Of a DNA stretch of 64,000 bases, positions 1 to 64,000 are shown piece after piece. Origin of the DNA: an uncultured bacterium. Lineage in GTDB: Bacteria; Desulfobacterota; Binatia; HRBIN30; CADEER01. A model generated the notes under the pieces. The model was not told the DNA's origin. It saw only the letters and a program-made list of their open reading frames with translations, and did not search any database. A program made the translations under genes and the position numbers. Every line of letters begins with the position of its first letter. Within the stretch, counting starts at the first letter, position 1. The stretch covers positions 1-64,000 of the forward strand of contig CADEER010000003.1 of the NCBI GenBank assembly GCA_902826395.1. The letters run 5' to 3'.

Positions 1-83
1 ACTCGTACCCGTACACGATCAATGCCCGAATTCTGCAGGAAACTCCGTGTACGAATACGGGTACGAGTACGTGTACGGTCACC
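1..83. repeat. Inverted repeat built from 6-bp tandem units
   Basis: Bases 1-11 are perfectly complementary to 58-68, and the right side (46-78) is a run of hexamers of the form CG-N-R-TA (cgtgta, cgaata, cgggta, cgagta, cgtgta). The left arm is probably cut by the window edge. It could form a hairpin before the first gene. No gene is seen here. Confidence 0.75.
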
Positions 84-196
84 AATCTTTCGTTTTCCGA
101 CCGTCCCATTCGCCGGCGTGACGGAATGGGAATTTGGCGGGCAAGGCCCCATGGCTCCATCAAGGGGCATTCGGTAGCTTGTCGAAGAGTCGCCAG

Positions 197-1330
197 ATGA
201 TCGCCAACCGCACCCGATTCGCACTCGCATTTCTGATCGCCGTCTCTGCCATTCCGCTGCCGGCGGTCGCGCGGTGCGGCGGCGACTGCAACGGCGACGG
301 CGTGGTGTCGATCAACGAGCTGATTCGCGGCGTCAATCTGGCGCTGGGGCGCGGCGCCCTGGCGGAATGCGAGGCCGCGGACACCAACGGTGACGGCACC
401 GTGGGCATCACCGATTTGATCGGCGCGGTGAACGCAGCCTTGTCCGGATGTCCCTCCGTTCCGACCGCCACCCCGACCGCGACGGCGACCGCCACGCATA
501 CGGCGACTCCGACCATCAACCAGCCGCCGGTCGTCGAGCTCAGCGGCGTCTACCGCAGCTTTCCGGATGAAGAGATCACCTATCCCCTGGTGGTCACCGA
601 TCCCGATGGCGGCGCGGTCGAGTGCGCGGCGCCCGATCTGCCCGGCGGGGCCAGCTTCGATGCCGAAGCGGCGGTGTTGTCGTGGATCCCCGCGGTCGAG
701 CAGGTCGGTGCGTATGAGATCGGCTTGCAGTGCACCGACGACGGCGGCGCCGTCACCGAGGCGTCGCTGCCGCTGCGCATCGCGGCGCGCAGCTCTTGCG
801 CGAGCGCGACCTGCGATCCGCAGTCCGGCTGCGAGACCGAGCCGCTGACGATCGACGAGAACTGTTGCGTCGAGCCGGTAGCGCGTATCCCGGAGCCGCC
901 CGCGCCTTGTCCCGCCGGGCGAATGGTGCGGGTCGGCCGCAACGAGCGCGGCTTTGGCCGGCTCGAGGACTGCCACGCCTTCCGCGTCCTGACCAGAGGG
1001 CAGCCCAGTAGTTCGCACGTGCAGTTCAACATCGAGGCGCGCTGTATCGACATCGATGGCAACGTTCGCTTGTCGACGCGCCTCGAGACGGCGACGCGCA
1101 TTCTGGTCGATTCGGCGCAGTTCCTCGACTCGCTCGAGGAGCGCGCCGACGGTTACATTCAGCAGCGCGGCGTTTTCGTGGTTCTCGCTTCGATCCACCC
1201 CAGCGTCGTCGAGGGCGACGAGGCGCAGTTGACCGTGCGGCTCACCGACGCCGAGGGTGTCGTGTTGGAACACTCCGTCCGCGTCATTCTCACCGCGGGC
1301 ACCCTGCCAGACCTGCCTGAAATCCCATAG
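197..1330 (+). CDS. Secreted protein with paired Cys/EF-hand (dockerin-like) repeats and Ig-like domain
   Basis: Predicted exported protein of 377 residues. ATG at 197 is chosen over an upstream TTG at 134 because it begins directly with a signal peptide (basic MIANRTR, hydrophobic core, cleavage after AVA). Mature residues about 26-75 hold two GDCNGDGVVSINELI-type loops, which resemble the calcium loops of dockerins, bounded by Cys. A Pro-Thr-Ala linker (about 84-105) follows, then a domain with 'NQPPVV' and 'VTDPDGG' signatures typical of putative Ig/cadherin-like folds, then a Cys-rich C-terminal part. The loop architecture is widespread in Binatota-like metagenomic genomes, as far as I recall. 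It probably binds calcium and acts at or outside the cell surface; the partner is unknown. A second protein with the same repeat lies at 5554. Confidence 0.7.
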   Translation: MIANRTRFALAFLIAVSAIPLPAVARCGGDCNGDGVVSINELIRGVNLALGRGALAECEAADTNGDGTVGITDLIGAVNAALSGCPSVPTATPTATATATHTATPTINQPPVVELSGVYRSFPDEEITYPLVVTDPDGGAVECAAPDLPGGASFDAEAAVLSWIPAVEQVGAYEIGLQCTDDGGAVTEASLPLRIAARSSCASATCDPQSGCETEPLTIDENCCVEPVARIPEPPAPCPAGRMVRVGRNERGFGRLEDCHAFRVLTRGQPSSSHVQFNIEARCIDIDGNVRLSTRLETATRILVDSAQFLDSLEERADGYIQQRGVFVVLASIHPSVVEGDEAQLTVRLTDAEGVVLEHSVRVILTAGTLPDLPEIP

Positions 1331-1399
1331 TCAGCGTCGCTGCAAAGCAGCCAAAACCGTACTTGACCCGCCTCCGATCCACCCGTAAGAGGAAGTTCC

Positions 1400-1615
1400 A
1401 TGCACGCAGGCGCTTCCCCCGCTCTGGCACTCGTACGGGTGCGGCGCGGCGATCCCAAACCGTCGGACGAGAAATTTCTCGAAGCACTGCGCGCCGATCG
1501 CGCGGCGCTTCACCTGCCGGCGATGAACGGCCACACCGAGATCGAGACGGCGGGCCCGTATGCGATCACGGTCGACGGCTCCGACCTCGACGAGTACGTC
1601 GTCTGGGAGCGGTGA
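1400..1615 (+). CDS. Small hypothetical protein (71 aa)
   Basis: The ATG at 1400 follows a purine-rich AAGAGGAAG stretch at usual spacing. The product begins with a hydrophobic Ala-rich strand followed by VRVRRGDPKPSDEKFLEAL. That opening recalls the short epsilon subunits of acyl-CoA carboxylases, but the rest does not fit and no carboxylase gene is nearby, so I assign no function. It stands alone between the secreted EF-hand protein and the convergent kinase gene. Confidence 0.4.
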   Translation: MHAGASPALALVRVRRGDPKPSDEKFLEALRADRAALHLPAMNGHTEIETAGPYAITVDGSDLDEYVVWER

Positions 1616-1620
1616 CCGCC

Positions 1621-1749
1621 CCACCGGCGCGGACCGCTGTGCGCCGCCGTTACTGGCTTCGCAACGGCTGCCTGGTACCACTGGAGCGCTGACCCTTCCA
1701 CCGGCGCGGACCGCTACGCGCCGCCGTTACTAGCGGCGCTACGGCTGCC
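1621..1749. repeat. Direct repeat, two 52-bp copies (1621-1672 and 1698-1749)
   Basis: The two copies match at 46 of 52 positions and start 77 bp apart. The second copy covers the last codons and stop of the histidine kinase gene (stop at 1714 on the minus strand); the first lies just outside it. This looks like a duplicated 3' end or an intergenic repeat that now supplies the kinase C-terminus. Confidence 0.8.
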
Positions 1750-4173
1750 CGCAACCGGAAGCGCGAAGCGGATCGACGCGCCCAGCGGCGTCGAGACTGC
1801 GTTCATCCGGCCGCCGTTGCCTTCGATGAGAGAGCGGCTGATCGACAACCCGAGACCGAGGCCGCCGGGCTTTGTCGTGTAGAACTGGTCGAAGAGTCGA
1901 TCGGCATCGATGGAGCCGAAGCCGGGTCCGGTGTCGGCGATCTCGACTTCGACGAAGGAGTGATTGCGGCGCGCGTTGATCGCGATCTCGCGCCTATCGG
2001 AACGGGCCGAGTCGATGCTGTCGATGGCGTTCTGCACGATGTTGATCACCACCTGCTCGATCTCGGTCGGCTCGGCGTGCACGAACGGCAGCGATCCTTC
2101 GAAGCTGGTGAAGATGGTCACGTCGTGATCGCGGGCGGTGCCGGCGAGCAGTGAGCTCGCCTTCTCGACGATCTCGCGCACCGATGCGGCGCCACGCGCC
2201 CGCGGCCCCGCCTTCACGTGGTTGCGCAGGTGGTGGATGATGTCGCCGGCGCGGATTCCCTCTTCGGACACGCGATCGAGGATCTCCGCCAGGGCGTCGC
2301 GGTTGTAGTTTTCCGACTCGAGCCAGCGGACACCGGCGCGGCTGTAGTTGACGATCGCGGTCAGGGGCTGGTTCAGCTCGTGCGCGATGCCGGTGGCGAG
2401 TTGGCCGAGCGAGCCCAGGCGAAGCGCGTGCGACAACGCGTCGCGGTGGTCGATGGCGCGCCGCTCGAGCTGCTCGCGCGACAGTGCGTTGGCGATGATG
2501 CCCGCGGCCATCGCGAGCACCTGCTCGGTCCCGGCGAGCGGCCGGTACCGAGCCCTGGGGTAGCCGATGCTCGCGTAGCCGTACAGGTGCTGGCCGTCGG
2601 CGATCGGACAGTTCAGGAGCGTCCGAACATTGATGGCCTCGAGGGCGGCAGCGGCCAGAGCGTCCGATGGTGGGAAATCTTCGACGTACATGAGCCATGG
2701 ACCCTGCGCCGCCTTCAACTGCTCATAAAACCAGGGGGCGCCGGTCACCGGGAAGTTGCGGATCGGAGCCGGCTCTCCCGTCGCCACCCACTCGTGATAG
2801 GTCGAAGCCGTTTGATCGGTTTCGTCGATCAGCAGCACGGCGGCGCGATCGCTGCCGGCGAAACGACCGAAGCGATCGACGATCTCTTCGATCCCGGTGC
2901 GAAACTCCGCCAGCGGCCGCTTGATGAAGTCGGCGGCGAGCTCGGAGAGAGTGTCGGCGAAGCGCTGCTGGCGGCGCTGCTCCAGCTCCGACTGATGGCG
3001 CGAATACATGTTGGCGAGGGCGTTGGCAGCGATACTGAGCGAGTGCAGCTCGCCGGGGTTCCAACTGACGCGCGGCATCGTGGCACCGACTCCGAACCAT
3101 CCGATGCGACGTCCGCCGATGACCAGCGGTAAGTTGGCGACCGTGCCCAAGCCGGTTCGGCGGATTGTCCGCACCGCGTCCGGCCGCAGTTGCTCGATCG
3201 CGGCGGCGTTGAGAATCAAGTGTGGCGCATCGGAGTGAATCCACACGCCGTACGGCGACTCCTGTGTCGCGACGATGCGTTGATAGTCGCTCACTACCGG
3301 CTCCGCGTCCTCCGCCCACCAGCCCCGATACAGATCGGCGGCCTCGCCGGTCTCGTCCAGGATGTACAGTGCACTGCGATCGCAATCGACGTAGCGCGCA
3401 ATGGTTTCGAGCGCCCGCATGAGCCCATCGTTCAAGCTGTCGGCGGGTAGGTTCATGAACTCCGACACCAGCGAAGTGACCAGACGCTGGAGGTGGATGC
3501 TCGCCTGCTGCTCGCGCTCCGACTTGCGGCGGATGAGCGCCGGCGCGATGACGTCGGCGGCGACCCGCAGCATGGCGATGTCGTCGTCGTGCCACGTCCG
3601 CTCGTGCGTCAGAGTCGTCAGCGTGAGTGTGCCTATCGTTTCGCCGGCGGCGGTCAGCGGCATCGTCAGAGCAGAGCGGACCTTGTGGTCGATGAGGAAG
3701 GCGCGGTCGAGAGTTGCCGCTTCGGGAAATTCGTCGAGCCGCGAGAACACGACGTGCCGGCGCGCGAAGACTTCTTCCGAGTAGAAGGGCAGCGCGGTGC
3801 GGGGTATCGAGCGCAGATCGTCGTCTTCGGGGAAGCGTTCGTCGTCCGGCCAGCGCGAGATCTCGTTCATGATGCCGCGATCGCCGTCGAGCAGATATAT
3901 GTGCGAGCGCTCGCCCCCGGCGAAGGCCGTGACCGCCGCCAATGCTTCGTGGATCGCCGCGTCCATCTCGCCGAGCGGGGCCTCGACGAATCGGCGCGAG
4001 ATCATGGCTAGCATGGCCTCGAACTCTTTCGACCGCTCTCCGGCGGCGATCGTCGTCGAGGGCTCGCCCGGCGCGGGCTCCTGCGTGACCGCTGCTCCGC
4101 GATGCTTGGTGCCCATGGCCGAAAGCACTAGGGCGGTCGATGCCGCGCGGTCAAGTGCGGCGCGCGGCGGCAT
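1714..4173 (-). CDS. Soluble sensor histidine kinase with three GAF-type domains
   Basis: A cytoplasmic histidine kinase of 819 residues without membrane segments. Three consecutive GAF-like sensor domains (roughly residues 50-215, 225-400 and 405-575) precede a HisKA dimerisation domain with the H-box GIAHELNQPLTAI (phospho-accepting His near 599). The HATPase_c domain has the N-box NAIDSI, G1 DTGPGF, the F-box FDQFYTTK and G2 GLGLGLS. It should autophosphorylate and pass phosphate to a response regulator, but none is encoded nearby, so it is an orphan kinase. The start at 4173 shares one base with the stop of the upstream transporter (TGATG), so the two are probably translationally coupled. 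The last residues (SAASNGGA) come from a repeated DNA segment. The ligand is unknown. Confidence 0.88.
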   Translation of the reverse strand: MPPRAALDRAASTALVLSAMGTKHRGAAVTQEPAPGEPSTTIAAGERSKEFEAMLAMISRRFVEAPLGEMDAAIHEALAAVTAFAGGERSHIYLLDGDRGIMNEISRWPDDERFPEDDDLRSIPRTALPFYSEEVFARRHVVFSRLDEFPEAATLDRAFLIDHKVRSALTMPLTAAGETIGTLTLTTLTHERTWHDDDIAMLRVAADVIAPALIRRKSEREQQASIHLQRLVTSLVSEFMNLPADSLNDGLMRALETIARYVDCDRSALYILDETGEAADLYRGWWAEDAEPVVSDYQRIVATQESPYGVWIHSDAPHLILNAAAIEQLRPDAVRTIRRTGLGTVANLPLVIGGRRIGWFGVGATMPRVSWNPGELHSLSIAANALANMYSRHQSELEQRRQQRFADTLSELAADFIKRPLAEFRTGIEEIVDRFGRFAGSDRAAVLLIDETDQTASTYHEWVATGEPAPIRNFPVTGAPWFYEQLKAAQGPWLMYVEDFPPSDALAAAALEAINVRTLLNCPIADGQHLYGYASIGYPRARYRPLAGTEQVLAMAAGIIANALSREQLERRAIDHRDALSHALRLGSLGQLATGIAHELNQPLTAIVNYSRAGVRWLESENYNRDALAEILDRVSEEGIRAGDIIHHLRNHVKAGPRARGAASVREIVEKASSLLAGTARDHDVTIFTSFEGSLPFVHAEPTEIEQVVINIVQNAIDSIDSARSDRREIAINARRNHSFVEVEIADTGPGFGSIDADRLFDQFYTTKPGGLGLGLSISRSLIEGNGGRMNAVSTPLGASIRFALPVAGSRSAASNGGA

Positions 4174-5150
4174 CAGGTGTGGCGTTCCGAGAGCCAGATC
4201 CCCCCGAGCACCAGCGCCAGGGCGACGGCGTGAAAGGCTTCGAAGGGTTCCGCCAGGAAGCTCACCCCCATGATCGCCGAGAAGACGGGCACGAGGTTGA
4301 CGAAGACCCCGGCGCGCTCAGGGCCGATCATCCGCACGCCGCGAATGAAGAACGACTGGGCGACGAGCGACGGAACGACGGCGATGACGATCACCAGCGC
4401 CCAGCCGAGCGGCGTCGGCCAGATGAGCCGGCCGCTCGCCCACTCGGCGCTCGCCATCGGCAGCGCCGTGACGAACGCCGCGCCGGAATGAACCGCCAGC
4501 ATGGAGAACGGCGAGATCGCCGGCGCGCGGCGCAGCGCCAGCGCGTAACCGGAGTACAGTGCGCAGCCGATGACCATGAGAACGTCTCCGGGATTGACCG
4601 TGAGATCGAGGATGCGCGTCAGGTCGCCGGCGGAGGCGACGATGGCGACACCGACCAGGCTGAGGCCGATGCCGAGGCCCTGTGTCAGCGTGATCCGCAT
4701 CGAATCGACGAACCATGCTCCGATGACGATGAACACCGGAATCGTGCCCTGCACGATTCCCATGTTGACCGCCGTCGTGAGGTGGGCGGCCGAGTAGTAG
4801 AGGCCGTTGTAGACCGCAAATCCGAGGGCGCCCATCGCAGAGAGAAACACCAGGCGCGGCCGCAGCAGCGGCCAATCGGTGCGCAGCGACCGGCCGGCGA
4901 CGAGGCAGAGCAGGGCAAACACGGTCGCCCAGCGCAGCGCCGTCAGCGCCATCGGCGACACCTGTCCCACCGCGACGCGGCCGAGCACCGTGTGCGCCCC
5001 CCATGCGACCGTCGTGAGGGTGAGCAGCGCGTAGGCGCGAGCGATTGCCGGAGCGTCTGGCGCGGCGGCGAACGACCCTGCCGGCGATGCGACTTCGCGG
5101 CTGGTCGGGAGTCGAGATTCGGAAATCGAGATTCGGGGTCGAGAAGACAT
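4173..5150 (-). CDS. EamA/DMT-family transporter, ten-helix type
   Basis: Drug/metabolite-transporter-superfamily inner-membrane protein of about 325 residues with ten hydrophobic helices in two homologous halves. Telling stretches are TTVAWGAHTVLGR at the first helix, the end-of-half 'YYSAAHLTTAVNMGIVQGTIPVF' region and 'LVPVFSAIMGVSFLAEPF' in the second half. Such proteins export metabolites or amino acids; the substrate cannot be read from sequence. The start is uncertain (ATG 5150, ATG 5159 or TTG 5186). The N-terminal 20 or so residues (RPRISISESRLPTS) are encoded by an imperfect tandem repeat near 5105-5145. The gene is coupled to the following kinase gene, so export may answer the same signal. 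Confidence 0.83.
   Translation of the reverse strand: MSSRPRISISESRLPTSREVASPAGSFAAAPDAPAIARAYALLTLTTVAWGAHTVLGRVAVGQVSPMALTALRWATVFALLCLVAGRSLRTDWPLLRPRLVFLSAMGALGFAVYNGLYYSAAHLTTAVNMGIVQGTIPVFIVIGAWFVDSMRITLTQGLGIGLSLVGVAIVASAGDLTRILDLTVNPGDVLMVIGCALYSGYALALRRAPAISPFSMLAVHSGAAFVTALPMASAEWASGRLIWPTPLGWALVIVIAVVPSLVAQSFFIRGVRMIGPERAGVFVNLVPVFSAIMGVSFLAEPFEAFHAVALALVLGGIWLSERHT
5105..5145. repeat. Imperfect tandem repeat of about 14 bp
   Basis: The unit CGAGATTCGG recurs twice with related flanks, inside the predicted N-terminal codons of the transporter gene. It resembles the short-unit repeats found between other genes in this window. Confidence 0.5.
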
Positions 5151-5159
5151 CGCGGCCAT

Positions 5160-5553
5160 CAACGCCGCACCGCCGTGTGCGGTCAAGGTGTTGCGATTGC
5201 CCGAACGTGGATTGGCGCCGTACGTGTTTTTACTAGAGCAGCGATGGTTGACAATCGACGCGGGGCGTCCCTACGGTCGGTCTACGTTTGCTTCCAAAAA
5301 GCTCAGTAGATCGTCGAGTCGCATATGCAGAAAGCGTGCGAGTTCGGTCACAGGAAAAGCAGCGGTCGGCAACGTGTGAGCCAGTGATGTGTGAGCTCGT
5401 TGTCTTCCCTGCAAGACGGAAGGTTGAGAGCCGACCGTGCTGTGTATCCCGCCTCGTAAGTCGCACGTCGAGTCTGGGCCGACCCATGGGTCGAACCGAC
5501 GGGGAGATGCGGCGCCTCCCCCTGCCTCCATCTACCACTCGTGGAGAAAGGCG
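5160..5553. other. Intergenic region between divergent genes
   Basis: About 390 bp separate the transporter (minus) from the Tat protein (plus). I see no convincing gene. A minus-strand TTGTCA near 5250 with a TAAAAA about 16 bp downstream could be a weak promoter for the transporter-kinase pair. A minus-strand frame ending at 5271 encodes a short helix-like peptide, but lacks a credible start. Confidence 0.4.
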
Positions 5554-6081
5554 ATGACGGCCGGATCGCTGACGCGGCGCGCGTTCCTGACCATTGGCGC
5601 CATCGGCGCCGCCGGCGCTGCGTTCGCGGGCCGCGCTGTGGCCGGGCTCGCGCCGCGCGCCGCGTCGGGACCGCGCACCATCTTTCGCTTGTCGTTGCGC
5701 GGTCGCCGTGGGTCGACCGCAGCCAAGCTCCACAATGCCAACTTTCGCTTCGCCACCGCGGCGACAGCGGCGGCGCACCGCGCTCATCTCGGGGACAACT
5801 CGCGGGTCGTCTCGATGACAGTGAGCGGCGACGAGTTCGACCGCCTCTTCACCGGTCGCAACAGCGATGTCGCCGACCTGCGCCTGGTAGGCGGGCCGGC
5901 CATCGTTGGCGATTGCAACCGCGACGGAGCGGTTGCCATCAACGAGCTCATACTCGGCGTGCGAATCGCATTGGACCAAGCGACGGTGGCCGAGTGCACG
6001 CCGTTCGACCGCGTCGCCGACGGCAAGGTGACCATCGCCGAGCTGGTCCGCGGCGTGGGCAACGCCCTGCGTCGCGCCTGA
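5554..6081 (+). CDS. Tat-exported protein with paired EF-hand (dockerin-like) repeat
   Basis: 175-residue exported protein. The ATG at 5554 is preceded by GGAGAAAGG at good spacing and starts a twin-arginine signal (SLTRRAFLTIGAIG) followed by a long Ala/Gly hydrophobic segment, so export in folded form is likely. The middle part (about residues 50-110) has no fold I recognise. The C-terminus (about 115-175) carries GDCNRDGAVAINELI and a second, degenerate loop VADGKVTIAELV, the same paired module as in the protein at 197, but placed C-terminally as in true dockerins. The second loop lacks the usual Asp-Asn-Asp spacing. It may dock to a surface partner through the calcium-binding pair; no partner gene is visible. 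Confidence 0.72.
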   Translation: MTAGSLTRRAFLTIGAIGAAGAAFAGRAVAGLAPRAASGPRTIFRLSLRGRRGSTAAKLHNANFRFATAATAAAHRAHLGDNSRVVSMTVSGDEFDRLFTGRNSDVADLRLVGGPAIVGDCNRDGAVAINELILGVRIALDQATVAECTPFDRVADGKVTIAELVRGVGNALRRA

Positions 6082-6166
6082 GTGGGCGCCGCGCGCCCGG
6101 CAATTGCGGTTCGGCGACGCGGCGAGCTGTTCGTCTTCTTCGCCGATCGTCGCTACAACAGGCGCG

Positions 6167-7345
6167 ATGGCGGATCCGGTGTTCGAGCTGCGCAGCGGTG
6201 AAACGTGGCGGGCTCCGTTTGCGATGTACGCCGCACTGCGGGAGCGCGATCCCGTCCACTACGCCGCGGCTGGCGACTTCTTCGTCCTCACGCGCTTCGA
6301 CGACGTGTGGATGGCGGCAGGGGACGCGGCGACCTTCTCGTCGGCGCGCGGGCTGACGGTCAACTACGGCGAGATCGAGGCGACGGGGATGGGTGAGGCG
6401 ACGCCGATGGTGTTTCTCGATCCGCCGGCGCATACCGCATTCCGTGGCCTGGTCACTCGGGATCTGACGCCGCGCCGCATCGCCCTCATCGAGCCCGCGG
6501 TGCGGCGCTTTGTCGTCGACCGGGTCGAGAAGCTGCGTGCAGCCGGCGGCGGCGATTTCGTCGCCGAGCTCTTCAAGCCGCTGCCGAGCTTCGTCGTCGC
6601 TCATTACCTCGGTGTACCGGAGGAGGACCGGCCGCTGTTCGACCGTTGGACCGAGGCGATCGTTCAGGCCGCCGCAGTGGGCAAGACGACGGGCGCCGGC
6701 AATCCGTTTGCCGAGTTGCTTGGCTATTTCGCGGCGCTGATCGAGCGCCGCCGCCGCGAGCCGGGCGACGACATCGTGTCGCAGCTCGTTCAGTTGGGCG
6801 AGGAGAAGGTGTCGGTGGCGCGCATCCTCGGCTTTGCCTTCACGATGGTGACCGGCGGCAACGACACCGTGACCGGCATGCTCTCGGGATCCGCCTGCCT
6901 GCTGACCGAGCACCGCGAGCAGCGCGCTCGCCTGCTCGCCGAGCCGCAGCGCATCGGCAACGCCGTCGAGGAGCTGCTGCGCCTCACGTCGCCGGTGCAG
7001 AACCTGGCGCGCACGGCGACTCGCGACGTCGAGATACGCGGCACGGTGATTCCGGCGGGCAAGAAGGTGCTGCTCGGCTACGCGGCGGCCAATCGCGACC
7101 CGCGCGAGTTCGGCCCAACCGCCGAGGAGTTCGACGTCTCCCGCAAGATCAACAAGATCCTGACCTTCAGCTACGGCACCCACTATTGCATCGGCGCCGC
7201 GGCGGCGCGCCTGCAGGCGCGCGTGGTCATCGAAGAGTTGCTGGCGCGCTGTCCGCAGTTCGAGGTCGACGTTGCGCGCGGGGTGTACGCCGACGGTCAC
7301 TACGTGCGCCGGCACGTGGTGCTGCCCGGCGTCACAGGTGGATGA
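6167..7345 (+). CDS. Cytochrome P450
   Basis: Soluble bacterial class I cytochrome P450 of 392 residues, expected to hydroxylate a hydrophobic substrate with electrons from a ferredoxin and reductase. The I-helix oxygen-activation region reads VTGGNDTVTG; the K-helix ExxR is EELLR; and the haem loop is FSYGTHYCIG with the axial Cys at residue 341. The C-helix region 'FLDPPAHTAFRGLV' is also typical. The ATG at 6167 matches the family N-terminus; an upstream in-frame start at 6104 would add a Ser-rich, unlikely leader. A small lipoprotein gene follows 32 bp later. The family (steroid, terpene or alkane) cannot be decided by eye. A second P450 lies at 14032. Confidence 0.92.
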   Translation: MADPVFELRSGETWRAPFAMYAALRERDPVHYAAAGDFFVLTRFDDVWMAAGDAATFSSARGLTVNYGEIEATGMGEATPMVFLDPPAHTAFRGLVTRDLTPRRIALIEPAVRRFVVDRVEKLRAAGGGDFVAELFKPLPSFVVAHYLGVPEEDRPLFDRWTEAIVQAAAVGKTTGAGNPFAELLGYFAALIERRRREPGDDIVSQLVQLGEEKVSVARILGFAFTMVTGGNDTVTGMLSGSACLLTEHREQRARLLAEPQRIGNAVEELLRLTSPVQNLARTATRDVEIRGTVIPAGKKVLLGYAAANRDPREFGPTAEEFDVSRKINKILTFSYGTHYCIGAAAARLQARVVIEELLARCPQFEVDVARGVYADGHYVRRHVVLPGVTGG

Positions 7346-7377
7346 GCCTAGTCGTGTTCTCGAGGGAAGGAGTACGG

Positions 7378-7839
7378 ATGGGCATCCGCAGGCTCTGGCC
7401 GATGGCATTGCTCGTTGCGATCGGTTGCAGCGGGGCGGCGGCGCCGGCGCCGCCTGCCGATGTCGAGGCGATGCGGCAGCGCGACGTGCTCGAAGTGGAT
7501 GCGACGGCGGACACCGCCGTCAGCCGCATCGCGATCGAGGTGCGCGACGTCAACGCGATCGGGCGCACCGTGCGCTTTCGCGGCCGCGCCACGAACAACT
7601 ACGAGCAGCCGATCGACGGCGTCTCGTACCGGCTGCGGCTACTCAGCACCGACGGCAGCCGCCCCCTGCGCGCCGAGTACCGCGAGGTCGACGGCGAGAT
7701 CGCCGTCGGCCAAACCCAACCCTTCGAGATCGAGTTGGAAAGCATGTACTTCGCGACCGTGCCGCGATTCGTGATCGACGCCATTCCGCGACGCCTCGGC
7801 GGCGAAGAATTCACCCCTCCGGCCGATTGGAATCGGTGA
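7378..7839 (+). CDS. Small lipoprotein with FxLYD-like fold
   Basis: 153-residue predicted lipoprotein. The ATG at 7378 has a strong GGAAGGAG site. The signal peptide ends in the lipobox-like LVAIGCSG, with Cys about residue 18, after which an Ala-Pro linker leads into a beta-rich domain (RTVRFRGRATNNYEQPIDGVSYRL region). That pattern of 'extra charge plus NNY..P..GV.Y.L' resembles FxLYD/DUF3426-like domains, which are often surface-exposed beta sandwiches. It is anchored in a membrane facing the periplasm; the partner is unknown. It follows the P450 gene closely and may share its transcript. Confidence 0.7.
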   Translation: MGIRRLWPMALLVAIGCSGAAAPAPPADVEAMRQRDVLEVDATADTAVSRIAIEVRDVNAIGRTVRFRGRATNNYEQPIDGVSYRLRLLSTDGSRPLRAEYREVDGEIAVGQTQPFEIELESMYFATVPRFVIDAIPRRLGGEEFTPPADWNR

Positions 7840-7892
7840 CGAGGGCGGCGTGCTTTGGACTTGCCGCGCAGCGGCGCTATGATCGCGCCCGC

Positions 7893-8657
7893 ATGTCGGA
7901 CACCGATCGCCTGCCATCCGGAAGGATGGATCTGCTCTACGACGTCACGCGGCGGCTGGCGACGTTTCACGAGCTCGACGAGGTCGTCCGCTACGCGACG
8001 CGACGGGTGCGGGAGCTCTTCAACGCCGAGGGCTGCGCGCTGATCCTGCTCGATCGCGAGCGGGGCGATCTCTACTTCCCCGTGGCGAGTCAGAAAGATT
8101 CGGGGACGATGTCGGAGCAGCGCCTCGCCGAGATTCGATTCCCCGCCGACCAGGGCATCGCCGGCTGGGTGATGCAGCACGACGAGGCGGCAGTCGTCGA
8201 AGATACCGCCAGCGATCCTCGCTTTTACAGCGGCGTCGACCGGGAGACGGCGGTGCGTACGCAGGCGCTGCTGTGCGCGCCGCTGCGCAGTGGCGAAGCC
8301 AACATCGGCGTCATCGAGGTGATCAACCCGGCCGGCGAGTTTCTCAACCGCGAGTCGCTGCAGTTTCTCGAGACCATCGGCAACGAGATCGCCGTCGCCT
8401 ACGAGAAGGCTTCTCTGTACGACCAACTGCGCGGCGAGGTGGTGAACCTGCGCAAGATCGGGCGCATCGCCGGACTTTGTATGGCCGCCTCTGGTGCCGT
8501 TCTGGCGGCCCTGGTCATCGCTGCGCATCGAGCCCGCGTGCTGCCGTGGGCAGACCTGCCGTCGCGGCGCGGACTTCTGGTGGGCCTCCTCCTGATCGGC
8601 GGCGGCGCCCTGCTGTACGCGCTGGTGCGCGACCGCAACCCGACGGCGCGAGCCTGA
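7893..8657 (+). CDS. GAF-domain protein with two C-terminal membrane helices
   Basis: 254 residues. An N-terminal GAF domain (about 8-170: MDLLYDVTRRLATFHELDEVV, the glycine turn GIAGWVMQHD, and the closing 'LRSGEANIGVIEVIN') is followed by a helical linker and two hydrophobic segments (about residues 190-212 and 228-246). No output domain such as a kinase, cyclase or phosphodiesterase is present, so it may pass a signal by protein contact at the inner membrane. It starts 53 bp after the lipoprotein gene. The ligand is unknown. Confidence 0.75.
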   Translation: MSDTDRLPSGRMDLLYDVTRRLATFHELDEVVRYATRRVRELFNAEGCALILLDRERGDLYFPVASQKDSGTMSEQRLAEIRFPADQGIAGWVMQHDEAAVVEDTASDPRFYSGVDRETAVRTQALLCAPLRSGEANIGVIEVINPAGEFLNRESLQFLETIGNEIAVAYEKASLYDQLRGEVVNLRKIGRIAGLCMAASGAVLAALVIAAHRARVLPWADLPSRRGLLVGLLLIGGGALLYALVRDRNPTARA

Positions 8658-8663
8658 CGACTC

Positions 8664-8813
8664 CTGTACTGTCCGACTTCCCCCAGCGTCACTGCGGCTT
8701 TCGGGAGTCTCGCAAAAGCGGCTGCGAACACAGTTTCTCGAGCTTGGAACGCAAAGATCCCCTCTCTCCGGAGTCTGTCGGGAAACGAGAATTCTGGACA
8801 GTACTGTTGATGC
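8664..8813. repeat. Possible MITE-like remnant with 9-bp terminal inverted repeats
   Basis: GTACTGTCC near 8667 is the exact reverse complement of GGACAGTAC near 8806. Internal pairs (CGACTTCCC against GGGAAACG, GGAGTCT in both orientations) suggest decayed complementarity across the interval. No transposase is encoded. No target-site duplication is obvious. Confidence 0.4.
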
Positions 8814-8823
8814 GCAGCCTTCG

Positions 8824-8893
8824 CAGGCGAGGCACAGGCGAGGCAAGGCAAGGTTTTCCAGCATCACCTCGCCTCGCCTTGCCTCGACTCGCC
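8824..8893. repeat. Imperfect inverted repeat made of GGCGA/GGCAA pentamers
   Basis: The left side is a chain of aggcg/aggca units ending near 8853; the right side from about 8866 is the complementary chain of cctcg/ccttg units. A short AT-richer loop lies between. It could fold into one long hairpin in DNA or RNA. Confidence 0.65.
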
Positions 8894-9095
8894 TTCCGCG
8901 AGAGAAAATCGACAATCTCTCCGGGAGAGGGTTAGGGAGAGGGCAATCAAATGTTTCTTCTCCGCCCGCGCATGTTCCCACGGAATGAGATTTATATTTT
9001 CTCAGCGTGAATGAGTTGGCGGTGTCGACTTGCCCCCAGTTCGATCGACTGGAGGGAAAGAGACAAATGCCGGCAATGGCGCGGGAGGACGATCG

Positions 9096-10207
9096 ATGAG
9101 CGGAGTGCGAGTACTGGTGGGAACGCGCAAAGGCGCGTTCGTAATGACGTCGGATGAAAGGCGCGAGCGCTGGCAGATCAGCGACCCTCATTTTCCCGGT
9201 TGGGAGGTGTACCACATGAAGGGTACGCCGGCGGATCCGAACCGCCTGTACGCTTCGCAGAACACCGGATGGTTCGGCCAGCTCATCCAGCGCTCGGACG
9301 ACGGCGGTGTCACCTGGAAGCCGGTTGGGAACGAGTTTGCCTACGCCGGCCCCACCGGTACCCACCAGTGGTACGACGGCACGCCGCATCCTTGGGAGTT
9401 CGCCCGCGTCTGGCACATCGAGCCGTCGCCGAGCGATCCGGACACCGTCTACGCAGGGGTCGAGGACGCCGCGATTTTCCGCTCGACCGATGCCGGCAAG
9501 AGCTGGCAGGAGCTGCCCGGGCTGCGCACTCACACATCGGCGCCGGGGTGGCAGCCGGGCGCCGGCGGGCTGTGCCTGCACACGATTCTCCTCGACCCCC
9601 GCGATCCGCGGCGAATCTTCGCCGCCATCTCGGCCGCCGGCGCTTTTCGCAGCGAGGACGGCGGCGAGACCTGGCGGCCGATCAACCGCGGCCTGAAGTC
9701 GGAGGGCATTCCCGATCCCGAAGCCGAGGTGGGCCACTGTGTGCACCGCATCGCGATGCACCCGTCGCGGCCGCGCGTTCTCTTCATGCAGAAGCATTGG
9801 GACGTGATGCGCAGCGACGACGGCGGCGATACCTGGCGCGAAGTGAGCGGCAATCTGCCGTCCGACTTCGGTTTCCCGATCGACGTGCACGCGCACGAAC
9901 CCGAGACGATCTACGTCGTGCCGATCAAGAGCGACTCCGAGCATTTCCCGCCGGATGGCAAGCTGCGCGTCTACCGCAGTCGCAGCGGCGGCGACGATTG
10001 GGAGCCGCTGACGCGCGGCCTGCCGCAGAGCGATTGCTACGTCAACGTGCTGCGCGACGCGATGGCAGTCGACACCCTCGACTCGTGTGGGATCTACTTC
10101 GGCACCACGGGCGGGCAGGTCTACGTCTCGCCGGACGGCGGCGACAACTGGGCGCCGATCGTGCGCGATCTGCCGCCGGTGCTGTCGGTCGAAGTCCAGA
10201 CCTTGCG

Positions 10208-10211
<4 letters not shown>
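9096..10211 (+). CDS. BNR/VPS10-like beta-propeller protein (exo-sialidase-like fold)
   Basis: 371 residues, cytoplasmic (no signal peptide); the ATG at 9096 follows GGGAGG at good spacing. At least five Asp-box-type repeats are visible: [44 protein letters not shown] and [11 protein letters not shown], spaced as in a six- or seven-blade propeller of the sialidase/BNR/YVTN class. The catalytic residues of sialidases are not recognisable, so an enzymatic role is doubtful. Its stop overlaps the GTG start of a MoaD/ThiS-like gene, an association I recall from other genomes, so the two probably act together. Confidence 0.82.
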
Positions 10212-10534
<323 letters not shown>

Positions 10535-10578
10535 GCGCAGGTGATGAGGGTGTCGGTTCGACGAATGCGGAGGAACTC

Positions 10579-11112
10579 ATGGTGAAGAAGATCTTGGCTG
10601 CGGTCGGGTTTCTGGCGGCGGTCTTTCTGGTGGTGGTTGCGATGCAGCCGGACCAGTTCACGATCGAGCGCTCGACCTCGATCGCGGCTCCGCCGGCTGT
10701 GCCGTTTGCCGCGGTCAACGACCTGCGGCGCTGGCGGCAATGGTCGCCTTGGGAGAATCGCGATCCCAACCTGCAGCGCGAGTACAGCGGCCCCGAGTCG
10801 GGCGTCGGTGCCAGCTATCACTGGTCGGGAGACGAGACAGTCGGCGAAGGGCGTATGACGATCACCGAGAGCGAAGCCGACCGGAGAATTGGCATCGCGC
10901 TCGAGTTTGTTCGCCCTTTTGCAGCCACCAACCAGGTCACCTTTCGTTTCGATCCGCACGACACCGGGAGCCGCGTGACCTGGACCATGCAGGGCGTCAA
11001 TACGTTCATGGGCAAGGCCATGTCGCTCCTGATGAACATGGACGCCATGGTCGGCGGCGATTTCGAGGCCGGACTCGCAAAGCTGAAGGAAGTGGCGGAG
11101 TCAGGGGCGTAG
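10579..11112 (+). CDS. Membrane-anchored SRPBCC-family protein
   Basis: 177 residues. An N-terminal hydrophobic anchor (ILAAVGFLAAVFLVVVAMQ) precedes a START/Bet v1-like SRPBCC domain: 'FTIERSTSIAAPPAVPFAAVNDLRRWRQWSPWE' is a textbook opening of polyketide-cyclase/AHSA1-like proteins, with GVGASYHWSGD and TWTMQGVNTF further on. Such domains bind hydrophobic ligands. The start at 10579 (ATG) has GGAGG-like purines upstream (GCGGAGGAACTC). It follows the MoaD-like gene by 44 bp and may belong to the same transcript. Confidence 0.82.
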   Translation: MVKKILAAVGFLAAVFLVVVAMQPDQFTIERSTSIAAPPAVPFAAVNDLRRWRQWSPWENRDPNLQREYSGPESGVGASYHWSGDETVGEGRMTITESEADRRIGIALEFVRPFAATNQVTFRFDPHDTGSRVTWTMQGVNTFMGKAMSLLMNMDAMVGGDFEAGLAKLKEVAESGA

Positions 11113-11134
11113 CCGCTCGCCGAAAAAGTGCCAG

Positions 11135-12385
11135 TTACTGGCGTTGGCGGCTGAGCTCGGCGCGCCGGCGCTGCAGGAATCGGCGCACGGCGGCGTCGGT
11201 CTCGAGGCCGATCGCCTGTTCGTAGGCGCGGTCGGCTTCGTCGACCGCGCCTACGCGAGACAGCAGGTCGGCGCGCGCAGCCCAGTAGGGTTGGTAGTCG
11301 CGCATCCGCGCATCGTCCGCGAGGGTGTCGAGCTCGGCGATGCCGGCCGCCGCGCCACGGCTGCGGGCGACGGCAACGGCGTGATTGATGATCACGACCG
11401 GCGAGCCCGTGATCTCGGTGAGGACGCCGTAGATGGCTTCGATCGCCGCCCAGTCGGCGCTGCCGGTGCGCCGCCGCACCACGTGCGCCGACTGGACGGC
11501 CGCCTCGAGTTGGTAGCGGCCGCTTCCCGGCAGCTCGTTTGCACGCCGCAGAAGTGCCTCTGCCTCGGCGATCAACTCTTCGTCCCAGTCGCGGGGATCC
11601 TGTTCCTCGAGCGGTACGAACTCACCGCCGGCATCGCGCCGCGCTCCGCGCCGAGCCTGCGCGTAGAGCATCAGCGACAGGAGTCCGAGAGACTCGGCTT
11701 CGTCGGGCAACAGCGACACGACGAGGCGGCCGAGGAAGATCGCCTCTTCGGCGAGATCGCGCCGGTGCGCTTCGATGCCGAGCGGATCCGACCAACCTTC
11801 CGCGAAGGCTGCGTAGATCGCCTCCAGCACGGCGTCGAGGCGCGCGGCCAGATTCGGGCGGTCGGGAACCTCGAGCGGGATGCCGGCGTCCTTGATCTTC
11901 TTCTTGGCGCGCACCAGACGCTGCGCCATGGTCGCCGGCGAGACCAAAAATGCGGAGCCGACGGCTGCGGCGTCGAAGCCGAGGATCGTCTGGAGGATCA
12001 GCGGTGCGCGAACGGACGGCGCAATGGCGGGATGGGCGCAGGCGAACATCAGAGCCAGCCGTTCGTCGGGGATCGGGCTGGTGTTGCCGGCCGCCGCCTC
12101 CAACTCGTCGGCCATCAGCTCGAGGTGATCTTTAGCCGCGACGCGAGTGCGCCGGCGACGCGATGCATCGATCAGACGGCGGCGAGCCACGGTCAGAAGC
12201 CATGCCTCCGGCGCGTTCGGGATCCCGCTGGTCGGCCATTCGGCGAGCGCGGAGACGAGAGCTTCCGAGAGCGCATCCTCGGCGGCGGCGACATCGCGCG
12301 TGCGCGAGGCGAGCAAAGCCACCAGCTTGCCGTAGCCGCGGCGGGCGACGTCCGCTGCGACCTGGCGTGCATTCTCCTCGGACAT
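11135..12385 (-). CDS. ECF sigma factor with long C-terminal extension (ECF42-like)
   Basis: 416 residues. The N-terminal 170 hold sigma-70 region 2 (AAEDALSEALVSALAEWPTSGIPN, AWLLTVARRRLIDASRRRR) and region 4 (APLILQTILGFDAAAVGSAFLVSPATMAQRLVRAKKKIKDAG). About 240 further residues follow with helical TPR-like content (YQLEAAVQSAHVV, PVVIINHAVAVARSRG), matching the DUF6596-containing group often called ECF42. These sigma factors have no classical anti-sigma gene; instead they sit with YCII/DGPF-domain proteins, and one lies directly upstream here, 16 bp away. ATG 12385 begins the recognisable region; the frame extends upstream, overlapping that neighbour in another frame, so the longer start is rejected. 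Target promoters are unknown. Confidence 0.88.
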   Translation of the reverse strand: MSEENARQVAADVARRGYGKLVALLASRTRDVAAAEDALSEALVSALAEWPTSGIPNAPEAWLLTVARRRLIDASRRRRTRVAAKDHLELMADELEAAAGNTSPIPDERLALMFACAHPAIAPSVRAPLILQTILGFDAAAVGSAFLVSPATMAQRLVRAKKKIKDAGIPLEVPDRPNLAARLDAVLEAIYAAFAEGWSDPLGIEAHRRDLAEEAIFLGRLVVSLLPDEAESLGLLSLMLYAQARRGARRDAGGEFVPLEEQDPRDWDEELIAEAEALLRRANELPGSGRYQLEAAVQSAHVVRRRTGSADWAAIEAIYGVLTEITGSPVVIINHAVAVARSRGAAAGIAELDTLADDARMRDYQPYWAARADLLSRVGAVDEADRAYEQAIGLETDAAVRRFLQRRRAELSRQRQ

Positions 12386-12401
12386 TTCCGCCGCAACCCT
12401 T

Positions 12402-12737
12402 TTAGAGGGGCCAGACCGGTCGCACCTCGACGACACCGCGGCTGGCACTCGGGCAGCGCGCCGCCCAGCCGAGAGCGGTGTCGAGATCCGGAACGTCGAT
12501 GATGTGGAAGCCGCCGAGTTGTTCCTTCGCCTCGGCGTACGGACCGTCGACGACGCTCGTCTTGCCGCCGGCGACGCGGACCGACGTCGATGTATCGGCG
12601 CCGCGCAGGCGCTCGCCGGCGACATAGATGCCGGCCTTGACCATCGACTCCACGTAGGCCGAGCAATTCGGCATCCGCTCGTCCATGTTGGCGACGCGAT
12701 CCGCGTCGTCCTCGTAGATCATCAGCATGTACTTCAT
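12402..12737 (-). CDS. YCII/DGPF-domain protein
   Basis: 111 residues, a single YCII-related domain starting MKYMLMIYEDD and carrying the DGPYAEAKEQLGGFHIIDVPDLDTAL core with the ending VEVRPVW. It is the usual neighbour of ECF42-type sigma genes. The role is not settled: it may sense or modify a small molecule that governs the sigma factor. A GGAGAAG ribosome site precedes the ATG. It is the first gene of a two-gene operon with the sigma factor. Confidence 0.88.
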   Translation of the reverse strand: MKYMLMIYEDDADRVANMDERMPNCSAYVESMVKAGIYVAGERLRGADTSTSVRVAGGKTSVVDGPYAEAKEQLGGFHIIDVPDLDTALGWAARCPSASRGVVEVRPVWPL

Positions 12738-12817
12738 CGCTTCTCCTGTTCGACGGTGATGATGAGACCATTCATCTCACAGTCGCGCGGGAGCGGCGAA
12801 TCTCGACAGGTGCGTCG

Positions 12818-12896
12818 TGAACCGTGAACCGTGAACGCCGAGGGCAGGTAGTGGCGCATCTCTTTCGCCGTTCACAGTTCACGGTTCACAGTTCAC
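12818..12896. repeat. Inverted repeat of GTGAACC heptamers
   Basis: The left arm 12818-12837 (three GTGAAC units) pairs with 12877-12896 at 19 of 20 positions; further GTTCACA/GTTCACG units extend the right arm to 12870. The right arm includes the stop codon of the amidohydrolase gene (12893-12895), so it could act as a terminator-like hairpin for that gene or separate it from the YCII operon. Confidence 0.85.
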
Positions 12897-13993
12897 GATC
12901 CCTTGTACTTGATGCCGTAGACGCGGGAGGCGTTCTCGCAGGTCACCTTGCGCAGCACCTCGGCGCCGTGTTGGGCGAGCGGCGACTCGGCGACCGCTTT
13001 GCGCGACTCCGGCCAGGTGCTGTCGCCGTGCGGATAGTCGGAGGCCCACATCACGTTGTCGACGCCGATGCGCGGCAGTAGCTCGAGGCCGAGCTGCTCG
13101 TCTTCGTAGGTGGTGTAGACCTGTCGTGCGAAGATCTCGCTCGGCAGCATCGAGATCTTGTAGTCGGTGATCTTCGGGCCGTACTTGTGCAGCTCGTGAT
13201 CGAGGCGCTCGACGACGTACGGTATCCAACCGAGGCCGGCCTCTCCCATGACGAACTTGACGCGCGGCCGCTTCTCCAGGGTGCCCGAGAAGATCATTCC
13301 CGAGAGTGTCTCGTCGAGCTGCATCGGCACGACGGCGACGAACGCCGGCGAACGCCATGATCCCGGCTTCATCTTGAGGCTGTGCGTGCCGCCGGTGAGG
13401 TGCACGTGGATCGGCATGCCGACTTCTTGCGCCGCGTCCCAGAACGGCGCCCAAGAGTCCTCGAAGATCGGGTCGCCCTTGCCGATGGTGTCGCTGACGA
13501 TGGCGCCTTTGTGGCCGAGCTTGGCGCAGCGCAGCAGCTCGCGCGTGGCGATCTCGACGTTGTGCGAGGGGATGTCGGGCAGCAGCACGAGGCGGCCTGG
13601 CGCGACGTTCTGAAAATCGGCAGCCCAGTCGTTGTAGGCGATGGCGCACTGCGCGTGCAGCTCCGGGTCGGAGATCCGCAACTGGGTCGTGGTCGGACCG
13701 TAGATCACCTGTGCGAACACGCCGTCCTCGTCCATGTCGGCGAGGCGAGTGTCGGGCTGGCCGGGGCGCAAGCCGTGCTGGCGGGTCTCGATCAGGCCGG
13801 CTGGCTTGCGACCGCTCGGCGCGAGCTTTGCGCCGTCGACGATCCACCACGGTCCGTCGTCGGTCTGCTCGACGCGCGGCCCGCGGTCGCGCCACTCTTT
13901 CGGCAATCGCTGCTGCCAGGTGTCGGGCGGCATGGCGTGGATGTCCATGTGGTCGTCGGCGGAGATGAGAATCTGATCGTTGGGCAGTGACAT
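12893..13993 (-). CDS. Amidohydrolase_2-family metal-dependent hydrolase
   Basis: 366 residues, TIM-barrel hydrolase of the ACMSD/LigW-like (amidohydrolase_2) class. Features seen: opening ISADDHMDIHAMPPDTW with early metal-ligand candidates, the LADMDEDGVFAQVIYGP turn, MPIHVHLTGG with His ligands, VMGEAGLGWIPYVVERLD, and the closing WASDYPHGDSTWPESR, where the Asp and His near the end are typical metal/catalytic positions. Relatives act in ring cleavage or decarboxylation in aromatic and steroid-like catabolism. ATG 13993 follows GAGGAGA. It lies 38 bp downstream of a P450 gene, under a probable TetR regulator. Substrate unknown. Confidence 0.87.
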   Translation of the reverse strand: MSLPNDQILISADDHMDIHAMPPDTWQQRLPKEWRDRGPRVEQTDDGPWWIVDGAKLAPSGRKPAGLIETRQHGLRPGQPDTRLADMDEDGVFAQVIYGPTTTQLRISDPELHAQCAIAYNDWAADFQNVAPGRLVLLPDIPSHNVEIATRELLRCAKLGHKGAIVSDTIGKGDPIFEDSWAPFWDAAQEVGMPIHVHLTGGTHSLKMKPGSWRSPAFVAVVPMQLDETLSGMIFSGTLEKRPRVKFVMGEAGLGWIPYVVERLDHELHKYGPKITDYKISMLPSEIFARQVYTTYEDEQLGLELLPRIGVDNVMWASDYPHGDSTWPESRKAVAESPLAQHGAEVLRKVTCENASRVYGIKYKGS

Positions 13994-14031
13994 GTCTTCT
14001 CCTCGAGTGTGTGTGTGAGATCGCTGTGCTG

Positions 14032-15312
14032 CTAAGCGGCGAGCTCGAGCGCGAAATGGCGCAGGCCCCGCACCAGATTCGAATCGACGTACTCCAGCTC
14101 GGTACTCCGCCTGCGCATGCGCGGTAGCTCCTCGACGAGGGCTTCGAGCACACAACGCGCCTCCAGGCGTGCCAGCGAGGCGCCGAGGCAGAAGTGGACG
14201 CCGAAGCCGAAGGCGAGATGGGCGTGCGATTCGCGGCGGACGTCGAAGTCGTCGCCGCGCTCCCAGATCCTTTCGTCGCGGTTTGCCGAGCCGAGCAGTG
14301 CACAGACGATTTCGTTCTCGGCGATCTTCTGGCCACCAATCTCGGTATCGCGGCGGGCCCGGCGGAACAGCATCTGGATCGGCGACTCGTAGCGCAGCAC
14401 TTCCTCGACGAGGGCCGGCACCAGCGAAGGGTCGCGGCGCACCAGGTCGAGCTGGTCGGGGTGCTCGAGCAGCAACTTGACGGCGTGGCCAATGAGGTTG
14501 GTCGTGGTCTCATTGCCGGCGACCAGCAAGATGAGAACGAAAGTCACCAGCTCCATCGGGCTCAACCCGCCCTCGTCGCCGGCGTCGACGAGGACACTCA
14601 CCAGGTCGTCCCTCGGCTCGGCTCGACGGCGGTCGGCGACCTCGCCGAAGTAGGTCGCGAACTCGCGCATCATCTCGACGATGCCGCTCTTGACGAAGCC
14701 CTCGCGGCGCCGCGAGCCGGTGATGCCCTCGATCAGGGTGTCCGACCAGCGCTTGAAGTCGGCGCGGCGCTCCGCCTCGACGCCCAACATTTCGGAAACG
14801 ACGATGACCGGCACCGGAACGGCGACATCGGCGATGATGTCGCAGCCGTCGCCGCTGCGGACCCGCTCCATGCACGAGGCGACGAGCTCGCGGATGCGCG
14901 CTTCCCAGGCGATGATGCGACGCGGCGTGAAGCCTCGGTTGACGATCGGTCGCAGCGCGTCGTGCTGCGGCGGGTCCGACGCGATCAGGTTGCGGCTGCG
15001 AGCCATCTCTTCGACCGGAAACGGCATTGCGTCGGCCAGCGCCATCATGTTCTCGATGGCCAGCGGATCGATGGAAGGGTCCATCATCGCGCGCGGATCG
15101 ATGCCCATCATGACCGTGGTCATCGCGTCGGAAGAGAAGACGTCGGTGTTCTTGAGCACGTGCAATACGTCGTCGTAGCGGGAGATTACCCAAGCCTCGG
15201 GATCGTCCGATCGATAGATGGGATGCTCGGCGCGCAATCGCGCGTAGTACGGAAAAGGATCGTGGCGGACCGCCTCGTCGAACGGTCGATAGCGGAAGTT
15301 GGTCGAGCTCAT
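14032..15312 (-). CDS. Cytochrome P450
   Basis: 426-residue soluble P450. The I-helix AGNETTTN (canonical acid-Thr), the ExxR EEVLR at the K-helix, and the haem loop FGFGVHFCLG with axial Cys at residue 375 are all intact. The long B-C region (MMGIDPRAMMDPSIDPLAIENMMALADAMPFP) is unusual and could shape the substrate pocket. Its ATG overlaps the stop of the upstream TetR gene (ATGA), giving strong translational coupling, and the amidohydrolase follows 38 bp later. It should hydroxylate a hydrophobic compound sensed by the TetR protein. No ferredoxin or reductase lies next to it; the ferredoxin at 28975 is a different type. Confidence 0.93.
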   Translation of the reverse strand: MSSTNFRYRPFDEAVRHDPFPYYARLRAEHPIYRSDDPEAWVISRYDDVLHVLKNTDVFSSDAMTTVMMGIDPRAMMDPSIDPLAIENMMALADAMPFPVEEMARSRNLIASDPPQHDALRPIVNRGFTPRRIIAWEARIRELVASCMERVRSGDGCDIIADVAVPVPVIVVSEMLGVEAERRADFKRWSDTLIEGITGSRRREGFVKSGIVEMMREFATYFGEVADRRRAEPRDDLVSVLVDAGDEGGLSPMELVTFVLILLVAGNETTTNLIGHAVKLLLEHPDQLDLVRRDPSLVPALVEEVLRYESPIQMLFRRARRDTEIGGQKIAENEIVCALLGSANRDERIWERGDDFDVRRESHAHLAFGFGVHFCLGASLARLEARCVLEALVEELPRMRRRSTELEYVDSNLVRGLRHFALELAA

Positions 15313-15974
15313 GCGGGAGTCGCCTTTCGCGTTTCGTAACCCAGGAGATGGCGCACCATCTGCAACACGTCGCGCTTGTGGGCTTGCAGCTCATCTGGCT
15401 GCAAGGGGTCGAATTGCATCGACGGCAGCAGGGATCGGAGTGCCGCGACATAGAACACCGTCGAACCGACGACGGCGCTGATGACGTGAAATGGATCGGG
15501 CCGCGCCGGTTTCAAGACGCCAGTGCGAACGCCCTCCTCGAAGAGCAGGCGGCCGCTCTCGAGAAAGCCGGCGCCGCGATCGCCGAGTGGCGGTACGACG
15601 CCGATGTCCGCTCCGGCTGCCTCGCGCAGGAGGAAGCGCGCCAACGTCGGGCGGGCGCCGACTGCATCGACCCAGATCTCTATGCAGGCGTCGATTCGCT
15701 CCGGCACCGGGCCGTCGGCGGAGAGCACGCTGTCGAGTCGGTCGAGCAGATCGTGGAACACGTCGGCGATGACCGCGTCATAAAGGGCCTGCTTGTCGCG
15801 GAAGTGGTAGAACAGGGCGGCGCGCCGTACGCCCACCTCTTCCGCGACATCTTCGAGCCGGGTTTCCGCGAAACCGCGCGCTGCGAAAAATCGCTCGGCC
15901 GAGGCCATGATTCGCGCCCGGGTCCTACCGCCCTTCGACTCGCGATTCTCGGTGATGTTTTCGGCCGGCTCCAT
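15309..15974 (-). CDS. TetR-family transcriptional regulator
   Basis: 221 residues. The helix-turn-helix near residues 18-65 is well conserved (ARIMASAERFFAARGFAETRLEDVAEEVGVRRAALFYHFRDKQALYDAV), followed by a ligand-binding helical domain. It is the first gene of a TetR-P450-amidohydrolase operon and overlaps the P450 start by four bases, so it probably represses its own operon and is released by a substrate of the pathway. A palindrome (ACTGATCAGT) lies 35 bp upstream of the start. Confidence 0.92.
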   Translation of the reverse strand: MEPAENITENRESKGGRTRARIMASAERFFAARGFAETRLEDVAEEVGVRRAALFYHFRDKQALYDAVIADVFHDLLDRLDSVLSADGPVPERIDACIEIWVDAVGARPTLARFLLREAAGADIGVVPPLGDRGAGFLESGRLLFEEGVRTGVLKPARPDPFHVISAVVGSTVFYVAALRSLLPSMQFDPLQPDELQAHKRDVLQMVRHLLGYETRKATPA

Positions 15975-16002
15975 TTTTACCCGCAGGTAGATTCGGCGCC
16001 TA

Positions 16003-16020
16003 TAACTGACTGATCAGTAG
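16003..16020. promoter_or_regulatory. Candidate TetR operator upstream of the P450 operon
   Basis: ACTGATCAGT at 16009-16018 is a perfect 10-bp palindrome, with an extra ACTG repeat on its left (16005-16008). It lies about 35 bp upstream of the TetR start codon, where an autoregulatory operator is expected. The assignment rests only on symmetry and position. Confidence 0.45.
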
Positions 16021-16178
16021 AAAATCAAGGACAGATCCGTAGAAGTACGGATCTGCACCAGCCGGGGGGAGCGGGATCCGAGTCACCGACTGAATTGATT
16101 CCGACCAGCGGTGGGCGTTCGCCGGTCGACTGCCAGTGGTTCGCGAGCTGGCAGGCGCGAAGTGATGAACAGTTCGGG

Positions 16179-16655
16179 CTAAGTGCGTCGCCGACGGCTC
16201 TGTTCGCGCAGCAGGTCGATCACGACCTCGCCACCGTCGGCGCGGGCGACTTGATCGCGCAGTGCGGCGGACTGGAAGAACATCGACAAGCCGCCGAGCA
16301 CGTTGAGGTGATCGCCCGCGAGCTCGGGAGAAGACAGCACCAGGACGACGATCGAGATCGGCACTCCCGTCATCGCCTGGTAGACTCCGGTCCGCGATGC
16401 GGCGAGGGCACCGATGACCCCCTTCACGCCGTCCAGGCGGGCATGAGGAATGCTGACGCCGATTTCGACCATGACGGTACTCGACAGCGATTCGCGTGCT
16501 AGGACTGCGTCGATTGCCTCGTCGCGCAGCGCGGCGTCGAGTTGACCGTTGGCGATCAGGGAATCGACCAGTCCGGCTACGGTCTCCGCGAAGCCGTCGT
16601 AGGTGGATGCTACGAGTACGCCACCGGACTGGATGATATCGACGACCCGATTCAC
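16179..16655 (-). CDS. PTS EIIA-like protein (fructose/nitrogen type)
   Basis: About 158 residues from a GTG at 16655; the frame is open further upstream to 16772, and the start is not certain. The core ARESLSSTVMVEIGVSIPHARLDGVKG fits the EIIA-Fru/Ntr family, in which the His of the 'PHA' motif is phosphorylated by HPr or NPr. The following strand GVPISIVVLVLSSPELAGDHLNVLGGLS also fits. No EIIB, EIIC, HPr or EI gene is near, so a sugar-transport role is unlikely; a regulatory role, as in the nitrogen-type PTS, is more likely. It lies downstream of and in the same direction as the transglycosylase gene. Confidence 0.78.
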   Translation of the reverse strand: MNRVVDIIQSGGVLVASTYDGFAETVAGLVDSLIANGQLDAALRDEAIDAVLARESLSSTVMVEIGVSIPHARLDGVKGVIGALAASRTGVYQAMTGVPISIVVLVLSSPELAGDHLNVLGGLSMFFQSAALRDQVARADGGEVVIDLLREQSRRRRT

Positions 16656-16796
16656 GGCGTAACTGGCTTCCTCGTGACTCGGGCATCCGACATGGGAAGC
16701 CCCTTTGTCACAACTGGCGGACCAGTCGCAAGTGAAAAGGGAGCGCGTTGCGCGGTGTATCGTGCACGCCAAGCGGCGCGCGCGGGTGAAGCGGTC

Positions 16797-17558
16797 TCAG
16801 GAGCGGGCGGTGACGGGATCCGCGTGATCGCGCAAGAGAGTCTCGTAGCGAGCGAGCACTCGCCGCACGTAGTGCGAGCGGCGTGCACGCGACGGACTCA
16901 TCGCCGCAACGCGCCCGGGGCCCAGGTTGTAGGCGGCGACGGCGAGGTACGGGTCGGCGAACATCTCCTCGAGCTCGATCAGATAACTGAGGCCGACTTC
17001 GACGTTGACCTCAGGTCGCATCAGCTCGTGTGCACCCTTGAAAGGGATGCCGTTGCGCTTCGCGACGGCGTGCGCCGTCGCCGGCTGGATCTGGATCAGG
17101 CCCATCGCCCCGTCGGGGCTGCGAGCGGTCGGCGAACACATGCTCTCGACCTCGACGATCGCCTGAATGAACAGCGGATCGAAGCCGTGGCGTTCGGCGG
17201 CGCCGACGATCGTCGCCGCAATCCGCCGCCGTTCGCGGTCCTTCATGCGAGTACCGCATTCGCCGAGGGCGGCGTTCAGCAGCCGCTTCTCCTCTGCGCG
17301 CTCGACGGCCGGGTCCTCCGCCTTCGCCACCGCGATCGGCGGAACCTCGACGGCCGGAGCGAGCGCCTGGGTGGCGATCGTCGGCACCTCGGGTGCGGCC
17401 GATCCGTCGGCGACCGGCATGGGCGTCGCGATCGCCAGCGCGGCGAGGATGAGGACGGCGAGAGCCGAGAACCGCCGCCGGCGCGGAAGAGCGGAGAAAT
17501 CCCGACTCGACCCGGATGGGCGTACGGCGTGGCTCACGCTTGTGACGTGGGATGGCAT
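16797..17558 (-). CDS. Lytic transglycosylase (SLT domain)
   Basis: 253 residues. A basic N-terminus and hydrophobic segment (FSALAVLILAALAIA) give a signal anchor or signal peptide, followed by an Ala/Pro linker and an SLT domain at about residues 115-235. The catalytic Glu is in IVEVESMCSPTARSPDGAMGL (near residue 137), followed by IQIQPATA and the AAYNLGPGRV motif. It should cleave the MurNAc-GlcNAc bond of peptidoglycan in the periplasm with 1,6-anhydro formation. The Cys in 'SMCSP' is unusual next to the catalytic Glu-Ser. It sits before the PTS IIA-like gene, 141 bp away. Confidence 0.88.
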   Translation of the reverse strand: MPSHVTSVSHAVRPSGSSRDFSALPRRRRFSALAVLILAALAIATPMPVADGSAAPEVPTIATQALAPAVEVPPIAVAKAEDPAVERAEEKRLLNAALGECGTRMKDRERRRIAATIVGAAERHGFDPLFIQAIVEVESMCSPTARSPDGAMGLIQIQPATAHAVAKRNGIPFKGAHELMRPEVNVEVGLSYLIELEEMFADPYLAVAAYNLGPGRVAAMSPSRARRSHYVRRVLARYETLLRDHADPVTARS

Positions 17559-18075
17559 GATCTGCTGTTGGAGAACCCGCGGGCGGGCTCATCGGTTCTG
17601 AGCAGGAAAGGCTTCGGCGGTGACGCCGAGCACCTTGGAGGCTAGCCCTCCAGATCCCGTCTGCCAACCCCAGGACGGGACGGCAGAGGACATTTTTTGC
17701 CCCGGGGACGCAGGGCGAGGTGCCGGGTCGGTTGCTATGGAACCGTCGATTAAATGACGCAGTGCCGCTCGCTTGCCGTGCAAATCTGCACGAGCGGGGG
17801 ATCGTCGGTGCGTGGGCCGATCTCGCTTGCCGACGGGCAGGCGGTCCAAAGCGAAGCCTAACCAAGCGAAAAGCCCGGATTCTGAGCGAGGCCGAGGCAC
17901 GTCTCGTCGATCGGCCGATCCCCGCATCGAGATGGTATGCCAATTGCGTAACCCGGTCGTGTGAACAGGTTGGAATGCCAGGATCTGTCTTGCGATCGGG
18001 GGGATCGCGACGCCGAATCGTTCGCCGCAGGCGCCGCGCTCTCGACCCGGATGCTGTCGCCGGAGCGGGGGAAAC
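17559..18075. other. Long structured non-coding region between divergent genes
   Basis: 517 bp with no convincing gene. It contains several nested hairpins: CCGCTCG 17765-17771 with CGAGCGG 17791-17797 enclosing TGCA-AATC-TGCA; GGGCCG 17814-17819 with CGGTCC 17842-17847 enclosing TGCC-GACG-GGCA; and, on the plus strand, a CCGTCTGCC / GGCAGAGG pair directly before a T6 run at 17693-17698. Promoters for both neighbours should also lie here. It may encode a structured RNA or leader; I could not match it to a known RNA family. Confidence 0.5.
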
Positions 18076-21000
18076 ATGGGGATCTTTTCTGGGGCGCCTG
18101 CACCCGCCCTGCGGGCGGACGCAGCCGGCAACGCGGTCGAGGGTGCGTCCGGGTCGGATTCACAGGCGCCGCGGTCGCCGCGTGTAGCACGGGAGTCCGG
18201 GGCCGTGGCCACCGGACCGTCGTTTGAGCAATCGCCCATGAGTCCGACCAATGGCGGCGGGCGATCCGCCGGAAGCGGGTCGCTGAAGGACGAGTTGCAG
18301 CGCCTCTACTCGCTTCGTCCGACCCTGGACACGTTCGCCGAAGAGGCGACGCGCCTCATCATCTCCGAATGCAACGTCACGGCGCTGGCAATCTTCACCT
18401 ATGCGCAGCGCAAGGACGAGCTGAACGCCCTGATCCTTTCCGGCTTCGACGATCGGTCGAGTGGTGAGGTGCGCGCCACCGTGGGACGCGCGTGGGATAT
18501 TCCACTGCGCAGCATCCGCAACCGCCGCATCAACGTCATCGTCGACGCGCACAGCAATCCCTTCGTCCCCGAAGCTCTGAAAGTCATCAGCCCGCACAGC
18601 CTCACGATCGCCTCGGTACCGTTCTTCCACAACGGCGCTCCGGTCGGCGTCGCCGTCTTCTTCGCCACCGATCCGAGTGCCTTCAGCGACGCGGTCCTGC
18701 GCGCCGTCAGCCAGGGGCTGCGCGTGTGCGGCGCGGCGATCACCGAGCTGCCGAAGACCATCGTTACGGCCAGTCCGCAGCTCGAGGAGGCGGTTGCGCC
18801 GGAGAGCGGCGAGCAGCCGAGTCTGCTGCGCGGCCTGGCGGCGTTGAAGTCCGAGATGGTCCGCCTCACGACCGCCCTCGAGGAGTCGGAGCGCCAGCGC
18901 GCCGCCGAAGTCGCGGAGCGAGTCACCGCGCAGTCCTTCCTGAAGGCGGCGCAGCAGCGGAGCGAGCGCGCGGAGCACGAGCTCCAGGAACTGCGCGAGA
19001 AACAGAAGCGCATCCCCGAGCTGGAGAAGGAAGGTCAGGAGCTCAGCAAGCGCCTGCAGATCGCCTCCGAGCTGGCCGAGAAGGCCAAGGCGCGCGTCGC
19101 CATCCTGGACGCCGAGCTGGCGGAGACCACGCGCGACAACGAGACGAAGGAGAAGGAGCTCATCGAGCTCCGCACCAAGCGGGCCGAGCTCGAACGCGAC
19201 CTGCAGCGCGCCGCGGATCGCGCCGAACGCCACGAGCAGTCGGCCGCGGAGCTGAACGAGGAGCTGGGTCGGCTCGAGGCGATCAAAGCCGAGGCGGAGA
19301 AGCTGCGCCAGAACCTGGAGCGGACGACCGAGGCTCGCGGCACCGCCGAAGAGCGCATCGCCGAGCTCGAAGCGGCGCTCGGTCAGGCCGAGCAGGCGCG
19401 CAAGGATCTCGCCAAGCAGCTCACCGACTCCAAGTCGGCGCTCGCCTCGACCAGCCAGGAGCGAGAGAGTCTCTACAACGACGCGCTCAAGAGCTGGGAG
19501 AAGCTCGAGGAGATCGAGAAGGCCCGTACCAACCTCGCTCGCGAGCGCGAGGCGTTGCGCACGACCAATGACGGCAACCTGCAGCGCGTCCAGGAGCTCG
19601 AAGCGGTGCGGACCGCGCTCGAGGGACAGCGCAAGGAACAGGCGCAGGCGATCGAGCAGCTCGGCGGGCAGGTCACGGCTCTCGAAGCGCAGCGCCAGCA
19701 GCTGCACGAGGAGCTGGAGCGGATCCGCGGCGACTCGGGGAAGGCCGTTACCGATCTGCGCGAGCAGCTAGAGAAGGTCGATCGCGATCGCACTGTGCTG
19801 TCCGAGCAGATCGCAGCGCTGAAGCTGGTGGAGGAAGAACGCGAGCGCTTGGCAACCCGCGTCGAAGAGCTGGAGAGCGAGTCGGCAGCGGCACGCCGCG
19901 CCAGCGAGCAGCTCGAGATCAAGCTCCAGGAGTTGGGCAAGCAGGCGCAGCGCGTCGAGAATGAACGCGCCGCGTTGCAGGTACGGATCGAAAAGCTGGC
20001 CGAGAGCGAGCAGAACCTCGCGCGCGAGAAGGGCGAGCAGATTTCACAGACGCGCGCTGAGCTGGAGCGCATGCGCGCCGAGCTCTCGGAGCGCGAGGCC
20101 GCCCTCGAAGCGAGTCGGCAGGAGTTCCAGAGCCTGCTCAGCAATGAGCGCAACAAAGCCGACACATCCATCGACGCTCTGCGCAAGCAACTGGAGGACG
20201 TCCAGGAACAACGTCAGGGCATCGAGAAGGAACTGCGGGCGGCGCGCGACGACGAAGCGGTGCGCGACGAGCTGCTAGCCACCGCAGCACAGGAACAGAA
20301 GGTGTTGGCCGAGCAGGTGGCCGCCGCGGCGGAAGAGCGACAGAAGCTCACGGCGAATCTCGATGAGCTGCGCGCCCAGTTGAAGGAGTCGACGGCCGGT
20401 AAGAGCGAGGCGGAGAAGCGCATCGCCGAGATCGAAGAAGCCCTGCGGGTGTTGCGCGACGAGGAGCTTGCGGAAAGTCGCCTCGAGTTGGAGAAGGTTT
20501 TGGAAGAGCGCGCCTCGCTCAGCGAAGCGCTCGAGGCCGCTCAAGAGCGACACTCACTCGAGATCGTCGATCTGCAGGATCAATTGACTCTTGCTCGTCA
20601 GGAGCAGGAGCAGATGTCTCAGGCTCTGGCCGAGAAGGACCACCTGCTGCAGTCCGCCGAGCACGGGCTCACGACCTTGGAGCTCGAAGAGAACGGCGAG
20701 GACGATCTGCCGCTCGAGATCGATCGCAGCGGCGGCAGCGAAGCCGACGAAGACTCGGCGGCGGCGGTCCAGGAGCCAGTGGCCGCGCGTGCCGACGAGA
20801 TCGTCATCCTCGATCTCGAGCCGTTCGTCAGCGCTGCTGCGCAGCTACTGAGCGAGACGGGGCATCGCGTCTTGTCGTTCAAGCCGGAGCCCGAGTCGGC
20901 GACCGAGCTGGCGCAGGCTGCGTTCGCCTGCGCCGCCATCAACCTCGCCGCCCCGGCGGCATGGCCGACCCTGCGCAAGATCCGCAACGGCGCGGGCGTT

Positions 21001-21513
21001 CCGCACACCCCGATGATTGCGTACGCGCTGAGCGAGAACGCGAAAAAGGGCTTCTGGCTCGGCCCGGTCGACTTCGTCACGCTGCCGATCGGCGACACCG
21101 ACCTGAACAAGTTGCTGAGTACGATGGTGCCCAACCTGCGGCGCGTCATCGCGATGAGCCACGACTTCGACGTCATGGAGCAGGTCCGCGCCCAACTCAC
21201 CGGCGCCCGCATCTCGACCGCTATCGTCCTCGACGGGCGACAGGCGCTCGACCTGGTGCCGACCGTGAAACCGCAGGCGGCCGTGCTGCACATGTCGCCG
21301 AACTGTGCCGACGTCTTCCGCGCCGTCGCCGGACTGCGGTCGCAGGAGGAGACGCGCGAGATCCCGATCCTCTTCCTGCTCGATCACGAGGCGCAGCCGC
21401 GCGAGGAGTCGTTCGTCACGGCCGGCATCCGCATGCTGAGTGGCCGCGGAACCCTGGCGCCGGACACCCTGCCCAAATCGCTGGTCAACGCCTTCGAGAG
21501 CTTCCAGCACTGA
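18076..21513 (+). CDS. GAF / long coiled-coil / double pseudo-receiver protein
   Basis: 1,145 residues from an ATG at 18076 with GGGGGAAAC upstream; an ATG at 18238 is an alternative, as the first 54 residues are low-complexity. A GAF-like domain (about 75-235) is followed by about 600 residues of heptad-rich coiled coil (260-880, Glu/Lys/Arg/Leu-rich), an acidic linker and two tandem receiver-like folds (about 905-1015 and 1020-1140). Both lack the acceptor Asp: the strand-3 site reads INLAAP in the first and VLHMSP in the second. No membrane segment or signal peptide. Coiled-coil proteins with degenerate receivers, such as AglZ and FrzS of Myxococcus, organise cell-polarity machines, so a cytoskeletal or scaffold role is plausible but inferred. 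Confidence 0.8.
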   Translation: MGIFSGAPAPALRADAAGNAVEGASGSDSQAPRSPRVARESGAVATGPSFEQSPMSPTNGGGRSAGSGSLKDELQRLYSLRPTLDTFAEEATRLIISECNVTALAIFTYAQRKDELNALILSGFDDRSSGEVRATVGRAWDIPLRSIRNRRINVIVDAHSNPFVPEALKVISPHSLTIASVPFFHNGAPVGVAVFFATDPSAFSDAVLRAVSQGLRVCGAAITELPKTIVTASPQLEEAVAPESGEQPSLLRGLAALKSEMVRLTTALEESERQRAAEVAERVTAQSFLKAAQQRSERAEHELQELREKQKRIPELEKEGQELSKRLQIASELAEKAKARVAILDAELAETTRDNETKEKELIELRTKRAELERDLQRAADRAERHEQSAAELNEELGRLEAIKAEAEKLRQNLERTTEARGTAEERIAELEAALGQAEQARKDLAKQLTDSKSALASTSQERESLYNDALKSWEKLEEIEKARTNLAREREALRTTNDGNLQRVQELEAVRTALEGQRKEQAQAIEQLGGQVTALEAQRQQLHEELERIRGDSGKAVTDLREQLEKVDRDRTVLSEQIAALKLVEEERERLATRVEELESESAAARRASEQLEIKLQELGKQAQRVENERAALQVRIEKLAESEQNLAREKGEQISQTRAELERMRAELSEREAALEASRQEFQSLLSNERNKADTSIDALRKQLEDVQEQRQGIEKELRAARDDEAVRDELLATAAQEQKVLAEQVAAAAEERQKLTANLDELRAQLKESTAGKSEAEKRIAEIEEALRVLRDEELAESRLELEKVLEERASLSEALEAAQERHSLEIVDLQDQLTLARQEQEQMSQALAEKDHLLQSAEHGLTTLELEENGEDDLPLEIDRSGGSEADEDSAAAVQEPVAARADEIVILDLEPFVSAAAQLLSETGHRVLSFKPEPESATELAQAAFACAAINLAAPAAWPTLRKIRNGAGVPHTPMIAYALSENAKKGFWLGPVDFVTLPIGDTDLNKLLSTMVPNLRRVIAMSHDFDVMEQVRAQLTGARISTAIVLDGRQALDLVPTVKPQAAVLHMSPNCADVFRAVAGLRSQEETREIPILFLLDHEAQPREESFVTAGIRMLSGRGTLAPDTLPKSLVNAFESFQH

Positions 21514-21541
21514 CGCGAGCGGGAGGCGCGTGCGGCCGGGC

Positions 21542-23080
21542 CTATCCCTCGCCCCTCGCCCCCCGCCCCTCGCCCCGACGCGATTGCGCGAGCGCAATCG
21601 CGTCCCGCGCGTGATCTCGATCGTCGAACTGAAAGCGCTGGCCGCGAATCAGCTGGTATGGCTCGTGGCCCTTGCCGGCGATGATGACCATGTCGCCGGT
21701 GCTGGCGCCGGCGATGGCGGCGCGGATCGCCACGGCGCGATCGGGCTCGACGATGTGGCGGGCGAGGGCGGGATCGGTAACGCGTGAGCCGACCAGGATC
21801 TCGTCGATGATCGCCTGCGGGTCTTCGTTGCGCGGGTTGTCGGAGGTGACGACGACCAGATCGCTGGCGGCGGCGGCGATGCGACCCATTTCGGGGCGTT
21901 TGCCGCGATCGCGGTCGCCACCGCAGCCGAAGACGGTGATCAGCCGGCGTGGTTGCAGACGCCGCGCGCTGTCGAGCAGGCGCTCGAGCGCGGCGGGCTT
22001 GTGCGCATAGTCGACCGCAACGGCGAAGTCCTGCCCCTCATCGACGACCTCGAAACGTCCGGGAACGGTGTCTGCGCCCTCGAGTGCCGCTGCGATCGCC
22101 GACGGGTGGACGCCGAGGTGCGCGCCGACGGCGGCGGCCGCCAGCGCGTTGTGGACGTTGTAGTCACCGAGGTGACGCAAGCGAACGTCGGCAGATCCCT
22201 TCGGCGTTCGCAGAACGAAACGCAATCCGCTCATCGAGGCATCGACCGACTCGGCGCGCACGTCGGTATCGGGCCCGACACCGTAGCGGAGCAGCGGCGC
22301 GCGGCTACCGGCGATCAAGCGCTGCCATTCGGGATCGTCGGCGTTGACGACCCCGACGGCTGCCTTGCCGCCGCCGCCGAGCGATTCGAAGAGACGCGCC
22401 TTGGCGGCGCGATAGTCGTCCATGTCGGGGTGGAAGTTGAGATGGTCCCGGCTCAGGTTGGTGAAGACGCCGATGTCGAAGTGCACATCGCCGACGCGGT
22501 GCAGAGCCAACGCATGGGAGGAGACCTCCATGGCGACGGCCGTACATGCGGCGTCGACGGCGCGGCGCAACAGACGGTGCACGACGGGTGCTTCCGGAGT
22601 GGTCTGATCGGCGGCGAGGATCTCTTCGCCGATCCGGTAGTCGATGGTGCCGAAACGGGCGACGCGGTGGCCCGCCGCTCGCAATACGGCGTCGACGAAA
22701 TAGCTGGTCGAGGTCTTGCCGGAGGTGCCGGTGATCCCCACGGCGAGCAGGTCCTTCGACGGCTCGCGATGGAAGCGGGCGGCGGCTCGCGCCGCGGCCC
22801 GCCACGGATCGCGCACGCGCACCACCGTCACCGGCGCATCGACGGCCACGTCGCGCTCGACGGCGAGGGCGATCGCACCGTCGCGAACCGCCTGCTCGGC
22901 GTACGCGTGCCGATCAGCCAGCGATTCTCCGCCGGCGGCGCGGTAACCGGGCAGGCAGGCGAAGAGGTAGCCGGGTGCGACGAGGCGAGAGTCTGTGGCG
23001 ACGCCGGTCACCTCGACGTCCGCGTCTCCCCGGATCGAGACGATGTCGTTGCGATCGAAGAGGTCGGCCAGGCGCGGCAA
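21542..23080 (-). CDS. murE: UDP-N-acetylmuramoyl-tripeptide synthase MurE
   Basis: 512-residue Mur ligase. ATP-binding loop GITGTSGKTSTS, the tyrosine-rich region with TTPE and GVFTNLSRDHLNFH (a Mur-ligase signature), and DNPRNEDP, the motif associated with meso-diaminopimelate selection in MurE. It adds meso-DAP to UDP-MurNAc-L-Ala-D-Glu in the cytoplasm. It is not in a division-cell-wall cluster: the only neighbour in its operon is a helical protein of unknown role 5 bp upstream. The last ten residues (GEGRGARGEG) are encoded by a heptamer DNA repeat, and a 28-bp perfect palindrome lies in the preceding codons. Confidence 0.95.
   Translation of the reverse strand: MPRLADLFDRNDIVSIRGDADVEVTGVATDSRLVAPGYLFACLPGYRAAGGESLADRHAYAEQAVRDGAIALAVERDVAVDAPVTVVRVRDPWRAAARAAARFHREPSKDLLAVGITGTSGKTSTSYFVDAVLRAAGHRVARFGTIDYRIGEEILAADQTTPEAPVVHRLLRRAVDAACTAVAMEVSSHALALHRVGDVHFDIGVFTNLSRDHLNFHPDMDDYRAAKARLFESLGGGGKAAVGVVNADDPEWQRLIAGSRAPLLRYGVGPDTDVRAESVDASMSGLRFVLRTPKGSADVRLRHLGDYNVHNALAAAAVGAHLGVHPSAIAAALEGADTVPGRFEVVDEGQDFAVAVDYAHKPAALERLLDSARRLQPRRLITVFGCGGDRDRGKRPEMGRIAAAASDLVVVTSDNPRNEDPQAIIDEILVGSRVTDPALARHIVEPDRAVAIRAAIAGASTGDMVIIAGKGHEPYQLIRGQRFQFDDRDHARDAIALAQSRRGEGRGARGEG
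21548..21575. repeat. Four tandem heptamers CTCGCCC
   Basis: Four consecutive units (48-54, 55-61, 62-68, 69-75), the third with one change, lie within the last codons of murE and give it a Gly/Arg/Glu-rich tail. The same G-rich unit in the other strand (GGGCGAG) recurs near 26755 and 26790. Confidence 0.85.
21577..21604. terminator. Perfect 28-bp palindrome at the end of murE
   Basis: GACGCGATTGCGC (21577-21589) and its exact complement (21592-21604) flank a 2-bp centre. It lies in the last murE codons between two convergent genes, only 64 bp from the end of the pseudo-receiver gene, so it could serve as a two-way transcription barrier. There is no T-run, so a terminator role is inferred. 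Confidence 0.5.
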
Positions 23081-23085
23081 AGGTT

Positions 23086-23625
23086 CTACGACTCCGGCGC
23101 CGCGGATGCTTCGCCGGCCGGTGTATCGCCGGCGTCGTCTTTCGTCGCGCCGCTCGTGTCCGCCGGCGGCATGGTGCGCAGCTTCTCCGCGACGTCGGGT
23201 ACCGCCTTTAGAATCATATCGATGCGAGCTCTGTCGGGGCCGACGAGGCTAGCCAACTGGCTTTCGTAACGGCGGATGTGACCATCGATCTCGTCCGACT
23301 TGTCCTCGATGATGCGGTCGCGTTCACCGAGGCACGCATTGATGTCTTCGGCGATCTTCTCGAGCGCCTTCTCGCCGTCCTCGCCGAGGCGTTGATTGAT
23401 CTGCTCGGCCCACAGGCTGTGGATCGCGATGGTAGCCGGTACCTCGCGCCGCAAGCCGCCGGTCAGGGTGTAGAGCTGACTGGCCAATCGCGACGGCGAG
23501 CTCGCTTTGCGCCGCGTTACCAGAGCGTTCAGCCGCACCAGCTTGTCGCGCAGGCGCTGCAGGCCGTGGTCGTCGGCGAGAAACTCGATGAGCTGGTTGA
23601 ATTCCTCGACTTTGAGGTTTGCCAT
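23086..23625 (-). CDS. Helical protein of unknown function, first gene of the murE operon
   Basis: 179 residues, no signal peptide or membrane helix. Almost entirely helical with charged residues (MANLKVEEFNQLIEFLADDHGLQRLRDKLVRLNALVT; DGEKALEKIAEDINACLGERDRIIED), ending in a disordered Ala/Pro/Asp tail. I do not recognise a family. It precedes murE by 5 bp and is probably co-transcribed. ATG at 23625 is chosen over a longer frame to 23661 because the extension is Arg-rich and unrelated to the helical core; GGGAG lies almost directly against the ATG, an unusually short spacing. Confidence 0.6.
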   Translation of the reverse strand: MANLKVEEFNQLIEFLADDHGLQRLRDKLVRLNALVTRRKASSPSRLASQLYTLTGGLRREVPATIAIHSLWAEQINQRLGEDGEKALEKIAEDINACLGERDRIIEDKSDEIDGHIRRYESQLASLVGPDRARIDMILKAVPDVAEKLRTMPPADTSGATKDDAGDTPAGEASAAPES

Positions 23626-23733
23626 CTCCCTGTGCTTGCCTGCCCTCGGTCGGAGTGTCAACGGTGGTTGGCTCGAGCTTGCCGGCTGCGACCGTCGAAC
23701 GGCGAGAGCGAAGGAGCAATCGGGATCGGTCTG

Positions 23734-25014
23734 ATGCGGTGGCTGGCGCTTTCAGCGGTGGTGATCCTCGCGGCGTGCGCATCGCGCGATGCGATCGACG
23801 AGAACGAGTGCGAGCTGCGCGTCGGAATCAGCGGCGACTACGCCCCTTTCGCTCTCGCCGACGGTGACGACATCGACGGGCTCGACGTCGATCTGGCCCG
23901 GCGGCTCGGCGTCGATCTGGGTTGCCGCGTCGAGCTGGTGCAGTTTGCCTGGCCGGACCTTCTCGAACGGCTCGGGCGCGGCGACTTCGAGCTCGCGCTG
24001 GGCGGCATCACCATGCGAGCGGAGCGGGCGCTGCGCGGCATCTATTCGCGCCCCTACGCGCGCACGGGAGTGACGGTGCTGACCCGTCGCGACAGCGCTT
24101 TGCAGTCACTGACTGATCTGAATCGGCCGGAGGTGCGCGTCGCGGTCAATCGCGGCGGCCATCTCGAGCGCTGGGCGCGCGCCAATCTCGTTCGTGCCGA
24201 TCTGCGACCGACCTCCGACAATCGCAGCCTTCCCGTGTTGCTTGCGGAGGCGCGAGTAGACGCGATCGTGACCGACAGCGCCGAGGCGCGCGATTGGGCG
24301 GACGCCGGCCGCCTTCTCGGTCCGTACTCCACCGACTACAAGGCCGTCCTCGTCGCCGCGCCGCACGCCGCCCTGGCGGCTCAGATCGACGCGTGGCTCG
24401 CCGCCCGCGAGGTGGACGGCTGGCTTGCGAGCCTGCGCACCCGCCATCTCGGCGATGTTCAGGCGGAGAATGCGAGATCGGCGACTCGGCAATCGATCGC
24501 GGCGCTGGTGAGGTTGCGCCTGTGGCTGATGCCGCTGGTCGCGGCCGCCAAACGGGCCAGCGGATCTCCGGTCGTCGATGCGGCGCAGGAGCGCCTGGTC
24601 ATCGAGCGCGCTCGCTCGTGGAGCGGCGATCCCGGCCCGCGGATCGATGCGGTCTTCGCGGCGTTGATCGAGCTCGCGAAGCTCGTCCAGGAGCGCAGCG
24701 CGCCGGCGGATGCTCCGCCCCCGCTCGCAGTGCTGCGCGACGCCATCGCCCGCATCGACCGCCAACTGGTGCGTGAGATCGACCGCATCGAAGATGCCCC
24801 GCTGTCCGACGAATCGCCGCGGGACGCATGGGACGCCGAGCTCGCGCCGGTCGTGCAGGATCTGCCGTTGCGCGTGTCCGACCTCGATGTCTTGGCGAAT
24901 GCCCTGCGCGGAGAGCGCGGGCAAGTCGTTGCGCCAGGCGCCCGCGCGCCGAGCGGTCAGTTCTTTGCGGCGCTCGAGCGGCGGGCGCGGGCGCAATCCT
25001 GGCAGATGCCGTAG
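23734..25014 (+). CDS. Periplasmic lipoprotein: cyclohexadienyl/prephenate dehydratase (PheC-like) fused to gamma-AroQ chorismate mutase
   Basis: 426 residues. A lipobox (VVILAACASRD) precedes a family-3 solute-binding fold (about 25-245) whose sequence tracks PheC, the periplasmic cyclohexadienyl dehydratase: LRVGISGDYAPF, 'DGLDVDLARRLGVDLG', 'FELALGGITMRAERA', VRVAVNRGGHLERWARANL and DAIVTDSAEARD. A second, helical domain (about 254-320) follows: LVRLRLWLMPLVAAAKRASGSPVVDAAQERLVIERA ... FAALIELAKLVQE, the pattern of secreted gamma-class AroQ (early Arg, Lys, later Arg, Glu and Gln of the active site). Together they would turn chorismate to prephenate to phenylpyruvate outside the cytoplasm. 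The 3' 58 bp overlap the convergent Fur gene. Confidence 0.82.
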   Translation: MRWLALSAVVILAACASRDAIDENECELRVGISGDYAPFALADGDDIDGLDVDLARRLGVDLGCRVELVQFAWPDLLERLGRGDFELALGGITMRAERALRGIYSRPYARTGVTVLTRRDSALQSLTDLNRPEVRVAVNRGGHLERWARANLVRADLRPTSDNRSLPVLLAEARVDAIVTDSAEARDWADAGRLLGPYSTDYKAVLVAAPHAALAAQIDAWLAAREVDGWLASLRTRHLGDVQAENARSATRQSIAALVRLRLWLMPLVAAAKRASGSPVVDAAQERLVIERARSWSGDPGPRIDAVFAALIELAKLVQERSAPADAPPPLAVLRDAIARIDRQLVREIDRIEDAPLSDESPRDAWDAELAPVVQDLPLRVSDLDVLANALRGERGQVVAPGARAPSGQFFAALERRARAQSWQMP

Positions 25015-25439
25015 AGCTCCATCTTGTGGCCGCGCAGCTCGAAGCCGAGGCGGCGCGCGGTCTCTTCCTGGAGATTCTCGATGCGGCGCTCTTCGAACTC
25101 GACGATCTTGCCGCAGCGCTCGCAGATCAGATGGTCGTGGTGCGACTTCTCCGCCATCTCGTAGCGGGCTTCGCCATTGCGGAAGTGCCGCTCGTCGGCG
25201 ACGCCGCACTCGGTGAGAAGCTTCATCGTCCTGTACACCGTCGCGTAGCCGATGCCCGGATGGCGCTTGCGGACACGCCCGTAGAGCTCTTCGACGCTGG
25301 CGTGGCCGGCACTGTCGAGGAAAACCTCGACGATCGCATCACGCTGTGCCGTCGACTTCAGCTTTTGCTCGCGCAGATAGGCTTTGAAGCGAGCAAAAGC
25401 GTCATTCGTTGAGCGCGTCGCCTTCGCCATCGTCGCCAA
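24957..25439 (-). CDS. Fur-family transcriptional regulator
   Basis: 160 residues. Winged-helix half: STAQRDAIVEVFLDSAGHASVEELYGRVRKRHPGIGYATVYRTMKLLTECGV. Dimer/metal half: HHDHLICERCGKIVEFEE plus a second CQDC near the end, so both Zn-binding CxxC pairs and the regulatory HHDH cluster are present. It could be Fur, PerR or Zur; the specificity cannot be called. ATG 25439 or 25430. It overlaps the 3' end of an unknown gene upstream by 38 bp, and its own 3' end overlaps the PheC-AroQ fusion antisense. Confidence 0.92.
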   Translation of the reverse strand: MATMAKATRSTNDAFARFKAYLREQKLKSTAQRDAIVEVFLDSAGHASVEELYGRVRKRHPGIGYATVYRTMKLLTECGVADERHFRNGEARYEMAEKSHHDHLICERCGKIVEFEERRIENLQEETARRLGFELRGHKMELYGICQDCARARRSSAAKN

Positions 25440-25770
25440 TCTTCCGGCCGGCGGCTCGCGAGAGCAAATCGCGCGTCGCGGGCGAGAGGTACACGCGATC
25501 GATCTCTCGGGTCACGAGCTCGTCGATCAATACGTCGATCTGTGACTCGGCCGGCGCGTTGCGATCGAGAAAGATCACCTGATCCTCGCCGACCCTGCAG
25601 CGTCCGCTACGCACTCTATAGCCCACCTCGCGCAGCAGCTTTTCTTCACGCACCTTCATCCCCAGCTTGGCCGCGACCGCCTTGAGCTCTTCCAGGACCG
25701 TCGCTTGCTCGAGCTTCGCGTCCTGCTTCTTCGACTTCTTCGAGTTCGTCGTCTTCGCCTCCACCGCCAC
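25402..25770 (-). CDS. Small conserved-looking protein upstream of the Fur gene
   Basis: About 122 residues from a GTG at 25770 (a second GTG at 25764 is possible). Lys-rich N-terminus (AKTTNSKKSKKQDAK) then a helix-plus-strand core: EELKAVAAKLGMKVREEKLLREVGYRVRSGRCRVGEDQVIFLDRNAPAESQIDVLIDELVTREIDRVYLSP. The frame extends further but with unrelated, Arg-rich content. I do not recognise a function, though the core pattern recurs in deltaproteobacterial genomes, in my memory. It is upstream of the Fur gene and overlaps its start by 38 bp, so translation of both may be linked. Confidence 0.6.
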   Translation of the reverse strand: MAVEAKTTNSKKSKKQDAKLEQATVLEELKAVAAKLGMKVREEKLLREVGYRVRSGRCRVGEDQVIFLDRNAPAESQIDVLIDELVTREIDRVYLSPATRDLLSRAAGRKIGDDGEGDALNE

Positions 25771-25884
25771 AGGCCGGGAAGATAGTGAAGGGTCTCCACC
25801 TTGTAAAGATCGCGCAGCCTCTGCAGCGCTTTTCGCGCGAGTGTGATGGGGGTAGAATCCGGCGACCTCGGAGGGAAAAAAGCG

Positions 25885-26724
25885 ATGATCAAATCGATCC
25901 TGGTCGGGCTCGACGGCTCGGAGCATGCGCGCACCGCCGGGGCGTACGCGCTGTGGTTGGCCGAAAAGCTCGGTGCGCGCTTGACGGCGATGCACGTCGT
26001 CGACCTGGCGACGATCGAGGGCACCTTCTTCCACGACATCTCGGGATCGCTGGGCTTCGAGCCCTACCTCGACTTGTCGTCGAAGATCCGCGGCGCTCTG
26101 GTGGAGCGAGGCGAGTTGATCCTCGAGGCGTTCGTCAAGGAGGCCGGCGCGGCCGGATCGACGATCGAGGTCGTGAACTCGGTCGGGATCGTCGCCAATG
26201 AAATCGCCGAGCATGCTCGAATCGCCGATCTCGTCATCATCGGGCACCGCGGCGCCAACGAGAAGTACTCGACGGGGTTGCTGGGCGGCAACGCCGAGAG
26301 CATCACGCGCAAGAGTCCGAAGCCCGTGTTCGTGACGCCGCTCGAGTTCCAACCGTGTACCAAGCCGCTGCTTGCCTACGACGGCAGCACCAAAGCGGCC
26401 GCGGTCATGCACCAGGCGGCGGAATTGTGCGTCCAGCTCGGCACCGGCCTGACGGTGCTCACAGTCAACCCGGACGAAGCGCGAGGACGCGGGGTGCTCG
26501 AGGAAGCGCGGAAGTACCTCGCTCCCTACAATCTAGAGGTGTCGTTCGAGCTACAGCAGACCGGCAATGCGCCGGAGCGAATCGCCAACTTCATCCGCGA
26601 GCGCGAGCACGACCTGTTGTTCATCGGCGCCTACGGCCACAGCCGCATCATCGAGATGGTGATCGGCAGCACGACGGAGTACGTCCTGCGCAACGCCGAA
26701 TGCCCCGTCTATTTGCATCGGTGA
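25885..26724 (+). CDS. Tandem universal stress protein (UspA family)
   Basis: 279 residues, two Usp domains in one chain. Domain 1: MIKSILVGLDGSEHARTA and the nucleotide-loop-like GHRGANEKYSTGLLGGNAE; domain 2: LLAYDGSTKAA and GAYGHSRIIEMVIGSTTEYV, the classic Gx2Gx9GST ATP-binding signature, which is intact only in the second domain. ATG 25885 follows GGAGGG. Cytoplasmic stress-linked protein, probably a pseudo-dimer with one ATP site. It has no co-directional partner; a heptamer repeat follows its stop. Confidence 0.93.
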   Translation: MIKSILVGLDGSEHARTAGAYALWLAEKLGARLTAMHVVDLATIEGTFFHDISGSLGFEPYLDLSSKIRGALVERGELILEAFVKEAGAAGSTIEVVNSVGIVANEIAEHARIADLVIIGHRGANEKYSTGLLGGNAESITRKSPKPVFVTPLEFQPCTKPLLAYDGSTKAAAVMHQAAELCVQLGTGLTVLTVNPDEARGRGVLEEARKYLAPYNLEVSFELQQTGNAPERIANFIREREHDLLFIGAYGHSRIIEMVIGSTTEYVLRNAECPVYLHR

Positions 26725-26726
26725 CT

Positions 26727-26761
26727 CAGGGTTCAGGGGCCAGGGGTCGGGGTCCAGGGCG
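26727..26761. repeat. Five tandem heptamers (CAGGGGT-like)
   Basis: Units CAGGGTT, CAGGGGC, CAGGGGT, CGGGGTC and CAGGGCG start two bases after the Usp stop. A CCCCTCG unit at 26787-26793 lies at the end of the ligase gene on the other side, so the intergenic 55 bp can pair as an imperfect hairpin between convergent genes. Confidence 0.8.
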
Positions 26762-26779
26762 AGCAGAGCCGCGCGGTTC

Positions 26780-28402
26780 TTAGTTGCCCCTCGCCCCCGA
26801 AAATCTTTTCTGCAGCTCGAACTTGAGAACCTTGCCCGTCGCGTTGCGCGGCAGCGCATCGACGATCTCCAGTTGCTCGGGGATCATCTGGCGCATGACC
26901 TGCAATTCGTCCATGTAGGTGCGCGCGCGTTCGAGGGTGAGGGGCGTCGCGCCGGTTCGCAGTACGACAACGGCGCAGGCGCGTTCGCCGGTGCTCTCGT
27001 CTGGCAAACCGATCACGGCCACGTCGGCGATGTCCGGATGCTCGCCGAGGATGTCCTCGATCGCCTTGGCGCTGAGGTTTTCACCCTTGCGGATGATGAT
27101 GTCCTTGACGCGTCCGGTGACGCGCACGTGGCCGTCCTCGTCCATCACTCCGAGGTCGCCGGTGCGCAGGAATCCGTCGTCGGTGAAAGCGGCGCGGTTG
27201 AGCTCGGCGTCGAGATATCCGACGCACAATTGCGGGCCAAAGGCCTGGATCTCGCCTTCGGAGCCAGCCGGAACCTCGGCGCCGCTGCCGTCGACGATGC
27301 GCACCGTGCAGCCGGGGCTCGGCCGGCCGTCGGTGTACATCCGCTTCTCTTCCGGATCGTCGCGCCTGCCGGTGGTCAGCATCGGACACTCGGTGAGACC
27401 GTAGGCGCGGTAGCTGAGGGCGCCCAGGCGCTCGCTGACTTGTCGCACGAGCTGAGGCGGAATACCGGCGGCACCGGTGCCGGCGTTGCGCAGGGTTTTG
27501 ACGCGTTCGGCCGAGAAGCTCGGCGCCGCCATCAGTCCCTGCAGGATGACGGGCGGCCCGCCGGCCGACGTCACGCCCTCGGCGGCGATGAGATCGAGAG
27601 CGCGGTCGGGTTCCCAGACGTCCAGGTAGACACCGCGCGATCCGGCGAGCAGCGGCACGCCGATGAATGCGGACAGACCGCCGATGTGGGTGAGAGGGAA
27701 TTGCAACAGGCCAACATCTTCGCGGCCGATGTCCATCACCGTCACGCCCGCTTGGGTGTAGGCGCCGATGGTGGCGGTCGTGTGCATCACGCCCTTCGGA
27801 TCGGCGGTGGTTCCCGAGGTGTAGAAAAGCATGGCGACGTCGTGTGGCGAGCGGAGATGGCGCGGCGGCACCGCGGTGCTGCGCATCAACTCTTCGAAGC
27901 TCAGCATCCCCTCGCCCGGCTCGTCGCGAACCACGACGACGTGCTCGAGATGTTCGCTTTCGCTGCGCACCGAGCGGGCGAGGCCGCGATAGTCGAAGCC
28001 GCGGAACGACCCGGGTACGACGAGCATGCGCGAGCGCGCCTGCCGGGCGATGAAGGAGACTTCGCGTTCGCGGTAGATCGGAATGATCGGATTGCTGACC
28101 GCGCCGACCCAATCCAGGGCGACCGCCAGCGCGGCCGCTTCCCACCAGTTCGGCAGCTCCCACGAGACGACGTCGCCCGGCTCGATACCTGTGGCGACGA
28201 GGCCGGCGGCAACCGCTTCGGCTCGCGAGACGAACTCGCCGACCGTCAGTCGCGTCGAGCCGTCGATGAGGAATTCACGGTGCGGATCGCTCTCGCGTCG
28301 CCGCTGCGCGAGCTCGGCGATGCCGGGCGACGGCCACTCGCCGGCGGCCTCGTGGTGTCGGATCCGCTCTGGGCGCAGGTTGGAAGCGAAGCTTGGCGCC
28401 AT
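26780..28402 (-). CDS. AMP-dependent acyl-CoA synthetase
   Basis: About 540 residues, ANL superfamily. Motifs seen in order: FYTSGTTADPKGVM (P-loop), YRAYGLTECP (A5), GFLRTGDLG (A7), VTGRVKDIIIRKGENLSAKAIED (A8) and PRNATGKVLKFEL (A10, with the catalytic Lys). It activates a carboxylic acid as acyl-AMP then acyl-CoA; relatives close in style include cyclohexanecarboxylate and fatty-acid CoA ligases. The ATG at 28402 is chosen; a TTG at 28426 overlapping the previous stop would add eight residues. The C-terminal GARGN comes from a short repeat. It is third in the ferredoxin-SufT-ligase operon. Confidence 0.92.
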   Translation of the reverse strand: MAPSFASNLRPERIRHHEAAGEWPSPGIAELAQRRRESDPHREFLIDGSTRLTVGEFVSRAEAVAAGLVATGIEPGDVVSWELPNWWEAAALAVALDWVGAVSNPIIPIYREREVSFIARQARSRMLVVPGSFRGFDYRGLARSVRSESEHLEHVVVVRDEPGEGMLSFEELMRSTAVPPRHLRSPHDVAMLFYTSGTTADPKGVMHTTATIGAYTQAGVTVMDIGREDVGLLQFPLTHIGGLSAFIGVPLLAGSRGVYLDVWEPDRALDLIAAEGVTSAGGPPVILQGLMAAPSFSAERVKTLRNAGTGAAGIPPQLVRQVSERLGALSYRAYGLTECPMLTTGRRDDPEEKRMYTDGRPSPGCTVRIVDGSGAEVPAGSEGEIQAFGPQLCVGYLDAELNRAAFTDDGFLRTGDLGVMDEDGHVRVTGRVKDIIIRKGENLSAKAIEDILGEHPDIADVAVIGLPDESTGERACAVVVLRTGATPLTLERARTYMDELQVMRQMIPEQLEIVDALPRNATGKVLKFELQKRFSGARGN

Positions 28403-28422
28403 CGCGATTCCGGCCGCGCGCT

Positions 28423-28971
28423 TCAATCCATGCCGAGCTTGGCGCGTCCTTCTGGTGAGATCATCTGCGGACTCCAGGGCGGATCCCAGACGACATCGAC
28501 GTTTGCCTCGGCGACGCCGGGCAGAGTTTCGATGCGGTGTTTGGCGTCCATCGAGATCGGCCCGCCCATGCCGCAGCCCGGCGCGGTCAGCGTCATCTTC
28601 ACGTCGACGCGGCTCTGGCCGCCGCCGACGTCTTCGATCCGCATGTCGTAGACGAGGCCGAGGTCGACGATATTGACCGGGATCTCGGGGTCGTACACGC
28701 CCTTGAGCTGGTCCCAGATCGACTCCTCGGTGACCGGTCCGGTGCTCCCGGCCCCGGCGGTCTCGGCGGTCGCTACTTGCTTGCCGATGGCGTCGGCGTC
28801 GGCACCGGCGACGCGGAACAAGCCGCCGAGGGATGGTACCTGCAGCGTGTAGCTGCCGCCGAGTGATTGGGTGACGAAGGCGCCGGTGCCGGATGGAATC
28901 ACGACGGTGTTGCCTTGCGGAATCTGCACGGCATTACAGTCGCGCGCGAAGCGGACCTCCTCGTAGCTCAT
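28423..28971 (-). CDS. sufT: SufT-type Fe-S cluster assembly protein (DUF59)
   Basis: 182 residues. The C-terminal MIP18/DUF59 domain is clear: IWDQLKGVYDPEIPVNIVDLGLVYDMRIED then VKMTLTAPGCGMGG with its single conserved Cys, and the IETLPGVAEANVDVVWDPPWSPQMIS ending of the SufT group. The N-terminal half (CNAVQIPQGNTVVIPSGTGAFVTQSLGGSYTLQVP) is also typical of that group. It helps maturation of Fe-S proteins in the cytoplasm. It lies 3 bp after a ferredoxin gene and runs into the ligase gene. No suf or isc genes are adjacent, although an A-type carrier lies at 43587. Confidence 0.9.
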   Translation of the reverse strand: MSYEEVRFARDCNAVQIPQGNTVVIPSGTGAFVTQSLGGSYTLQVPSLGGLFRVAGADADAIGKQVATAETAGAGSTGPVTEESIWDQLKGVYDPEIPVNIVDLGLVYDMRIEDVGGGQSRVDVKMTLTAPGCGMGGPISMDAKHRIETLPGVAEANVDVVWDPPWSPQMISPEGRAKLGMD

Positions 28972-28974
28972 CGC

Positions 28975-29328
28975 TCAGCCGTCCCATCCCCACTTCTGTT
29001 TGTTGGCCTCGATCTGCTCGGCGGTGGGCTTCTCCGTCTCCTCGTTTGGCGAAACCTCGAACTGGTCGCTGGCGTCGACGATCTTGTAGTTGAGCGCGAT
29101 GTCTTCCTTGAAGATCTCCGGCACCGCTTCTTCCTCGAAAATCGCCTGCCACGGGCACTCGGGCTCGCAAGCGCCGCAGTCGATGCACTCGTCCGGATGG
29201 ATGTAGAGCTGGTTCGGAAACGCTTCGCGATCGTCGCCGGTGTTCCTGTAGATGCAATCCACAGGGCAGACGGCGACGCAGGCGGTATCGATGCAGTCCC
29301 GGCACAGGCGGGTGATGATATATGTCAT
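28975..29328 (-). CDS. 7Fe/8Fe-type ferredoxin
   Basis: 117 residues. The first motif, [19 protein letters not shown], has the spacing of a [3Fe-4S] or modified cluster site as in FdxA-like proteins; the second, [18 protein letters not shown], is a standard [4Fe-4S] CxxCxxCxxxCP site. An acidic C-terminal tail ([15 protein letters not shown] ... [21 protein letters not shown]) is long for the family. It carries low-potential electrons in the cytoplasm and could serve the P450s or an enzyme acting on the CoA ester formed by the third gene. It opens the operon; nothing distinctive was seen in the 257 bp upstream. Confidence 0.93.
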
Positions 29329-29585
29329 CGCAAAGTCTCCTCGTTGGTTCGGTGCCGCGGCGGGAACGCTCGCGTGGAATCAGCCCGATCAAGATTCAAA
29401 ATGACCTGATGAAAGTCAACGGACCTAGCCCGCACTGCGTGTCGGTAGCGCACCAGAGCGGCGAATGCCTTGTGGGACTTGATCACGAGATGGGTGTCGC
29501 GATCGGCGTTGACGTGTAGATGACGGGTGCCTATAGCCCTCGCGACCAAGGTACACACGCTGCTCGGATTCGGTGCCGGCGCTCG

Positions 29586-30512
29586 TCAGCGCAAGCGCGG
29601 CGCCCGCAGCGTGCCGGCGACGTTGATCGACGACTCCGAGCCGCCCCGCTTGGCCGGTGCCTGGGCGCGGAGCAAGGTGATGAGCCCCTTCACCTCGTCG
29701 CGTGCATCGGCGGCTGCGTCGATCTGTAACTTCAGGTCGAGCACGCTGTTTTCGAGCGGTTGGCGCAGGCTGATCTGTCCGTTACCCGTGATCGTGACGT
29801 CCGGCCCGCTCGAAGCGATCTCTTCGATTTCAATGCGACCGTTCTGCACCGCGAAGAGGACCTTCGTTTCCTCGAAGGACAGATCCAGCAGCTTCAGGCC
29901 GCCATAGACGAGGCCTTCCGACCCGGCGCGATCCAGGTAGATCTCGCCGTTGGCACGGCCGGCCGACAGGTCGTCGCCGCGGCCCTCTACTTCGACGAAG
30001 CCCGACAGCAGACCGAAGATCTGTCCCTCGGCGAAGAACTCACCCAGCAGCGGATACCGGGCCAGCTGCACGTCTTCCACTTGCAGGATCGTGCGCTGGA
30101 CATCCTCACCACCGACCCATCGCGCCTTGACGCCGCCACCGTACAAGTCGCCCCGGAAATCGGCTTTCGAGAGATTGCCGCTCATCAGGCCGCCCAGACC
30201 GGGCCATAGGTAGCCGCGCGGGATCTCGACGATCGGCAAGCGACTCCAGTCGGCGCGGCGCACCGTGACGCCGCGCAGGTCGAGCCCTCGCCACGGCGAC
30301 AATCGGGCGTCGTGAATGTCGACCTGCGCGATCTCCGGATCGATGTTGTTGAGGATGCGGGTGACGAGAACGCGATACGGGAAGTTGATGACGAGGAAGA
30401 TCAGGAAGAGGACGATTGTGTAGAGTGCGTAGAGGCCGACGCGGCGCGTCGGAAAATCCTCGAACAGGTTGCCGGCGCTCAGCGACGGCAACCGGATGGA
30501 TGGCATCTGCAT
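29586..30512 (-). CDS. gspN: Type II secretion system protein GspN
   Basis: 308 residues with one N-terminal membrane helix (LYALYTIVLFLIFLVINFPY) and a long periplasmic beta-rich part. The pattern (GDLYGGGVKARWVGG, 'FGLLSGFVEVEGRGDDLSAGRANGEIYLDRAG', then GNGQISLRQPLENSVLDLKLQI) matches deltaproteobacterial GspN, which is related to AsmA-like repeat proteins. It is the last gene of the minus-strand gsp operon, 4 bp after gspM. Confidence 0.83.
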   Translation of the reverse strand: MQMPSIRLPSLSAGNLFEDFPTRRVGLYALYTIVLFLIFLVINFPYRVLVTRILNNIDPEIAQVDIHDARLSPWRGLDLRGVTVRRADWSRLPIVEIPRGYLWPGLGGLMSGNLSKADFRGDLYGGGVKARWVGGEDVQRTILQVEDVQLARYPLLGEFFAEGQIFGLLSGFVEVEGRGDDLSAGRANGEIYLDRAGSEGLVYGGLKLLDLSFEETKVLFAVQNGRIEIEEIASSGPDVTITGNGQISLRQPLENSVLDLKLQIDAAADARDEVKGLITLLRAQAPAKRGGSESSINVAGTLRAPRLR

Positions 30513-30516
30513 GGCG

Positions 30517-31101
30517 TCAACCCGCTGCTGCCGGCTCGGTGGACTTCAACATCGACACGGTGGCGGTGACGTCGAACTGCTGCGGATCGCGGCGGCGCTT
30601 CTTGACCTGCAAGCGCGTCACACGCAGCGGTTCCTTGCTCTTCTCGATGCGCACCATCATGTCGACAAGCTGGTCGAGAGCGATGCCTTCCAACTTCAGC
30701 TCGACGGCTTCCTCGCGATAGAAGTCGTTGATCGGCTTTGTTTTCGGGCTCATCGAGCGAATCTTGTCGCGACCGCCGAGGACGCTGCTGACCGTCGCTT
30801 CGATGTGTGGGAACAGCGAAAAACTGGCGTCGATATTCTTGGAATCGATGATGCTCCGGCTTACCTCGAGTCGATTCAGCAAATCCATGTACTGGATGCG
30901 CATGTCCTTGATGTCGACGAGATCCTGCTGGCGGGCGAGGATCCGGCGCTCGGCCTGGGCGCGCTGTTCGGCGAGTGGCTCCCACACCAGCGTGTAGAAG
31001 CCGAGGATCACCCCGACGGCCAGAGCGGAGCCCGTCAGCGTGCGCTCGCGAGCCGAGAGGCGCTGATAGGCGTCCAGGATTCTTTTCCAGTCGAAATTCA
31101 T
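30517..31101 (-). CDS. gspM: Type II secretion system protein GspM
   Basis: 194 residues: short cytoplasmic N-terminus (NFDWKRILDAYQRLSARERTL), one membrane helix (LTGSALAVGVILGFYTLVWEPL), a helical region and a small ferredoxin-like domain (AVELKLEGIALDQLVDMMVRIEKSKEPLRVTRLQVKKR), the usual GspM/PilO layout. Its ATG overlaps the gspL stop by four bases. It should pair with GspL in the inner-membrane platform. Confidence 0.86.
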   Translation of the reverse strand: MNFDWKRILDAYQRLSARERTLTGSALAVGVILGFYTLVWEPLAEQRAQAERRILARQQDLVDIKDMRIQYMDLLNRLEVSRSIIDSKNIDASFSLFPHIEATVSSVLGGRDKIRSMSPKTKPINDFYREEAVELKLEGIALDQLVDMMVRIEKSKEPLRVTRLQVKKRRRDPQQFDVTATVSMLKSTEPAAAG

Positions 31102-32588
31102 CGCGTCGTCGGCGGCCGGAAATTCTTGTTCAACACCATCTCCATCCGAAAATTGACGCCGCCGTTGCGATCGGCGGTGGCGTCTTTGACCTCGACGCTG
31201 GAGAAGAAGCCGGTTTCGGTGAACTTCTGCTTCAGCGAGTCGACCGACTCGAAGGTGTCGGCGTTGGCGGTGAGCCGCACCGCGTCGGTGTCCATCAGAT
31301 ACTCGTCGCTGTCGATGCGCACCTCGCTCGGCACGGCGGCGGAGATCGAACGCAGCAGGTCGACGCTGGTCGAGTTGGCGACCGGCACCACGTCGTCGAG
31401 CATGTCGACGTCCTGGCGCAGCAGATCGATCTCGCCCTGAAGGGCGTCGAGCGGCCTGCCGTTGCTGCCCGTATCCGGCAAGGTTGCGGAAAAGACCTGC
31501 TCGATCTGCTCTTCGATTGCGGCGAGCCGGACCTGCGACTCCTTGTAGCGGGCGTACATCTCGCCAACCGTGAGAGCGACGACCACCAGGGCGAGAATCG
31601 CGGCGGTGCGCAGGCCGGCGCGCAGCTCCTGCTCGCTGCGGTGGAAGACGAACTCGCCGCGCCGGAAGTTGACTCCGACGGTATCGGACGGGGTGATTTC
31701 GCGCAGCGCCAGACCGAGGCTCGAGCCGAAGGATGTCGCCTGGGCTTGCTTGGCAGTGTCGAGATTGTCGAGCGGACCGAGGCGGCGGACGTCGACGCCC
31801 AGCGCTTCCGCGAGCTCACCGGCGACGGCGGCGACCCACTCCGCATCACCGGCGACGTAGCACGGCATGCCGTCGTCGATCGCGGCGCCGTCGTTGAGCG
31901 CGAGGAGAGTCCAGCGCGCGTTGGTGGCCAGGTGGTGGGCGGCGCCGCTGCCCGGTCCGCTGCCGTTGCCGTTGGTCGGGGGGCCGAACGCCTCGGTGGC
32001 GGTCAGCGAGCGAACCCCGACGAGACTCCCTTCGCGATACAGGGCGATGGTCACGGCGTGCTGCGAACCGTCGATGAAGGCGAAGGTCGACGGCCGGTCG
32101 GCGAGCAGATTGAGGGTGTTGAGCGCGGCCAGCGGGCCCGCGTCGACGATCTTGGGATCGACCCCGGCGTCCTTCAGAAGCTCGAGGTGGCGCTCCACCT
32201 CGGCCTTTGGGGCGAGAGCGGCGAGCACCGTCGTTCCGTTCTGCGTGCGCGACAGGACCTGGTAGTCGACGACGACGTCGTCGAGCCCGAAGGGCACATT
32301 GCTCTCCAACTCGAAGGGTACCGTCTGCGCGACCTTGCGGGTGTCGCGAAACGGCAGGTGCATCGTGCGCCAGCTCACCGAGTCGGCGGGCAGGGCGGTG
32401 AGGATGGTGTCGGCGTCGGCCGCGTGCTCGCCGACGAAGTCGCGCAGCTTCTCGACCAGATTCTCCGGACTTCCGTTGAGCGGCGTGCGGTGGAAGGCCT
32501 CGACCTTGAAGTCGCGGAAGCCGGCCTCGACGACCGTCGCCTTCAGATCGGCCTTGCCGATGTCGAGCGAAACGATCCTACGCGGCAT
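31098..32588 (-). CDS. gspL: Type II secretion system protein GspL (PilM-PilN-like fusion)
   Basis: 496 residues. The cytoplasmic half looks like PilM (SLDIGKADLKATVVE, RTMHLPFRDTRKVAQTVPFELESNVPF, and a Gly-Ser-rich insert near residue 210); a membrane helix (TAAILALVVVALTVGEMYARY) is followed by a PilN-like helical and beta periplasmic part (IEEQIEQVFSATLPD ... SEVRIDSDEYLMDTDAVRLTANADT). It links the ATPase GspE to the platform. A 105-bp gap with a 9-bp-stem GC hairpin (32617-32637) separates it from gspK, unlike the tight spacing elsewhere. Confidence 0.88.
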   Translation of the reverse strand: MPRRIVSLDIGKADLKATVVEAGFRDFKVEAFHRTPLNGSPENLVEKLRDFVGEHAADADTILTALPADSVSWRTMHLPFRDTRKVAQTVPFELESNVPFGLDDVVVDYQVLSRTQNGTTVLAALAPKAEVERHLELLKDAGVDPKIVDAGPLAALNTLNLLADRPSTFAFIDGSQHAVTIALYREGSLVGVRSLTATEAFGPPTNGNGSGPGSGAAHHLATNARWTLLALNDGAAIDDGMPCYVAGDAEWVAAVAGELAEALGVDVRRLGPLDNLDTAKQAQATSFGSSLGLALREITPSDTVGVNFRRGEFVFHRSEQELRAGLRTAAILALVVVALTVGEMYARYKESQVRLAAIEEQIEQVFSATLPDTGSNGRPLDALQGEIDLLRQDVDMLDDVVPVANSTSVDLLRSISAAVPSEVRIDSDEYLMDTDAVRLTANADTFESVDSLKQKFTETGFFSSVEVKDATADRNGGVNFRMEMVLNKNFRPPTTR

Positions 32589-32616
32589 GCGCGCCTCTCT
32601 GCCGGAAGAGCGCCGG

Positions 32617-32637
32617 CGCCGCCGCGACGCGGCGGCG
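32617..32637. other. GC hairpin between gspK and gspL
   Basis: A 9-bp perfect stem CGCCGCCGC / GCGGCGGCG with a 3-base loop sits in the 105-bp gap. No T-run follows, so it may temper transcription or stabilise mRNA ends rather than terminate. Inference from structure only. Confidence 0.45.
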
Positions 32638-32693
32638 GGCGGGATCCGGGTGGGCGAGGGGTGTCGGCATGGGTTCGAGCATGGTGGTTTCCG

Positions 32694-33899
32694 TCAATTG
32701 AACAGCTCCTGGAGCGCAGACGGATCGAATTCGCCATAATACTCGGAAAGCGCCGAGAAGCGATTCCTCTCTCGAAAAAGGCGCGCGCCCCCCTCCTTCT
32801 GCCAGTCCAGAGGCTTCGTAGTCCAGAGCTCGCAACGGTCGGCGTTCTCCTCCACGCATTCGCGGAAGATCAGCACGCTCAGCGTCTTGCCGACCCCACC
32901 CTGGTTGGGGTTGTCCGGGTTCGGGTTGGTGATGGCGCTGGCTTCGAGACGGTAGAGGCTGCTGCGCGTGGTGAAGGCAGTGGTGATCACTTGTGCGTTC
33001 TCGAGGCTGCCGAGAAGACTGCGTACGTCGGCGTCGCGAATTGGATTCTCGGGATCGAGCTGGCGCTCGAGGATGTCCTGGACCTCGACGGTCATTCCGC
33101 AGCCGCTTTCGGGGTCGGGATTGATCACGGCTGCCAGCACTTCGGGTTCGGCGATGTTGATGTTGATGCCGCTCAGTCGCCGCGACGGCTGCGCGGTGAT
33201 GTACCTGCGCAAATACGGCAGGTGCTCGGTCGGGATGTTGAAAGTGGCGGCGAAGTCCTCGAGCGATTGGAAGGAGGGCACCGAGGGGCGCTGGGTGCCG
33301 TCTTCGAGAGTCGGCGGCTCGCGCTGCCAGTACTCGCGCAAGTCGTCGACGATCTCGACTTTGAGCCCTTCGCGGCGCTGGAAGATGCAGCGCAATGCGT
33401 CGCGCAGCACGCCCTGCTTGGTGACGACGGTAGGATCGAGCGGCGCGCCGGCGCGATCGCGCGTGTTGTTGATGTTGATCTTGCCGCTCTCGTCCTTGAC
33501 GTCGCAGCGGATCACCGCGCCGTTGGGCAGTGATACCTGCTGGCAGAACTGCAGCATTGTGATGTACCACTCCTCGCTGCGGGTATCGACGCTCGGATCT
33601 TCGTCGAGAGATAGGAATCCTTCGGCGAGGTTCACCCCGGAGCGTACGATAAGCTCGGCTTGGAGCGAGTAGAGCGAATTGCGGACGCGAAACTGGTCGA
33701 GAGTCACCGAATAGGCGAACTCGGTGACGATGATGGTCAGCATGGCGACGACCGTCACGACGATGATCAGCGCCAGGCCGCGCTGATTGCCGACCGCACC
33801 GCCCCGGCGCGTGCGCGAGGCCTGCCGGTCGTTCGACCCTTCGAGTGATGCTTGCGGAGGGCGAGTGCGAACGAGTTCTTTCCCGAAAGACCTCGTCAT
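32694..33899 (-). CDS. gspK: Type II secretion minor pseudopilin GspK
   Basis: 401 residues, large for a pseudopilin, as GspK is. The type III signal-like region RGLALIIVVTVVAMLTIIVTEFAY follows a basic leader and has no Glu at position 5, a known trait of GspK. The periplasmic part contains SAM-like helices (IDDLREYW..., GININIAEPEVLAAVI) typical of the family and several Cys. The gene overlaps gspJ by four bases. It should cap the pseudopilus tip with GspI and GspJ. Confidence 0.92.
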   Translation of the reverse strand: MTRSFGKELVRTRPPQASLEGSNDRQASRTRRGGAVGNQRGLALIIVVTVVAMLTIIVTEFAYSVTLDQFRVRNSLYSLQAELIVRSGVNLAEGFLSLDEDPSVDTRSEEWYITMLQFCQQVSLPNGAVIRCDVKDESGKININNTRDRAGAPLDPTVVTKQGVLRDALRCIFQRREGLKVEIVDDLREYWQREPPTLEDGTQRPSVPSFQSLEDFAATFNIPTEHLPYLRRYITAQPSRRLSGININIAEPEVLAAVINPDPESGCGMTVEVQDILERQLDPENPIRDADVRSLLGSLENAQVITTAFTTRSSLYRLEASAITNPNPDNPNQGGVGKTLSVLIFRECVEENADRCELWTTKPLDWQKEGGARLFRERNRFSALSEYYGEFDPSALQELFN

Positions 33900-34744
33900 T
33901 CGTCCCCCTCGTCGTCGCCATCGTCCCCGTCGTCGCCGCCATCCCCGCCGTCGTCTACGTCGTCGAGGTTTTCCTGCTCGCCGGGAGTCGGGTTTGCGCG
34001 AGCCAAAGGCAGGTCGACCACGGTGTGGAAGTCGTGTTCGGCACCTTTCTCGTCGAGCAGGATGAGCGCGATCTCGACGGCGTCGGGGATGCGGTTCTCG
34101 AACTCGCTGTCCGGCTCGAACGAATCCCAGTACTCGCGCCAGTCACCAAGCGCGTCGTCGTAGAAGCGGAAGCGCATGGCGACGACGCGGGCACAAGCGC
34201 CGGCGATACCGGATTCTTCGGCGCCGGGCGGGCATTCGAGAAGGGGCAGGTAGAGCTCGGGCGGGGCCTCGACGTCGTTCGACTCGTCGAGATCGAAGCG
34301 GGTGTCGTCCTCGGCGTAGGTCACACCGTCGACTTCGTCGAGCATGCGCTTGAAATCCGTCTCGCCACGGATCAGGGGCCGATACCCGCGCGGATCGGGG
34401 TCCCCGAGACCGTAGACCAGCAGCACCTGGCCGGGGCGGACGCGCCCCTCTCCGTAACCACCGCGGTTCATGGAGACGAACTCCACCGTGGGCGGTTCGG
34501 AGGTTCCCTTGAAGTAGATGCGGTCGCCCGAGAGCGGCAGAAGCGCGCCCTCGAGATCGTCGGCGATCTTGAGCAGCGTCTCGCGCCCCATGGCGTAGAG
34601 CTCGGCGCGCTCTTCCGCCACCGTTCGAGCGTAGATGGCGCGCGACAGCACTCCGTACACGGTGAGCGCGATGAAGCCGAAGATGAAGACGGCCAGCAGC
34701 AGCTCCATCAGGGTGAAGCCGCGGGTGCCGCGGCGCGCCCTCAT
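33896..34744 (-). CDS. gspJ: Type II secretion minor pseudopilin GspJ with acidic tail
   Basis: 282 residues. Prepilin site RGFTLMELLLAVFIFGF; a beta-rich domain follows. The C-terminus is an uncommon run of Asp/Gly (DDVDDGGDGGDDGDDGDDEGDE) about 22 residues long, encoded by a simple-sequence stretch at 33897-33965. It might bind calcium or be disordered. Overlaps both gspI (4 bp) and gspK (4 bp). Confidence 0.92.
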   Translation of the reverse strand: MRARRGTRGFTLMELLLAVFIFGFIALTVYGVLSRAIYARTVAEERAELYAMGRETLLKIADDLEGALLPLSGDRIYFKGTSEPPTVEFVSMNRGGYGEGRVRPGQVLLVYGLGDPDPRGYRPLIRGETDFKRMLDEVDGVTYAEDDTRFDLDESNDVEAPPELYLPLLECPPGAEESGIAGACARVVAMRFRFYDDALGDWREYWDSFEPDSEFENRIPDAVEIALILLDEKGAEHDFHTVVDLPLARANPTPGEQENLDDVDDGGDGGDDGDDGDDEGDE

Positions 34745-35139
34745 TGCTGCACCTCCTCGGGGATATAGCGGTCGCGCATGTAGTACAGCAGCTCGACGGC
34801 GTTCGGGCGCGCCTCGTCGAAGATGATGCGCAGGCGGACCTCCCGCACTTCGGGAAGTGGGGTTTCGTTGACCTCGCGTTCCCAGAGATATCCCTCCTCG
34901 AGCTCGCCGCTGCTGAAACCTAGCTCGGGAAACTTCTCGCGCACCTCCATCTCGGCGATGAACTTGCGAGCCAGCAGAGTAGCCCTGGTCATCTGCTGAT
35001 CGCGGCCGATGATGCCGAGGTTGCGGTTCTGCAGGCCGAGCAGGCCGATCAGCGCATAGGCGACGATGGCGAGCGCCACCAGTACCTCGATCAACGTGAA
35101 GCCGCGATCGGATCGCTTCCGTGATGCGACGCCGCGCAT
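34741..35139 (-). CDS. gspI: Type II secretion minor pseudopilin GspI
   Basis: 132 residues. Prepilin leader and helix: RGFTLIEVLVALAIVAYALIGLL; then the family's MTRATLLARKFIAEMEV. ATG 35139 is chosen since it shares its A with the gspH stop (TGATG) and has GGGAGGGG directly upstream; a GTG at 35151 would add four residues. Its ending REVRLRIIFDEARPNAVELLYYM is also usual. Confidence 0.92.
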   Translation of the reverse strand: MRGVASRKRSDRGFTLIEVLVALAIVAYALIGLLGLQNRNLGIIGRDQQMTRATLLARKFIAEMEVREKFPELGFSSGELEEGYLWEREVNETPLPEVREVRLRIIFDEARPNAVELLYYMRDRYIPEEVQQ

Positions 35140-35762
35140 CACCCCTCCCACGACAGATAGCCGGGCTCGACGAACACCTGTCCGGTGATCGGGTTCAGCA
35201 CGTAGAGCGTGAAGACGTCTTGTCCGTTGTCGAGGTGGATGACGCTGATGTCGACGTAGCCGTCCGGGTAGAAGGTCGTGTAGGCGATTCCCTCCGACAC
35301 CTTGCCGGCGACCTGCGGCAACTCGATATCGGAGTACCCGATCGACTCGGGCAGCTTGCGGGTGCCGATCGGCCCGTCGACATCATGGCTAAAGCTCTCG
35401 ACCGGCGCCGCGTCGGCGAAGAGGTCGCTTTCGTCGAAGCCACCGCCGTCCGCTGCGGCCTCCTCTTCCTCGGGCAGTGCTGGCGTGTCGACGTCGCCGA
35501 CCATGGCCCAGTACGAGCGGTTGTCGAGATCGTACATCAGGCGGTAGGGACGCCCATTGAGGATCGCCGCGTGACGCAGGTAGCGGAACGCCAGTGCCAG
35601 CTTGCGGGTCTCGGAGTTGAGCTGCGCGTAGGAGCGGTTACCGAGGCGCGGGATGGCGAGCGTCAGCATCACGCCGAGGATGAGCAGGACCAGGCCGAGC
35701 TCGATGAGCGTGAACCCACCCTGGCCGCGTCGTTTCCCCCACGATGGCGGTTGCGATCTCAA
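35139..35762 (-). CDS. gspH: Type II secretion minor pseudopilin GspH
   Basis: 207 residues. Prepilin motif QGGFTLIELGLVLLILGVMLTLAIPRL, then NSETRKLALAFRYLRHAAILNGRPYRLMYDLDNRSYW as in GspH/FimT, an acidic loop (LPEEEEAAADGGGFDESDLF) and a long beta part ending FVEPGYLSWEG. It is separated from gspG by 104 bp holding a large inverted repeat. Confidence 0.9.
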   Translation of the reverse strand: MRSQPPSWGKRRGQGGFTLIELGLVLLILGVMLTLAIPRLGNRSYAQLNSETRKLALAFRYLRHAAILNGRPYRLMYDLDNRSYWAMVGDVDTPALPEEEEAAADGGGFDESDLFADAAPVESFSHDVDGPIGTRKLPESIGYSDIELPQVAGKVSEGIAYTTFYPDGYVDISVIHLDNGQDVFTLYVLNPITGQVFVEPGYLSWEG

Positions 35763-35790
35763 CTCCGTTCAATCCGGATAAAAGAATTTC

Positions 35791-35861
35791 CTCACCACTG
35801 AGGCACAGAGACACCGAGAAGGCGTCAGCCGGACTCGGTGTCTCTGTGCCTCTGTGGTGAG
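35791..35861. repeat. Near-perfect 28-bp inverted repeat between gspG and gspH
   Basis: Arms 35791-35818 and 35834-35861 match at 27 of 28 positions around a 15-bp loop. The sequence type (ctctgtgcctctgtggtgag) is a widespread bacterial intergenic repeat, as I recall. It lies 5 bp after the gspG stop inside the gsp transcript, so the hairpin could limit read-through or stabilise upstream mRNA, giving more GspG (the major pseudopilin) than the downstream minor ones. Confidence 0.85.
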
Positions 35862-35866
35862 AGAGG

Positions 35867-36283
35867 TCAGTCTTCGTAGTTGTCGAGGTCGCGGTTGTAG
35901 CCGTCGCCGCCTTCGACCCCGTCGGCTCCGAAGGAGACGATGCGCACGTCGCGTCCATCCATGAAGTACGCGTACTCCTGGCCCCACGGGTCGACGGGAA
36001 CTTTGTCGAGGTAGCCGTCCGGATTGGCGCGGCGCGCCCGCGGCGGCGGCTGGACGAGGGCGGCGATGCCTTCTCCGCTGCTCGGGTAGAAGCCGTTGTC
36101 GAGCTTGAACAGCTTCATCGACTCCTCGATGGCCTTGATGTCGGCCAGCGCCTTGGTCTGTCGCGCCTGATCGGTGCGGCCGATGATCTTCGGCGCCACC
36201 AGGGTGACGAGAAGTCCGAGGATGAACACCACGACCATGATCTCGATCAGGGTGAATCCCGCCTGCATGGTGATTCTTTTCAT
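35867..36283 (-). CDS. gspG: Type II secretion major pseudopilin GspG
   Basis: 138 residues. Prepilin leader AGFTLIEIMVVVFILGLLVTLVAPKIIGR; then ALADIKAIEESMKLFKLDNGFYPSSGEGIAALVQPP and the calcium-site ending DPWGQEYAYFMDGRDVRIVSFGADGVEGGDGYNRDLDNY. Cleaved by a prepilin peptidase (not in this window), it assembles into the pseudopilus. The gene lies 78 bp after gspF; the gap contains GTCA.CCCG hairpin pairs. Confidence 0.95.
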   Translation of the reverse strand: MKRITMQAGFTLIEIMVVVFILGLLVTLVAPKIIGRTDQARQTKALADIKAIEESMKLFKLDNGFYPSSGEGIAALVQPPPRARRANPDGYLDKVPVDPWGQEYAYFMDGRDVRIVSFGADGVEGGDGYNRDLDNYED

Positions 36284-36361
36284 CTTTGCTTTTCCTCCCG
36301 GATGCTGGCCGTCAGCCCGTCTTCGGGTGACAGCCTCGTCCGCGGTTGATGTCGAACGTGA

Positions 36362-37600
36362 TCATCCCACGATCTGATTCAGCTCGAAAATCGGCAGCAA
36401 GATGGCGATGACGATGAACGCCACCAGGCCGCCCATGAAAACGACGAGCAGCGGCTCCATGATGCTGGTCAGCGCGTTGACCGAGGCTTCAACTTCGTTG
36501 TCGTAGGCGTCGGCCGCTCGTGACAGCATCTGCTCGAGCTCGCCGCTGCGCTCGCCGACGGCGATCATGTGCACCAGCAACGGTGGAAAGTGACCACTCT
36601 TGCGCAGCGGCTCGGCGACGCTTTGACCCTCGCGGATGCTGTCGCGGCCGCTCTCGATCGCGTTCATCAACACCGAGTTGCTGACGACGTGCTTGACGAT
36701 GTCGAGCGACTGGAGCAGCGGGATGCCGCCGTCGAGCAGCGTCGACAGGGTGCGCGCGAATCGCGCCAGCGCCACCTTCTTCACCACCTTGCCGAAATAG
36801 GGGATTTTGAGCTTCCAGTCGTCGAAGCGCAGGCGTCCCTTCGGCGTCCCGACCCAGGCCCGCGCCGCGATGAAGAAGACGAGGCCGCCGATGATGATCA
36901 GCCACCAGTACTGTGCCGTGAAGTCGGAGATGCTGAGCAGGACGACGGTGATGCCGGGCAGCTCCTGCTGCGTCTCTTCGAAGATCTTGGTGACCTTCGG
37001 GACCACGTAGGAGAGCAGGAAGAGCAGAATGCCCAAGCTGAGCAGGCCCATCACCAGTGGGTAGGTCATCGCCGAGCGGACCTTGCTGCGCAGCGCCGCG
37101 GCTCTTTCGGTGTAGTCGGCGAGGCGAACGAGGACGATGTCGAGGGCGCCGCTGGCCTCGCCGGCGCGTACCATGTTGACGTAGAGGTCGCCGAACACTT
37201 GCGGATGCATCCGCATCGCATCCGCCAGATTGCCTCCTTCGACGACGTGTTCGCGGACCTGCGAGAGAATGCGCTTCTGGCGTCCGTTCTCGACCTGCTC
37301 GATGAGAGCGCCGAGACAGTCGACGAGGGGCAGGCCGGCCCCCACCAGGGTTGCCAACTGCCGGGTCATCAGGGCCAGGTCTTGCGGGGTGATGCGGTCG
37401 AAATAGGCCCCGACGTCGCCGCGCGAGGTCGCCGTCGAGACCGTCTTGCCGGTCTCGCTCTGCCGCTCCTCGGTGATGCCGGTCGGGAAGATGCCCTGGC
37501 CGCGCAGCTTCTGCCGCGCCGTCTTGGGGGTATCGGCGTCGACGATGCCGCTGACGTTGCGGCCGCTGTCGTTGAGACCTTTGTAGGCGTAAACCGGCAT
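36362..37600 (-). CDS. gspF: Type II secretion inner-membrane platform protein GspF
   Basis: 412 residues with two T2SS-F domains. The start MPVYAYKGLNDSGRNVSGIVDADTPKTARQKLRGQGI is typical; domain one has 'RQLATLVGAGLPLVDCLGAL', domain two 'ARTLSTLLDGGIPLLQSLDIV', and three membrane helices, the last at the C-terminus (VFMGGLVAFIVIAILLPIFEL). It couples GspE action to pseudopilin assembly. Confidence 0.95.
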   Translation of the reverse strand: MPVYAYKGLNDSGRNVSGIVDADTPKTARQKLRGQGIFPTGITEERQSETGKTVSTATSRGDVGAYFDRITPQDLALMTRQLATLVGAGLPLVDCLGALIEQVENGRQKRILSQVREHVVEGGNLADAMRMHPQVFGDLYVNMVRAGEASGALDIVLVRLADYTERAAALRSKVRSAMTYPLVMGLLSLGILLFLLSYVVPKVTKIFEETQQELPGITVVLLSISDFTAQYWWLIIIGGLVFFIAARAWVGTPKGRLRFDDWKLKIPYFGKVVKKVALARFARTLSTLLDGGIPLLQSLDIVKHVVSNSVLMNAIESGRDSIREGQSVAEPLRKSGHFPPLLVHMIAVGERSGELEQMLSRAADAYDNEVEASVNALTSIMEPLLVVFMGGLVAFIVIAILLPIFELNQIVG

Positions 37601-37664
37601 CGTTCATCCATCGACGCAGCAGCCGGCCGATGGATTCAAACGGCCGTGGCGCGCCGGGCTTCTA

Positions 37665-39380
37665 TCAAACTCCGAGATCGTCCTGCGTGACGCGCAGGAC
37701 TTCGTCGATCGTGGTGGTCCCGCGCAGGATCTTGTCGGCGCCGTCCTCGCGCAGGGTGGTCATGCCCTTGGCTGCCGCGGCCCGTCGGATCTCGGCGGAA
37801 TCCGCCGAGCGCATGATCAGGTTGCGCACCTCGTCGTCGATGATCAGCAGCTCGTGGATCCCCGAGCGGCCGCGGTAGCCGGTCAGCTTGCATGCCTCGC
37901 AGCCGGCACCGGCGCGGAAGACCGGATTCTCTTCCAGCATGTCGAGTGTGACTCCGAGCTGACGCAGCTCTTCCATCGGCGGCCGGTACTGCTCGCGGCA
38001 GTTGGGGCAGACCTTGCGGACCAGCCGCTGCGCCATGACGGCGATCAGCGACGACGAGACGAGGAAGGGTTCAATGCCCATGTCGAGCAAGCGGGTGATT
38101 GCCGCGCACGAGTCGTTGGTATGCAGCGTCGAGAACACCAGGTGTCCGGTCAGTGCCGCCTGGATCGAGATCTTGGCGGTCTCGGAGTCGCGGATTTCGC
38201 CGACCATGATGATGTCGGGATCCTGACGGAGGACCGAACGCAGGCCGCTGGCGAAGGACAGGTCGATCTTCGGATTGACCTGGATCTGGCCGACGCCGTG
38301 GAGCTGGTACTCGATTGGATCCTCGATGGTGATGATGTTCTTGTCGGTGGTGTTGATGCGCGACAGCGCCGCATAGAGCGTAGTCGTCTTACCGCTGCCG
38401 GTGGGGCCGGTCACCAGAATGATCCCGTGCGACTGGCGGATGAGCTGGTCGACGGACGCCAGCTTGCCGCCGATGAGACCGAGCTCGTCGAGCTGCAGGA
38501 TCGTCGAGGAGCGGTCGAGGAGACGCATCACGACGCGCTCGCCGTGCACCGTCGGCACCGTCGACACGCGGATGTCGACGTCCTTGCCGGCCAGCTTGAT
38601 GCGAATGCGGCCATCCTGGGGCAGGCGTTTTTCCGCGATGTTCAGCTCCGCCATGATCTTGATGCGGGAGATGATCACCGGTTGGAAGCGCTTCGGTGGG
38701 TTGATGATGTCGTAGAGGACACCGTCGATGCGGAAGCGCACCGCGAGGTCGCGTTCGTACGGCTCGATGTGGATGTCGCTGGCGCGGTCTTTCACCGCCT
38801 GAAAGAGGAGCGAGTTCACCAACCGGATGATCGGCGCCTCGTCGTCGGCGTCGATCAGGTCGCGCGGCTCGACGAGCTCGGTCGCGATCATGTCCAGTCG
38901 CTCTTCCTGCAGCCCTTCGATGAGGTCCGAGGCACTGCCGGAGGCCATGTCGTATACGCGATTGATGCGATCGACGATCACGTCGCCGGGCGCCACGACG
39001 ACGCGAATCGGCTTGTGGAGGAGGACCCGCAAGTCGTCCAGCGGTCCGAGTGCCGCCGGGTTGGAGGTGGCGACTGTGATCGCATCGTCGTCACGGCCGA
39101 TCGGCAGCACCTGGCATCTCTTGGCGAAGTTGATGGGCAGCAGATCGACGCACTCGCTGGCGGTCGGATCGTTGTCGGGCAGTTTCTCGAGAAACGGCAG
39201 TCCGTAGTGGCTCGCGAGGGCGCGGGCATAGGTCTGGGAGTCGATCGCCCCCATCTCGCGCAAGACGTCGCCGAGGCGCTTGCCCTCGCGCTGTCGCTCG
39301 CGTGCCCGCTCGAGGATCGCGTCGGAGATCGATCCCTCCTCGATCAGGCAGGCTTCCAGAGATTTTGCCGTCACCGCCAT
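37665..39380 (-). CDS. gspE: Type II secretion ATPase GspE
   Basis: 571 residues. N-terminal N1E-type region (EEGSISDAILERARERQ), then the ATPase: Walker A GPTGSGKTT near residue 328, Asp box / Walker B RQDPDIIMVGEIRD and His box GHLVFSTLHTND, with the zinc-binding CPNC...CEAC pair in the C-terminal region. It drives pseudopilus growth from the cytoplasmic side. Starts 7 bp after gspD stops; 64 bp before gspF. Confidence 0.96.
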   Translation of the reverse strand: MAVTAKSLEACLIEEGSISDAILERARERQREGKRLGDVLREMGAIDSQTYARALASHYGLPFLEKLPDNDPTASECVDLLPINFAKRCQVLPIGRDDDAITVATSNPAALGPLDDLRVLLHKPIRVVVAPGDVIVDRINRVYDMASGSASDLIEGLQEERLDMIATELVEPRDLIDADDEAPIIRLVNSLLFQAVKDRASDIHIEPYERDLAVRFRIDGVLYDIINPPKRFQPVIISRIKIMAELNIAEKRLPQDGRIRIKLAGKDVDIRVSTVPTVHGERVVMRLLDRSSTILQLDELGLIGGKLASVDQLIRQSHGIILVTGPTGSGKTTTLYAALSRINTTDKNIITIEDPIEYQLHGVGQIQVNPKIDLSFASGLRSVLRQDPDIIMVGEIRDSETAKISIQAALTGHLVFSTLHTNDSCAAITRLLDMGIEPFLVSSSLIAVMAQRLVRKVCPNCREQYRPPMEELRQLGVTLDMLEENPVFRAGAGCEACKLTGYRGRSGIHELLIIDDEVRNLIMRSADSAEIRRAAAAKGMTTLREDGADKILRGTTTIDEVLRVTQDDLGV

Positions 39381-39387
39381 CGGGCCG

Positions 39388-42360
39388 TCACTGTAGCTCA
39401 GTCCACGCCGCAGCGTTAGAGGAAGATGCGTCCTTGAGCTCCTGCCAGTGCAGATACTCGCCGCGCTCGGGATCGACGGGCATGCCCTCCGGGTACATGA
39501 GCTGTGCCTCGCGCAGGCTCGGGTACGCATCCAGCACGTGGTACATGCTGTTGTATTTGTCGCTGCTGTATCTGTACTGCTTGCCGGGCCGGAACAGTTG
39601 CGCGAGTCGCGAACCCTCCGGCAACTCGACGGCCAGCATCCCGGTCGGTGTGACGAGGCCGGGCGGCGGCGTACCGGCCTCCGCGAATGTGGCGAGGACC
39701 ACGAAGCGCATTCCCGACGTTTCCTCGGCCGGCGGACTGACGGCGTACAGATCGAGCGACGAATCGTGTTGAACGCCCGGCTCCGCGGGCGGAACGGCGC
39801 GGGTCGCGGCCGGTGCCAGCGCGACTGGCTCAGCCGGCGGCACGAGGTCGGGTCGCTGCTCGGCCGGCTCGGGTGCCGGGCGATCGATGAGCAGGCCGTC
39901 CTCGGACTTGGGCAGGTTCTCGATGTCGCTGAGATCGGGAGTCCACGACGGCGCTTCGAGGATCTCCGGGCGCAGGTCGGGGAAGCGGTGATCCTGCATG
40001 AACGCCTGCAGCTTGTCGCGCTGTTGCAGTGACTCGTCACGGAGCTCGATCGGGTTGCGCACGATGTGCGGCGTCAGAAAGATGAGGAGGTTGGTCTTGC
40101 GCTGCGCCTTTCCGTACGAGGTGAAAAGGTTGCCGATCACCGGGATGTCGCTGATGTAGGGGACGCCGCTTTCGGTGTTGTCCTTCCGGTCGCCAATGAG
40201 ACCGCCGATCACGACGGTGTGACCGTTGCGCACCACCACGGACGTTGTCGCCGACCGAATCGTCGTCGTCGGACCGACCACGTTGGGGTCGAGCCCGGCG
40301 ACCGCCGTCTCGACGACGTCCGACACCTCCTGAAAGATGTCGAGACGCACCATGCCGCCCTGGGAGATCTGTGGCGTGATGCGCAGCGTGATACCGACGT
40401 CGCGCCGGTCGACCGTCGCGAAGGTGTTGTTGAGGTTGGTTTCGTTGCTCGATCGCGAGGCGATGAACGGCACGTTCTGACCGACGACGATCTCGGCTTC
40501 CTGATTGTCGGTCGTGAGGATGTTCGGTGCCGACAGGATGTTGGCGTTGGTATCGCTGCGCGACGCTTGGAGGAGGGCGATCTGGGCCGGCACGACCGTA
40601 CCGTCGGGCAATCGGACGGTCTGGTTGCTGGCTGCCGCGAGAACCAAGCCGGCGAGGGACGACGGATTGACGATGGTCTGGTCGATGGCCTCGGTCTGGG
40701 TGCTGCGGCCGATGCCGACGCCGTTGCTGAGGCCGGCGGCTCCCTGTAGCTCGATGCCGATGTTGGAGTCGCGATCCAGCGCGACCTCCAGGACGATGGC
40801 TTCGACATAGACTTGGCGTCGCGGCACATCGAGCTTCTCGATGACCTGTTTCAGAGTCTCGTAGTCCTGCGGCGAGGCGTTGATGATGAGCGCATTGGTC
40901 GATGGATCCGCGGTGATGCGCACCTCACCGGCGAACTCGCCCGTGCCGCCGCCGACCACCGAGGTCGGACCGCCGGTGCCGTCCTGTCCGAATCCGCCGG
41001 CGCCGAAGTTGGTGCCGAAGCTCGAGCCGCCGCCGAGACTGCCGCCGCCGCCGAAACCGCCGCGCTGGCCGCGGCTGCTGAGTCCGCCCAAGCCGCTCAA
41101 GCCGCCGCCGCCGAACTGAGAGCCGGATCCTGAGTCTGCACCAAAGCGTCCGGCGAGGCCGCCGCGCTGGCCGAGCCGGCCGCCGCGCGCCGCTGTCGAT
41201 CCGCCGATACGACGGCTGAGCAGCCCGCCGGACAGGCCGCCGAGGCCGCCACCGGTAGCGCCGATCAGGTCCGAGAGAACGGGTACGATCTCGAAGGAGT
41301 TGGCGTGCTTCAGATAGTAGACGTGGATGCGTCCGGTGCCGTGCGGCAGAGGTACGTCGAGGCGCACGACGAGATCTTTGATCCGGCGCATCTCGAGTGG
41401 CCCGGCGACGACGACCAGCGTGTTGGTGCGTTCGTCCGGAATGATCTTGTACGAAACCGTCTCGCCGCCGCCCGTGGCGACCGTGGTGTCCTGGCTGCCG
41501 GCGGCGCGTCGTGCCGCGCGTCGTGCCCGCGACGTCGTTCGGGCCGCCGCCGCGCTGGCGGCGCCGGCGCCGCCGGGCTGCGCCGCCGTCACCGCGCCGT
41601 CGCTCTCGTCTTCCAACACCTGGACGAGGAGGGCGGCGATCTCGACGGCGAACGCGTAGTTGAGGCGCAGAACCTCGACGCCTCGGTCCTGTCCCTCGAC
41701 ATCGAGCACGGCGAGGATGCGATTGATGCGGTCGATGTTCGCGGCGCTGTCGATCAGGATCAGGGTGTTGCTCGCGACGTATGCCGCCAACAACCCGTTG
41801 GGCGACACCAACGGCTGGATGATCGGCAACATGTTGTTGACGTCGACGTACTTCAACGGCAGCAGCCGGGTCACCACCTCGTCATTGCCACCCATCCGGC
41901 GATCGTCGGGGAGAATCGTCTCCAGCGTCGTGCTCTTCGCCTCCTGGGCCGGCAGGACCTTGTAGATCGCGCCGCTGCGAACAGTCGCGAACCCCTTCAC
42001 CTGCAGGACGGATTGAAACACCGCGTACGCCTCGTCCTCGGTGATCTTTTCCGGCGAAATGATGGTGACCTTACCTTTGACGCGCTCGTCGAGAATGAAG
42101 TTCTTGCCGCTGATCTCGGAAATGAACTTGACCAGGGCGCTGAGCTCGATGTCCTGGAAGTTCATGGTGATCAGCTTGCCGTCTTCGCTCTCTTCGACGG
42201 CCAACTCCGCTTCCGCCGGCTCGGCCGGTGCCGCCGGTGCCTGCGGGATGAACTCCGCCCCCTGGGCATACAGTTCGATCGCCGGTACGGCGATCAATGC
42301 CGCACACGCGACGAGGAAGGCGACGGGCAACCGCAAACGCATCCGCACCATGAGCCCCAT
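39388..42360 (-). CDS. gspD: Type II secretion secretin GspD with C-terminal extension
   Basis: 990 residues from an ATG at 42360 (GGGGG upstream). A signal peptide (LRLPVAFLVACAALIAVPAIELYA), then N0 (ITMNFQDIELSALVKFISEISGKNFILDERVKGKV), N1-N3 domains, and the secretin core (IVGQ...NVPFI, 'DVGITLRITPQISQGGMVRLDIFQEVSDVV', VVIGGLIGDRK, VPYISDIPVIGNLFTSYGKAQRKTNLLIFLTPHIVR). A Gly/Ser/Arg-rich insert of about 100 residues lies within N3, and about 220 residues follow the secretin end, with a Pro/Ala linker and an unrecognised globular domain. Outer-membrane channel of the system. Confidence 0.94.
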   Translation of the reverse strand: MGLMVRMRLRLPVAFLVACAALIAVPAIELYAQGAEFIPQAPAAPAEPAEAELAVEESEDGKLITMNFQDIELSALVKFISEISGKNFILDERVKGKVTIISPEKITEDEAYAVFQSVLQVKGFATVRSGAIYKVLPAQEAKSTTLETILPDDRRMGGNDEVVTRLLPLKYVDVNNMLPIIQPLVSPNGLLAAYVASNTLILIDSAANIDRINRILAVLDVEGQDRGVEVLRLNYAFAVEIAALLVQVLEDESDGAVTAAQPGGAGAASAAAARTTSRARRAARRAAGSQDTTVATGGGETVSYKIIPDERTNTLVVVAGPLEMRRIKDLVVRLDVPLPHGTGRIHVYYLKHANSFEIVPVLSDLIGATGGGLGGLSGGLLSRRIGGSTAARGGRLGQRGGLAGRFGADSGSGSQFGGGGLSGLGGLSSRGQRGGFGGGGSLGGGSSFGTNFGAGGFGQDGTGGPTSVVGGGTGEFAGEVRITADPSTNALIINASPQDYETLKQVIEKLDVPRRQVYVEAIVLEVALDRDSNIGIELQGAAGLSNGVGIGRSTQTEAIDQTIVNPSSLAGLVLAAASNQTVRLPDGTVVPAQIALLQASRSDTNANILSAPNILTTDNQEAEIVVGQNVPFIASRSSNETNLNNTFATVDRRDVGITLRITPQISQGGMVRLDIFQEVSDVVETAVAGLDPNVVGPTTTIRSATTSVVVRNGHTVVIGGLIGDRKDNTESGVPYISDIPVIGNLFTSYGKAQRKTNLLIFLTPHIVRNPIELRDESLQQRDKLQAFMQDHRFPDLRPEILEAPSWTPDLSDIENLPKSEDGLLIDRPAPEPAEQRPDLVPPAEPVALAPAATRAVPPAEPGVQHDSSLDLYAVSPPAEETSGMRFVVLATFAEAGTPPPGLVTPTGMLAVELPEGSRLAQLFRPGKQYRYSSDKYNSMYHVLDAYPSLREAQLMYPEGMPVDPERGEYLHWQELKDASSSNAAAWTELQ

Positions 42361-42509
42361 TAAACCCCCGAGCCCTTCAGGCCCCCTGTCGGAGTCGCCC
42401 GTCGAGGCGACCGCTTGGCGCATCGCGCGCACGATCCATGGCGAGGCGCCACTATGTCTTGCCGTCACACTCGATCCATTTCCGAAGCAGTGCCCCACCT
42501 GGGTCCGAA

Positions 42510-43439
42510 CTACCGGACCGAATAGTTGAGAGTCTCGTCCTTGCGGTTGCGCGTCACCTGTACGGTCAGATCGGACGCCTCGCGCAGCTCTTCGAGCAGA
42601 CCCAACGCCCGAGTCGGGTCGTTCATTGCCTGGCCGTTGATGCTGCGGATGATGTCGCCGTTCTTCAAGCCGATCTTGTCGAAGATGCTGCCGCGGCGAA
42701 TCGCGAAGAGGCGGAAGCCGGTCGACTCACCTCCTTCGAAATGCGGGACGGCGCGAATCTGGGTGAACAGTTGGCTCATGTTCTCGAGCGCCGTGTCCAC
42801 TTCCTGGCGTTCGATGACGTACTCGGTGGGGCTGACGACCTGTACCCCTTGGCCCGAAGCTCCGGCGGTCGCTGTTGATCCGGGGCTCGATGCCGAGCCC
42901 GTCGAGAGGGCGCTGAAGGCCGACGGAGCAGCCCGAACCCCGCCGGTCATGCCTTCCTCGATCTCCAGGATCTCGTCCTTGCCGGCGACGTTGAGGATGA
43001 CTTTGTCCCACTCGACCGCCTTGACGGTGGCGCCCCCCGGCACTTCGGAGCCGACCCGGTAGACACCCTGCTCGCGCTTTTTCTCTTCTTCGATGATGGC
43101 GTAGGAGTTGTTGGCGCCGCGCACCGCGACGCCCCACAGCTTCAGCCGCAGGTCGGTCAGCTTCACCTCTTCTTGGACGGGAACGTCCTCAGCGACCGGT
43201 TTGGCGGAGTTGAAGATGTCGCGTTTGTAGATGACCGCATAGTACGTAGCCGGCTTGTTGGACTGCTGAGCAATCGGCGCCGGCGGTGGTGAGATCTCGA
43301 CGTTGGGCACCTCGGTGAGGCGCGCCGACAAAGCGGTCCCGACGATGGCGGAAGCCGAATAGGCGGCGAGTGCGAGGAGAATCAGATTCACCACCACCAG
43401 GTATCGCGGCGAGAAAGACATACGGCCCAAATCCGGCAT
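42510..43439 (-). CDS. gspC: Type II secretion protein GspC
   Basis: 309 residues. One membrane helix (YLVVVNLILLALAAYSASAIV), an HR domain (RDIFNSAKP ... LRLKLWGVAVRGANNSYAIIEEEKKREQGVYRVG), a Ser/Thr/Gly linker and a C-terminal PDZ domain (GFRLFAIRRGSIFDKIGLKNGDIIRSINGQAMND). It bridges the inner-membrane platform and the secretin. First gene of the gsp operon; divergent from the A-type carrier gene. Confidence 0.93.
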   Translation of the reverse strand: MPDLGRMSFSPRYLVVVNLILLALAAYSASAIVGTALSARLTEVPNVEISPPPAPIAQQSNKPATYYAVIYKRDIFNSAKPVAEDVPVQEEVKLTDLRLKLWGVAVRGANNSYAIIEEEKKREQGVYRVGSEVPGGATVKAVEWDKVILNVAGKDEILEIEEGMTGGVRAAPSAFSALSTGSASSPGSTATAGASGQGVQVVSPTEYVIERQEVDTALENMSQLFTQIRAVPHFEGGESTGFRLFAIRRGSIFDKIGLKNGDIIRSINGQAMNDPTRALGLLEELREASDLTVQVTRNRKDETLNYSVR

Positions 43440-43586
43440 TGTTTAGGATAAAACTCTGTACCAATTCAAGTTGCCCGTCCGAATCTCGGCCTTGACTGGC
43501 CTCGGGTACGGGGTTAGCAGAGGGACTCGGCTGGTATAGACGCGACGAAGATCGAAAGCTTCAGTCGCCTTGCAGGTGAAAACCAA

Positions 43587-43964
43587 ATGACGGTTCAATT
43601 TCTCGACTCAGAGACCCCTACTGCGGAAGCGCACGGCGAGCTCCTCGTGTTCACGGACAAAGCCGTCGAGATGTTGGGTGGAGCGGCCCAGCGCGAGGGC
43701 GGGCCGGGCCGGGGATTGCGAGTGGGCGTGATCGGTGGCGGCTGCTCCGGCATGCAGTACCAACTCGCTTTTGAGGTGGGTCCCAAGGCGGGCGACAGCG
43801 TGCTCGACATCGGTGGTGTGCCGGTTTTCATCGATGCCGAAAGCCAGAAGTATCTGCACGGCATGACGATCGACTACGTCACCGGCCTGCACGGAGCGGG
43901 TTTCAAGTTCCTCAACCCGAACGCTTCCCGCACCTGCGGGTGCGGTACCTCTTTCGCTACCTGA
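43587..43964 (+). CDS. A-type iron-sulfur carrier (IscA/ErpA family)
   Basis: 125 residues. LLVFTDKAVEML, GLRVGVIGGGCSGMQYQLAFE, and the C-terminal NPNASRTCGCGTSF place all three conserved Cys. It carries or inserts Fe-S clusters. A ribosome site AGGTG precedes the ATG. Standing alone, it resembles ErpA more than operonic IscA. Its last 8 bp overlap the convergent membrane-protein gene. Confidence 0.93.
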   Translation: MTVQFLDSETPTAEAHGELLVFTDKAVEMLGGAAQREGGPGRGLRVGVIGGGCSGMQYQLAFEVGPKAGDSVLDIGGVPVFIDAESQKYLHGMTIDYVTGLHGAGFKFLNPNASRTCGCGTSFAT

Positions 43965-44373
43965 TCACTTCGTCCACCGCGTGTGGACCGCGGCGGTCGG
44001 GGTAGAGCACCGCCGGCAGGCCGTTGATCATTGCCGAAAGCAGGCCGATCGAGAGCACCATCTCGACCACCATTACCATCGCCGCCGGCCCTGTCATGGC
44101 GTACAGCACGAGGTAGATGCCCAGCACCGAGCGCACCAGGAACGTGCTCAGGCCGACCCACGTCGCCACCAGGCGATGTGGAGGATCGAGCGAGCCCCAC
44201 CAGTAGAGGGCCCCCAGCGTGGCGTGAACGACACTCAGCGCGACCGCGCCGGCAGGTGAGAGTAGGGCGATCAACTCCGTTGCGCCGGGCAGCGGCCGCA
44301 AAGTGAGCAGCAGTACCCAGGCAATCGACAACAACGCTGCAAATTTGAGATGGAACCACATCGATCCGTTCAC
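43957..44373 (-). CDS. Small membrane protein of unknown function
   Basis: 138 residues with four predicted membrane helices (FAALLSIAWVLLLTL, ALLSPAGAVALSVVHATLGALYWW, VGLSTFLVRSVLGIYLVLYAM, VMVVEMVLSIGLLSAMINGL) and short loops, including 'GSLDPPHR'. I do not recognise the family. ATG 44373 or 44361. It overlaps the end of the A-type carrier gene by 8 bp tail to tail and is divergent from the DUF1800 gene. Confidence 0.6.
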   Translation of the reverse strand: MNGSMWFHLKFAALLSIAWVLLLTLRPLPGATELIALLSPAGAVALSVVHATLGALYWWGSLDPPHRLVATWVGLSTFLVRSVLGIYLVLYAMTGPAAMVMVVEMVLSIGLLSAMINGLPAVLYPDRRGPHAVDEVIR

Positions 44374-44474
44374 CGATCGTTCGGCTCGCCGACAAGGTCG
44401 GCTCTGTCTTCCAAGGAGTCAAGGAACAGCGCAATACGGAAGCGCGCCGTTTCACTGTACCGTCGGATTTTGTT

Positions 44475-44503
44475 TTGACAGCGCGATGAGCGAGCTGTTA
44501 CGG
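44475..44503 (+). promoter_or_regulatory. Candidate sigma-70-type promoter for the DUF1800 operon
   Basis: A perfect TTGACA at 44475-44480 is followed, after 17 bp, by TTACGG, a poor -10. A GAGAGG ribosome site lies at 44515-44520, before the ATG at 44527. The -35 is good and the -10 weak, so this is tentative. Confidence 0.3.
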
Positions 44504-44526
44504 CTGAGGTAACCGAGAGGCTTGCG

Positions 44527-46896
44527 ATGGTCGGGAAGTACTCTGATAAGACCGCCTCGGGCGCGACTCCTGCCGTGTTCGTCGCAGTTGCTCTGATGAC
44601 GCTAGCTGGTGTGAGCTTCGCGGCGCCGCAGACGGTAGACCAGCAGCGCTGCTTGAATGATCTCACCAAAGGCGGTGCGAACGTCGTCAAGCACCAGGGC
44701 AAAGCGAACTGGAAATGCGTGCGCTACGCGTCGCACGGCAAGGCGGACAAGCTCGGCGACCCGGGCGAGACCCTCACCGCGCAGGCGTGTCTCACCAACG
44801 ATGTCGGTGGCAAGGTCGCGAAGAAGAAGCAGTACACGATCGACAAGGACGCGACGCGCTGCCAGGCGGCGGGGTTGCCCGATTTCGCCTACAACGGCGC
44901 TGCGGCGATCAACGGTGCGGCCACGGCAAGCTCGCATGCCTTGGTGACGGCGATCTTTGGCGGCGGCCTCGACGCGGCGTTGGTCGACTACGATGCCGAC
45001 CGCGATGGTGCCAAGTGCCAGGCCGAGGTGCTGAAGGGAGCTAACCGCATTCTCGACGATATGTGGGGGGTCGGTCGCGACGCCGTCCGCGATGGCCTGA
45101 AGGGCAGAAACCGCCGCTCCGGGGCGGCGGAGGATCTCGCCGCGCACTCCCTCGACAACCTGCACGGCGAGCTGCTCGCTCGGGCGCTCGAGGACGAGCA
45201 GGGCAAGATCCAGGGTGAGGTGGACCGCCTGGCCGCCAAGGCTCAGCAGCGGTGCGGATTCGCGACGACGCCGTTGGCGGCGATGTTTCCCGGAAATTGC
45301 GCGTCCTCACCGACGATTGCCGACCTCGTGCAGTGTGTCGCGAGTGTGGCGCGCGGCGGTTTTCACGCGAGTCTCGACGGAATCTACGCGATGTCCGCCG
45401 AATGTGACCTGGTCGACGACGGCATTCACAACGGAAGCTGCATGACTCCGGCGCAGCAACGTCATGTTCTCGACCGGACCGCGTATGGCCCCGATGCGTA
45501 TGTGATCGGGCGCATCCAGACCCTCGGGTTGAACGGTTACATCGACGAGCAACTCGCTCCCGGTGGCATCGATGACTCGGCAGTCGATGCGGTGATTGCC
45601 GTCCACTACCCGAGCTTGGCGCTCAACGTCGTCGAGGTTCGCGATTGTTATCCAAATGGCGGCGGCGGCGTTTGCCCGGGGCACGAAGGCGGTACCAAAG
45701 GCGACGTCTGGAAGCAGATGGAAGAGTCGGAGCTCTACCGCGCGACGGCGAGCCGCCGGCAACTCGAAGCGATGCTGGTCGACTTCTGGTTCAACCACTA
45801 CAACGTCACCGGCAGCGTCGGGCAGCAGAAGTGGAACACGCCATCGTATCTGCGCGACTCCATCCGGCCGTGGGTTCTCGGCAACTTCGAGGAAAGCGTC
45901 ATCCAGATGACCCGCGGCTCGGCGATGCTCGACTACCTGGACCAGCGGCAGAATCAGATCGGCATTCCTCCGGGGTCTGGTTACAACGAGAATTTCTCGC
46001 GCGAGGTCCTCGAGCTGCACACGATGGGTGTCACCGGGCCGTACACCGAGAACGACGTCAAGGAGCTGGCTCGCGCACTCACCGGCTGGCGCCAGGAGTG
46101 GAACAACGAGGCGAATTTCGCGCCCGGCTACCCCGGCTTCCGGTACCAGGATGACCGCCACGATTATCTGGGGCCGAAGCTGGTGCTGGGGCAAGTCATC
46201 AACTTTCCGGCGGACGGCGAGGAGGAGGGGTTCGTCGGGCTGTCGCTGGCGGCCAGGCATCCGAGCACGGCGACGTTCGTGTGTACCAAATTGGTGCGCC
46301 GTTTCGTGGACGATGCGCCGCCGTTCGTGTTGATCGAAGAGTGCGCGGAGCTGTTCGCGGCTGCTGAGGATGATCCAGACCAACTTGGACAAGTGACCGA
46401 GCTGATCTTGAAGTCGAAGGAGTTCCAGATCTTTCCAGAGTACCGGCGAAGCAAGGTGAAGCGGCCGGTGGTCCTGTTGCCGAGCCTGCTGCGCGCCGCC
46501 GGTGTCGATCCGCACCCGGCGCTGGTCAACTATGCGGACGTGCGCAAGACGGCGGCGGACCTCGGCGAGCGCATTCGCAACGCCGATCCTCCCACCGGTT
46601 ACCCTGATCAGTCGATCGTGTGGGCGAGTCCGGGTGGCTTGGTGCAGCGCTTCAACCTGATCGAGGAGGCCGCGATCGAGTATGCCGCCAGTTGGGGCGT
46701 GTCGGGTGCCGCGGCGAACGCCGACATCGTCGACGATGTCGCAGAGGTTCTCTTTCCGCTCGAGGGCGTGTCGACCGAAACTCGCAGTGCCGCCATCGCC
46801 TACCTCGACGTCATCGACGGCGGCGCGACGGATGCGCAGAAGGTGGAGCAGGCGGGAGCCTTCCTGCTCTCGAGTCGCGAGTTTCTCGCGCAATGA
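44527..46896 (+). CDS. DUF1800 secreted protein with lineage-type Cys-rich N-terminal domain
   Basis: 789 residues. A signal peptide (AVFVAVALMTLAGVSFA), then about 260 residues of Cys-rich, Lys/Ala-rich helical sequence (QQRCLNDLTKGGANVVKHQG..., CVRYASHGKADKLGDP...) of a type common in Binatota-like secreted proteins. The DUF1800 domain (about 300-780) has the signature NENFSREVLELHTMGV near residue 487 and the 'FWFNHYNV' start. DUF1800 proteins pair with DUF1501 partners, here the next gene 11 bp later. Function unknown; exported by Sec. Confidence 0.9.
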   Translation: MVGKYSDKTASGATPAVFVAVALMTLAGVSFAAPQTVDQQRCLNDLTKGGANVVKHQGKANWKCVRYASHGKADKLGDPGETLTAQACLTNDVGGKVAKKKQYTIDKDATRCQAAGLPDFAYNGAAAINGAATASSHALVTAIFGGGLDAALVDYDADRDGAKCQAEVLKGANRILDDMWGVGRDAVRDGLKGRNRRSGAAEDLAAHSLDNLHGELLARALEDEQGKIQGEVDRLAAKAQQRCGFATTPLAAMFPGNCASSPTIADLVQCVASVARGGFHASLDGIYAMSAECDLVDDGIHNGSCMTPAQQRHVLDRTAYGPDAYVIGRIQTLGLNGYIDEQLAPGGIDDSAVDAVIAVHYPSLALNVVEVRDCYPNGGGGVCPGHEGGTKGDVWKQMEESELYRATASRRQLEAMLVDFWFNHYNVTGSVGQQKWNTPSYLRDSIRPWVLGNFEESVIQMTRGSAMLDYLDQRQNQIGIPPGSGYNENFSREVLELHTMGVTGPYTENDVKELARALTGWRQEWNNEANFAPGYPGFRYQDDRHDYLGPKLVLGQVINFPADGEEEGFVGLSLAARHPSTATFVCTKLVRRFVDDAPPFVLIEECAELFAAAEDDPDQLGQVTELILKSKEFQIFPEYRRSKVKRPVVLLPSLLRAAGVDPHPALVNYADVRKTAADLGERIRNADPPTGYPDQSIVWASPGGLVQRFNLIEEAAIEYAASWGVSGAAANADIVDDVAEVLFPLEGVSTETRSAAIAYLDVIDGGATDAQKVEQAGAFLLSSREFLAQ

Positions 46897-46906
46897 GGAA
46901 GCAGCG

Positions 46907-48163
46907 ATGCGGCTGACGAGAAGGGATCTGATCAAGGCTGGTGGTGCCCTGGCGACGGCGTATTTCCTGCCGCGCGGTGCGCGCCGCGCGCTCGCCGGCG
47001 GTGCTACCGAAAAGGTGCTGGTGGCGATCTTTCTGCGCGGCGGTGCCGATCCGCTGAACCTGGTGGTGCCCGCGTTCGATTCGACCTACTACGCCGTGCG
47101 CCCCGACATCGCGATCGCTGCCGGCGCCGAGCTTCAACTGAACGGCGGCGACAATCACGGATTCGGATTCTTCCCACTGTGGTCGGACATGAAGCAGATG
47201 TACGACGACGGTGAGCTCGTCGCGCTCCACCTCGCCGGCAGCACCGATCCGTCGCGCTCGCATTTCGATGCGCAGGACTTCATGGAGAAGGCGGCGCCGG
47301 GCAACCGCACCATCACGGACGGTTGGCTGAATCGCTATCTCGGGGCGATCGCCAACAGCGACCCGATTGCCGGCCTGTCGATATCGGACGCGCCGCAACT
47401 TGCGATGCGCGGCCCTTCACCCAACGTCGCCTTCTCGGCGATCAACCAGTTCCTCGTCCAAGGTGACTTCGCGAGCGCCCGTCGGGCGGCGCTGCAGAGC
47501 TACTACAGCGCCGGAGCCGCCGACACGCTCGGCGCCGGCGTCGATGCCGCTCTGTCGGCTGTGGATGTGATCCAATCGGTCAACACCGCGACCGGCGTCA
47601 CCTATCCGAACAACAAGCTGGCCACGGCTCTCAAAGACGTCGCCGCGATCATCAAGGCCGACATCGGTGCCAAGGTCGTTGCGGTCGCGTTGGACGGTTG
47701 GGACCACCACACAGATCTGAACACCAGGCTCGGCGAGGTCGGAGGAGAAGACGGCGACGGCAAGGCGGTCGAGCTCAACGTCGCCTTGAAGGCGTTTCGC
47801 GACGACCTCTTCAATTCCGGCGGAACCAATTACCTCGATCACACTCTGACCTTGTGCATGACCGAGTTTGGGCGCCGCGTCGTGCAGAACGGCGGCGCCG
47901 GGACCGACCACGGGCACGGCGGCGTCATGTTCGCAATCGGCGGTGGGGTGGCCGGCGGCAAATTGATCCTGAAGGGCGACCTGTGGCCGGGCCTGGACCC
48001 GCCGAACCTGTTCAACGGCGAGGATCTACAGGTGACCACCGACTTCCGCGATGTTCTTGCGGAGTCCCTGTTCGCGCACCTCGGCATGAGCGTCTCGGCG
48101 ATGGCGCCGATCTTTCCCGGCTTCACCGTCAAGCAGAGTAGTTTCCCGGGCCTGTACGCGTGA
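46907..48163 (+). CDS. DUF1501-family Tat-exported protein
   Basis: 418 residues. Tat signal RLTRRDLIKAGGALATAYF at the start; then LVAIFLRGGADPLNLVVP, a sulfatase-like fold with 'GSTDPSRSHFDAQDFMEKAAPG', DGWDHH and TEFGRRVVQNGGAGTDHGHGG, the usual DUF1501 motifs, where Asp and His residues are possible metal ligands. It forms a pair with the DUF1800 gene 11 bp upstream; both act outside the cytoplasm. ATG 46907 is preceded by GAGGAAG. Confidence 0.92.
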   Translation: MRLTRRDLIKAGGALATAYFLPRGARRALAGGATEKVLVAIFLRGGADPLNLVVPAFDSTYYAVRPDIAIAAGAELQLNGGDNHGFGFFPLWSDMKQMYDDGELVALHLAGSTDPSRSHFDAQDFMEKAAPGNRTITDGWLNRYLGAIANSDPIAGLSISDAPQLAMRGPSPNVAFSAINQFLVQGDFASARRAALQSYYSAGAADTLGAGVDAALSAVDVIQSVNTATGVTYPNNKLATALKDVAAIIKADIGAKVVAVALDGWDHHTDLNTRLGEVGGEDGDGKAVELNVALKAFRDDLFNSGGTNYLDHTLTLCMTEFGRRVVQNGGAGTDHGHGGVMFAIGGGVAGGKLILKGDLWPGLDPPNLFNGEDLQVTTDFRDVLAESLFAHLGMSVSAMAPIFPGFTVKQSSFPGLYA

Positions 48164-49374
48164 GCGTGCGGTCCGAGGGCCGCAAGGTGATGCATCGGTC
48201 GATCGTAGCGGCGTCGCACGCGTTGGCGATGGTTCTCGTCATCGTCGTTTCGTGTGCACCGGCAGCGCGGGCGCGCGTCGATGGCATCGCGACGACGAGC
48301 TTCCCGGTGCCGGCGATGGGCTGCAATTTTTGTCATGGCGGTGGGCTGACCCCGAGCGTGACGTTGGAGTGTGTCGACTGCGGCGGCGGTCCTCCGGCGG
48401 TCGCACCGCTGTCGGTGCACGAGTTCAAGCTCACGGTCGTCGAGATCGGCGCGCAGGACCACGCCGGCCTCAACGTCGCCGCGCCCGACGGCGTGTTGTC
48501 GACCGGGGGCAGCTTCGCCGCCGGTACGCAAGTCATCGTCAACGGCGGCGGCGATGACGAGATCACCCACACCGCGGCCAAGTCGGCGTCGGGTGGGATC
48601 GTCGAGTTCAGTTTTCTGTGGACCGCCCCAGCCGCACCGGGGATTGTAACGCTCGCGGGTTGGGGCAACGCGGTCGACGATGGCGGCGCCACCGACGGCG
48701 ATGCGGCCGACTCGGTGACCCTCGATGTTGTCGTTGGAGATCCGCCCACACCGACCGCGACTCCCGAGGCGACGGCGACGCCGACCGCGACGGAGCCGGC
48801 GCCGAGCGATTGCCCAGCCAGCATCGACGGCGGCTGCGTCGCGGGCTTCTCGAAGGGGCTCTTGCTGGTCAAAGAGAACGTGCCCGGCCGCGAGAGGTTG
48901 GTCGCCAAATTTCTCAAGGGGCCCGCGCTTGCTCAGATCGACATGGGCAACCCTCTCGACGTGACGCAGGGCGGCAGTGGAACTGAGTACGCGCTGTGCA
49001 TCTATGATGATTCCGGTGATCTCGCCGGCGGCGTCGAAGTCGACCGCGCCGGCGATCTGTGCGACGGCAAGCTGTGCTGGAAGTCGATCGGCAAGGCACC
49101 GAATGACCCCAGCGGCCCCGGTGCGGGCTATCGTTACAAGGACAAAGCGCTCGCCTCGGACGGCGTGCTGAAGGTCCTCTACAAGGGCGGCGACGCTGGC
49201 AAATCGAAGGCCCTGCTGGTGGGCAAAGGATCGTCGCTGCCGCCCGGTGTCGCGGCGGCGCTGCAGGCATCCGAGCAAGTCACCGTGCAGCTGCGCAGCA
49301 GCGACGGTATCTGCCTGTCGGTCGATCTCGCCGAGATCAAGAAGCAGGAGCTCTTCTACTTCAAAGCAAAGTAA
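48160..49374 (+). CDS. Exported CxxCH protein with anchor-type domain
   Basis: 404 residues from a GTG overlapping the DUF1501 stop (GTGA); an ATG at 48190 begins the signal peptide (SIVAASHALAMVLVIVVSCAPAARA) more directly. The mature start has one haem-binding motif CNFCH. Then a beta-sandwich (AVAPLSVHEFKLTVVEIGAQDHAG ... FLWTAPAAPGIVTLAGWGNAVD), a Pro-Thr-Ala linker, and a C-terminal Cys-containing beta domain (YALCIYDDSG, DLCDGKLCWKSIGKAPNDPSGPGAGYRYKDK) of a kind I recall from Binatota-like genomes. A single-haem c-type cytochrome or a haem-carrying surface protein; third in the DUF1800 operon. Confidence 0.8.
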   Translation: MSVRSEGRKVMHRSIVAASHALAMVLVIVVSCAPAARARVDGIATTSFPVPAMGCNFCHGGGLTPSVTLECVDCGGGPPAVAPLSVHEFKLTVVEIGAQDHAGLNVAAPDGVLSTGGSFAAGTQVIVNGGGDDEITHTAAKSASGGIVEFSFLWTAPAAPGIVTLAGWGNAVDDGGATDGDAADSVTLDVVVGDPPTPTATPEATATPTATEPAPSDCPASIDGGCVAGFSKGLLLVKENVPGRERLVAKFLKGPALAQIDMGNPLDVTQGGSGTEYALCIYDDSGDLAGGVEVDRAGDLCDGKLCWKSIGKAPNDPSGPGAGYRYKDKALASDGVLKVLYKGGDAGKSKALLVGKGSSLPPGVAAALQASEQVTVQLRSSDGICLSVDLAEIKKQELFYFKAK

Positions 49375-49406
49375 GAGGGGCTCGAGCCGGGCGGGGGCAA
49401 GACTCT

Positions 49407-51392
49407 TCAGTTGGCTTCGAGGCGCTCGAGTTTGCCGTACAGCGCGTCGACGTCGCGCTTGAGTTTCGCATACTGGCTGTAGACTGCCTGCGGATTGTCG
49501 TGTGACTGGTAGAAGGCCGGATCGTTGATCTGGGCCTCGAGTTGGGAGAGCTCCGACTCCTTTTCACTGATCGCTGCTTCCATTCGCTCGAGATCGCGCT
49601 TGCGTCGGGCCTGCTCGCGATCCTGCTTTGCGGCCGGATCCTGTTTGGTCGCGGCGGTGCCGTTGTGGGTCGGCTGCTGGCGAGGGCTGACGGGGTCTGC
49701 GCCGCGCGCCCCGTCGGTTTCCGTCTCGGCGTCGGTGCGCCGGAGATCGCGTACGCGGATTGGCTTTGGGGCCTTGCCGTTCTCGGCGGCGGCCTTCTGC
49801 CGCAGATAGTCCTCGTAGTTGCCGATGTACCGCGTCGCGTGGCCCGCACCGACCTCGATGATCTGTTCAGGTAGCTCGTCGAGGATATAGCGGTCGTGCG
49901 CGACGAGAATGACCGTCCCGTCGTAACTGCGGAGCGCGTTGAGGAGAACCGCCTTGGCGTTCATGTCGAGGTGATTGGTCGGCTCGTCGAGCAGCAGGCA
50001 GTTGGTCGTGCGCAGGAGCAGGAGCGCCAGCGCCAGGCGGTGGCGCTCGCCGCCGCTGAGGACGCTGATCGGCTTGTCGACGGCATCACCGGAGAAGAGG
50101 AACGCGCCGAGCAGTTGTCGCACCTGTGGCACCATATCGAAGGGGGCCGCGTTGGTAGTCTCTTCGAGCACGGTGTTGGCGGCGTTGAGCGCGGTCGACT
50201 GGTCCTGGGCGAAGTAGCCCAGATCGACGTTGTGGCCGATCGAACGGCTGCCCGAGGTGGGCTCTTCGACCCCGGCGAGCATGCGGATCAGGGTGGATTT
50301 GCCGGCACCGTTGGGGCCCACCAGCGCAACCTTCTGGCCGCGTTCGATGGTGAGATCGAGCCCCTGGTAGACGACCAGATCGCCGTACTGCTTTCTCGCG
50401 TTCTCGAGGCGCAGAACGGCGCGGCCGCTGCGCGGGCAAGGGGGGAAGCGAAACCGAACCGTGCGGCCGGCGCCGGCGGGCGCCGGCAATCGGTCGAGCT
50501 TGTCCAGGAACTTGATACGACTCTGTACCAGGGCGGCCTTCGACGCCTGGTAGCGGAAGCGCGATACGAATGCCTCGATGCGCTCGATCTCCTCGCGCTG
50601 CGCTTCGTAGGCGGCGCGCTCCTGTTCCAGCGCCTCCTCGCGAACCTGCTCGTAGCGGGAGTAGGGCGCCGGATAGTCGGTGAGGCGACCACTCGATACT
50701 TCGGTGATGCGGTTGGCGGTGACGTCGAGGAAGTAGCGGTCGTGAGCGACCAGGACGACCGAATGAGGATAAGAGCGCAGGAACTCCTCGAGCCAATTGC
50801 GGGCTTCGAGGTCCAGGTGATTCGTGGGTTCGTCGAGCAGCAGCATGTTGGGCTGCTTGAGGAGCAGGACGGCAAGCGCAATGCGCATCTGCCAGCCACC
50901 CGAGAACTCGCCACCGTCGCGGTCGAAGTCCGAGGTTTTGAATCCGAGGCCCTCGAGGACGGCCTCGGCGCGGCTCTCGTAGTCGTAGCATCCTTCGTGA
51001 TCCCAGCGCTCGCGAGCGGCTGAGTAGCTGTCGAGGATCTGTTGGTAGGTGTCGCTCTGCGGATCAGCGGTGCCGAGTTGGTCCTCCAGACGGCTGCACT
51101 CGGCTTCCAGGGCGCGCAAGCTGTCGAAGGCGTGCAGGGCGGCGGCACGCACGGTACGGCCCGCTGCGGAGATGCCGTCCTGCGGCAGATAGCCGACGCT
51201 GCAGCCCTTGGGCAGGGCGATTGTGCCGTTATCCGGCTCTTCCAGCCCGGCGATCATGCGCAGCAGGGTCGACTTGCCGGCGCCATTGGGTCCGACAAGG
51301 GCGACGCGGTCGTTCTCACCGACGAACCAACTCGCGTTGTCGAATACGGTCTGGGCGCCGTACGAGCGACTGAGCTGACTGACGGTGAGCAT
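49407..51392 (-). CDS. ABC-F family ATPase (Uup/YdiF-like)
   Basis: 661 residues, two ABC domains without membrane parts. Domain 1: GPNGAGKSTLLRM, signature FSGGWQMRIALA, Walker B MLLLDEPTNHLDLEA; domain 2: GPNGAGKSTLIRM, LSGGERHRLALA, CLLLDEPTNHLDMNA. A Lys/Glu linker separates them and a coiled-coil C-terminal part (about 590-661) follows, as in Uup. It acts on ribosomes or, for Uup, on replication intermediates. No partner gene suggests a special role. Confidence 0.94.
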   Translation of the reverse strand: MLTVSQLSRSYGAQTVFDNASWFVGENDRVALVGPNGAGKSTLLRMIAGLEEPDNGTIALPKGCSVGYLPQDGISAAGRTVRAAALHAFDSLRALEAECSRLEDQLGTADPQSDTYQQILDSYSAARERWDHEGCYDYESRAEAVLEGLGFKTSDFDRDGGEFSGGWQMRIALAVLLLKQPNMLLLDEPTNHLDLEARNWLEEFLRSYPHSVVLVAHDRYFLDVTANRITEVSSGRLTDYPAPYSRYEQVREEALEQERAAYEAQREEIERIEAFVSRFRYQASKAALVQSRIKFLDKLDRLPAPAGAGRTVRFRFPPCPRSGRAVLRLENARKQYGDLVVYQGLDLTIERGQKVALVGPNGAGKSTLIRMLAGVEEPTSGSRSIGHNVDLGYFAQDQSTALNAANTVLEETTNAAPFDMVPQVRQLLGAFLFSGDAVDKPISVLSGGERHRLALALLLLRTTNCLLLDEPTNHLDMNAKAVLLNALRSYDGTVILVAHDRYILDELPEQIIEVGAGHATRYIGNYEDYLRQKAAAENGKAPKPIRVRDLRRTDAETETDGARGADPVSPRQQPTHNGTAATKQDPAAKQDREQARRKRDLERMEAAISEKESELSQLEAQINDPAFYQSHDNPQAVYSQYAKLKRDVDALYGKLERLEAN

Positions 51393-51460
51393 CCGATCTG
51401 GTTAACCCGGATTGGTCGTGAAATCGACCACTCCACGGTCAGGTCGATTGGGTGCGACGG

Positions 51461-52456
51461 CTAACGCTGATACTTGCGCACGGCAGCATTGTGATCGTCG
51501 AGGTTCGACGAGAAGACGTGTGTGCCGTCGTTGCGCGACACGAAGAAGAGGGCTGCGGTCTGGTCGGGTTCGACAGCCGCAGCGAGGGCGGCTCGGCCTG
51601 GGTTGGCGATCGGTCCGGGCGGCAGACCTGCGTGAGCGTAGGTGTTGTAGGGGTGTGGATCGGCCAGATCGCTCCGGGTGATCGGCCGCGTCCAGTCGCC
51701 GTCGCGGCCGTAGATGATGGTGGGATCCGACTGAAGCTTCATGCCGAGTCGCATCCGGTTGTGGAAGACGCCAGCGATCAAGGGGCGCTCGCTGGCTGCA
51801 CCGGTTTCCTTCTCGATCACTGACGCCAGTGTGACCATCTCCTGCTCGCTCATCCCGGCGTGCCGCCGCTGCTCCGAGAGGCCGGCGCTGACCTCGCGGA
51901 AGCGCGTCAGCATGCGGCGGACGACGGCCTCGGGCGACACGCCGGGGTCGAATTCGTAGGTGTCGGGAAATAAGTAGCCCTCGATGCCCGTCGCCGGTAG
52001 GTCGAACTCGGCGAGCAGTTCTGGCGATCGCATCACGCACTCGAACGCGTCGCGGCCGCCGAGGCCGGCGCGCTCCAGAGCCTCGCGGATCTGCTGCGCC
52101 GAATGTCCTTCGGGGATGGTCACACGTCGGGCGAAGCTTTCCGTGCCGTGTAACTTTTCGAGCACTGCCGGCGGCGTCAGCGGCTCGTCGAACAGAAACT
52201 CGCCGCTGCGCACACCGCGGTCGGTTCCCGAGGCGCGCGCGTAGATGCGCAGAACCGTTGGCCTGTCTACGACTCCCGCGGCATGCAGTCGTTGGGCGAT
52301 CTGCGCAAAGCTGGCTCCGGCCGGGATCACCACGATGACCGGCGCCTTCGCCTGTACAGGAGTGTACAGCCAACTCTGGAACCACCACGCGGCCGCGATC
52401 GTCGACCCCGCGACGACCAGGAGTAGCAGACCGATGAGCTTCAAAAACTTCCGCAT
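51461..52456 (-). CDS. mltG: Endolytic transglycosylase MltG
   Basis: 331 residues. N-terminal membrane helix (LIGLLLLVVAGSTIAAAWWFQ), a LysM-like part (VIPAGASFAQIAQRLHAAGVV), and the MltG domain with LASVIEKETGAASERPLIAGVFHNRMRLGMKLQSDPTIIYG, catalytic Glu near residue 213. It cuts nascent glycan strands and sets their length. ATG 52456 precedes the basic-hydrophobic anchor. Divergent from the M23 peptidase gene; 68 bp upstream of the ABC-F gene. Confidence 0.94.
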   Translation of the reverse strand: MRKFLKLIGLLLLVVAGSTIAAAWWFQSWLYTPVQAKAPVIVVIPAGASFAQIAQRLHAAGVVDRPTVLRIYARASGTDRGVRSGEFLFDEPLTPPAVLEKLHGTESFARRVTIPEGHSAQQIREALERAGLGGRDAFECVMRSPELLAEFDLPATGIEGYLFPDTYEFDPGVSPEAVVRRMLTRFREVSAGLSEQRRHAGMSEQEMVTLASVIEKETGAASERPLIAGVFHNRMRLGMKLQSDPTIIYGRDGDWTRPITRSDLADPHPYNTYAHAGLPPGPIANPGRAALAAAVEPDQTAALFFVSRNDGTHVFSSNLDDHNAAVRKYQR

Positions 52457-52544
52457 CGGCCGGACCTCCACCGGCTTCCCAATTCGTACCGTCGATCCGG
52501 TTTCAATGTTGACAATCGTGGGGAGCCAGGGCAGGCTCCGCCGC

Positions 52545-53876
52545 ATGCTGGATGCGCGGCGGAGGAGAGGGGAGTCCCTCGACGCTGTTCGGAACGGACG
52601 GGGGTCGGGTTGGCTCCTGGTTGTTCTCCTCTCAACACTCGCTCCCCACGTTGCGACCGCCGGCGAGACTAGCACCGGACTCGCGGCCATCGCCAATCGA
52701 GTTACCGGCGCCCACCGCGTGACGCACGTGGTCGGCCGCGGCGAAAGCCTCGGTGCCATCCTCGGCCGGTATGGGGTCGGGCCCGCCGAGGTACAGCGGT
52801 GGTGGAAGGCGGCGCGGCCGAAGCGCGATCTGAGCAAGCTGACCGTCGGCCACAAGCTCGAGCTGTCTTTCGAGCAGGATCGCCTGGTGCGGCTCGGCTA
52901 CCACCTCGGGGAGTACGAGCGGTTGATCGTCGAGCAAGACTCGGCGCGCGGCCAGTTGAAGACCCGCGTGGACGAGCCGGACGTCATCATCGCTCCCGTG
53001 GGTGCCCGCGGTCGGGTCGAGAGATCCTTCTACGCGGCGGCCAAGGCGGCCGGGATACCCGAGTCGGTGATCTCCGACATGGTGGACGTGCTATCCGTGA
53101 AGATCGACTTCAACACCAAGGTGCGCCCCGGCGACCGTTTCCGGGTGCTCTATGAAGGTCGACACGACGACCGCGGTCGGGTTCTCAAAGCGGGCCGAGT
53201 GCTGGCAGCCGAGTACTACGGCGCCCACCAGTCAGTGGCGGCGTTTCTTTACCAGGACGAAGAGGGGCGCACCGCGTATGTCGATAAGGCAGGGCGCAGT
53301 CTCGACGACTCGCTGCTCCGCTACCCGCTCGAGTTCAACCGCATCAGCTCGACCTTCTCCTCGTCCCGCTTCCACCCGATTTTGAAGAAGCGTCGACCGC
53401 ACCTCGGGGTGGACTTTGCCGCGCCCACCGGGACCCCGATCCGAGCCATCGGCTCGGGTAAGGTGCGATGGGCGTCATGGAAGGGCGCGTTTGGTAATCA
53501 CGTCGAGATCGACCACGGCGGCGAGATGATCTCGGCGTACTCGCACCTGAGCCGGATCCATCCCGCGACGAGGGCGGGCCAGCAGGTCGAGCGCGGCCAG
53601 CTCATCGGTTGGGTCGGCACCACGGGTCGCTCCACCGGGCCGCATCTGCACTTCGCGATCTTCGAGAAGGGGCGTTACGTCAATCCGATGAACCCGCGTA
53701 AGTCGCCGACGGTGGCTCGGGTCGATCAACGCCGCTTCGCAAAGCAGCGCAACAACCTCAGCCAGCAATTGCGGGTGATGACGACCAACCACGAACCGCG
53801 GCGCAGTACCTCGCCGTTGGTACTGTCATCCCTCACCCAGGCCGAGCACCTCGAGCCGGGCTCCCTGACGTTCTGA
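52545..53876 (+). CDS. M23-family peptidoglycan endopeptidase with LysM-like N-terminal
   Basis: 443 residues. A signal peptide-like segment (GSGWLLVVLLSTLAPHVATA), a LysM/OapA-like region (VTHVVGRGESLGAILGRYGVGPAEVQRWW), a helical beta region and the M23 domain: HLGVDFAAP (His...Asp), VEIDHGGEMISAYSHLSR and GRSTGPHLHF (HxH) give all Zn ligands. Probably a periplasmic D,D- or L,D-endopeptidase active in growth. ATG 52545; an ATG at 52506 is possible. Close to MltG head to head, so both shape glycan and peptide bonds; a GDPD gene follows 4 bp later. Confidence 0.91.
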   Translation: MLDARRRRGESLDAVRNGRGSGWLLVVLLSTLAPHVATAGETSTGLAAIANRVTGAHRVTHVVGRGESLGAILGRYGVGPAEVQRWWKAARPKRDLSKLTVGHKLELSFEQDRLVRLGYHLGEYERLIVEQDSARGQLKTRVDEPDVIIAPVGARGRVERSFYAAAKAAGIPESVISDMVDVLSVKIDFNTKVRPGDRFRVLYEGRHDDRGRVLKAGRVLAAEYYGAHQSVAAFLYQDEEGRTAYVDKAGRSLDDSLLRYPLEFNRISSTFSSSRFHPILKKRRPHLGVDFAAPTGTPIRAIGSGKVRWASWKGAFGNHVEIDHGGEMISAYSHLSRIHPATRAGQQVERGQLIGWVGTTGRSTGPHLHFAIFEKGRYVNPMNPRKSPTVARVDQRRFAKQRNNLSQQLRVMTTNHEPRRSTSPLVLSSLTQAEHLEPGSLTF

Positions 53877-53880
53877 CGTC

Positions 53881-54678
53881 GTGAGCTACCTGGGGCCACC
53901 TCGGCCGCGGGTCTTCGGACATCGCGGAGCGGCGGCGCTGGCTCCGGAGAATACGCTTCCTTCGTTTGCTCTGGCTGCCCAACTGGGTGCCGATTTCCTC
54001 GAGCTGGACGTCCACGGCACTTCCGACGGCACCGTCATCGTGCTGCACGACGAGACGGTGGACCGGACGACGAGCGGCACTGGGATCGCGCGAGAGATGG
54101 CCTGGCGGGAGGTAGAACGACTCGATGCCGGTCATTGGTTCCGGTTCGGCTCTCGCGACGACAGCTTCCCATTCCGCGGCCAGGGCGTGCGGATTCCGAC
54201 GCTCGACGAGGTGCTGCGGGCGTTTCCCGCTCACCGATTCAACATTGAGATAAAGCAGGCAGCTCCGCCGATTGTCGACGAAGTGCTCGCATTGCTGCGT
54301 CGCGCCGGCGCCACCGCGAGGGCACTGCTGGCGGCGGAGGACGACGCAATCATGGCGAGCATTCGAGCCGCCGCCGGCGCGGAGATCGTGACCGGCAGCA
54401 GTGTTGGCGATGTAATGGCTTTCTTTGCCCACCTGGACGCCGGGACGTTGCCCGAGTACCAGCCGCCCGGCGTTGCCCTACAGATTCCCACCCGGATCCA
54501 CGATCGCGTTCTGGTCGACGAAAGCAGCGTCGCCGCCGCGCACGACAAAGGCCTCGAAATCCACGTCTGGACCATCAACGAGCTCGAGGAGATGGAGCGT
54601 CTGCTCGACCTGGGAGTCGACGGAATCATGTCCGACCAGCCGGGCCTGCTGGCGCGTGCGATCGCGCGCCGCTACTGA
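53881..54678 (+). CDS. Glycerophosphodiester phosphodiesterase (GDPD/UgpQ-like)
   Basis: 265 residues, GTG start 4 bp after the M23 stop. FGHRGAAALAPENTLPSF, FLELDVHGTSDGTVIVLHDETVDRTTSGTG, and the later FNIEIKQ and 'GLEIHVWTINELEEMERLLDLGVDGIMSDQP' match the PLC-like TIM barrel with the HRG...ENT, ELD and HD active residues. No signal peptide, so it is the cytoplasmic type, making glycerol 3-phosphate from phosphodiesters. Its operon partner is the M23 peptidase. Confidence 0.92.
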   Translation: MSYLGPPRPRVFGHRGAAALAPENTLPSFALAAQLGADFLELDVHGTSDGTVIVLHDETVDRTTSGTGIAREMAWREVERLDAGHWFRFGSRDDSFPFRGQGVRIPTLDEVLRAFPAHRFNIEIKQAAPPIVDEVLALLRRAGATARALLAAEDDAIMASIRAAAGAEIVTGSSVGDVMAFFAHLDAGTLPEYQPPGVALQIPTRIHDRVLVDESSVAAAHDKGLEIHVWTINELEEMERLLDLGVDGIMSDQPGLLARAIARRY

Positions 54679-54693
54679 GGCGGGCGCGTGGCC

Positions 54694-55266
54694 TCAGTGG
54701 ACCGAGTGTGTGCGCCCCTCGCCGCGGATCTCGGTTGCGAGATCCTTCAAGGCCTTGCGCAATTCCTTCGTATTCGCCCGCAAGGTGCCCTCGACCTCAC
54801 GCCGGCGCCTTCGATCGCCAGTCTGCAGCGTGGCCACATAGGCGGACTGCAGCTCCCGCCGCCTTCGCAACACGCGGTCGGCCGCCGCGAGGGACAGGAG
54901 GCCCACGTTCTCGCCGTGACGGCCATCGGACGCCACGAGGAAGCGGTTGAGGAGTCCGGTATGGTGACGCTCCACAGCCGACGCCATGCTGGCCGACTTT
55001 ACCGGCCTCGTGTAGACGGCGTCCGCGAAGCAGTCGAGCGCATCGCCTAGACGCCCTTCGCGTAGCGCGAGGTCGCCGAGCGCGGCGCGTTTCTCGCATC
55101 TCGCCAATCGGCCCTTCTCGAAGAACCCGGCGAGAGGGTCGACGGCCGCCTGCCAGAGCAAGCTCGCCAGATAGCCGAACACCGCCAATCCGGCGCAGCC
55201 CAAGGCTATGGCGAGGATCGCATTCAGCACGACTTCAGTGATGAGCGATTCGGATCGGCCGCGCAA
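54694..55266 (-). CDS. Membrane-anchored helical protein of unknown function
   Basis: About 190 residues from a TTG; a GTG at 55230 is an alternative start. One membrane helix (AILAIALGCAGLAVFGYLASLLWQAAV), then helix repeats (AALGDLALREGRLGDALDCFADAVYTRPVK), which recall a TPR pair, and a basic coiled tail. Convergent with the GDPD gene and divergent from the secreted protein at 55360. Function unknown. Confidence 0.5.
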   Translation of the reverse strand: MRGRSESLITEVVLNAILAIALGCAGLAVFGYLASLLWQAAVDPLAGFFEKGRLARCEKRAALGDLALREGRLGDALDCFADAVYTRPVKSASMASAVERHHTGLLNRFLVASDGRHGENVGLLSLAAADRVLRRRRELQSAYVATLQTGDRRRRREVEGTLRANTKELRKALKDLATEIRGEGRTHSVH

Positions 55267-55359
55267 CGCTGTCGCTAGCCCGCCAAAATTGACTTCCCGA
55301 CCGAGCCTCCGTAGGCTCGCGCGATAACCTCAGATGGACGGTACGGCGGAGGAAACGAG

Positions 55360-56160
55360 ATGGTGAAGCGATCGAGGCGCGTATCGCGGATGACAGCGCG
55401 AGCGGCGCTGCTTCTGCTGGCGACGACATCGGCGGCGCAGGCCGGCTGGATGATCGAATGGGAGAACACCCCGATCCGCAAAGCCGGGCGGCAGGACGGC
55501 GAGAAGGCGACTGCGTACATCCAGGGCAACAAAACCAGGATGGAGCAAGAGCACCTGACGACGCTGTACGATTACGATCAGGGCAAGTTCACCATCCTGA
55601 ATCCCAAGGCCGGATTTTTCTGGAGCGGCAGCGTCGAAGACTACGTCAAGTTGTCGACCAAGCGGCGCAACGAGGCGCTGCGCAAGCGGATGGGCACGGA
55701 GAAGGGCGACGAGGAAGCGCTGCCGACCGTTGATCCGTCGAAGTTGCCAGCCGTTGTCGTCGAACAGTCCGGTGAAACCCGCGAGATCGCCGGTCATGGC
55801 ACCGTGAAGTACGTCGTCAAGATCGGCGAGACCGTCTTTCAGGACTTGTGGATCGCCGAAGGGCTGAGCACCGCAGCAGATCTCGATCCGGACAAGGTGA
55901 TCAAGTACCAGCAGATGAGCAGCCGCGGCATGGTCGGAGCGTCGTCGGACGCCTACAACGCTCTCTACCGCAGTCCAGAGTATCGGGCTCTGCTCGACAA
56001 GGGAGTCGCTCTGGAGACGGTCACGTACCACTTGGCCGGAGGCTTCGAGCAACGCGCCCGCTCGATCCGCGAGACGGAAGTCGAACCGAGCAAGTTCTCG
56101 GTGCCCGAGGACTATCGCCGCGTTCGCCTCGACGACGTCTTTCAGGTGGAGAGCAAGTAG
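55360..56160 (+). CDS. Secreted protein with DUF4412-like fold
   Basis: 266 residues. ATG at 55360 with a strong GGAGGAAACGAG site; signal peptide (ARAALLLLATTSAAQA), mature start GWMIEWENTPIRKAG. The 'ATAYIQGNKTRMEQE...LYDYDQGKFTILNPKAGFFWSG' segment recalls periplasmic DUF4412 proteins, whose function is unknown. Later: KYVVKIGETVFQDLWIAEG. No metal site is visible. A single-gene unit. Confidence 0.65.
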   Translation: MVKRSRRVSRMTARAALLLLATTSAAQAGWMIEWENTPIRKAGRQDGEKATAYIQGNKTRMEQEHLTTLYDYDQGKFTILNPKAGFFWSGSVEDYVKLSTKRRNEALRKRMGTEKGDEEALPTVDPSKLPAVVVEQSGETREIAGHGTVKYVVKIGETVFQDLWIAEGLSTAADLDPDKVIKYQQMSSRGMVGASSDAYNALYRSPEYRALLDKGVALETVTYHLAGGFEQRARSIRETEVEPSKFSVPEDYRRVRLDDVFQVESK

Positions 56161-56220
56161 TAGGTCGGTGGGCGAGGCCGCGATCGAGCGAGCGCCGCCC
56201 GCTCGGTCGTCGCGACAGAC

Positions 56221-56592
56221 TTACTGAACGATCGCCGGACCGGGACGGTCGGCGCGCCGGATCTCCCGACGGGTTTCGTCGATCGGCAGCCGTCGCTCGT
56301 CGGGCCTTGCAGCTCGCTCGCCGACCAGATGGTTGGTCTTTTCGACCCTCTGCTTGAGCTCTAGCAGGATCTGCAGGTCGGACTTCATGCGCGACAGGGA
56401 CTCGATCAGGCGCTCGACCTCGCGCACAGCCGGCTCCAGTTCGGCGTTGTCGACCGACTGCAGGCCGCGCTGTAGCTGGTTGAACAACGTGACCAACGAC
56501 GCTGGATCCTCGACTCCCACCTGGGTCAGGCGGTTCTGCATCTTGCCGTAGAAGCACAACAGGTCATTCGCCTGCTTGCGCAGATCTTCCAT
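56221..56592 (-). CDS. Small coiled-coil protein of unknown function
   Basis: 123 residues, no signal peptide. ATG 56592 follows AAGGAG. It is almost all helix (EDLRKQANDLLCFYGKMQNRLTQVG, LEPAVREVERLIESLSRMKSDLQILLELKQRVEKT), with a basic disordered tail. It may be a structural or accessory protein; family not recognised. Confidence 0.5.
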   Translation of the reverse strand: MEDLRKQANDLLCFYGKMQNRLTQVGVEDPASLVTLFNQLQRGLQSVDNAELEPAVREVERLIESLSRMKSDLQILLELKQRVEKTNHLVGERAARPDERRLPIDETRREIRRADRPGPAIVQ

Positions 56593-56830
56593 GCATCACT
56601 CCTTCGTCACGGGTTGCTCCGTTGTCCGGATGCAAACCTCACCAACCTGAACGTCAGAGCGAGAATCGTGCCGAGGCGGAGTTGATCGCCCTGGCCTCGT
56701 TCACTCAGGGAATAGAGGTGGAGCGGACGTTCGAAAGGGGGCGGAAACGTCAGCCGCGTGACGATCCGCCATGCAAAGCGCAACCAGCGTGACGCTTCCC
56801 CAACCGGTGCGGGGCGAGATCGGGATCCGG

Positions 56831-57079
56831 TCAGTCGGGATCTTCGTCGAAGTGGGCGCGGATGATGCGGTCCTTGAGATACTCGAGCGTCCCGAGATCC
56901 TCGATGATCTCTCCGCCGGTATCGTAGAAGAAGATTTCGCCCTCGCGGTTGCGCCCCACGGCAACCAACCATTCGAGCTCGTCCCGATCCTTCAGCAGGT
57001 AGTTGATGGTCTCGGAGACGCCGCGCCCCGGCAGAATCGTGATCTTCGGCCGGTCGACGCCCTTCTTCTGTCTAGTCAT
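56831..57079 (-). CDS. Small hypothetical protein (82 aa)
   Basis: 82 residues, an alpha/beta protein with DRPKITILPGRGVSETINYLLKDRDELEWLVAVGRNREGEIFFYDTGGE and an acidic end. It may be a stand-alone fold; the start at 57079 is a guess. No function recognised. It lies upstream of the coiled-coil gene at 56221, in the same direction but 238 bp away. Confidence 0.5.
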   Translation of the reverse strand: MTRQKKGVDRPKITILPGRGVSETINYLLKDRDELEWLVAVGRNREGEIFFYDTGGEIIEDLGTLEYLKDRIIRAHFDEDPD

Positions 57080-57187
57080 TTCGCGCTCGCGCCTCCGGGC
57101 TCGCGTGCCCTCGTGGAGGTGCGGTCCCTTCCCAGGAATAGGCGGACGCTACAATAGGGGTCGAATGGCCGCAACACGAAGCCATCC

Positions 57188-58582
57188 CTACCGCAGGACG
57201 CAATGCACCACCGTTTCGACGTGATACGTGTGCGGAAACATGTCTACCGGGCGTGCCTCTACCAAGCGGTAATGATGCTTCAAGGTGGCGAGGTCTCGCG
57301 CGAGGGTGGCTGGATCGCACGATACATATACGAGTTGAGCCGGGCGCAGCGAGATGATTGCCGGCACGATCGCGGCCGCGCCGCTGCGCGGGGGATCGAG
57401 GAGTACGGTGTCGAATCGAGACCCTCGCCGAGCGTGTTCGGCAACGATCGTTTCGACGCGCCCCTCTTCGATGCGCCATCGTCCGGCGAAGGCCTCGGCG
57501 TTTCGGCGGGCGCTGCGGCATGACGCCGGCGACTGCTCGACCGCCGTCACCACAGCTCCGGCGGCTGCAAGCGCCGCCGAAAAGTTGCCTGCTCCGGCAT
57601 ACGCCTCGAGCACGGCCTTCCCTGCGGGCTCGCCGAACATGCGCAACACCAGGTCGAGGAGGGTGCGGTTGGCGGTCGGGTTGACCTGGGTGAAGCTGGT
57701 TGCGTCGACCGTCAGCGGCGGCATCGCCTCGAGATGAAGTTGTGCGTCCAGGTCTCCCCAGCGCTTCTCCCACCGGCGTCCGCGCAGGGAAATACCGGCG
57801 CATTCAGGTGTTGCGGCGAGCCACTCCAGGCACGCGGGCTCGTCGCTCGGCCGCCAATCTCCTTCCAGTTCCGCCGCAATGGCGAACGAATCGCGCCTTC
57901 TTTCCTCTCGGGGTGCATCCGAATCGCTCGCGACAGCGGGCGCGCGGTGCGTGGCAATAATCTCCACGCGTCGAATCCTGCCCGCCAGTAGTCGAACCAA
58001 ATCACGCGCGGCCGGCAGCGCATTGTCGGCGTCGGTCTCTGCGAGCGCGCAATGAGCAACCTCGACCAGCTCGTGTGTGCCGCCGACATAGAACCCCAGT
58101 CGATCACCGTCGGTGCGCAGCTTGAGCCGGCGCCGATAGCCGTAGACGCGCGGTGAGGGCAGGACCGGTGCGACATCGATGTCGATCCCGGCGATGCGCG
58201 AAAGCTGGTCGACGACGATCCGATGCTTCGCCGCCAACTGGCTTTCGTAGCGGAGGTGTTGCCACGGACATCCGCCGCATCGATCGACGATCGGGCAGGG
58301 CGGCGGAACGCGCCGATCGGAGGGTCGCTCGATGCTCGTGATCGCGGCGAAGGCGTGGTTGCGGTGCCGCTCACGGATCTGGACCTCTACCCGATCGCCG
58401 GGTGCTGCACCGCGCACGAAAAGTACGAGGCCTTCGTGCCGAGCGACAGCATGCGGTCCGTAAGCCATGCTCTCGACCTCGACGACGGCGCGATCGCTTG
58501 GATCGCCGGACGACGGCTGAGCGCCTGGCCCACGCGCGATCGGCGCACGACGCCTGCGCGCTGCACCGGCGGACGACGGCAT
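57188..58582 (-). CDS. rlmD: 23S rRNA (uracil-5-)-methyltransferase, RlmD/RumA type
   Basis: About 464 residues from the ATG at 58582 (a TTG at 58633 with AAGGGGA upstream is an alternative). An N-terminal basic tail, TRAM domain, four Cys for a [4Fe-4S] cluster (CPIVDRCGGCPWQHLRYE plus a later Cys near VEVAHC), and a SAM-dependent methyltransferase with EAYAGAGNFSAALA, LLDPPRSGA and YVSCDPATLARD containing the catalytic Cys. It methylates a uridine in 23S rRNA; specificity (1939 or another) is not provable by eye. Confidence 0.9.
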   Translation of the reverse strand: MPSSAGAARRRRAPIARGPGAQPSSGDPSDRAVVEVESMAYGPHAVARHEGLVLFVRGAAPGDRVEVQIRERHRNHAFAAITSIERPSDRRVPPPCPIVDRCGGCPWQHLRYESQLAAKHRIVVDQLSRIAGIDIDVAPVLPSPRVYGYRRRLKLRTDGDRLGFYVGGTHELVEVAHCALAETDADNALPAARDLVRLLAGRIRRVEIIATHRAPAVASDSDAPREERRRDSFAIAAELEGDWRPSDEPACLEWLAATPECAGISLRGRRWEKRWGDLDAQLHLEAMPPLTVDATSFTQVNPTANRTLLDLVLRMFGEPAGKAVLEAYAGAGNFSAALAAAGAVVTAVEQSPASCRSARRNAEAFAGRWRIEEGRVETIVAEHARRGSRFDTVLLDPPRSGAAAIVPAIISLRPAQLVYVSCDPATLARDLATLKHHYRLVEARPVDMFPHTYHVETVVHCVLR

Positions 58583-58844
58583 GGCGCGCCCACCCCGCTT
58601 GCGCTTGCGGTGCCTGTCCGGCGGCTCGCTCAACTCAAGTCCCCTTTGGCGTCAAACCAGGCCTCGACGCGCATCGTTCGTGTCTCGGAGTCTGCCAATA
58701 TCCGGGCCTCGCCCCACCGTTCGGCGGGATCCGCTGTCGGACGGGTGGTGTTCACCGAGCGCGTTATATCATTGATAGATCCCGAGATCAGGGAATGGCG
58801 GTCGAGCGGGCATTCGGCGCCGAACCGAGCTATGAGAGGTTGCG

Positions 58845-59336
58845 ATGAGTGAGCAAACGTCGGCGGTCGAGATGCATGTGCGGCGGGTTCGCCGCACCGA
58901 CCTTCACGATATCGTCGATCTGTTGAAAGCTGCTGATCGACCCCTCGCGGTCGATCGGGCCGGAGCCAAGCGGTTTCGCAACATCGTCGGTGACCTCGGT
59001 TGTGACTTCGACGTCACTGTTGCGCGGGAGAGGGTGTGTGGCTTCGTGCACATTACCTATGTGCGCGATCTGCTGCTCGGCAACCGAGCTCAGTTGATGG
59101 CACTGATCGGCGCGACTCAGGAGGTTCGTCAGATTCTGCTCGGGCGTGCCGTGCATCGAGCGCTGCGTCGCCGCTGTCGGGACGTCACCGTGTTGCCGAA
59201 TGCATGGGTTGCAATCGAGTCCCTGGACTTCACGGACGATTGGCGATCGGCCGACGGCTGCCGGCGCCTCGATCTGGAAGCAGGCAGGCGAAACGCGGCC
59301 ACGGGCGATTTGCCTGCCGGCCGCCAAACGTGCTGA
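58845..59336 (+). CDS. GNAT-like protein upstream of the pseudo-dehydrogenase
   Basis: 163 residues. The opening VRRVRRTDLHDIVDLLKAADRPLAVDRAGAKRFRNIV recalls GNAT acetyltransferases, with a central strand region CDFDVTVARERVCGFVHITYV; but the acetyl-CoA 'RxxGxG/A' loop is weak (VRQILLGRAVHRAL). A ribosome site GAGAGG precedes the ATG. It ends 12 bp before the large GDH-like gene and is probably co-transcribed. Function unproven. Confidence 0.6.
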   Translation: MSEQTSAVEMHVRRVRRTDLHDIVDLLKAADRPLAVDRAGAKRFRNIVGDLGCDFDVTVARERVCGFVHITYVRDLLLGNRAQLMALIGATQEVRQILLGRAVHRALRRRCRDVTVLPNAWVAIESLDFTDDWRSADGCRRLDLEAGRRNAATGDLPAGRQTC

Positions 59337-59348
59337 GGCTGAGGGAAG

Positions 59349-62300
59349 ATGCCTCGCTTCCAGAAGGCCCTGGCCCAACTGATGGGCCAGGAAGAGGGAC
59401 AGACCAAACCGCCGCGCGAGGCGCAGGACGGCTCCGGGACGATCATCTCCGAGCTGCGCACGCGTGTGTCCGCCGCCGAGCTCGAGCTGATCTCGCCCTT
59501 TGTGGGGCTGTTTCTGCAGAACACGCGTCTCCTCGAAGCGGTCATGCCAGCTTCGGAGGCGGCGAGTTTGACGCTCGGCGCGTGCCGCTTTCTCTGTGAC
59601 CGTCATACGTCGCCGCTGAGCCTGCGCGTCTATGTCCCGACCGTCTCCGAACACGGTTGGAGCTCCTCTCATGCCGTGTTGGAAGTCGCCACCGACGATC
59701 ATCCGGGATTGGTGACTTCGATTTGTGGTGTGGTCGAAGAACAGGGTGGCAAGATCGAGAACCTGCTCGGAGCGGCTGTCCACGTCGAACGCGACGAGAC
59801 GGGTCTGGCCCGATCGATCAAAGCCGCCGAGGGTGATTCGGACGAGCGCATCATGCATGCCCAGGTCAGTAGTGTCGGCAACCTGGCTGATCTCGAGAGC
59901 ACTCTGCGCCGCCATCTGGCGGCGCTCGGCCGGAGCCGACGGGAATCGGGTTCGCTCGGTGACGAGGTGCGCCGCCTCGCCGACCTCCTGCGAGACGGAA
60001 TGGGGTCGGATCGCGAGATGGTGGAGTTGCTCACGTGGCTGATGGACGGGCGTCTGAGCGTCGCGGGATTCGAGGAGATCGATGCGCGACAAGGTAGTTC
60101 GCTCCGATCTCTCGGGACTTACGCGGAGACCGCGGCGGGTTTGACTTCGACTCGTGAGGCGACCTCAAATCCAGACTCCCTTCTCGTCAAGACGCGTGCT
60201 CGCGATCCGCTGCACGCCGGCCAGTTTCTCGACGAGATCCGTGTCTGGCCGGCTGGGCCGGCCAGTGCCGATCCGCGTCTGTATCGGATCGCCGGGACGT
60301 TAGGGGCCGGGGTGTTTCGCGAACCCACCAGTGGAGTCCCCGTCGCGCGCGAGCTCTGGAGCAAGGTGAGTCGTCTCCTCGACGCGTCCGCGGATCGCGC
60401 CCGCATTGTCTTCGATCGCATTCCGCTGGACATCTTGCTCGGCACGACCGACGTCGAAGCCGCAGCGCTCGTCCGAGCGATCCTCGCGGCCGACGAGCAG
60501 CCGGGTGTCCGCATCGCCATTACCGCTGGATCGAAAGGTGCCGACACTTGCTTTGCAACCGTCATCGTCCCGCGGCAACAGTTGGCGCGCAGCGACGCGG
60601 AGCCGGTCGGGCAGCTGGTCCGCGAGCGCCTCGCGCCGGTGCTCGGGCGTCACTTCGTCAGTGACGATCTCGCCGTCGTTCGGCTGCACTATACGCTCGC
60701 CGCCGCCGCCCCGCGCCCCGAAGCCGTCGATGAAGCGGCGGTCGAGTTGCGCAGGTTGCTCGCCAGCTGGCGCGACGCGACTCCTGCTGAGAAACCCTTC
60801 ATCCCGGCGGATGCCGCACCGATCGCCGCTCCTCCCGTAGAAGGGGCGGCCGGGATCGAGTTGCCCGATGGCGTCGAGGTGCGGGCGGAGGGCGCTTCCG
60901 GAAGTCGCTTCGTAGTGCGCGTCGCCGCCGATCCGGCGGGGGGTGCCCTGAACGACATCTTGGTGACCCTTGGCCATCTCGGCCTGCGCATCGTCCAGCA
61001 CGAAGCCGCGCCGGCGACGTCCACCTCTTTGGGTGTTCTGGAAATTGCAGTCGAGGCTGATCGCGCGGCCGATCCTCACAGAATCGCGTCTTTGCTGCGC
61101 GAGGTTCGAGCAGGTGCGATTGTCGCCGACGCGCTCTTGTCGCTGTGCTGGCGAACCGGGCTCGACACTGCGACGGTCGACGTTCTGCGAGCCTTTTGCG
61201 CTCTGGCTGAAGCGCGGCGGGTGGCGGAGCGCGCCGTCGTGAGTCGAGCGCTCCTCGACAATCCGGATGCTGCGGAACACTTCGTGCGCGCTTTCGAGGT
61301 TCGCTTTGATCCAAGGCTACCGGTGGCGAACGATGGGCAGCGGCGCCGTGACTTCGAGGCCGCTCGGGAGCGCTTCGATGCTGCGACGACGTCGACAGGG
61401 CGCGCCTCGCGACGCGTCCTGCAACAACTCGGCGAGTTGCTCGCGGAATCGGTGCGCACTTCCTTCTTCTGCGGTGACCGCCGGCAGGCTGGACGAGCCA
61501 TCGCCCTCAAGCTGCGCAGCAGTCTTACGGCCGGGGCGCGCTACGAAACTTTCGTTTGTGCGCCAGGCTTCGAAGGCGTGCTGCTGCGCGGCGGACCTGC
61601 GGCGCGCGCTGTCCTTCTCTTGTGTGAGGAGTTTGCATCGCTTCATTCAAGGGCAGCGCGCGAGCTCGCGGAGCAGAGTTTGCGAGCTGGTCACGTTTCG
61701 ACAGATCCGGGCTGTGCGATTCTCGCCTTGAGGGGGGAGGGCGTGGCGAGGGAGGCTGCCGATCGCGCGCTGCGCGAATTCCTGGATACGCTGCTCGACG
61801 TCACCGACGATGTCGTCGACGGAGAGCTGCATCGCAACCCGGCGGTCGTCGTCCACGACGAAGCCGATTCCTACTTCGCGGTCGCGGTCGGTGAGCGACC
61901 CAGTGGTTGGGTTGAAGTCGCCCGTCGGGCCGTATTGGAGCGGCGATTCTGGATGGCCGACGCCGCGGTGGCGCGAGTCGACGAGCGAGTTGCCGCTGAG
62001 GGTGCGTGGTCGGGTCTCGAGACCCTGCTCACAGCGGCGGGCGGCCGGTCTCCGTCGGCGCCTCGAGACGGCGAGGCCGGAGGGGACGACATCCTCACCG
62101 TCGTCGCGATCGGATCGCCGCACGATCTCTACCTGCCCCCCGGCGTTCGATTGCTCGCGGCTTTCGACGATCACGAGATTTTCCTCGCGCCGGAGATCGA
62201 TGCAGCTAGCTGCGCGAAAGGTCTCGCCGAGCTGAGTCGCCGCGGCCGCTCCTCGTGGGCGGACTTTCCGGTCGACCTGCGTGGCCGCGGTGGTGCCGTG

Positions 62301-63956
62301 ATACGCCGCGATGCTCGCAAGATCGAGCTTTCGGAGCAGGTAGCAAGCCTCCTCGAGTGGACCGAAGGCGGCGGTGGCGACGAACTGGCGCGCGCCGTTC
62401 TGGCGATCGATGTCGACCTGCTGTGGGTGCGGGGTTCCAGTGTGAGGGCAAGCGGCAAATGGGAGATGTCTGGTCGCTCCGCCGATCGACTCGAGGTCGA
62501 AGCGGACCGGATCAGCGCCGACACGGTGGCCGAGATCGGCTTCGCACTGTTCTCGCCGGCGGCCCGAGTCGAGTTTGCGCTGTCGGGGCGAACCGTCCAC
62601 ACCCCGGTGCTGGACGGCATGGCCGCCGATGTCGTCGCGGATCGTGTTTCCAACATTGAGCTGGCGCTCTCGTTCGCTGGGCCGAACCGCGAGGCCGTCG
62701 AGACACAGAGCGCGGAAGTGGCGGCGGAGATCCGCCGAGCGGCGATGGAGGCACCGCGCCGCCATGTCGTTGCGATTGCGCTCGACCAGAAGCGCTCGCG
62801 GGAGGACTGGCCGGCAGCGGCTGCCTGTATCCGACGCCTCCGTGAGGCCGGCGACGTTACCGAGATCGCTAGTTACGTCGGCTCGGACCTGGAACTGGCG
62901 CGCCGCCAGGGCGAGTCGGACGGCCTGACGCGATCCGAGATCGCTGTGCTGCGCTCCGCGATTTCGCTGCGGCTGCAGCGCGCGGTGAGCGCAAGCTCGC
63001 TGTGCAAGGACCCGTACCTCCGGCCGTGGATCGACGACTACTTCCCGGGTCCGATCTCGCACCATTTCCCGGATCTAGTCGACCAACATCCCCTGCGCGA
63101 CGAGATTGCGTCACTCGCCGTTGCCGAGCGCCTGCTCGACGTGATGGGCTTCGCGTTCGTGAGCGCGGCTGCCGAAGTTCACGGCCGACCGGATCTCGAC
63201 ATCGTCAAGGCATGGACGGCGGTGTTCATCTTCGGGGGGGCGCAGGAGGTGTGGACAGAGATCGAGGGTGCCGGATTGGCGCCCGGATCGGTCGGGCAGA
63301 CGCGACATCGGTTGGCCATCGCCGCCGCCCTGGGGCGGGCAACCGATCGGCTCATCGAGCTGCGCGCTGTGGATCTCAGTCTCGAGCGGATGATCGATCG
63401 CTTTGGTGGAGCGGTCGCCGAGATCTTGCGATCGTGGCCGGAGTCGCTGCCCGAGTCGCGGGGTTCGCAGCACGAAGGCGCGATCGAGGCCGGCGTGCAA
63501 AGTGGCCTGCCTCGCGAAGCGGCGGACCATCTTGCCCGGATCGTTCACCTGGACGAGATCGTCGACATCTGCGATCTCGCGATTCAGATCAACTCGCCGC
63601 GCTCCGCGGTGGCGGCGTCCTTTCTCGGACTCGATCCCGTATTTCGGTTCGGGGAGATAGACGTGATGGTGCAGGCGCTTCGCGATCACGATTTGCATTG
63701 GGGCGCGCGTGCCGCGGCGCACCTGCGCGCTCGCCTCTCCGCGGCGCGGCGTGGATTGACCACGGACGTCGTAGCCAGTGCTGCGGGACGCAGGCGTCCG
63801 GTCGAGCGCTGGGTCGACACGCATGGTGATGACGTGAGGGTTTTCCAGCGGCTCCTGGGGGAGGTCAAGAGTCGAGGACAAGCGTCGGGCGCGGCGGTCG
63901 AGGTGCTGATTGGCGCCTTGGAGAATCTGGCGCGAGGGCCGAGGCGCGCGCGCTAG
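59349..63956 (+). CDS. Large (GDH2-type) NAD-glutamate dehydrogenase homologue, probably a pseudoenzyme
   Basis: 1,535 residues, an intact frame the length of the large NAD-glutamate dehydrogenases. An ACT-like domain (about 107-170: VLEVATDDHPGLVTSICGVVEEQGGKIENLLG) and the family's YETFVCAP...GVLLRGGPAAR segment near 731, DVTDDVVDGELHRNPAVVVHDEADSYF, LLAAFDDHEIFLAPEID, RSSWADFPVDL and LLWVRGSS are recognisable. But where active enzymes have the substrate/catalytic Lys motif (ARGGIRWSDR...GLMKAQMVKN...GSKGGF), this protein has an unrelated stretch (about 750-797), and the dinucleotide loop GVGDMSGDVFGNG is replaced by AIGSPHDLYLPPG (near 914). So catalysis is unlikely. Starts after GAGGGAAG; follows the GNAT-like gene. 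Confidence 0.78.
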   Translation: MPRFQKALAQLMGQEEGQTKPPREAQDGSGTIISELRTRVSAAELELISPFVGLFLQNTRLLEAVMPASEAASLTLGACRFLCDRHTSPLSLRVYVPTVSEHGWSSSHAVLEVATDDHPGLVTSICGVVEEQGGKIENLLGAAVHVERDETGLARSIKAAEGDSDERIMHAQVSSVGNLADLESTLRRHLAALGRSRRESGSLGDEVRRLADLLRDGMGSDREMVELLTWLMDGRLSVAGFEEIDARQGSSLRSLGTYAETAAGLTSTREATSNPDSLLVKTRARDPLHAGQFLDEIRVWPAGPASADPRLYRIAGTLGAGVFREPTSGVPVARELWSKVSRLLDASADRARIVFDRIPLDILLGTTDVEAAALVRAILAADEQPGVRIAITAGSKGADTCFATVIVPRQQLARSDAEPVGQLVRERLAPVLGRHFVSDDLAVVRLHYTLAAAAPRPEAVDEAAVELRRLLASWRDATPAEKPFIPADAAPIAAPPVEGAAGIELPDGVEVRAEGASGSRFVVRVAADPAGGALNDILVTLGHLGLRIVQHEAAPATSTSLGVLEIAVEADRAADPHRIASLLREVRAGAIVADALLSLCWRTGLDTATVDVLRAFCALAEARRVAERAVVSRALLDNPDAAEHFVRAFEVRFDPRLPVANDGQRRRDFEAARERFDAATTSTGRASRRVLQQLGELLAESVRTSFFCGDRRQAGRAIALKLRSSLTAGARYETFVCAPGFEGVLLRGGPAARAVLLLCEEFASLHSRAARELAEQSLRAGHVSTDPGCAILALRGEGVAREAADRALREFLDTLLDVTDDVVDGELHRNPAVVVHDEADSYFAVAVGERPSGWVEVARRAVLERRFWMADAAVARVDERVAAEGAWSGLETLLTAAGGRSPSAPRDGEAGGDDILTVVAIGSPHDLYLPPGVRLLAAFDDHEIFLAPEIDAASCAKGLAELSRRGRSSWADFPVDLRGRGGAVIRRDARKIELSEQVASLLEWTEGGGGDELARAVLAIDVDLLWVRGSSVRASGKWEMSGRSADRLEVEADRISADTVAEIGFALFSPAARVEFALSGRTVHTPVLDGMAADVVADRVSNIELALSFAGPNREAVETQSAEVAAEIRRAAMEAPRRHVVAIALDQKRSREDWPAAAACIRRLREAGDVTEIASYVGSDLELARRQGESDGLTRSEIAVLRSAISLRLQRAVSASSLCKDPYLRPWIDDYFPGPISHHFPDLVDQHPLRDEIASLAVAERLLDVMGFAFVSAAAEVHGRPDLDIVKAWTAVFIFGGAQEVWTEIEGAGLAPGSVGQTRHRLAIAAALGRATDRLIELRAVDLSLERMIDRFGGAVAEILRSWPESLPESRGSQHEGAIEAGVQSGLPREAADHLARIVHLDEIVDICDLAIQINSPRSAVAASFLGLDPVFRFGEIDVMVQALRDHDLHWGARAAAHLRARLSAARRGLTTDVVASAAGRRRPVERWVDTHGDDVRVFQRLLGEVKSRGQASGAAVEVLIGALENLARGPRRAR

Positions 63957-64000
63957 ACGGCTCGAAAGGATAACGAAGGGCAACAAAGTCACTGGAAAAG

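Follow-up and report, generated by a model that had tools for sequence, protein, structure and literature searches.

An exported cyclohexadienyl dehydratase-chorismate mutase fusion from the Binatia belongs to a large clade with a replaced dehydratase pocket

The window (the whole stretch of DNA analysed, 64,000 nucleotides of contig CADEER010000003.1 from an uncultured member of the Binatia) encodes an exported protein in which one chain carries a domain derived from cyclohexadienyl dehydratase (CDT) in its N-terminal half and, in its C-terminal half, an AroQ-gamma chorismate mutase (CM). Exported fusions of these two activities are already established as a kind, and to this extent the idea of the original prediction is not new: they have been described, in both CM-CDT and CDT-CM orders and with kinetics and crystal structures, from nine beta- and gamma-proteobacterial species, and were called extremely rare in 2023 (Stocker et al. 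2023, PMC10520331). The window protein falls in a clade distinct from, and much larger than, that of these published fusions, and what is new here is this clade, with its replaced dehydratase pocket, together with a large expansion of the known range of exported CDT-CM fusions. The explanation that we favour, and regard as probable, is an exported two-step enzyme in which an active CM is joined to a CDT-derived dehydratase that has diverged. The analysis establishes the architecture, ancestry, residue conservation and distribution of the protein, whereas we infer its activities, its substrate and its role. The features of the gene are as follows.

23734..25014, forward strand: whole gene of the 426-residue exported CDT-CM fusion lipoprotein (intact open reading frame, Pfam SBP_bac_3 and CM_2 matches, orthologues in many genera)
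23734..23778, forward strand: lipoprotein signal peptide, read from the sequence, with lipobox LAAC and Cys15 (23776-23778)
23809..24453, forward strand: domain derived from CDT (PheC-like, with the fold of periplasmic binding proteins), residues 26-240
24070..24072, forward strand: Val113, replacing Lys100 of the Pseudomonas aeruginosa enzyme (PaCDT) in the alignment
24148..24168, forward strand: motif N139-R-G-G-H-L-E145 in place of PaCDT NPGGTNE, with N128 and G131 kept, T132 changed to H143 and N133 to L144
24283..24285, forward strand: Glu184, aligned with the PaCDT general acid Glu173 and invariant in 97 of 97 fusions
24487..24933, forward strand: AroQ-gamma CM domain, residues about 252-400 (Pfam, family profile and fold)

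The reading frame runs from an ATG at 23734 to a stop codon at 25012-25014, with coding-like GC3, and its product begins with a lipoprotein signal, MRWLALSAVVILAAC; the single intact lipoprotein gene that had been predicted here is thus confirmed to the nucleotide. Among 97 family members, a lipobox is found by regular expression in 31, and many of the others have different N-terminal hydrophobic stretches. The AlphaFold model of the full mature protein is of high confidence (pLDDT 91.3, pTM 0.89), and the top matches of the whole model in a Foldseek search are the CDT-CM fusions 8cq4 and 8cq6. The same domain order is kept in dozens of genera, so the succession of a CDT-derived and a CM domain is not a chance arrangement.

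The N-terminal domain matches Pfam SBP_bac_3 over residues 28-240 (E 1.4e-20), and its best relatives among solved structures are cyclohexadienyl dehydratases (5jos, 1.1e-33; 6wup, 2.7e-32; and 8cq4, the JbCDTCM fusion, 6.7e-32), with plain amino-acid-binding proteins scoring behind them, in agreement with the original assignment of this half. A plain amino-acid-binding protein is ruled out by these scores and by the retention of CDT-specific residues, and the protein does not qualify as the binding component of an amino-acid ABC transporter, since CDTs are closer and no permease or ATPase genes are linked to the window gene. In the numbering of PaCDT, which was taken from its own sequence, the window protein retains Y22, W60, R85 and N128 (as Y36, W73, R98 and N139) as well as G131, N152, T169 and E173 (as G142, N163, T180 and E184), the last being the equivalent of the residue identified as the general acid in PaCDT (PMC7683729).

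Of the nine active-site residues of PaCDT, however, the window protein has substitutions at three (K100V, T132H and N133L), as do practically all of its relatives. Across the 97 aligned fusions, a set in which some near-duplicates occur, a few genes having been collected twice by different routes, all but one have Ala, Val or Pro at position 100, His, Tyr, Ile or Val at 132 and Leu or Met at 133. The combinations at 100-132-133 are A-H-L (74 sequences), P-I-L (8), A-Y-L (6), V-H-L (4), A-H-M (2) and P-H-L, P-V-L and K-T-N (1 each), as counted in a collection whose scan used degenerate patterns around the 128-133 motif together with GDY[APL] and so disfavours classical sequences; the 19 homologues retrieved by whole-protein search of related genomes (L002-L020) are all of the replaced-pocket type too. 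N128, G131 and E173 are invariant in all 97, as are, wholly or nearly, Y22, W60, T80, R85 and N152, and of the 217 columns of the domain, 17 reach a conservation of at least 98%, 8 of them being pocket positions. At 128, 131 and 173, the non-catalytic ancestor AncCDT-1 carries Q, T and V instead, and the retention of the three enzyme-specific residues therefore argues for descent from a catalytic CDT with continued selection on the acid. The alignment indicates that the carboxylate-side pocket has been rebuilt in this clade while the general acid has been kept. The structure of JbCDTCM with bound MES shows the sulfonate in direct contact with Thr159 (T132) and bridged by a water molecule to Lys127 (K100) (PMC10520331), and by analogy we infer that the rebuilt 100/132/133 pocket contacts the substrate carboxylate. 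The description of this half as PheC-like thus holds for its ancestry and for E173, N128 and G131, but not for K100, T132 and N133.

The disulfide cysteines of PaCDT are missing from 96 of the 97 fusions, including the window protein. A cysteine pair at C26 and C63 (23809-23811 and 23920-23922) occurs only in the window protein and three homologues of the same genus, and is possibly a lineage-specific disulfide in place of the PaCDT one. In the Archangium, Hyalangium and Sorangium proteins (L043, L060 and L091, respectively), two additional positions of the pocket are altered jointly, D170 to N and the residue equivalent to JbCDTCM K225 to V.

Compared with the beta-proteobacterial CDTCM enzymes (JbCDTCM, 8CQ4; DsCDTCM, 8CQ6; and MpCDTCM), which supply the top Foldseek match of the window model (3.8e-23), the window protein has the same domain order, is likewise exported, shows about 30% identity and shares the CM substitutions K106, Q109 and V76, but in these enzymes the nine PaCDT residues and the disulfide are all present, whereas the window clade has other residues at K100, T132 and N133 and no such disulfide. 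The superposition of the whole window model on 8cq4 is poor (rmsd 23.5, TM 0.48), while most matches over the CDT domain alone have rmsd values of 1.9-2.5, which hints at a domain arrangement in the model different from that of 8cq4. The gamma-proteobacterial CMCDT enzymes (AfCMCDT, 8CQ3; and ScCMCDT) also combine the two functions in one exported chain, but with the inverted domain order and a fully conserved CDT active site. PheC of P. aeruginosa (PaCDT; 5HPQ, 3KBR) shares its fold with the window protein (rmsd 2.5 for 3kbr across 225 columns), along with Glu173 and the greater part of the pocket; it differs in being monofunctional and at K100, T132, N133 and the disulfide.

For the C-terminal domain, the assignment as a secreted-type AroQ stands on the family profile and the fold, the single sequence being weak. 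In the window protein CM_2 is matched over residues 255-320 at E 3.2e-6 and 27.7 bits, where Pfam requires 27, and the cut-off of NCBIfam TIGR01806 is failed by the window protein taken alone (25.1 versus 74.15 bits), a model matched at E 1e-5 or better by 56 of 57 family members; as a single sequence against solved structures, this half gives a best E of 0.013. A profile built from 50 family CM domains finds full-length AroQ-gamma enzymes (Burkholderia 6cnz, 1.7e-24; Y. pestis 2gbb, 3.8e-20; M. tuberculosis 2f6l, 4.2e-15), and the domain model (pLDDT 86.2) is placed by Foldseek on secreted-type CMs, alone or within the published fusions, with probability 1.00 (TM 0.64/0.76 for 2gbb). A chance helical C-terminus is excluded by profile, fold and conservation.

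Relative to the M. tuberculosis enzyme (MtCM), the window residues are R262 (R49), K273 (K60), D282 (D69), Q285 (R72), E286 (position 73), V289 (Q76), A315 (T105), K316 (E106), Q319 (E109) and R335 (R134). The helical-bundle fold, export and R49, K60 and R134 are thus common to the window protein and the monofunctional secreted AroQ-gamma enzymes (MtCM, 2FP2; Y. pestis, 2GBB; Burkholderia, 6CNZ), from the first of which it differs by T105A, E106K, E109Q and Q76V. In the family sequences that cover them, R49, K60 and Glu73 are invariant, and R134 is nearly so. The catalytic set proposed originally is therefore kept at R49, K60 and R134 but changed at R72 and E109, both of which are Gln. The E109Q change is also found in active fusions (PMC10520331), with which the A/K/Q at 105/106/109 agrees as a whole, and Gln at position 72 occurs in the secreted Y. 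pestis sequence as well; with R49, K60 and R134 kept, the CM domain is on these grounds likely to be active.

In the favoured explanation, the window gene would give rise to a lipid-anchored, extracytoplasmic bifunctional enzyme, the AroQ-gamma domain of which would convert chorismate to prephenate, while the CDT-derived domain, with Glu184 as the acid, would eliminate water and CO2, acting on the CM product or on a transaminated form of it, to yield phenylpyruvate or phenylalanine. Since the carboxylate/side-chain pocket is rebuilt (Lys100 to Ala or Val, Thr132-Asn133 to His-Leu), substrate preference or kinetics probably differ from those of PheC and the published fusions, and because three of nine active-site residues are replaced, the proposal of two consecutive steps to phenylpyruvate in one exported chain is graded as no more than plausible. 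In its support, all soluble variants of the published fusions that were assayed have both activities, with a CM Km below 7 uM and neither channelling nor feedback (PMC10520331), those of the CDTCM type having the same domain order; the invariance of N128, G131 and E173 and the CM residues shared with these active enzymes point the same way. It is weakened by the loss of the charged Lys100 and two further residues from essentially the whole clade, by the missing disulfide cysteines, and by a CM domain that lies barely above the Pfam cut-off and far below that of TIGR01806, with Gln at Arg72. The literature search found no assay of any CDT variant with K100, T132 and N133 replaced.

The strongest rival holds that the CM is ordinary and that the CDT-derived domain has moved to another substrate or reaction, being specific for arogenate or acting as some other cyclohexadienyl or keto-acid dehydratase, with His143 and Leu144 defining the new pocket. 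The coordinated nature of the replacement at 100, 132 and 133 speaks for such a shift, as does the 98% conservation of Leu at 133 alongside an invariant general acid, which suggests that the new pocket is itself under selection, and the BNR sialidase-like domain added by Acidobacteriota members is an unexpected partner for phenylalanine chemistry. The domain nevertheless remains fused to a CM, the product of which is prephenate, and wild-type PaCDT has been deposited both as a cyclohexadienyl and as an arogenate dehydratase, so that loss of Lys100 is unnecessary for arogenate; as a full account of the protein we consider this shift rather unlikely.

Next in strength, but improbable, is a reversion of the N-terminal domain to binding or sensing, in which prephenate or its product would be captured for signalling or uptake without catalysis. 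The retained binding-protein fold, the loss of Lys100, Thr132 and Asn133 and the signalling roles suggested for the published fusions (PMC10520331) would suit such a protein, against which stand the enzyme-specific residues that the binding ancestor lacks and the lack of a recurrent ABC permease, chemoreceptor or other partner beside the gene. That the gene is a degenerate or non-functional relic, as might be suggested by the marginal CM score of the window copy and its altered catalytic residues, is very hard to credit given its open frame and coding-like GC3, pocket residues that are invariant across phyla, and its maintenance both in 27 of the 72 genera of the class and in cultured Archangium, Hyalangium and Sorangium.

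Fusions of the window clade are widespread. A scan of GTDB genomes yielded 222 loci encoding relatives, of which 80 were kept, from Myxococcota, Binatia/Binatota, Acidobacteriota, one member of the Bacteroidota (Xanthovirga) and others. At E 1e-60 or better, the fusion is present in 43 of 148 genomes of the window's class, distributed over 27 of its 72 genera, whereas in a phylum-wide sample of 297 genomes outside that class matches were confined to the binding-protein domain. It occurs in 15 of 195 genomes, nearly all of them large, in a sample of the phylum around Archangium (cultured myxobacterial hosts include Archangium, Hyalangium and Sorangium), and 9 of 199 sampled Acidobacteriota genomes gave matches, one of them over the CDT part only. 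The literature search found no paper linking CDT-CM fusions with Myxococcota or Binatota. In a tree of the CDT domain, the window clade is set apart with support of 100/99 and the beta-proteobacterial fusions fall inside the PheC side; forcing all CDT-CM fusions into a single clade carries a cost of 14.1 log units (p-AU 0.112), and independent fusion origins are thus favoured by the best tree, with a single origin not rejected.

Several individual loci deserve mention. A Pseudomonadota metagenome-assembled genome (MAG) encodes a CDT-CM fusion (L098:5977-7164) with the classical K/T/N pocket and PaCDT-type cysteines, and is related to the beta-proteobacterial enzymes already described. The fusion of the window clade also turns up in two MAG records under the title Klebsiella pneumoniae (L031 and L059); the N-terminal sequences of these two copies equal those of L013 (G051, of the window's class) and L019 (G032), respectively, and the titles are therefore probably mislabels. 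In the Acidobacteriota, three-part open reading frames of 792-799 residues (L097:4702-7101 and L094:4732-7110) join a BNR_2 sialidase-like, a CDT-like and a CM part in that order, the CDT-like part having P-I-L at the pocket; long frames are also present in L095 and L100, and open frames of 785-1030 residues in sampled Acidobacteriota genomes.

A more far-reaching version, which can be put forward tentatively, is that the CM feeds prephenate to a CDT-derived domain whose A/V-H-L pocket gives it a new substrate or product across Myxococcota, Binatia and Acidobacteriota; if true, the new-pocket clade, joined by a sialidase-like domain in Acidobacteriota, would be an unrecognised extracytoplasmic branch of shikimate metabolism. 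Exported chorismate-to-phenylpyruvate fusions, previously thought a curiosity of nine proteobacterial species, now extend to a far larger clade in several phyla, and the coordinated pocket change constitutes a natural experiment in the remodelling of a binding-protein-derived enzyme after catalysis was gained.

The genomic surroundings bear on the role of the protein. The window gene stands by itself, flanked by genes of the opposite orientation and without a linked ABC transporter; its neighbours are as follows.

21542-23080, reverse strand: Mur ligase
23086-23661, reverse strand: 191-residue protein without a Pfam match
24957-25439, reverse strand: Fur-family regulator, overlapping the 3' end of the fusion gene convergently by 58 bp

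In many relatives, mostly from MAGs labelled Myxococcota, the fusion gene again stands alone between opposing genes, and the products of its neighbours resemble, by their sequences, glutamine-dependent NAD synthetase, cold-shock-domain, queuosine-salvage and lipid kinase proteins; across the relatives' loci, neither a transporter nor an ABC permease, a chemoreceptor or any other partner was found to recur beside the gene. A conserved operon partner or transporter was rejected when GC3-filtered clustering of neighbours gave lineage-specific neighbours only. A cytosolic PheA-type prephenate dehydratase was found in every genome tested (39 of 39 relatives, with CM_2 adjacent, and 6 of 6 others), which rules out a replacement for absent cytosolic phenylalanine synthesis and means that the supply of phenylalanine does not depend on the exported copy. 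Rather than housekeeping synthesis, its likeliest role would be the handling of extracytoplasmic chorismate or prephenate, whether as overflow, scavenging or signalling, and the cultured hosts make the purpose of this processing testable by deletion. Further upstream in the window, 18076-21513 (forward strand) encodes a 1145-residue protein that is weakly GAF-like at its N-terminus and has a long stretch of charged, coiled-coil-like sequence; in L021 and L022, the corresponding position upstream of the Mur ligase gene is taken by frames of similar length (1122 and 1119 residues).
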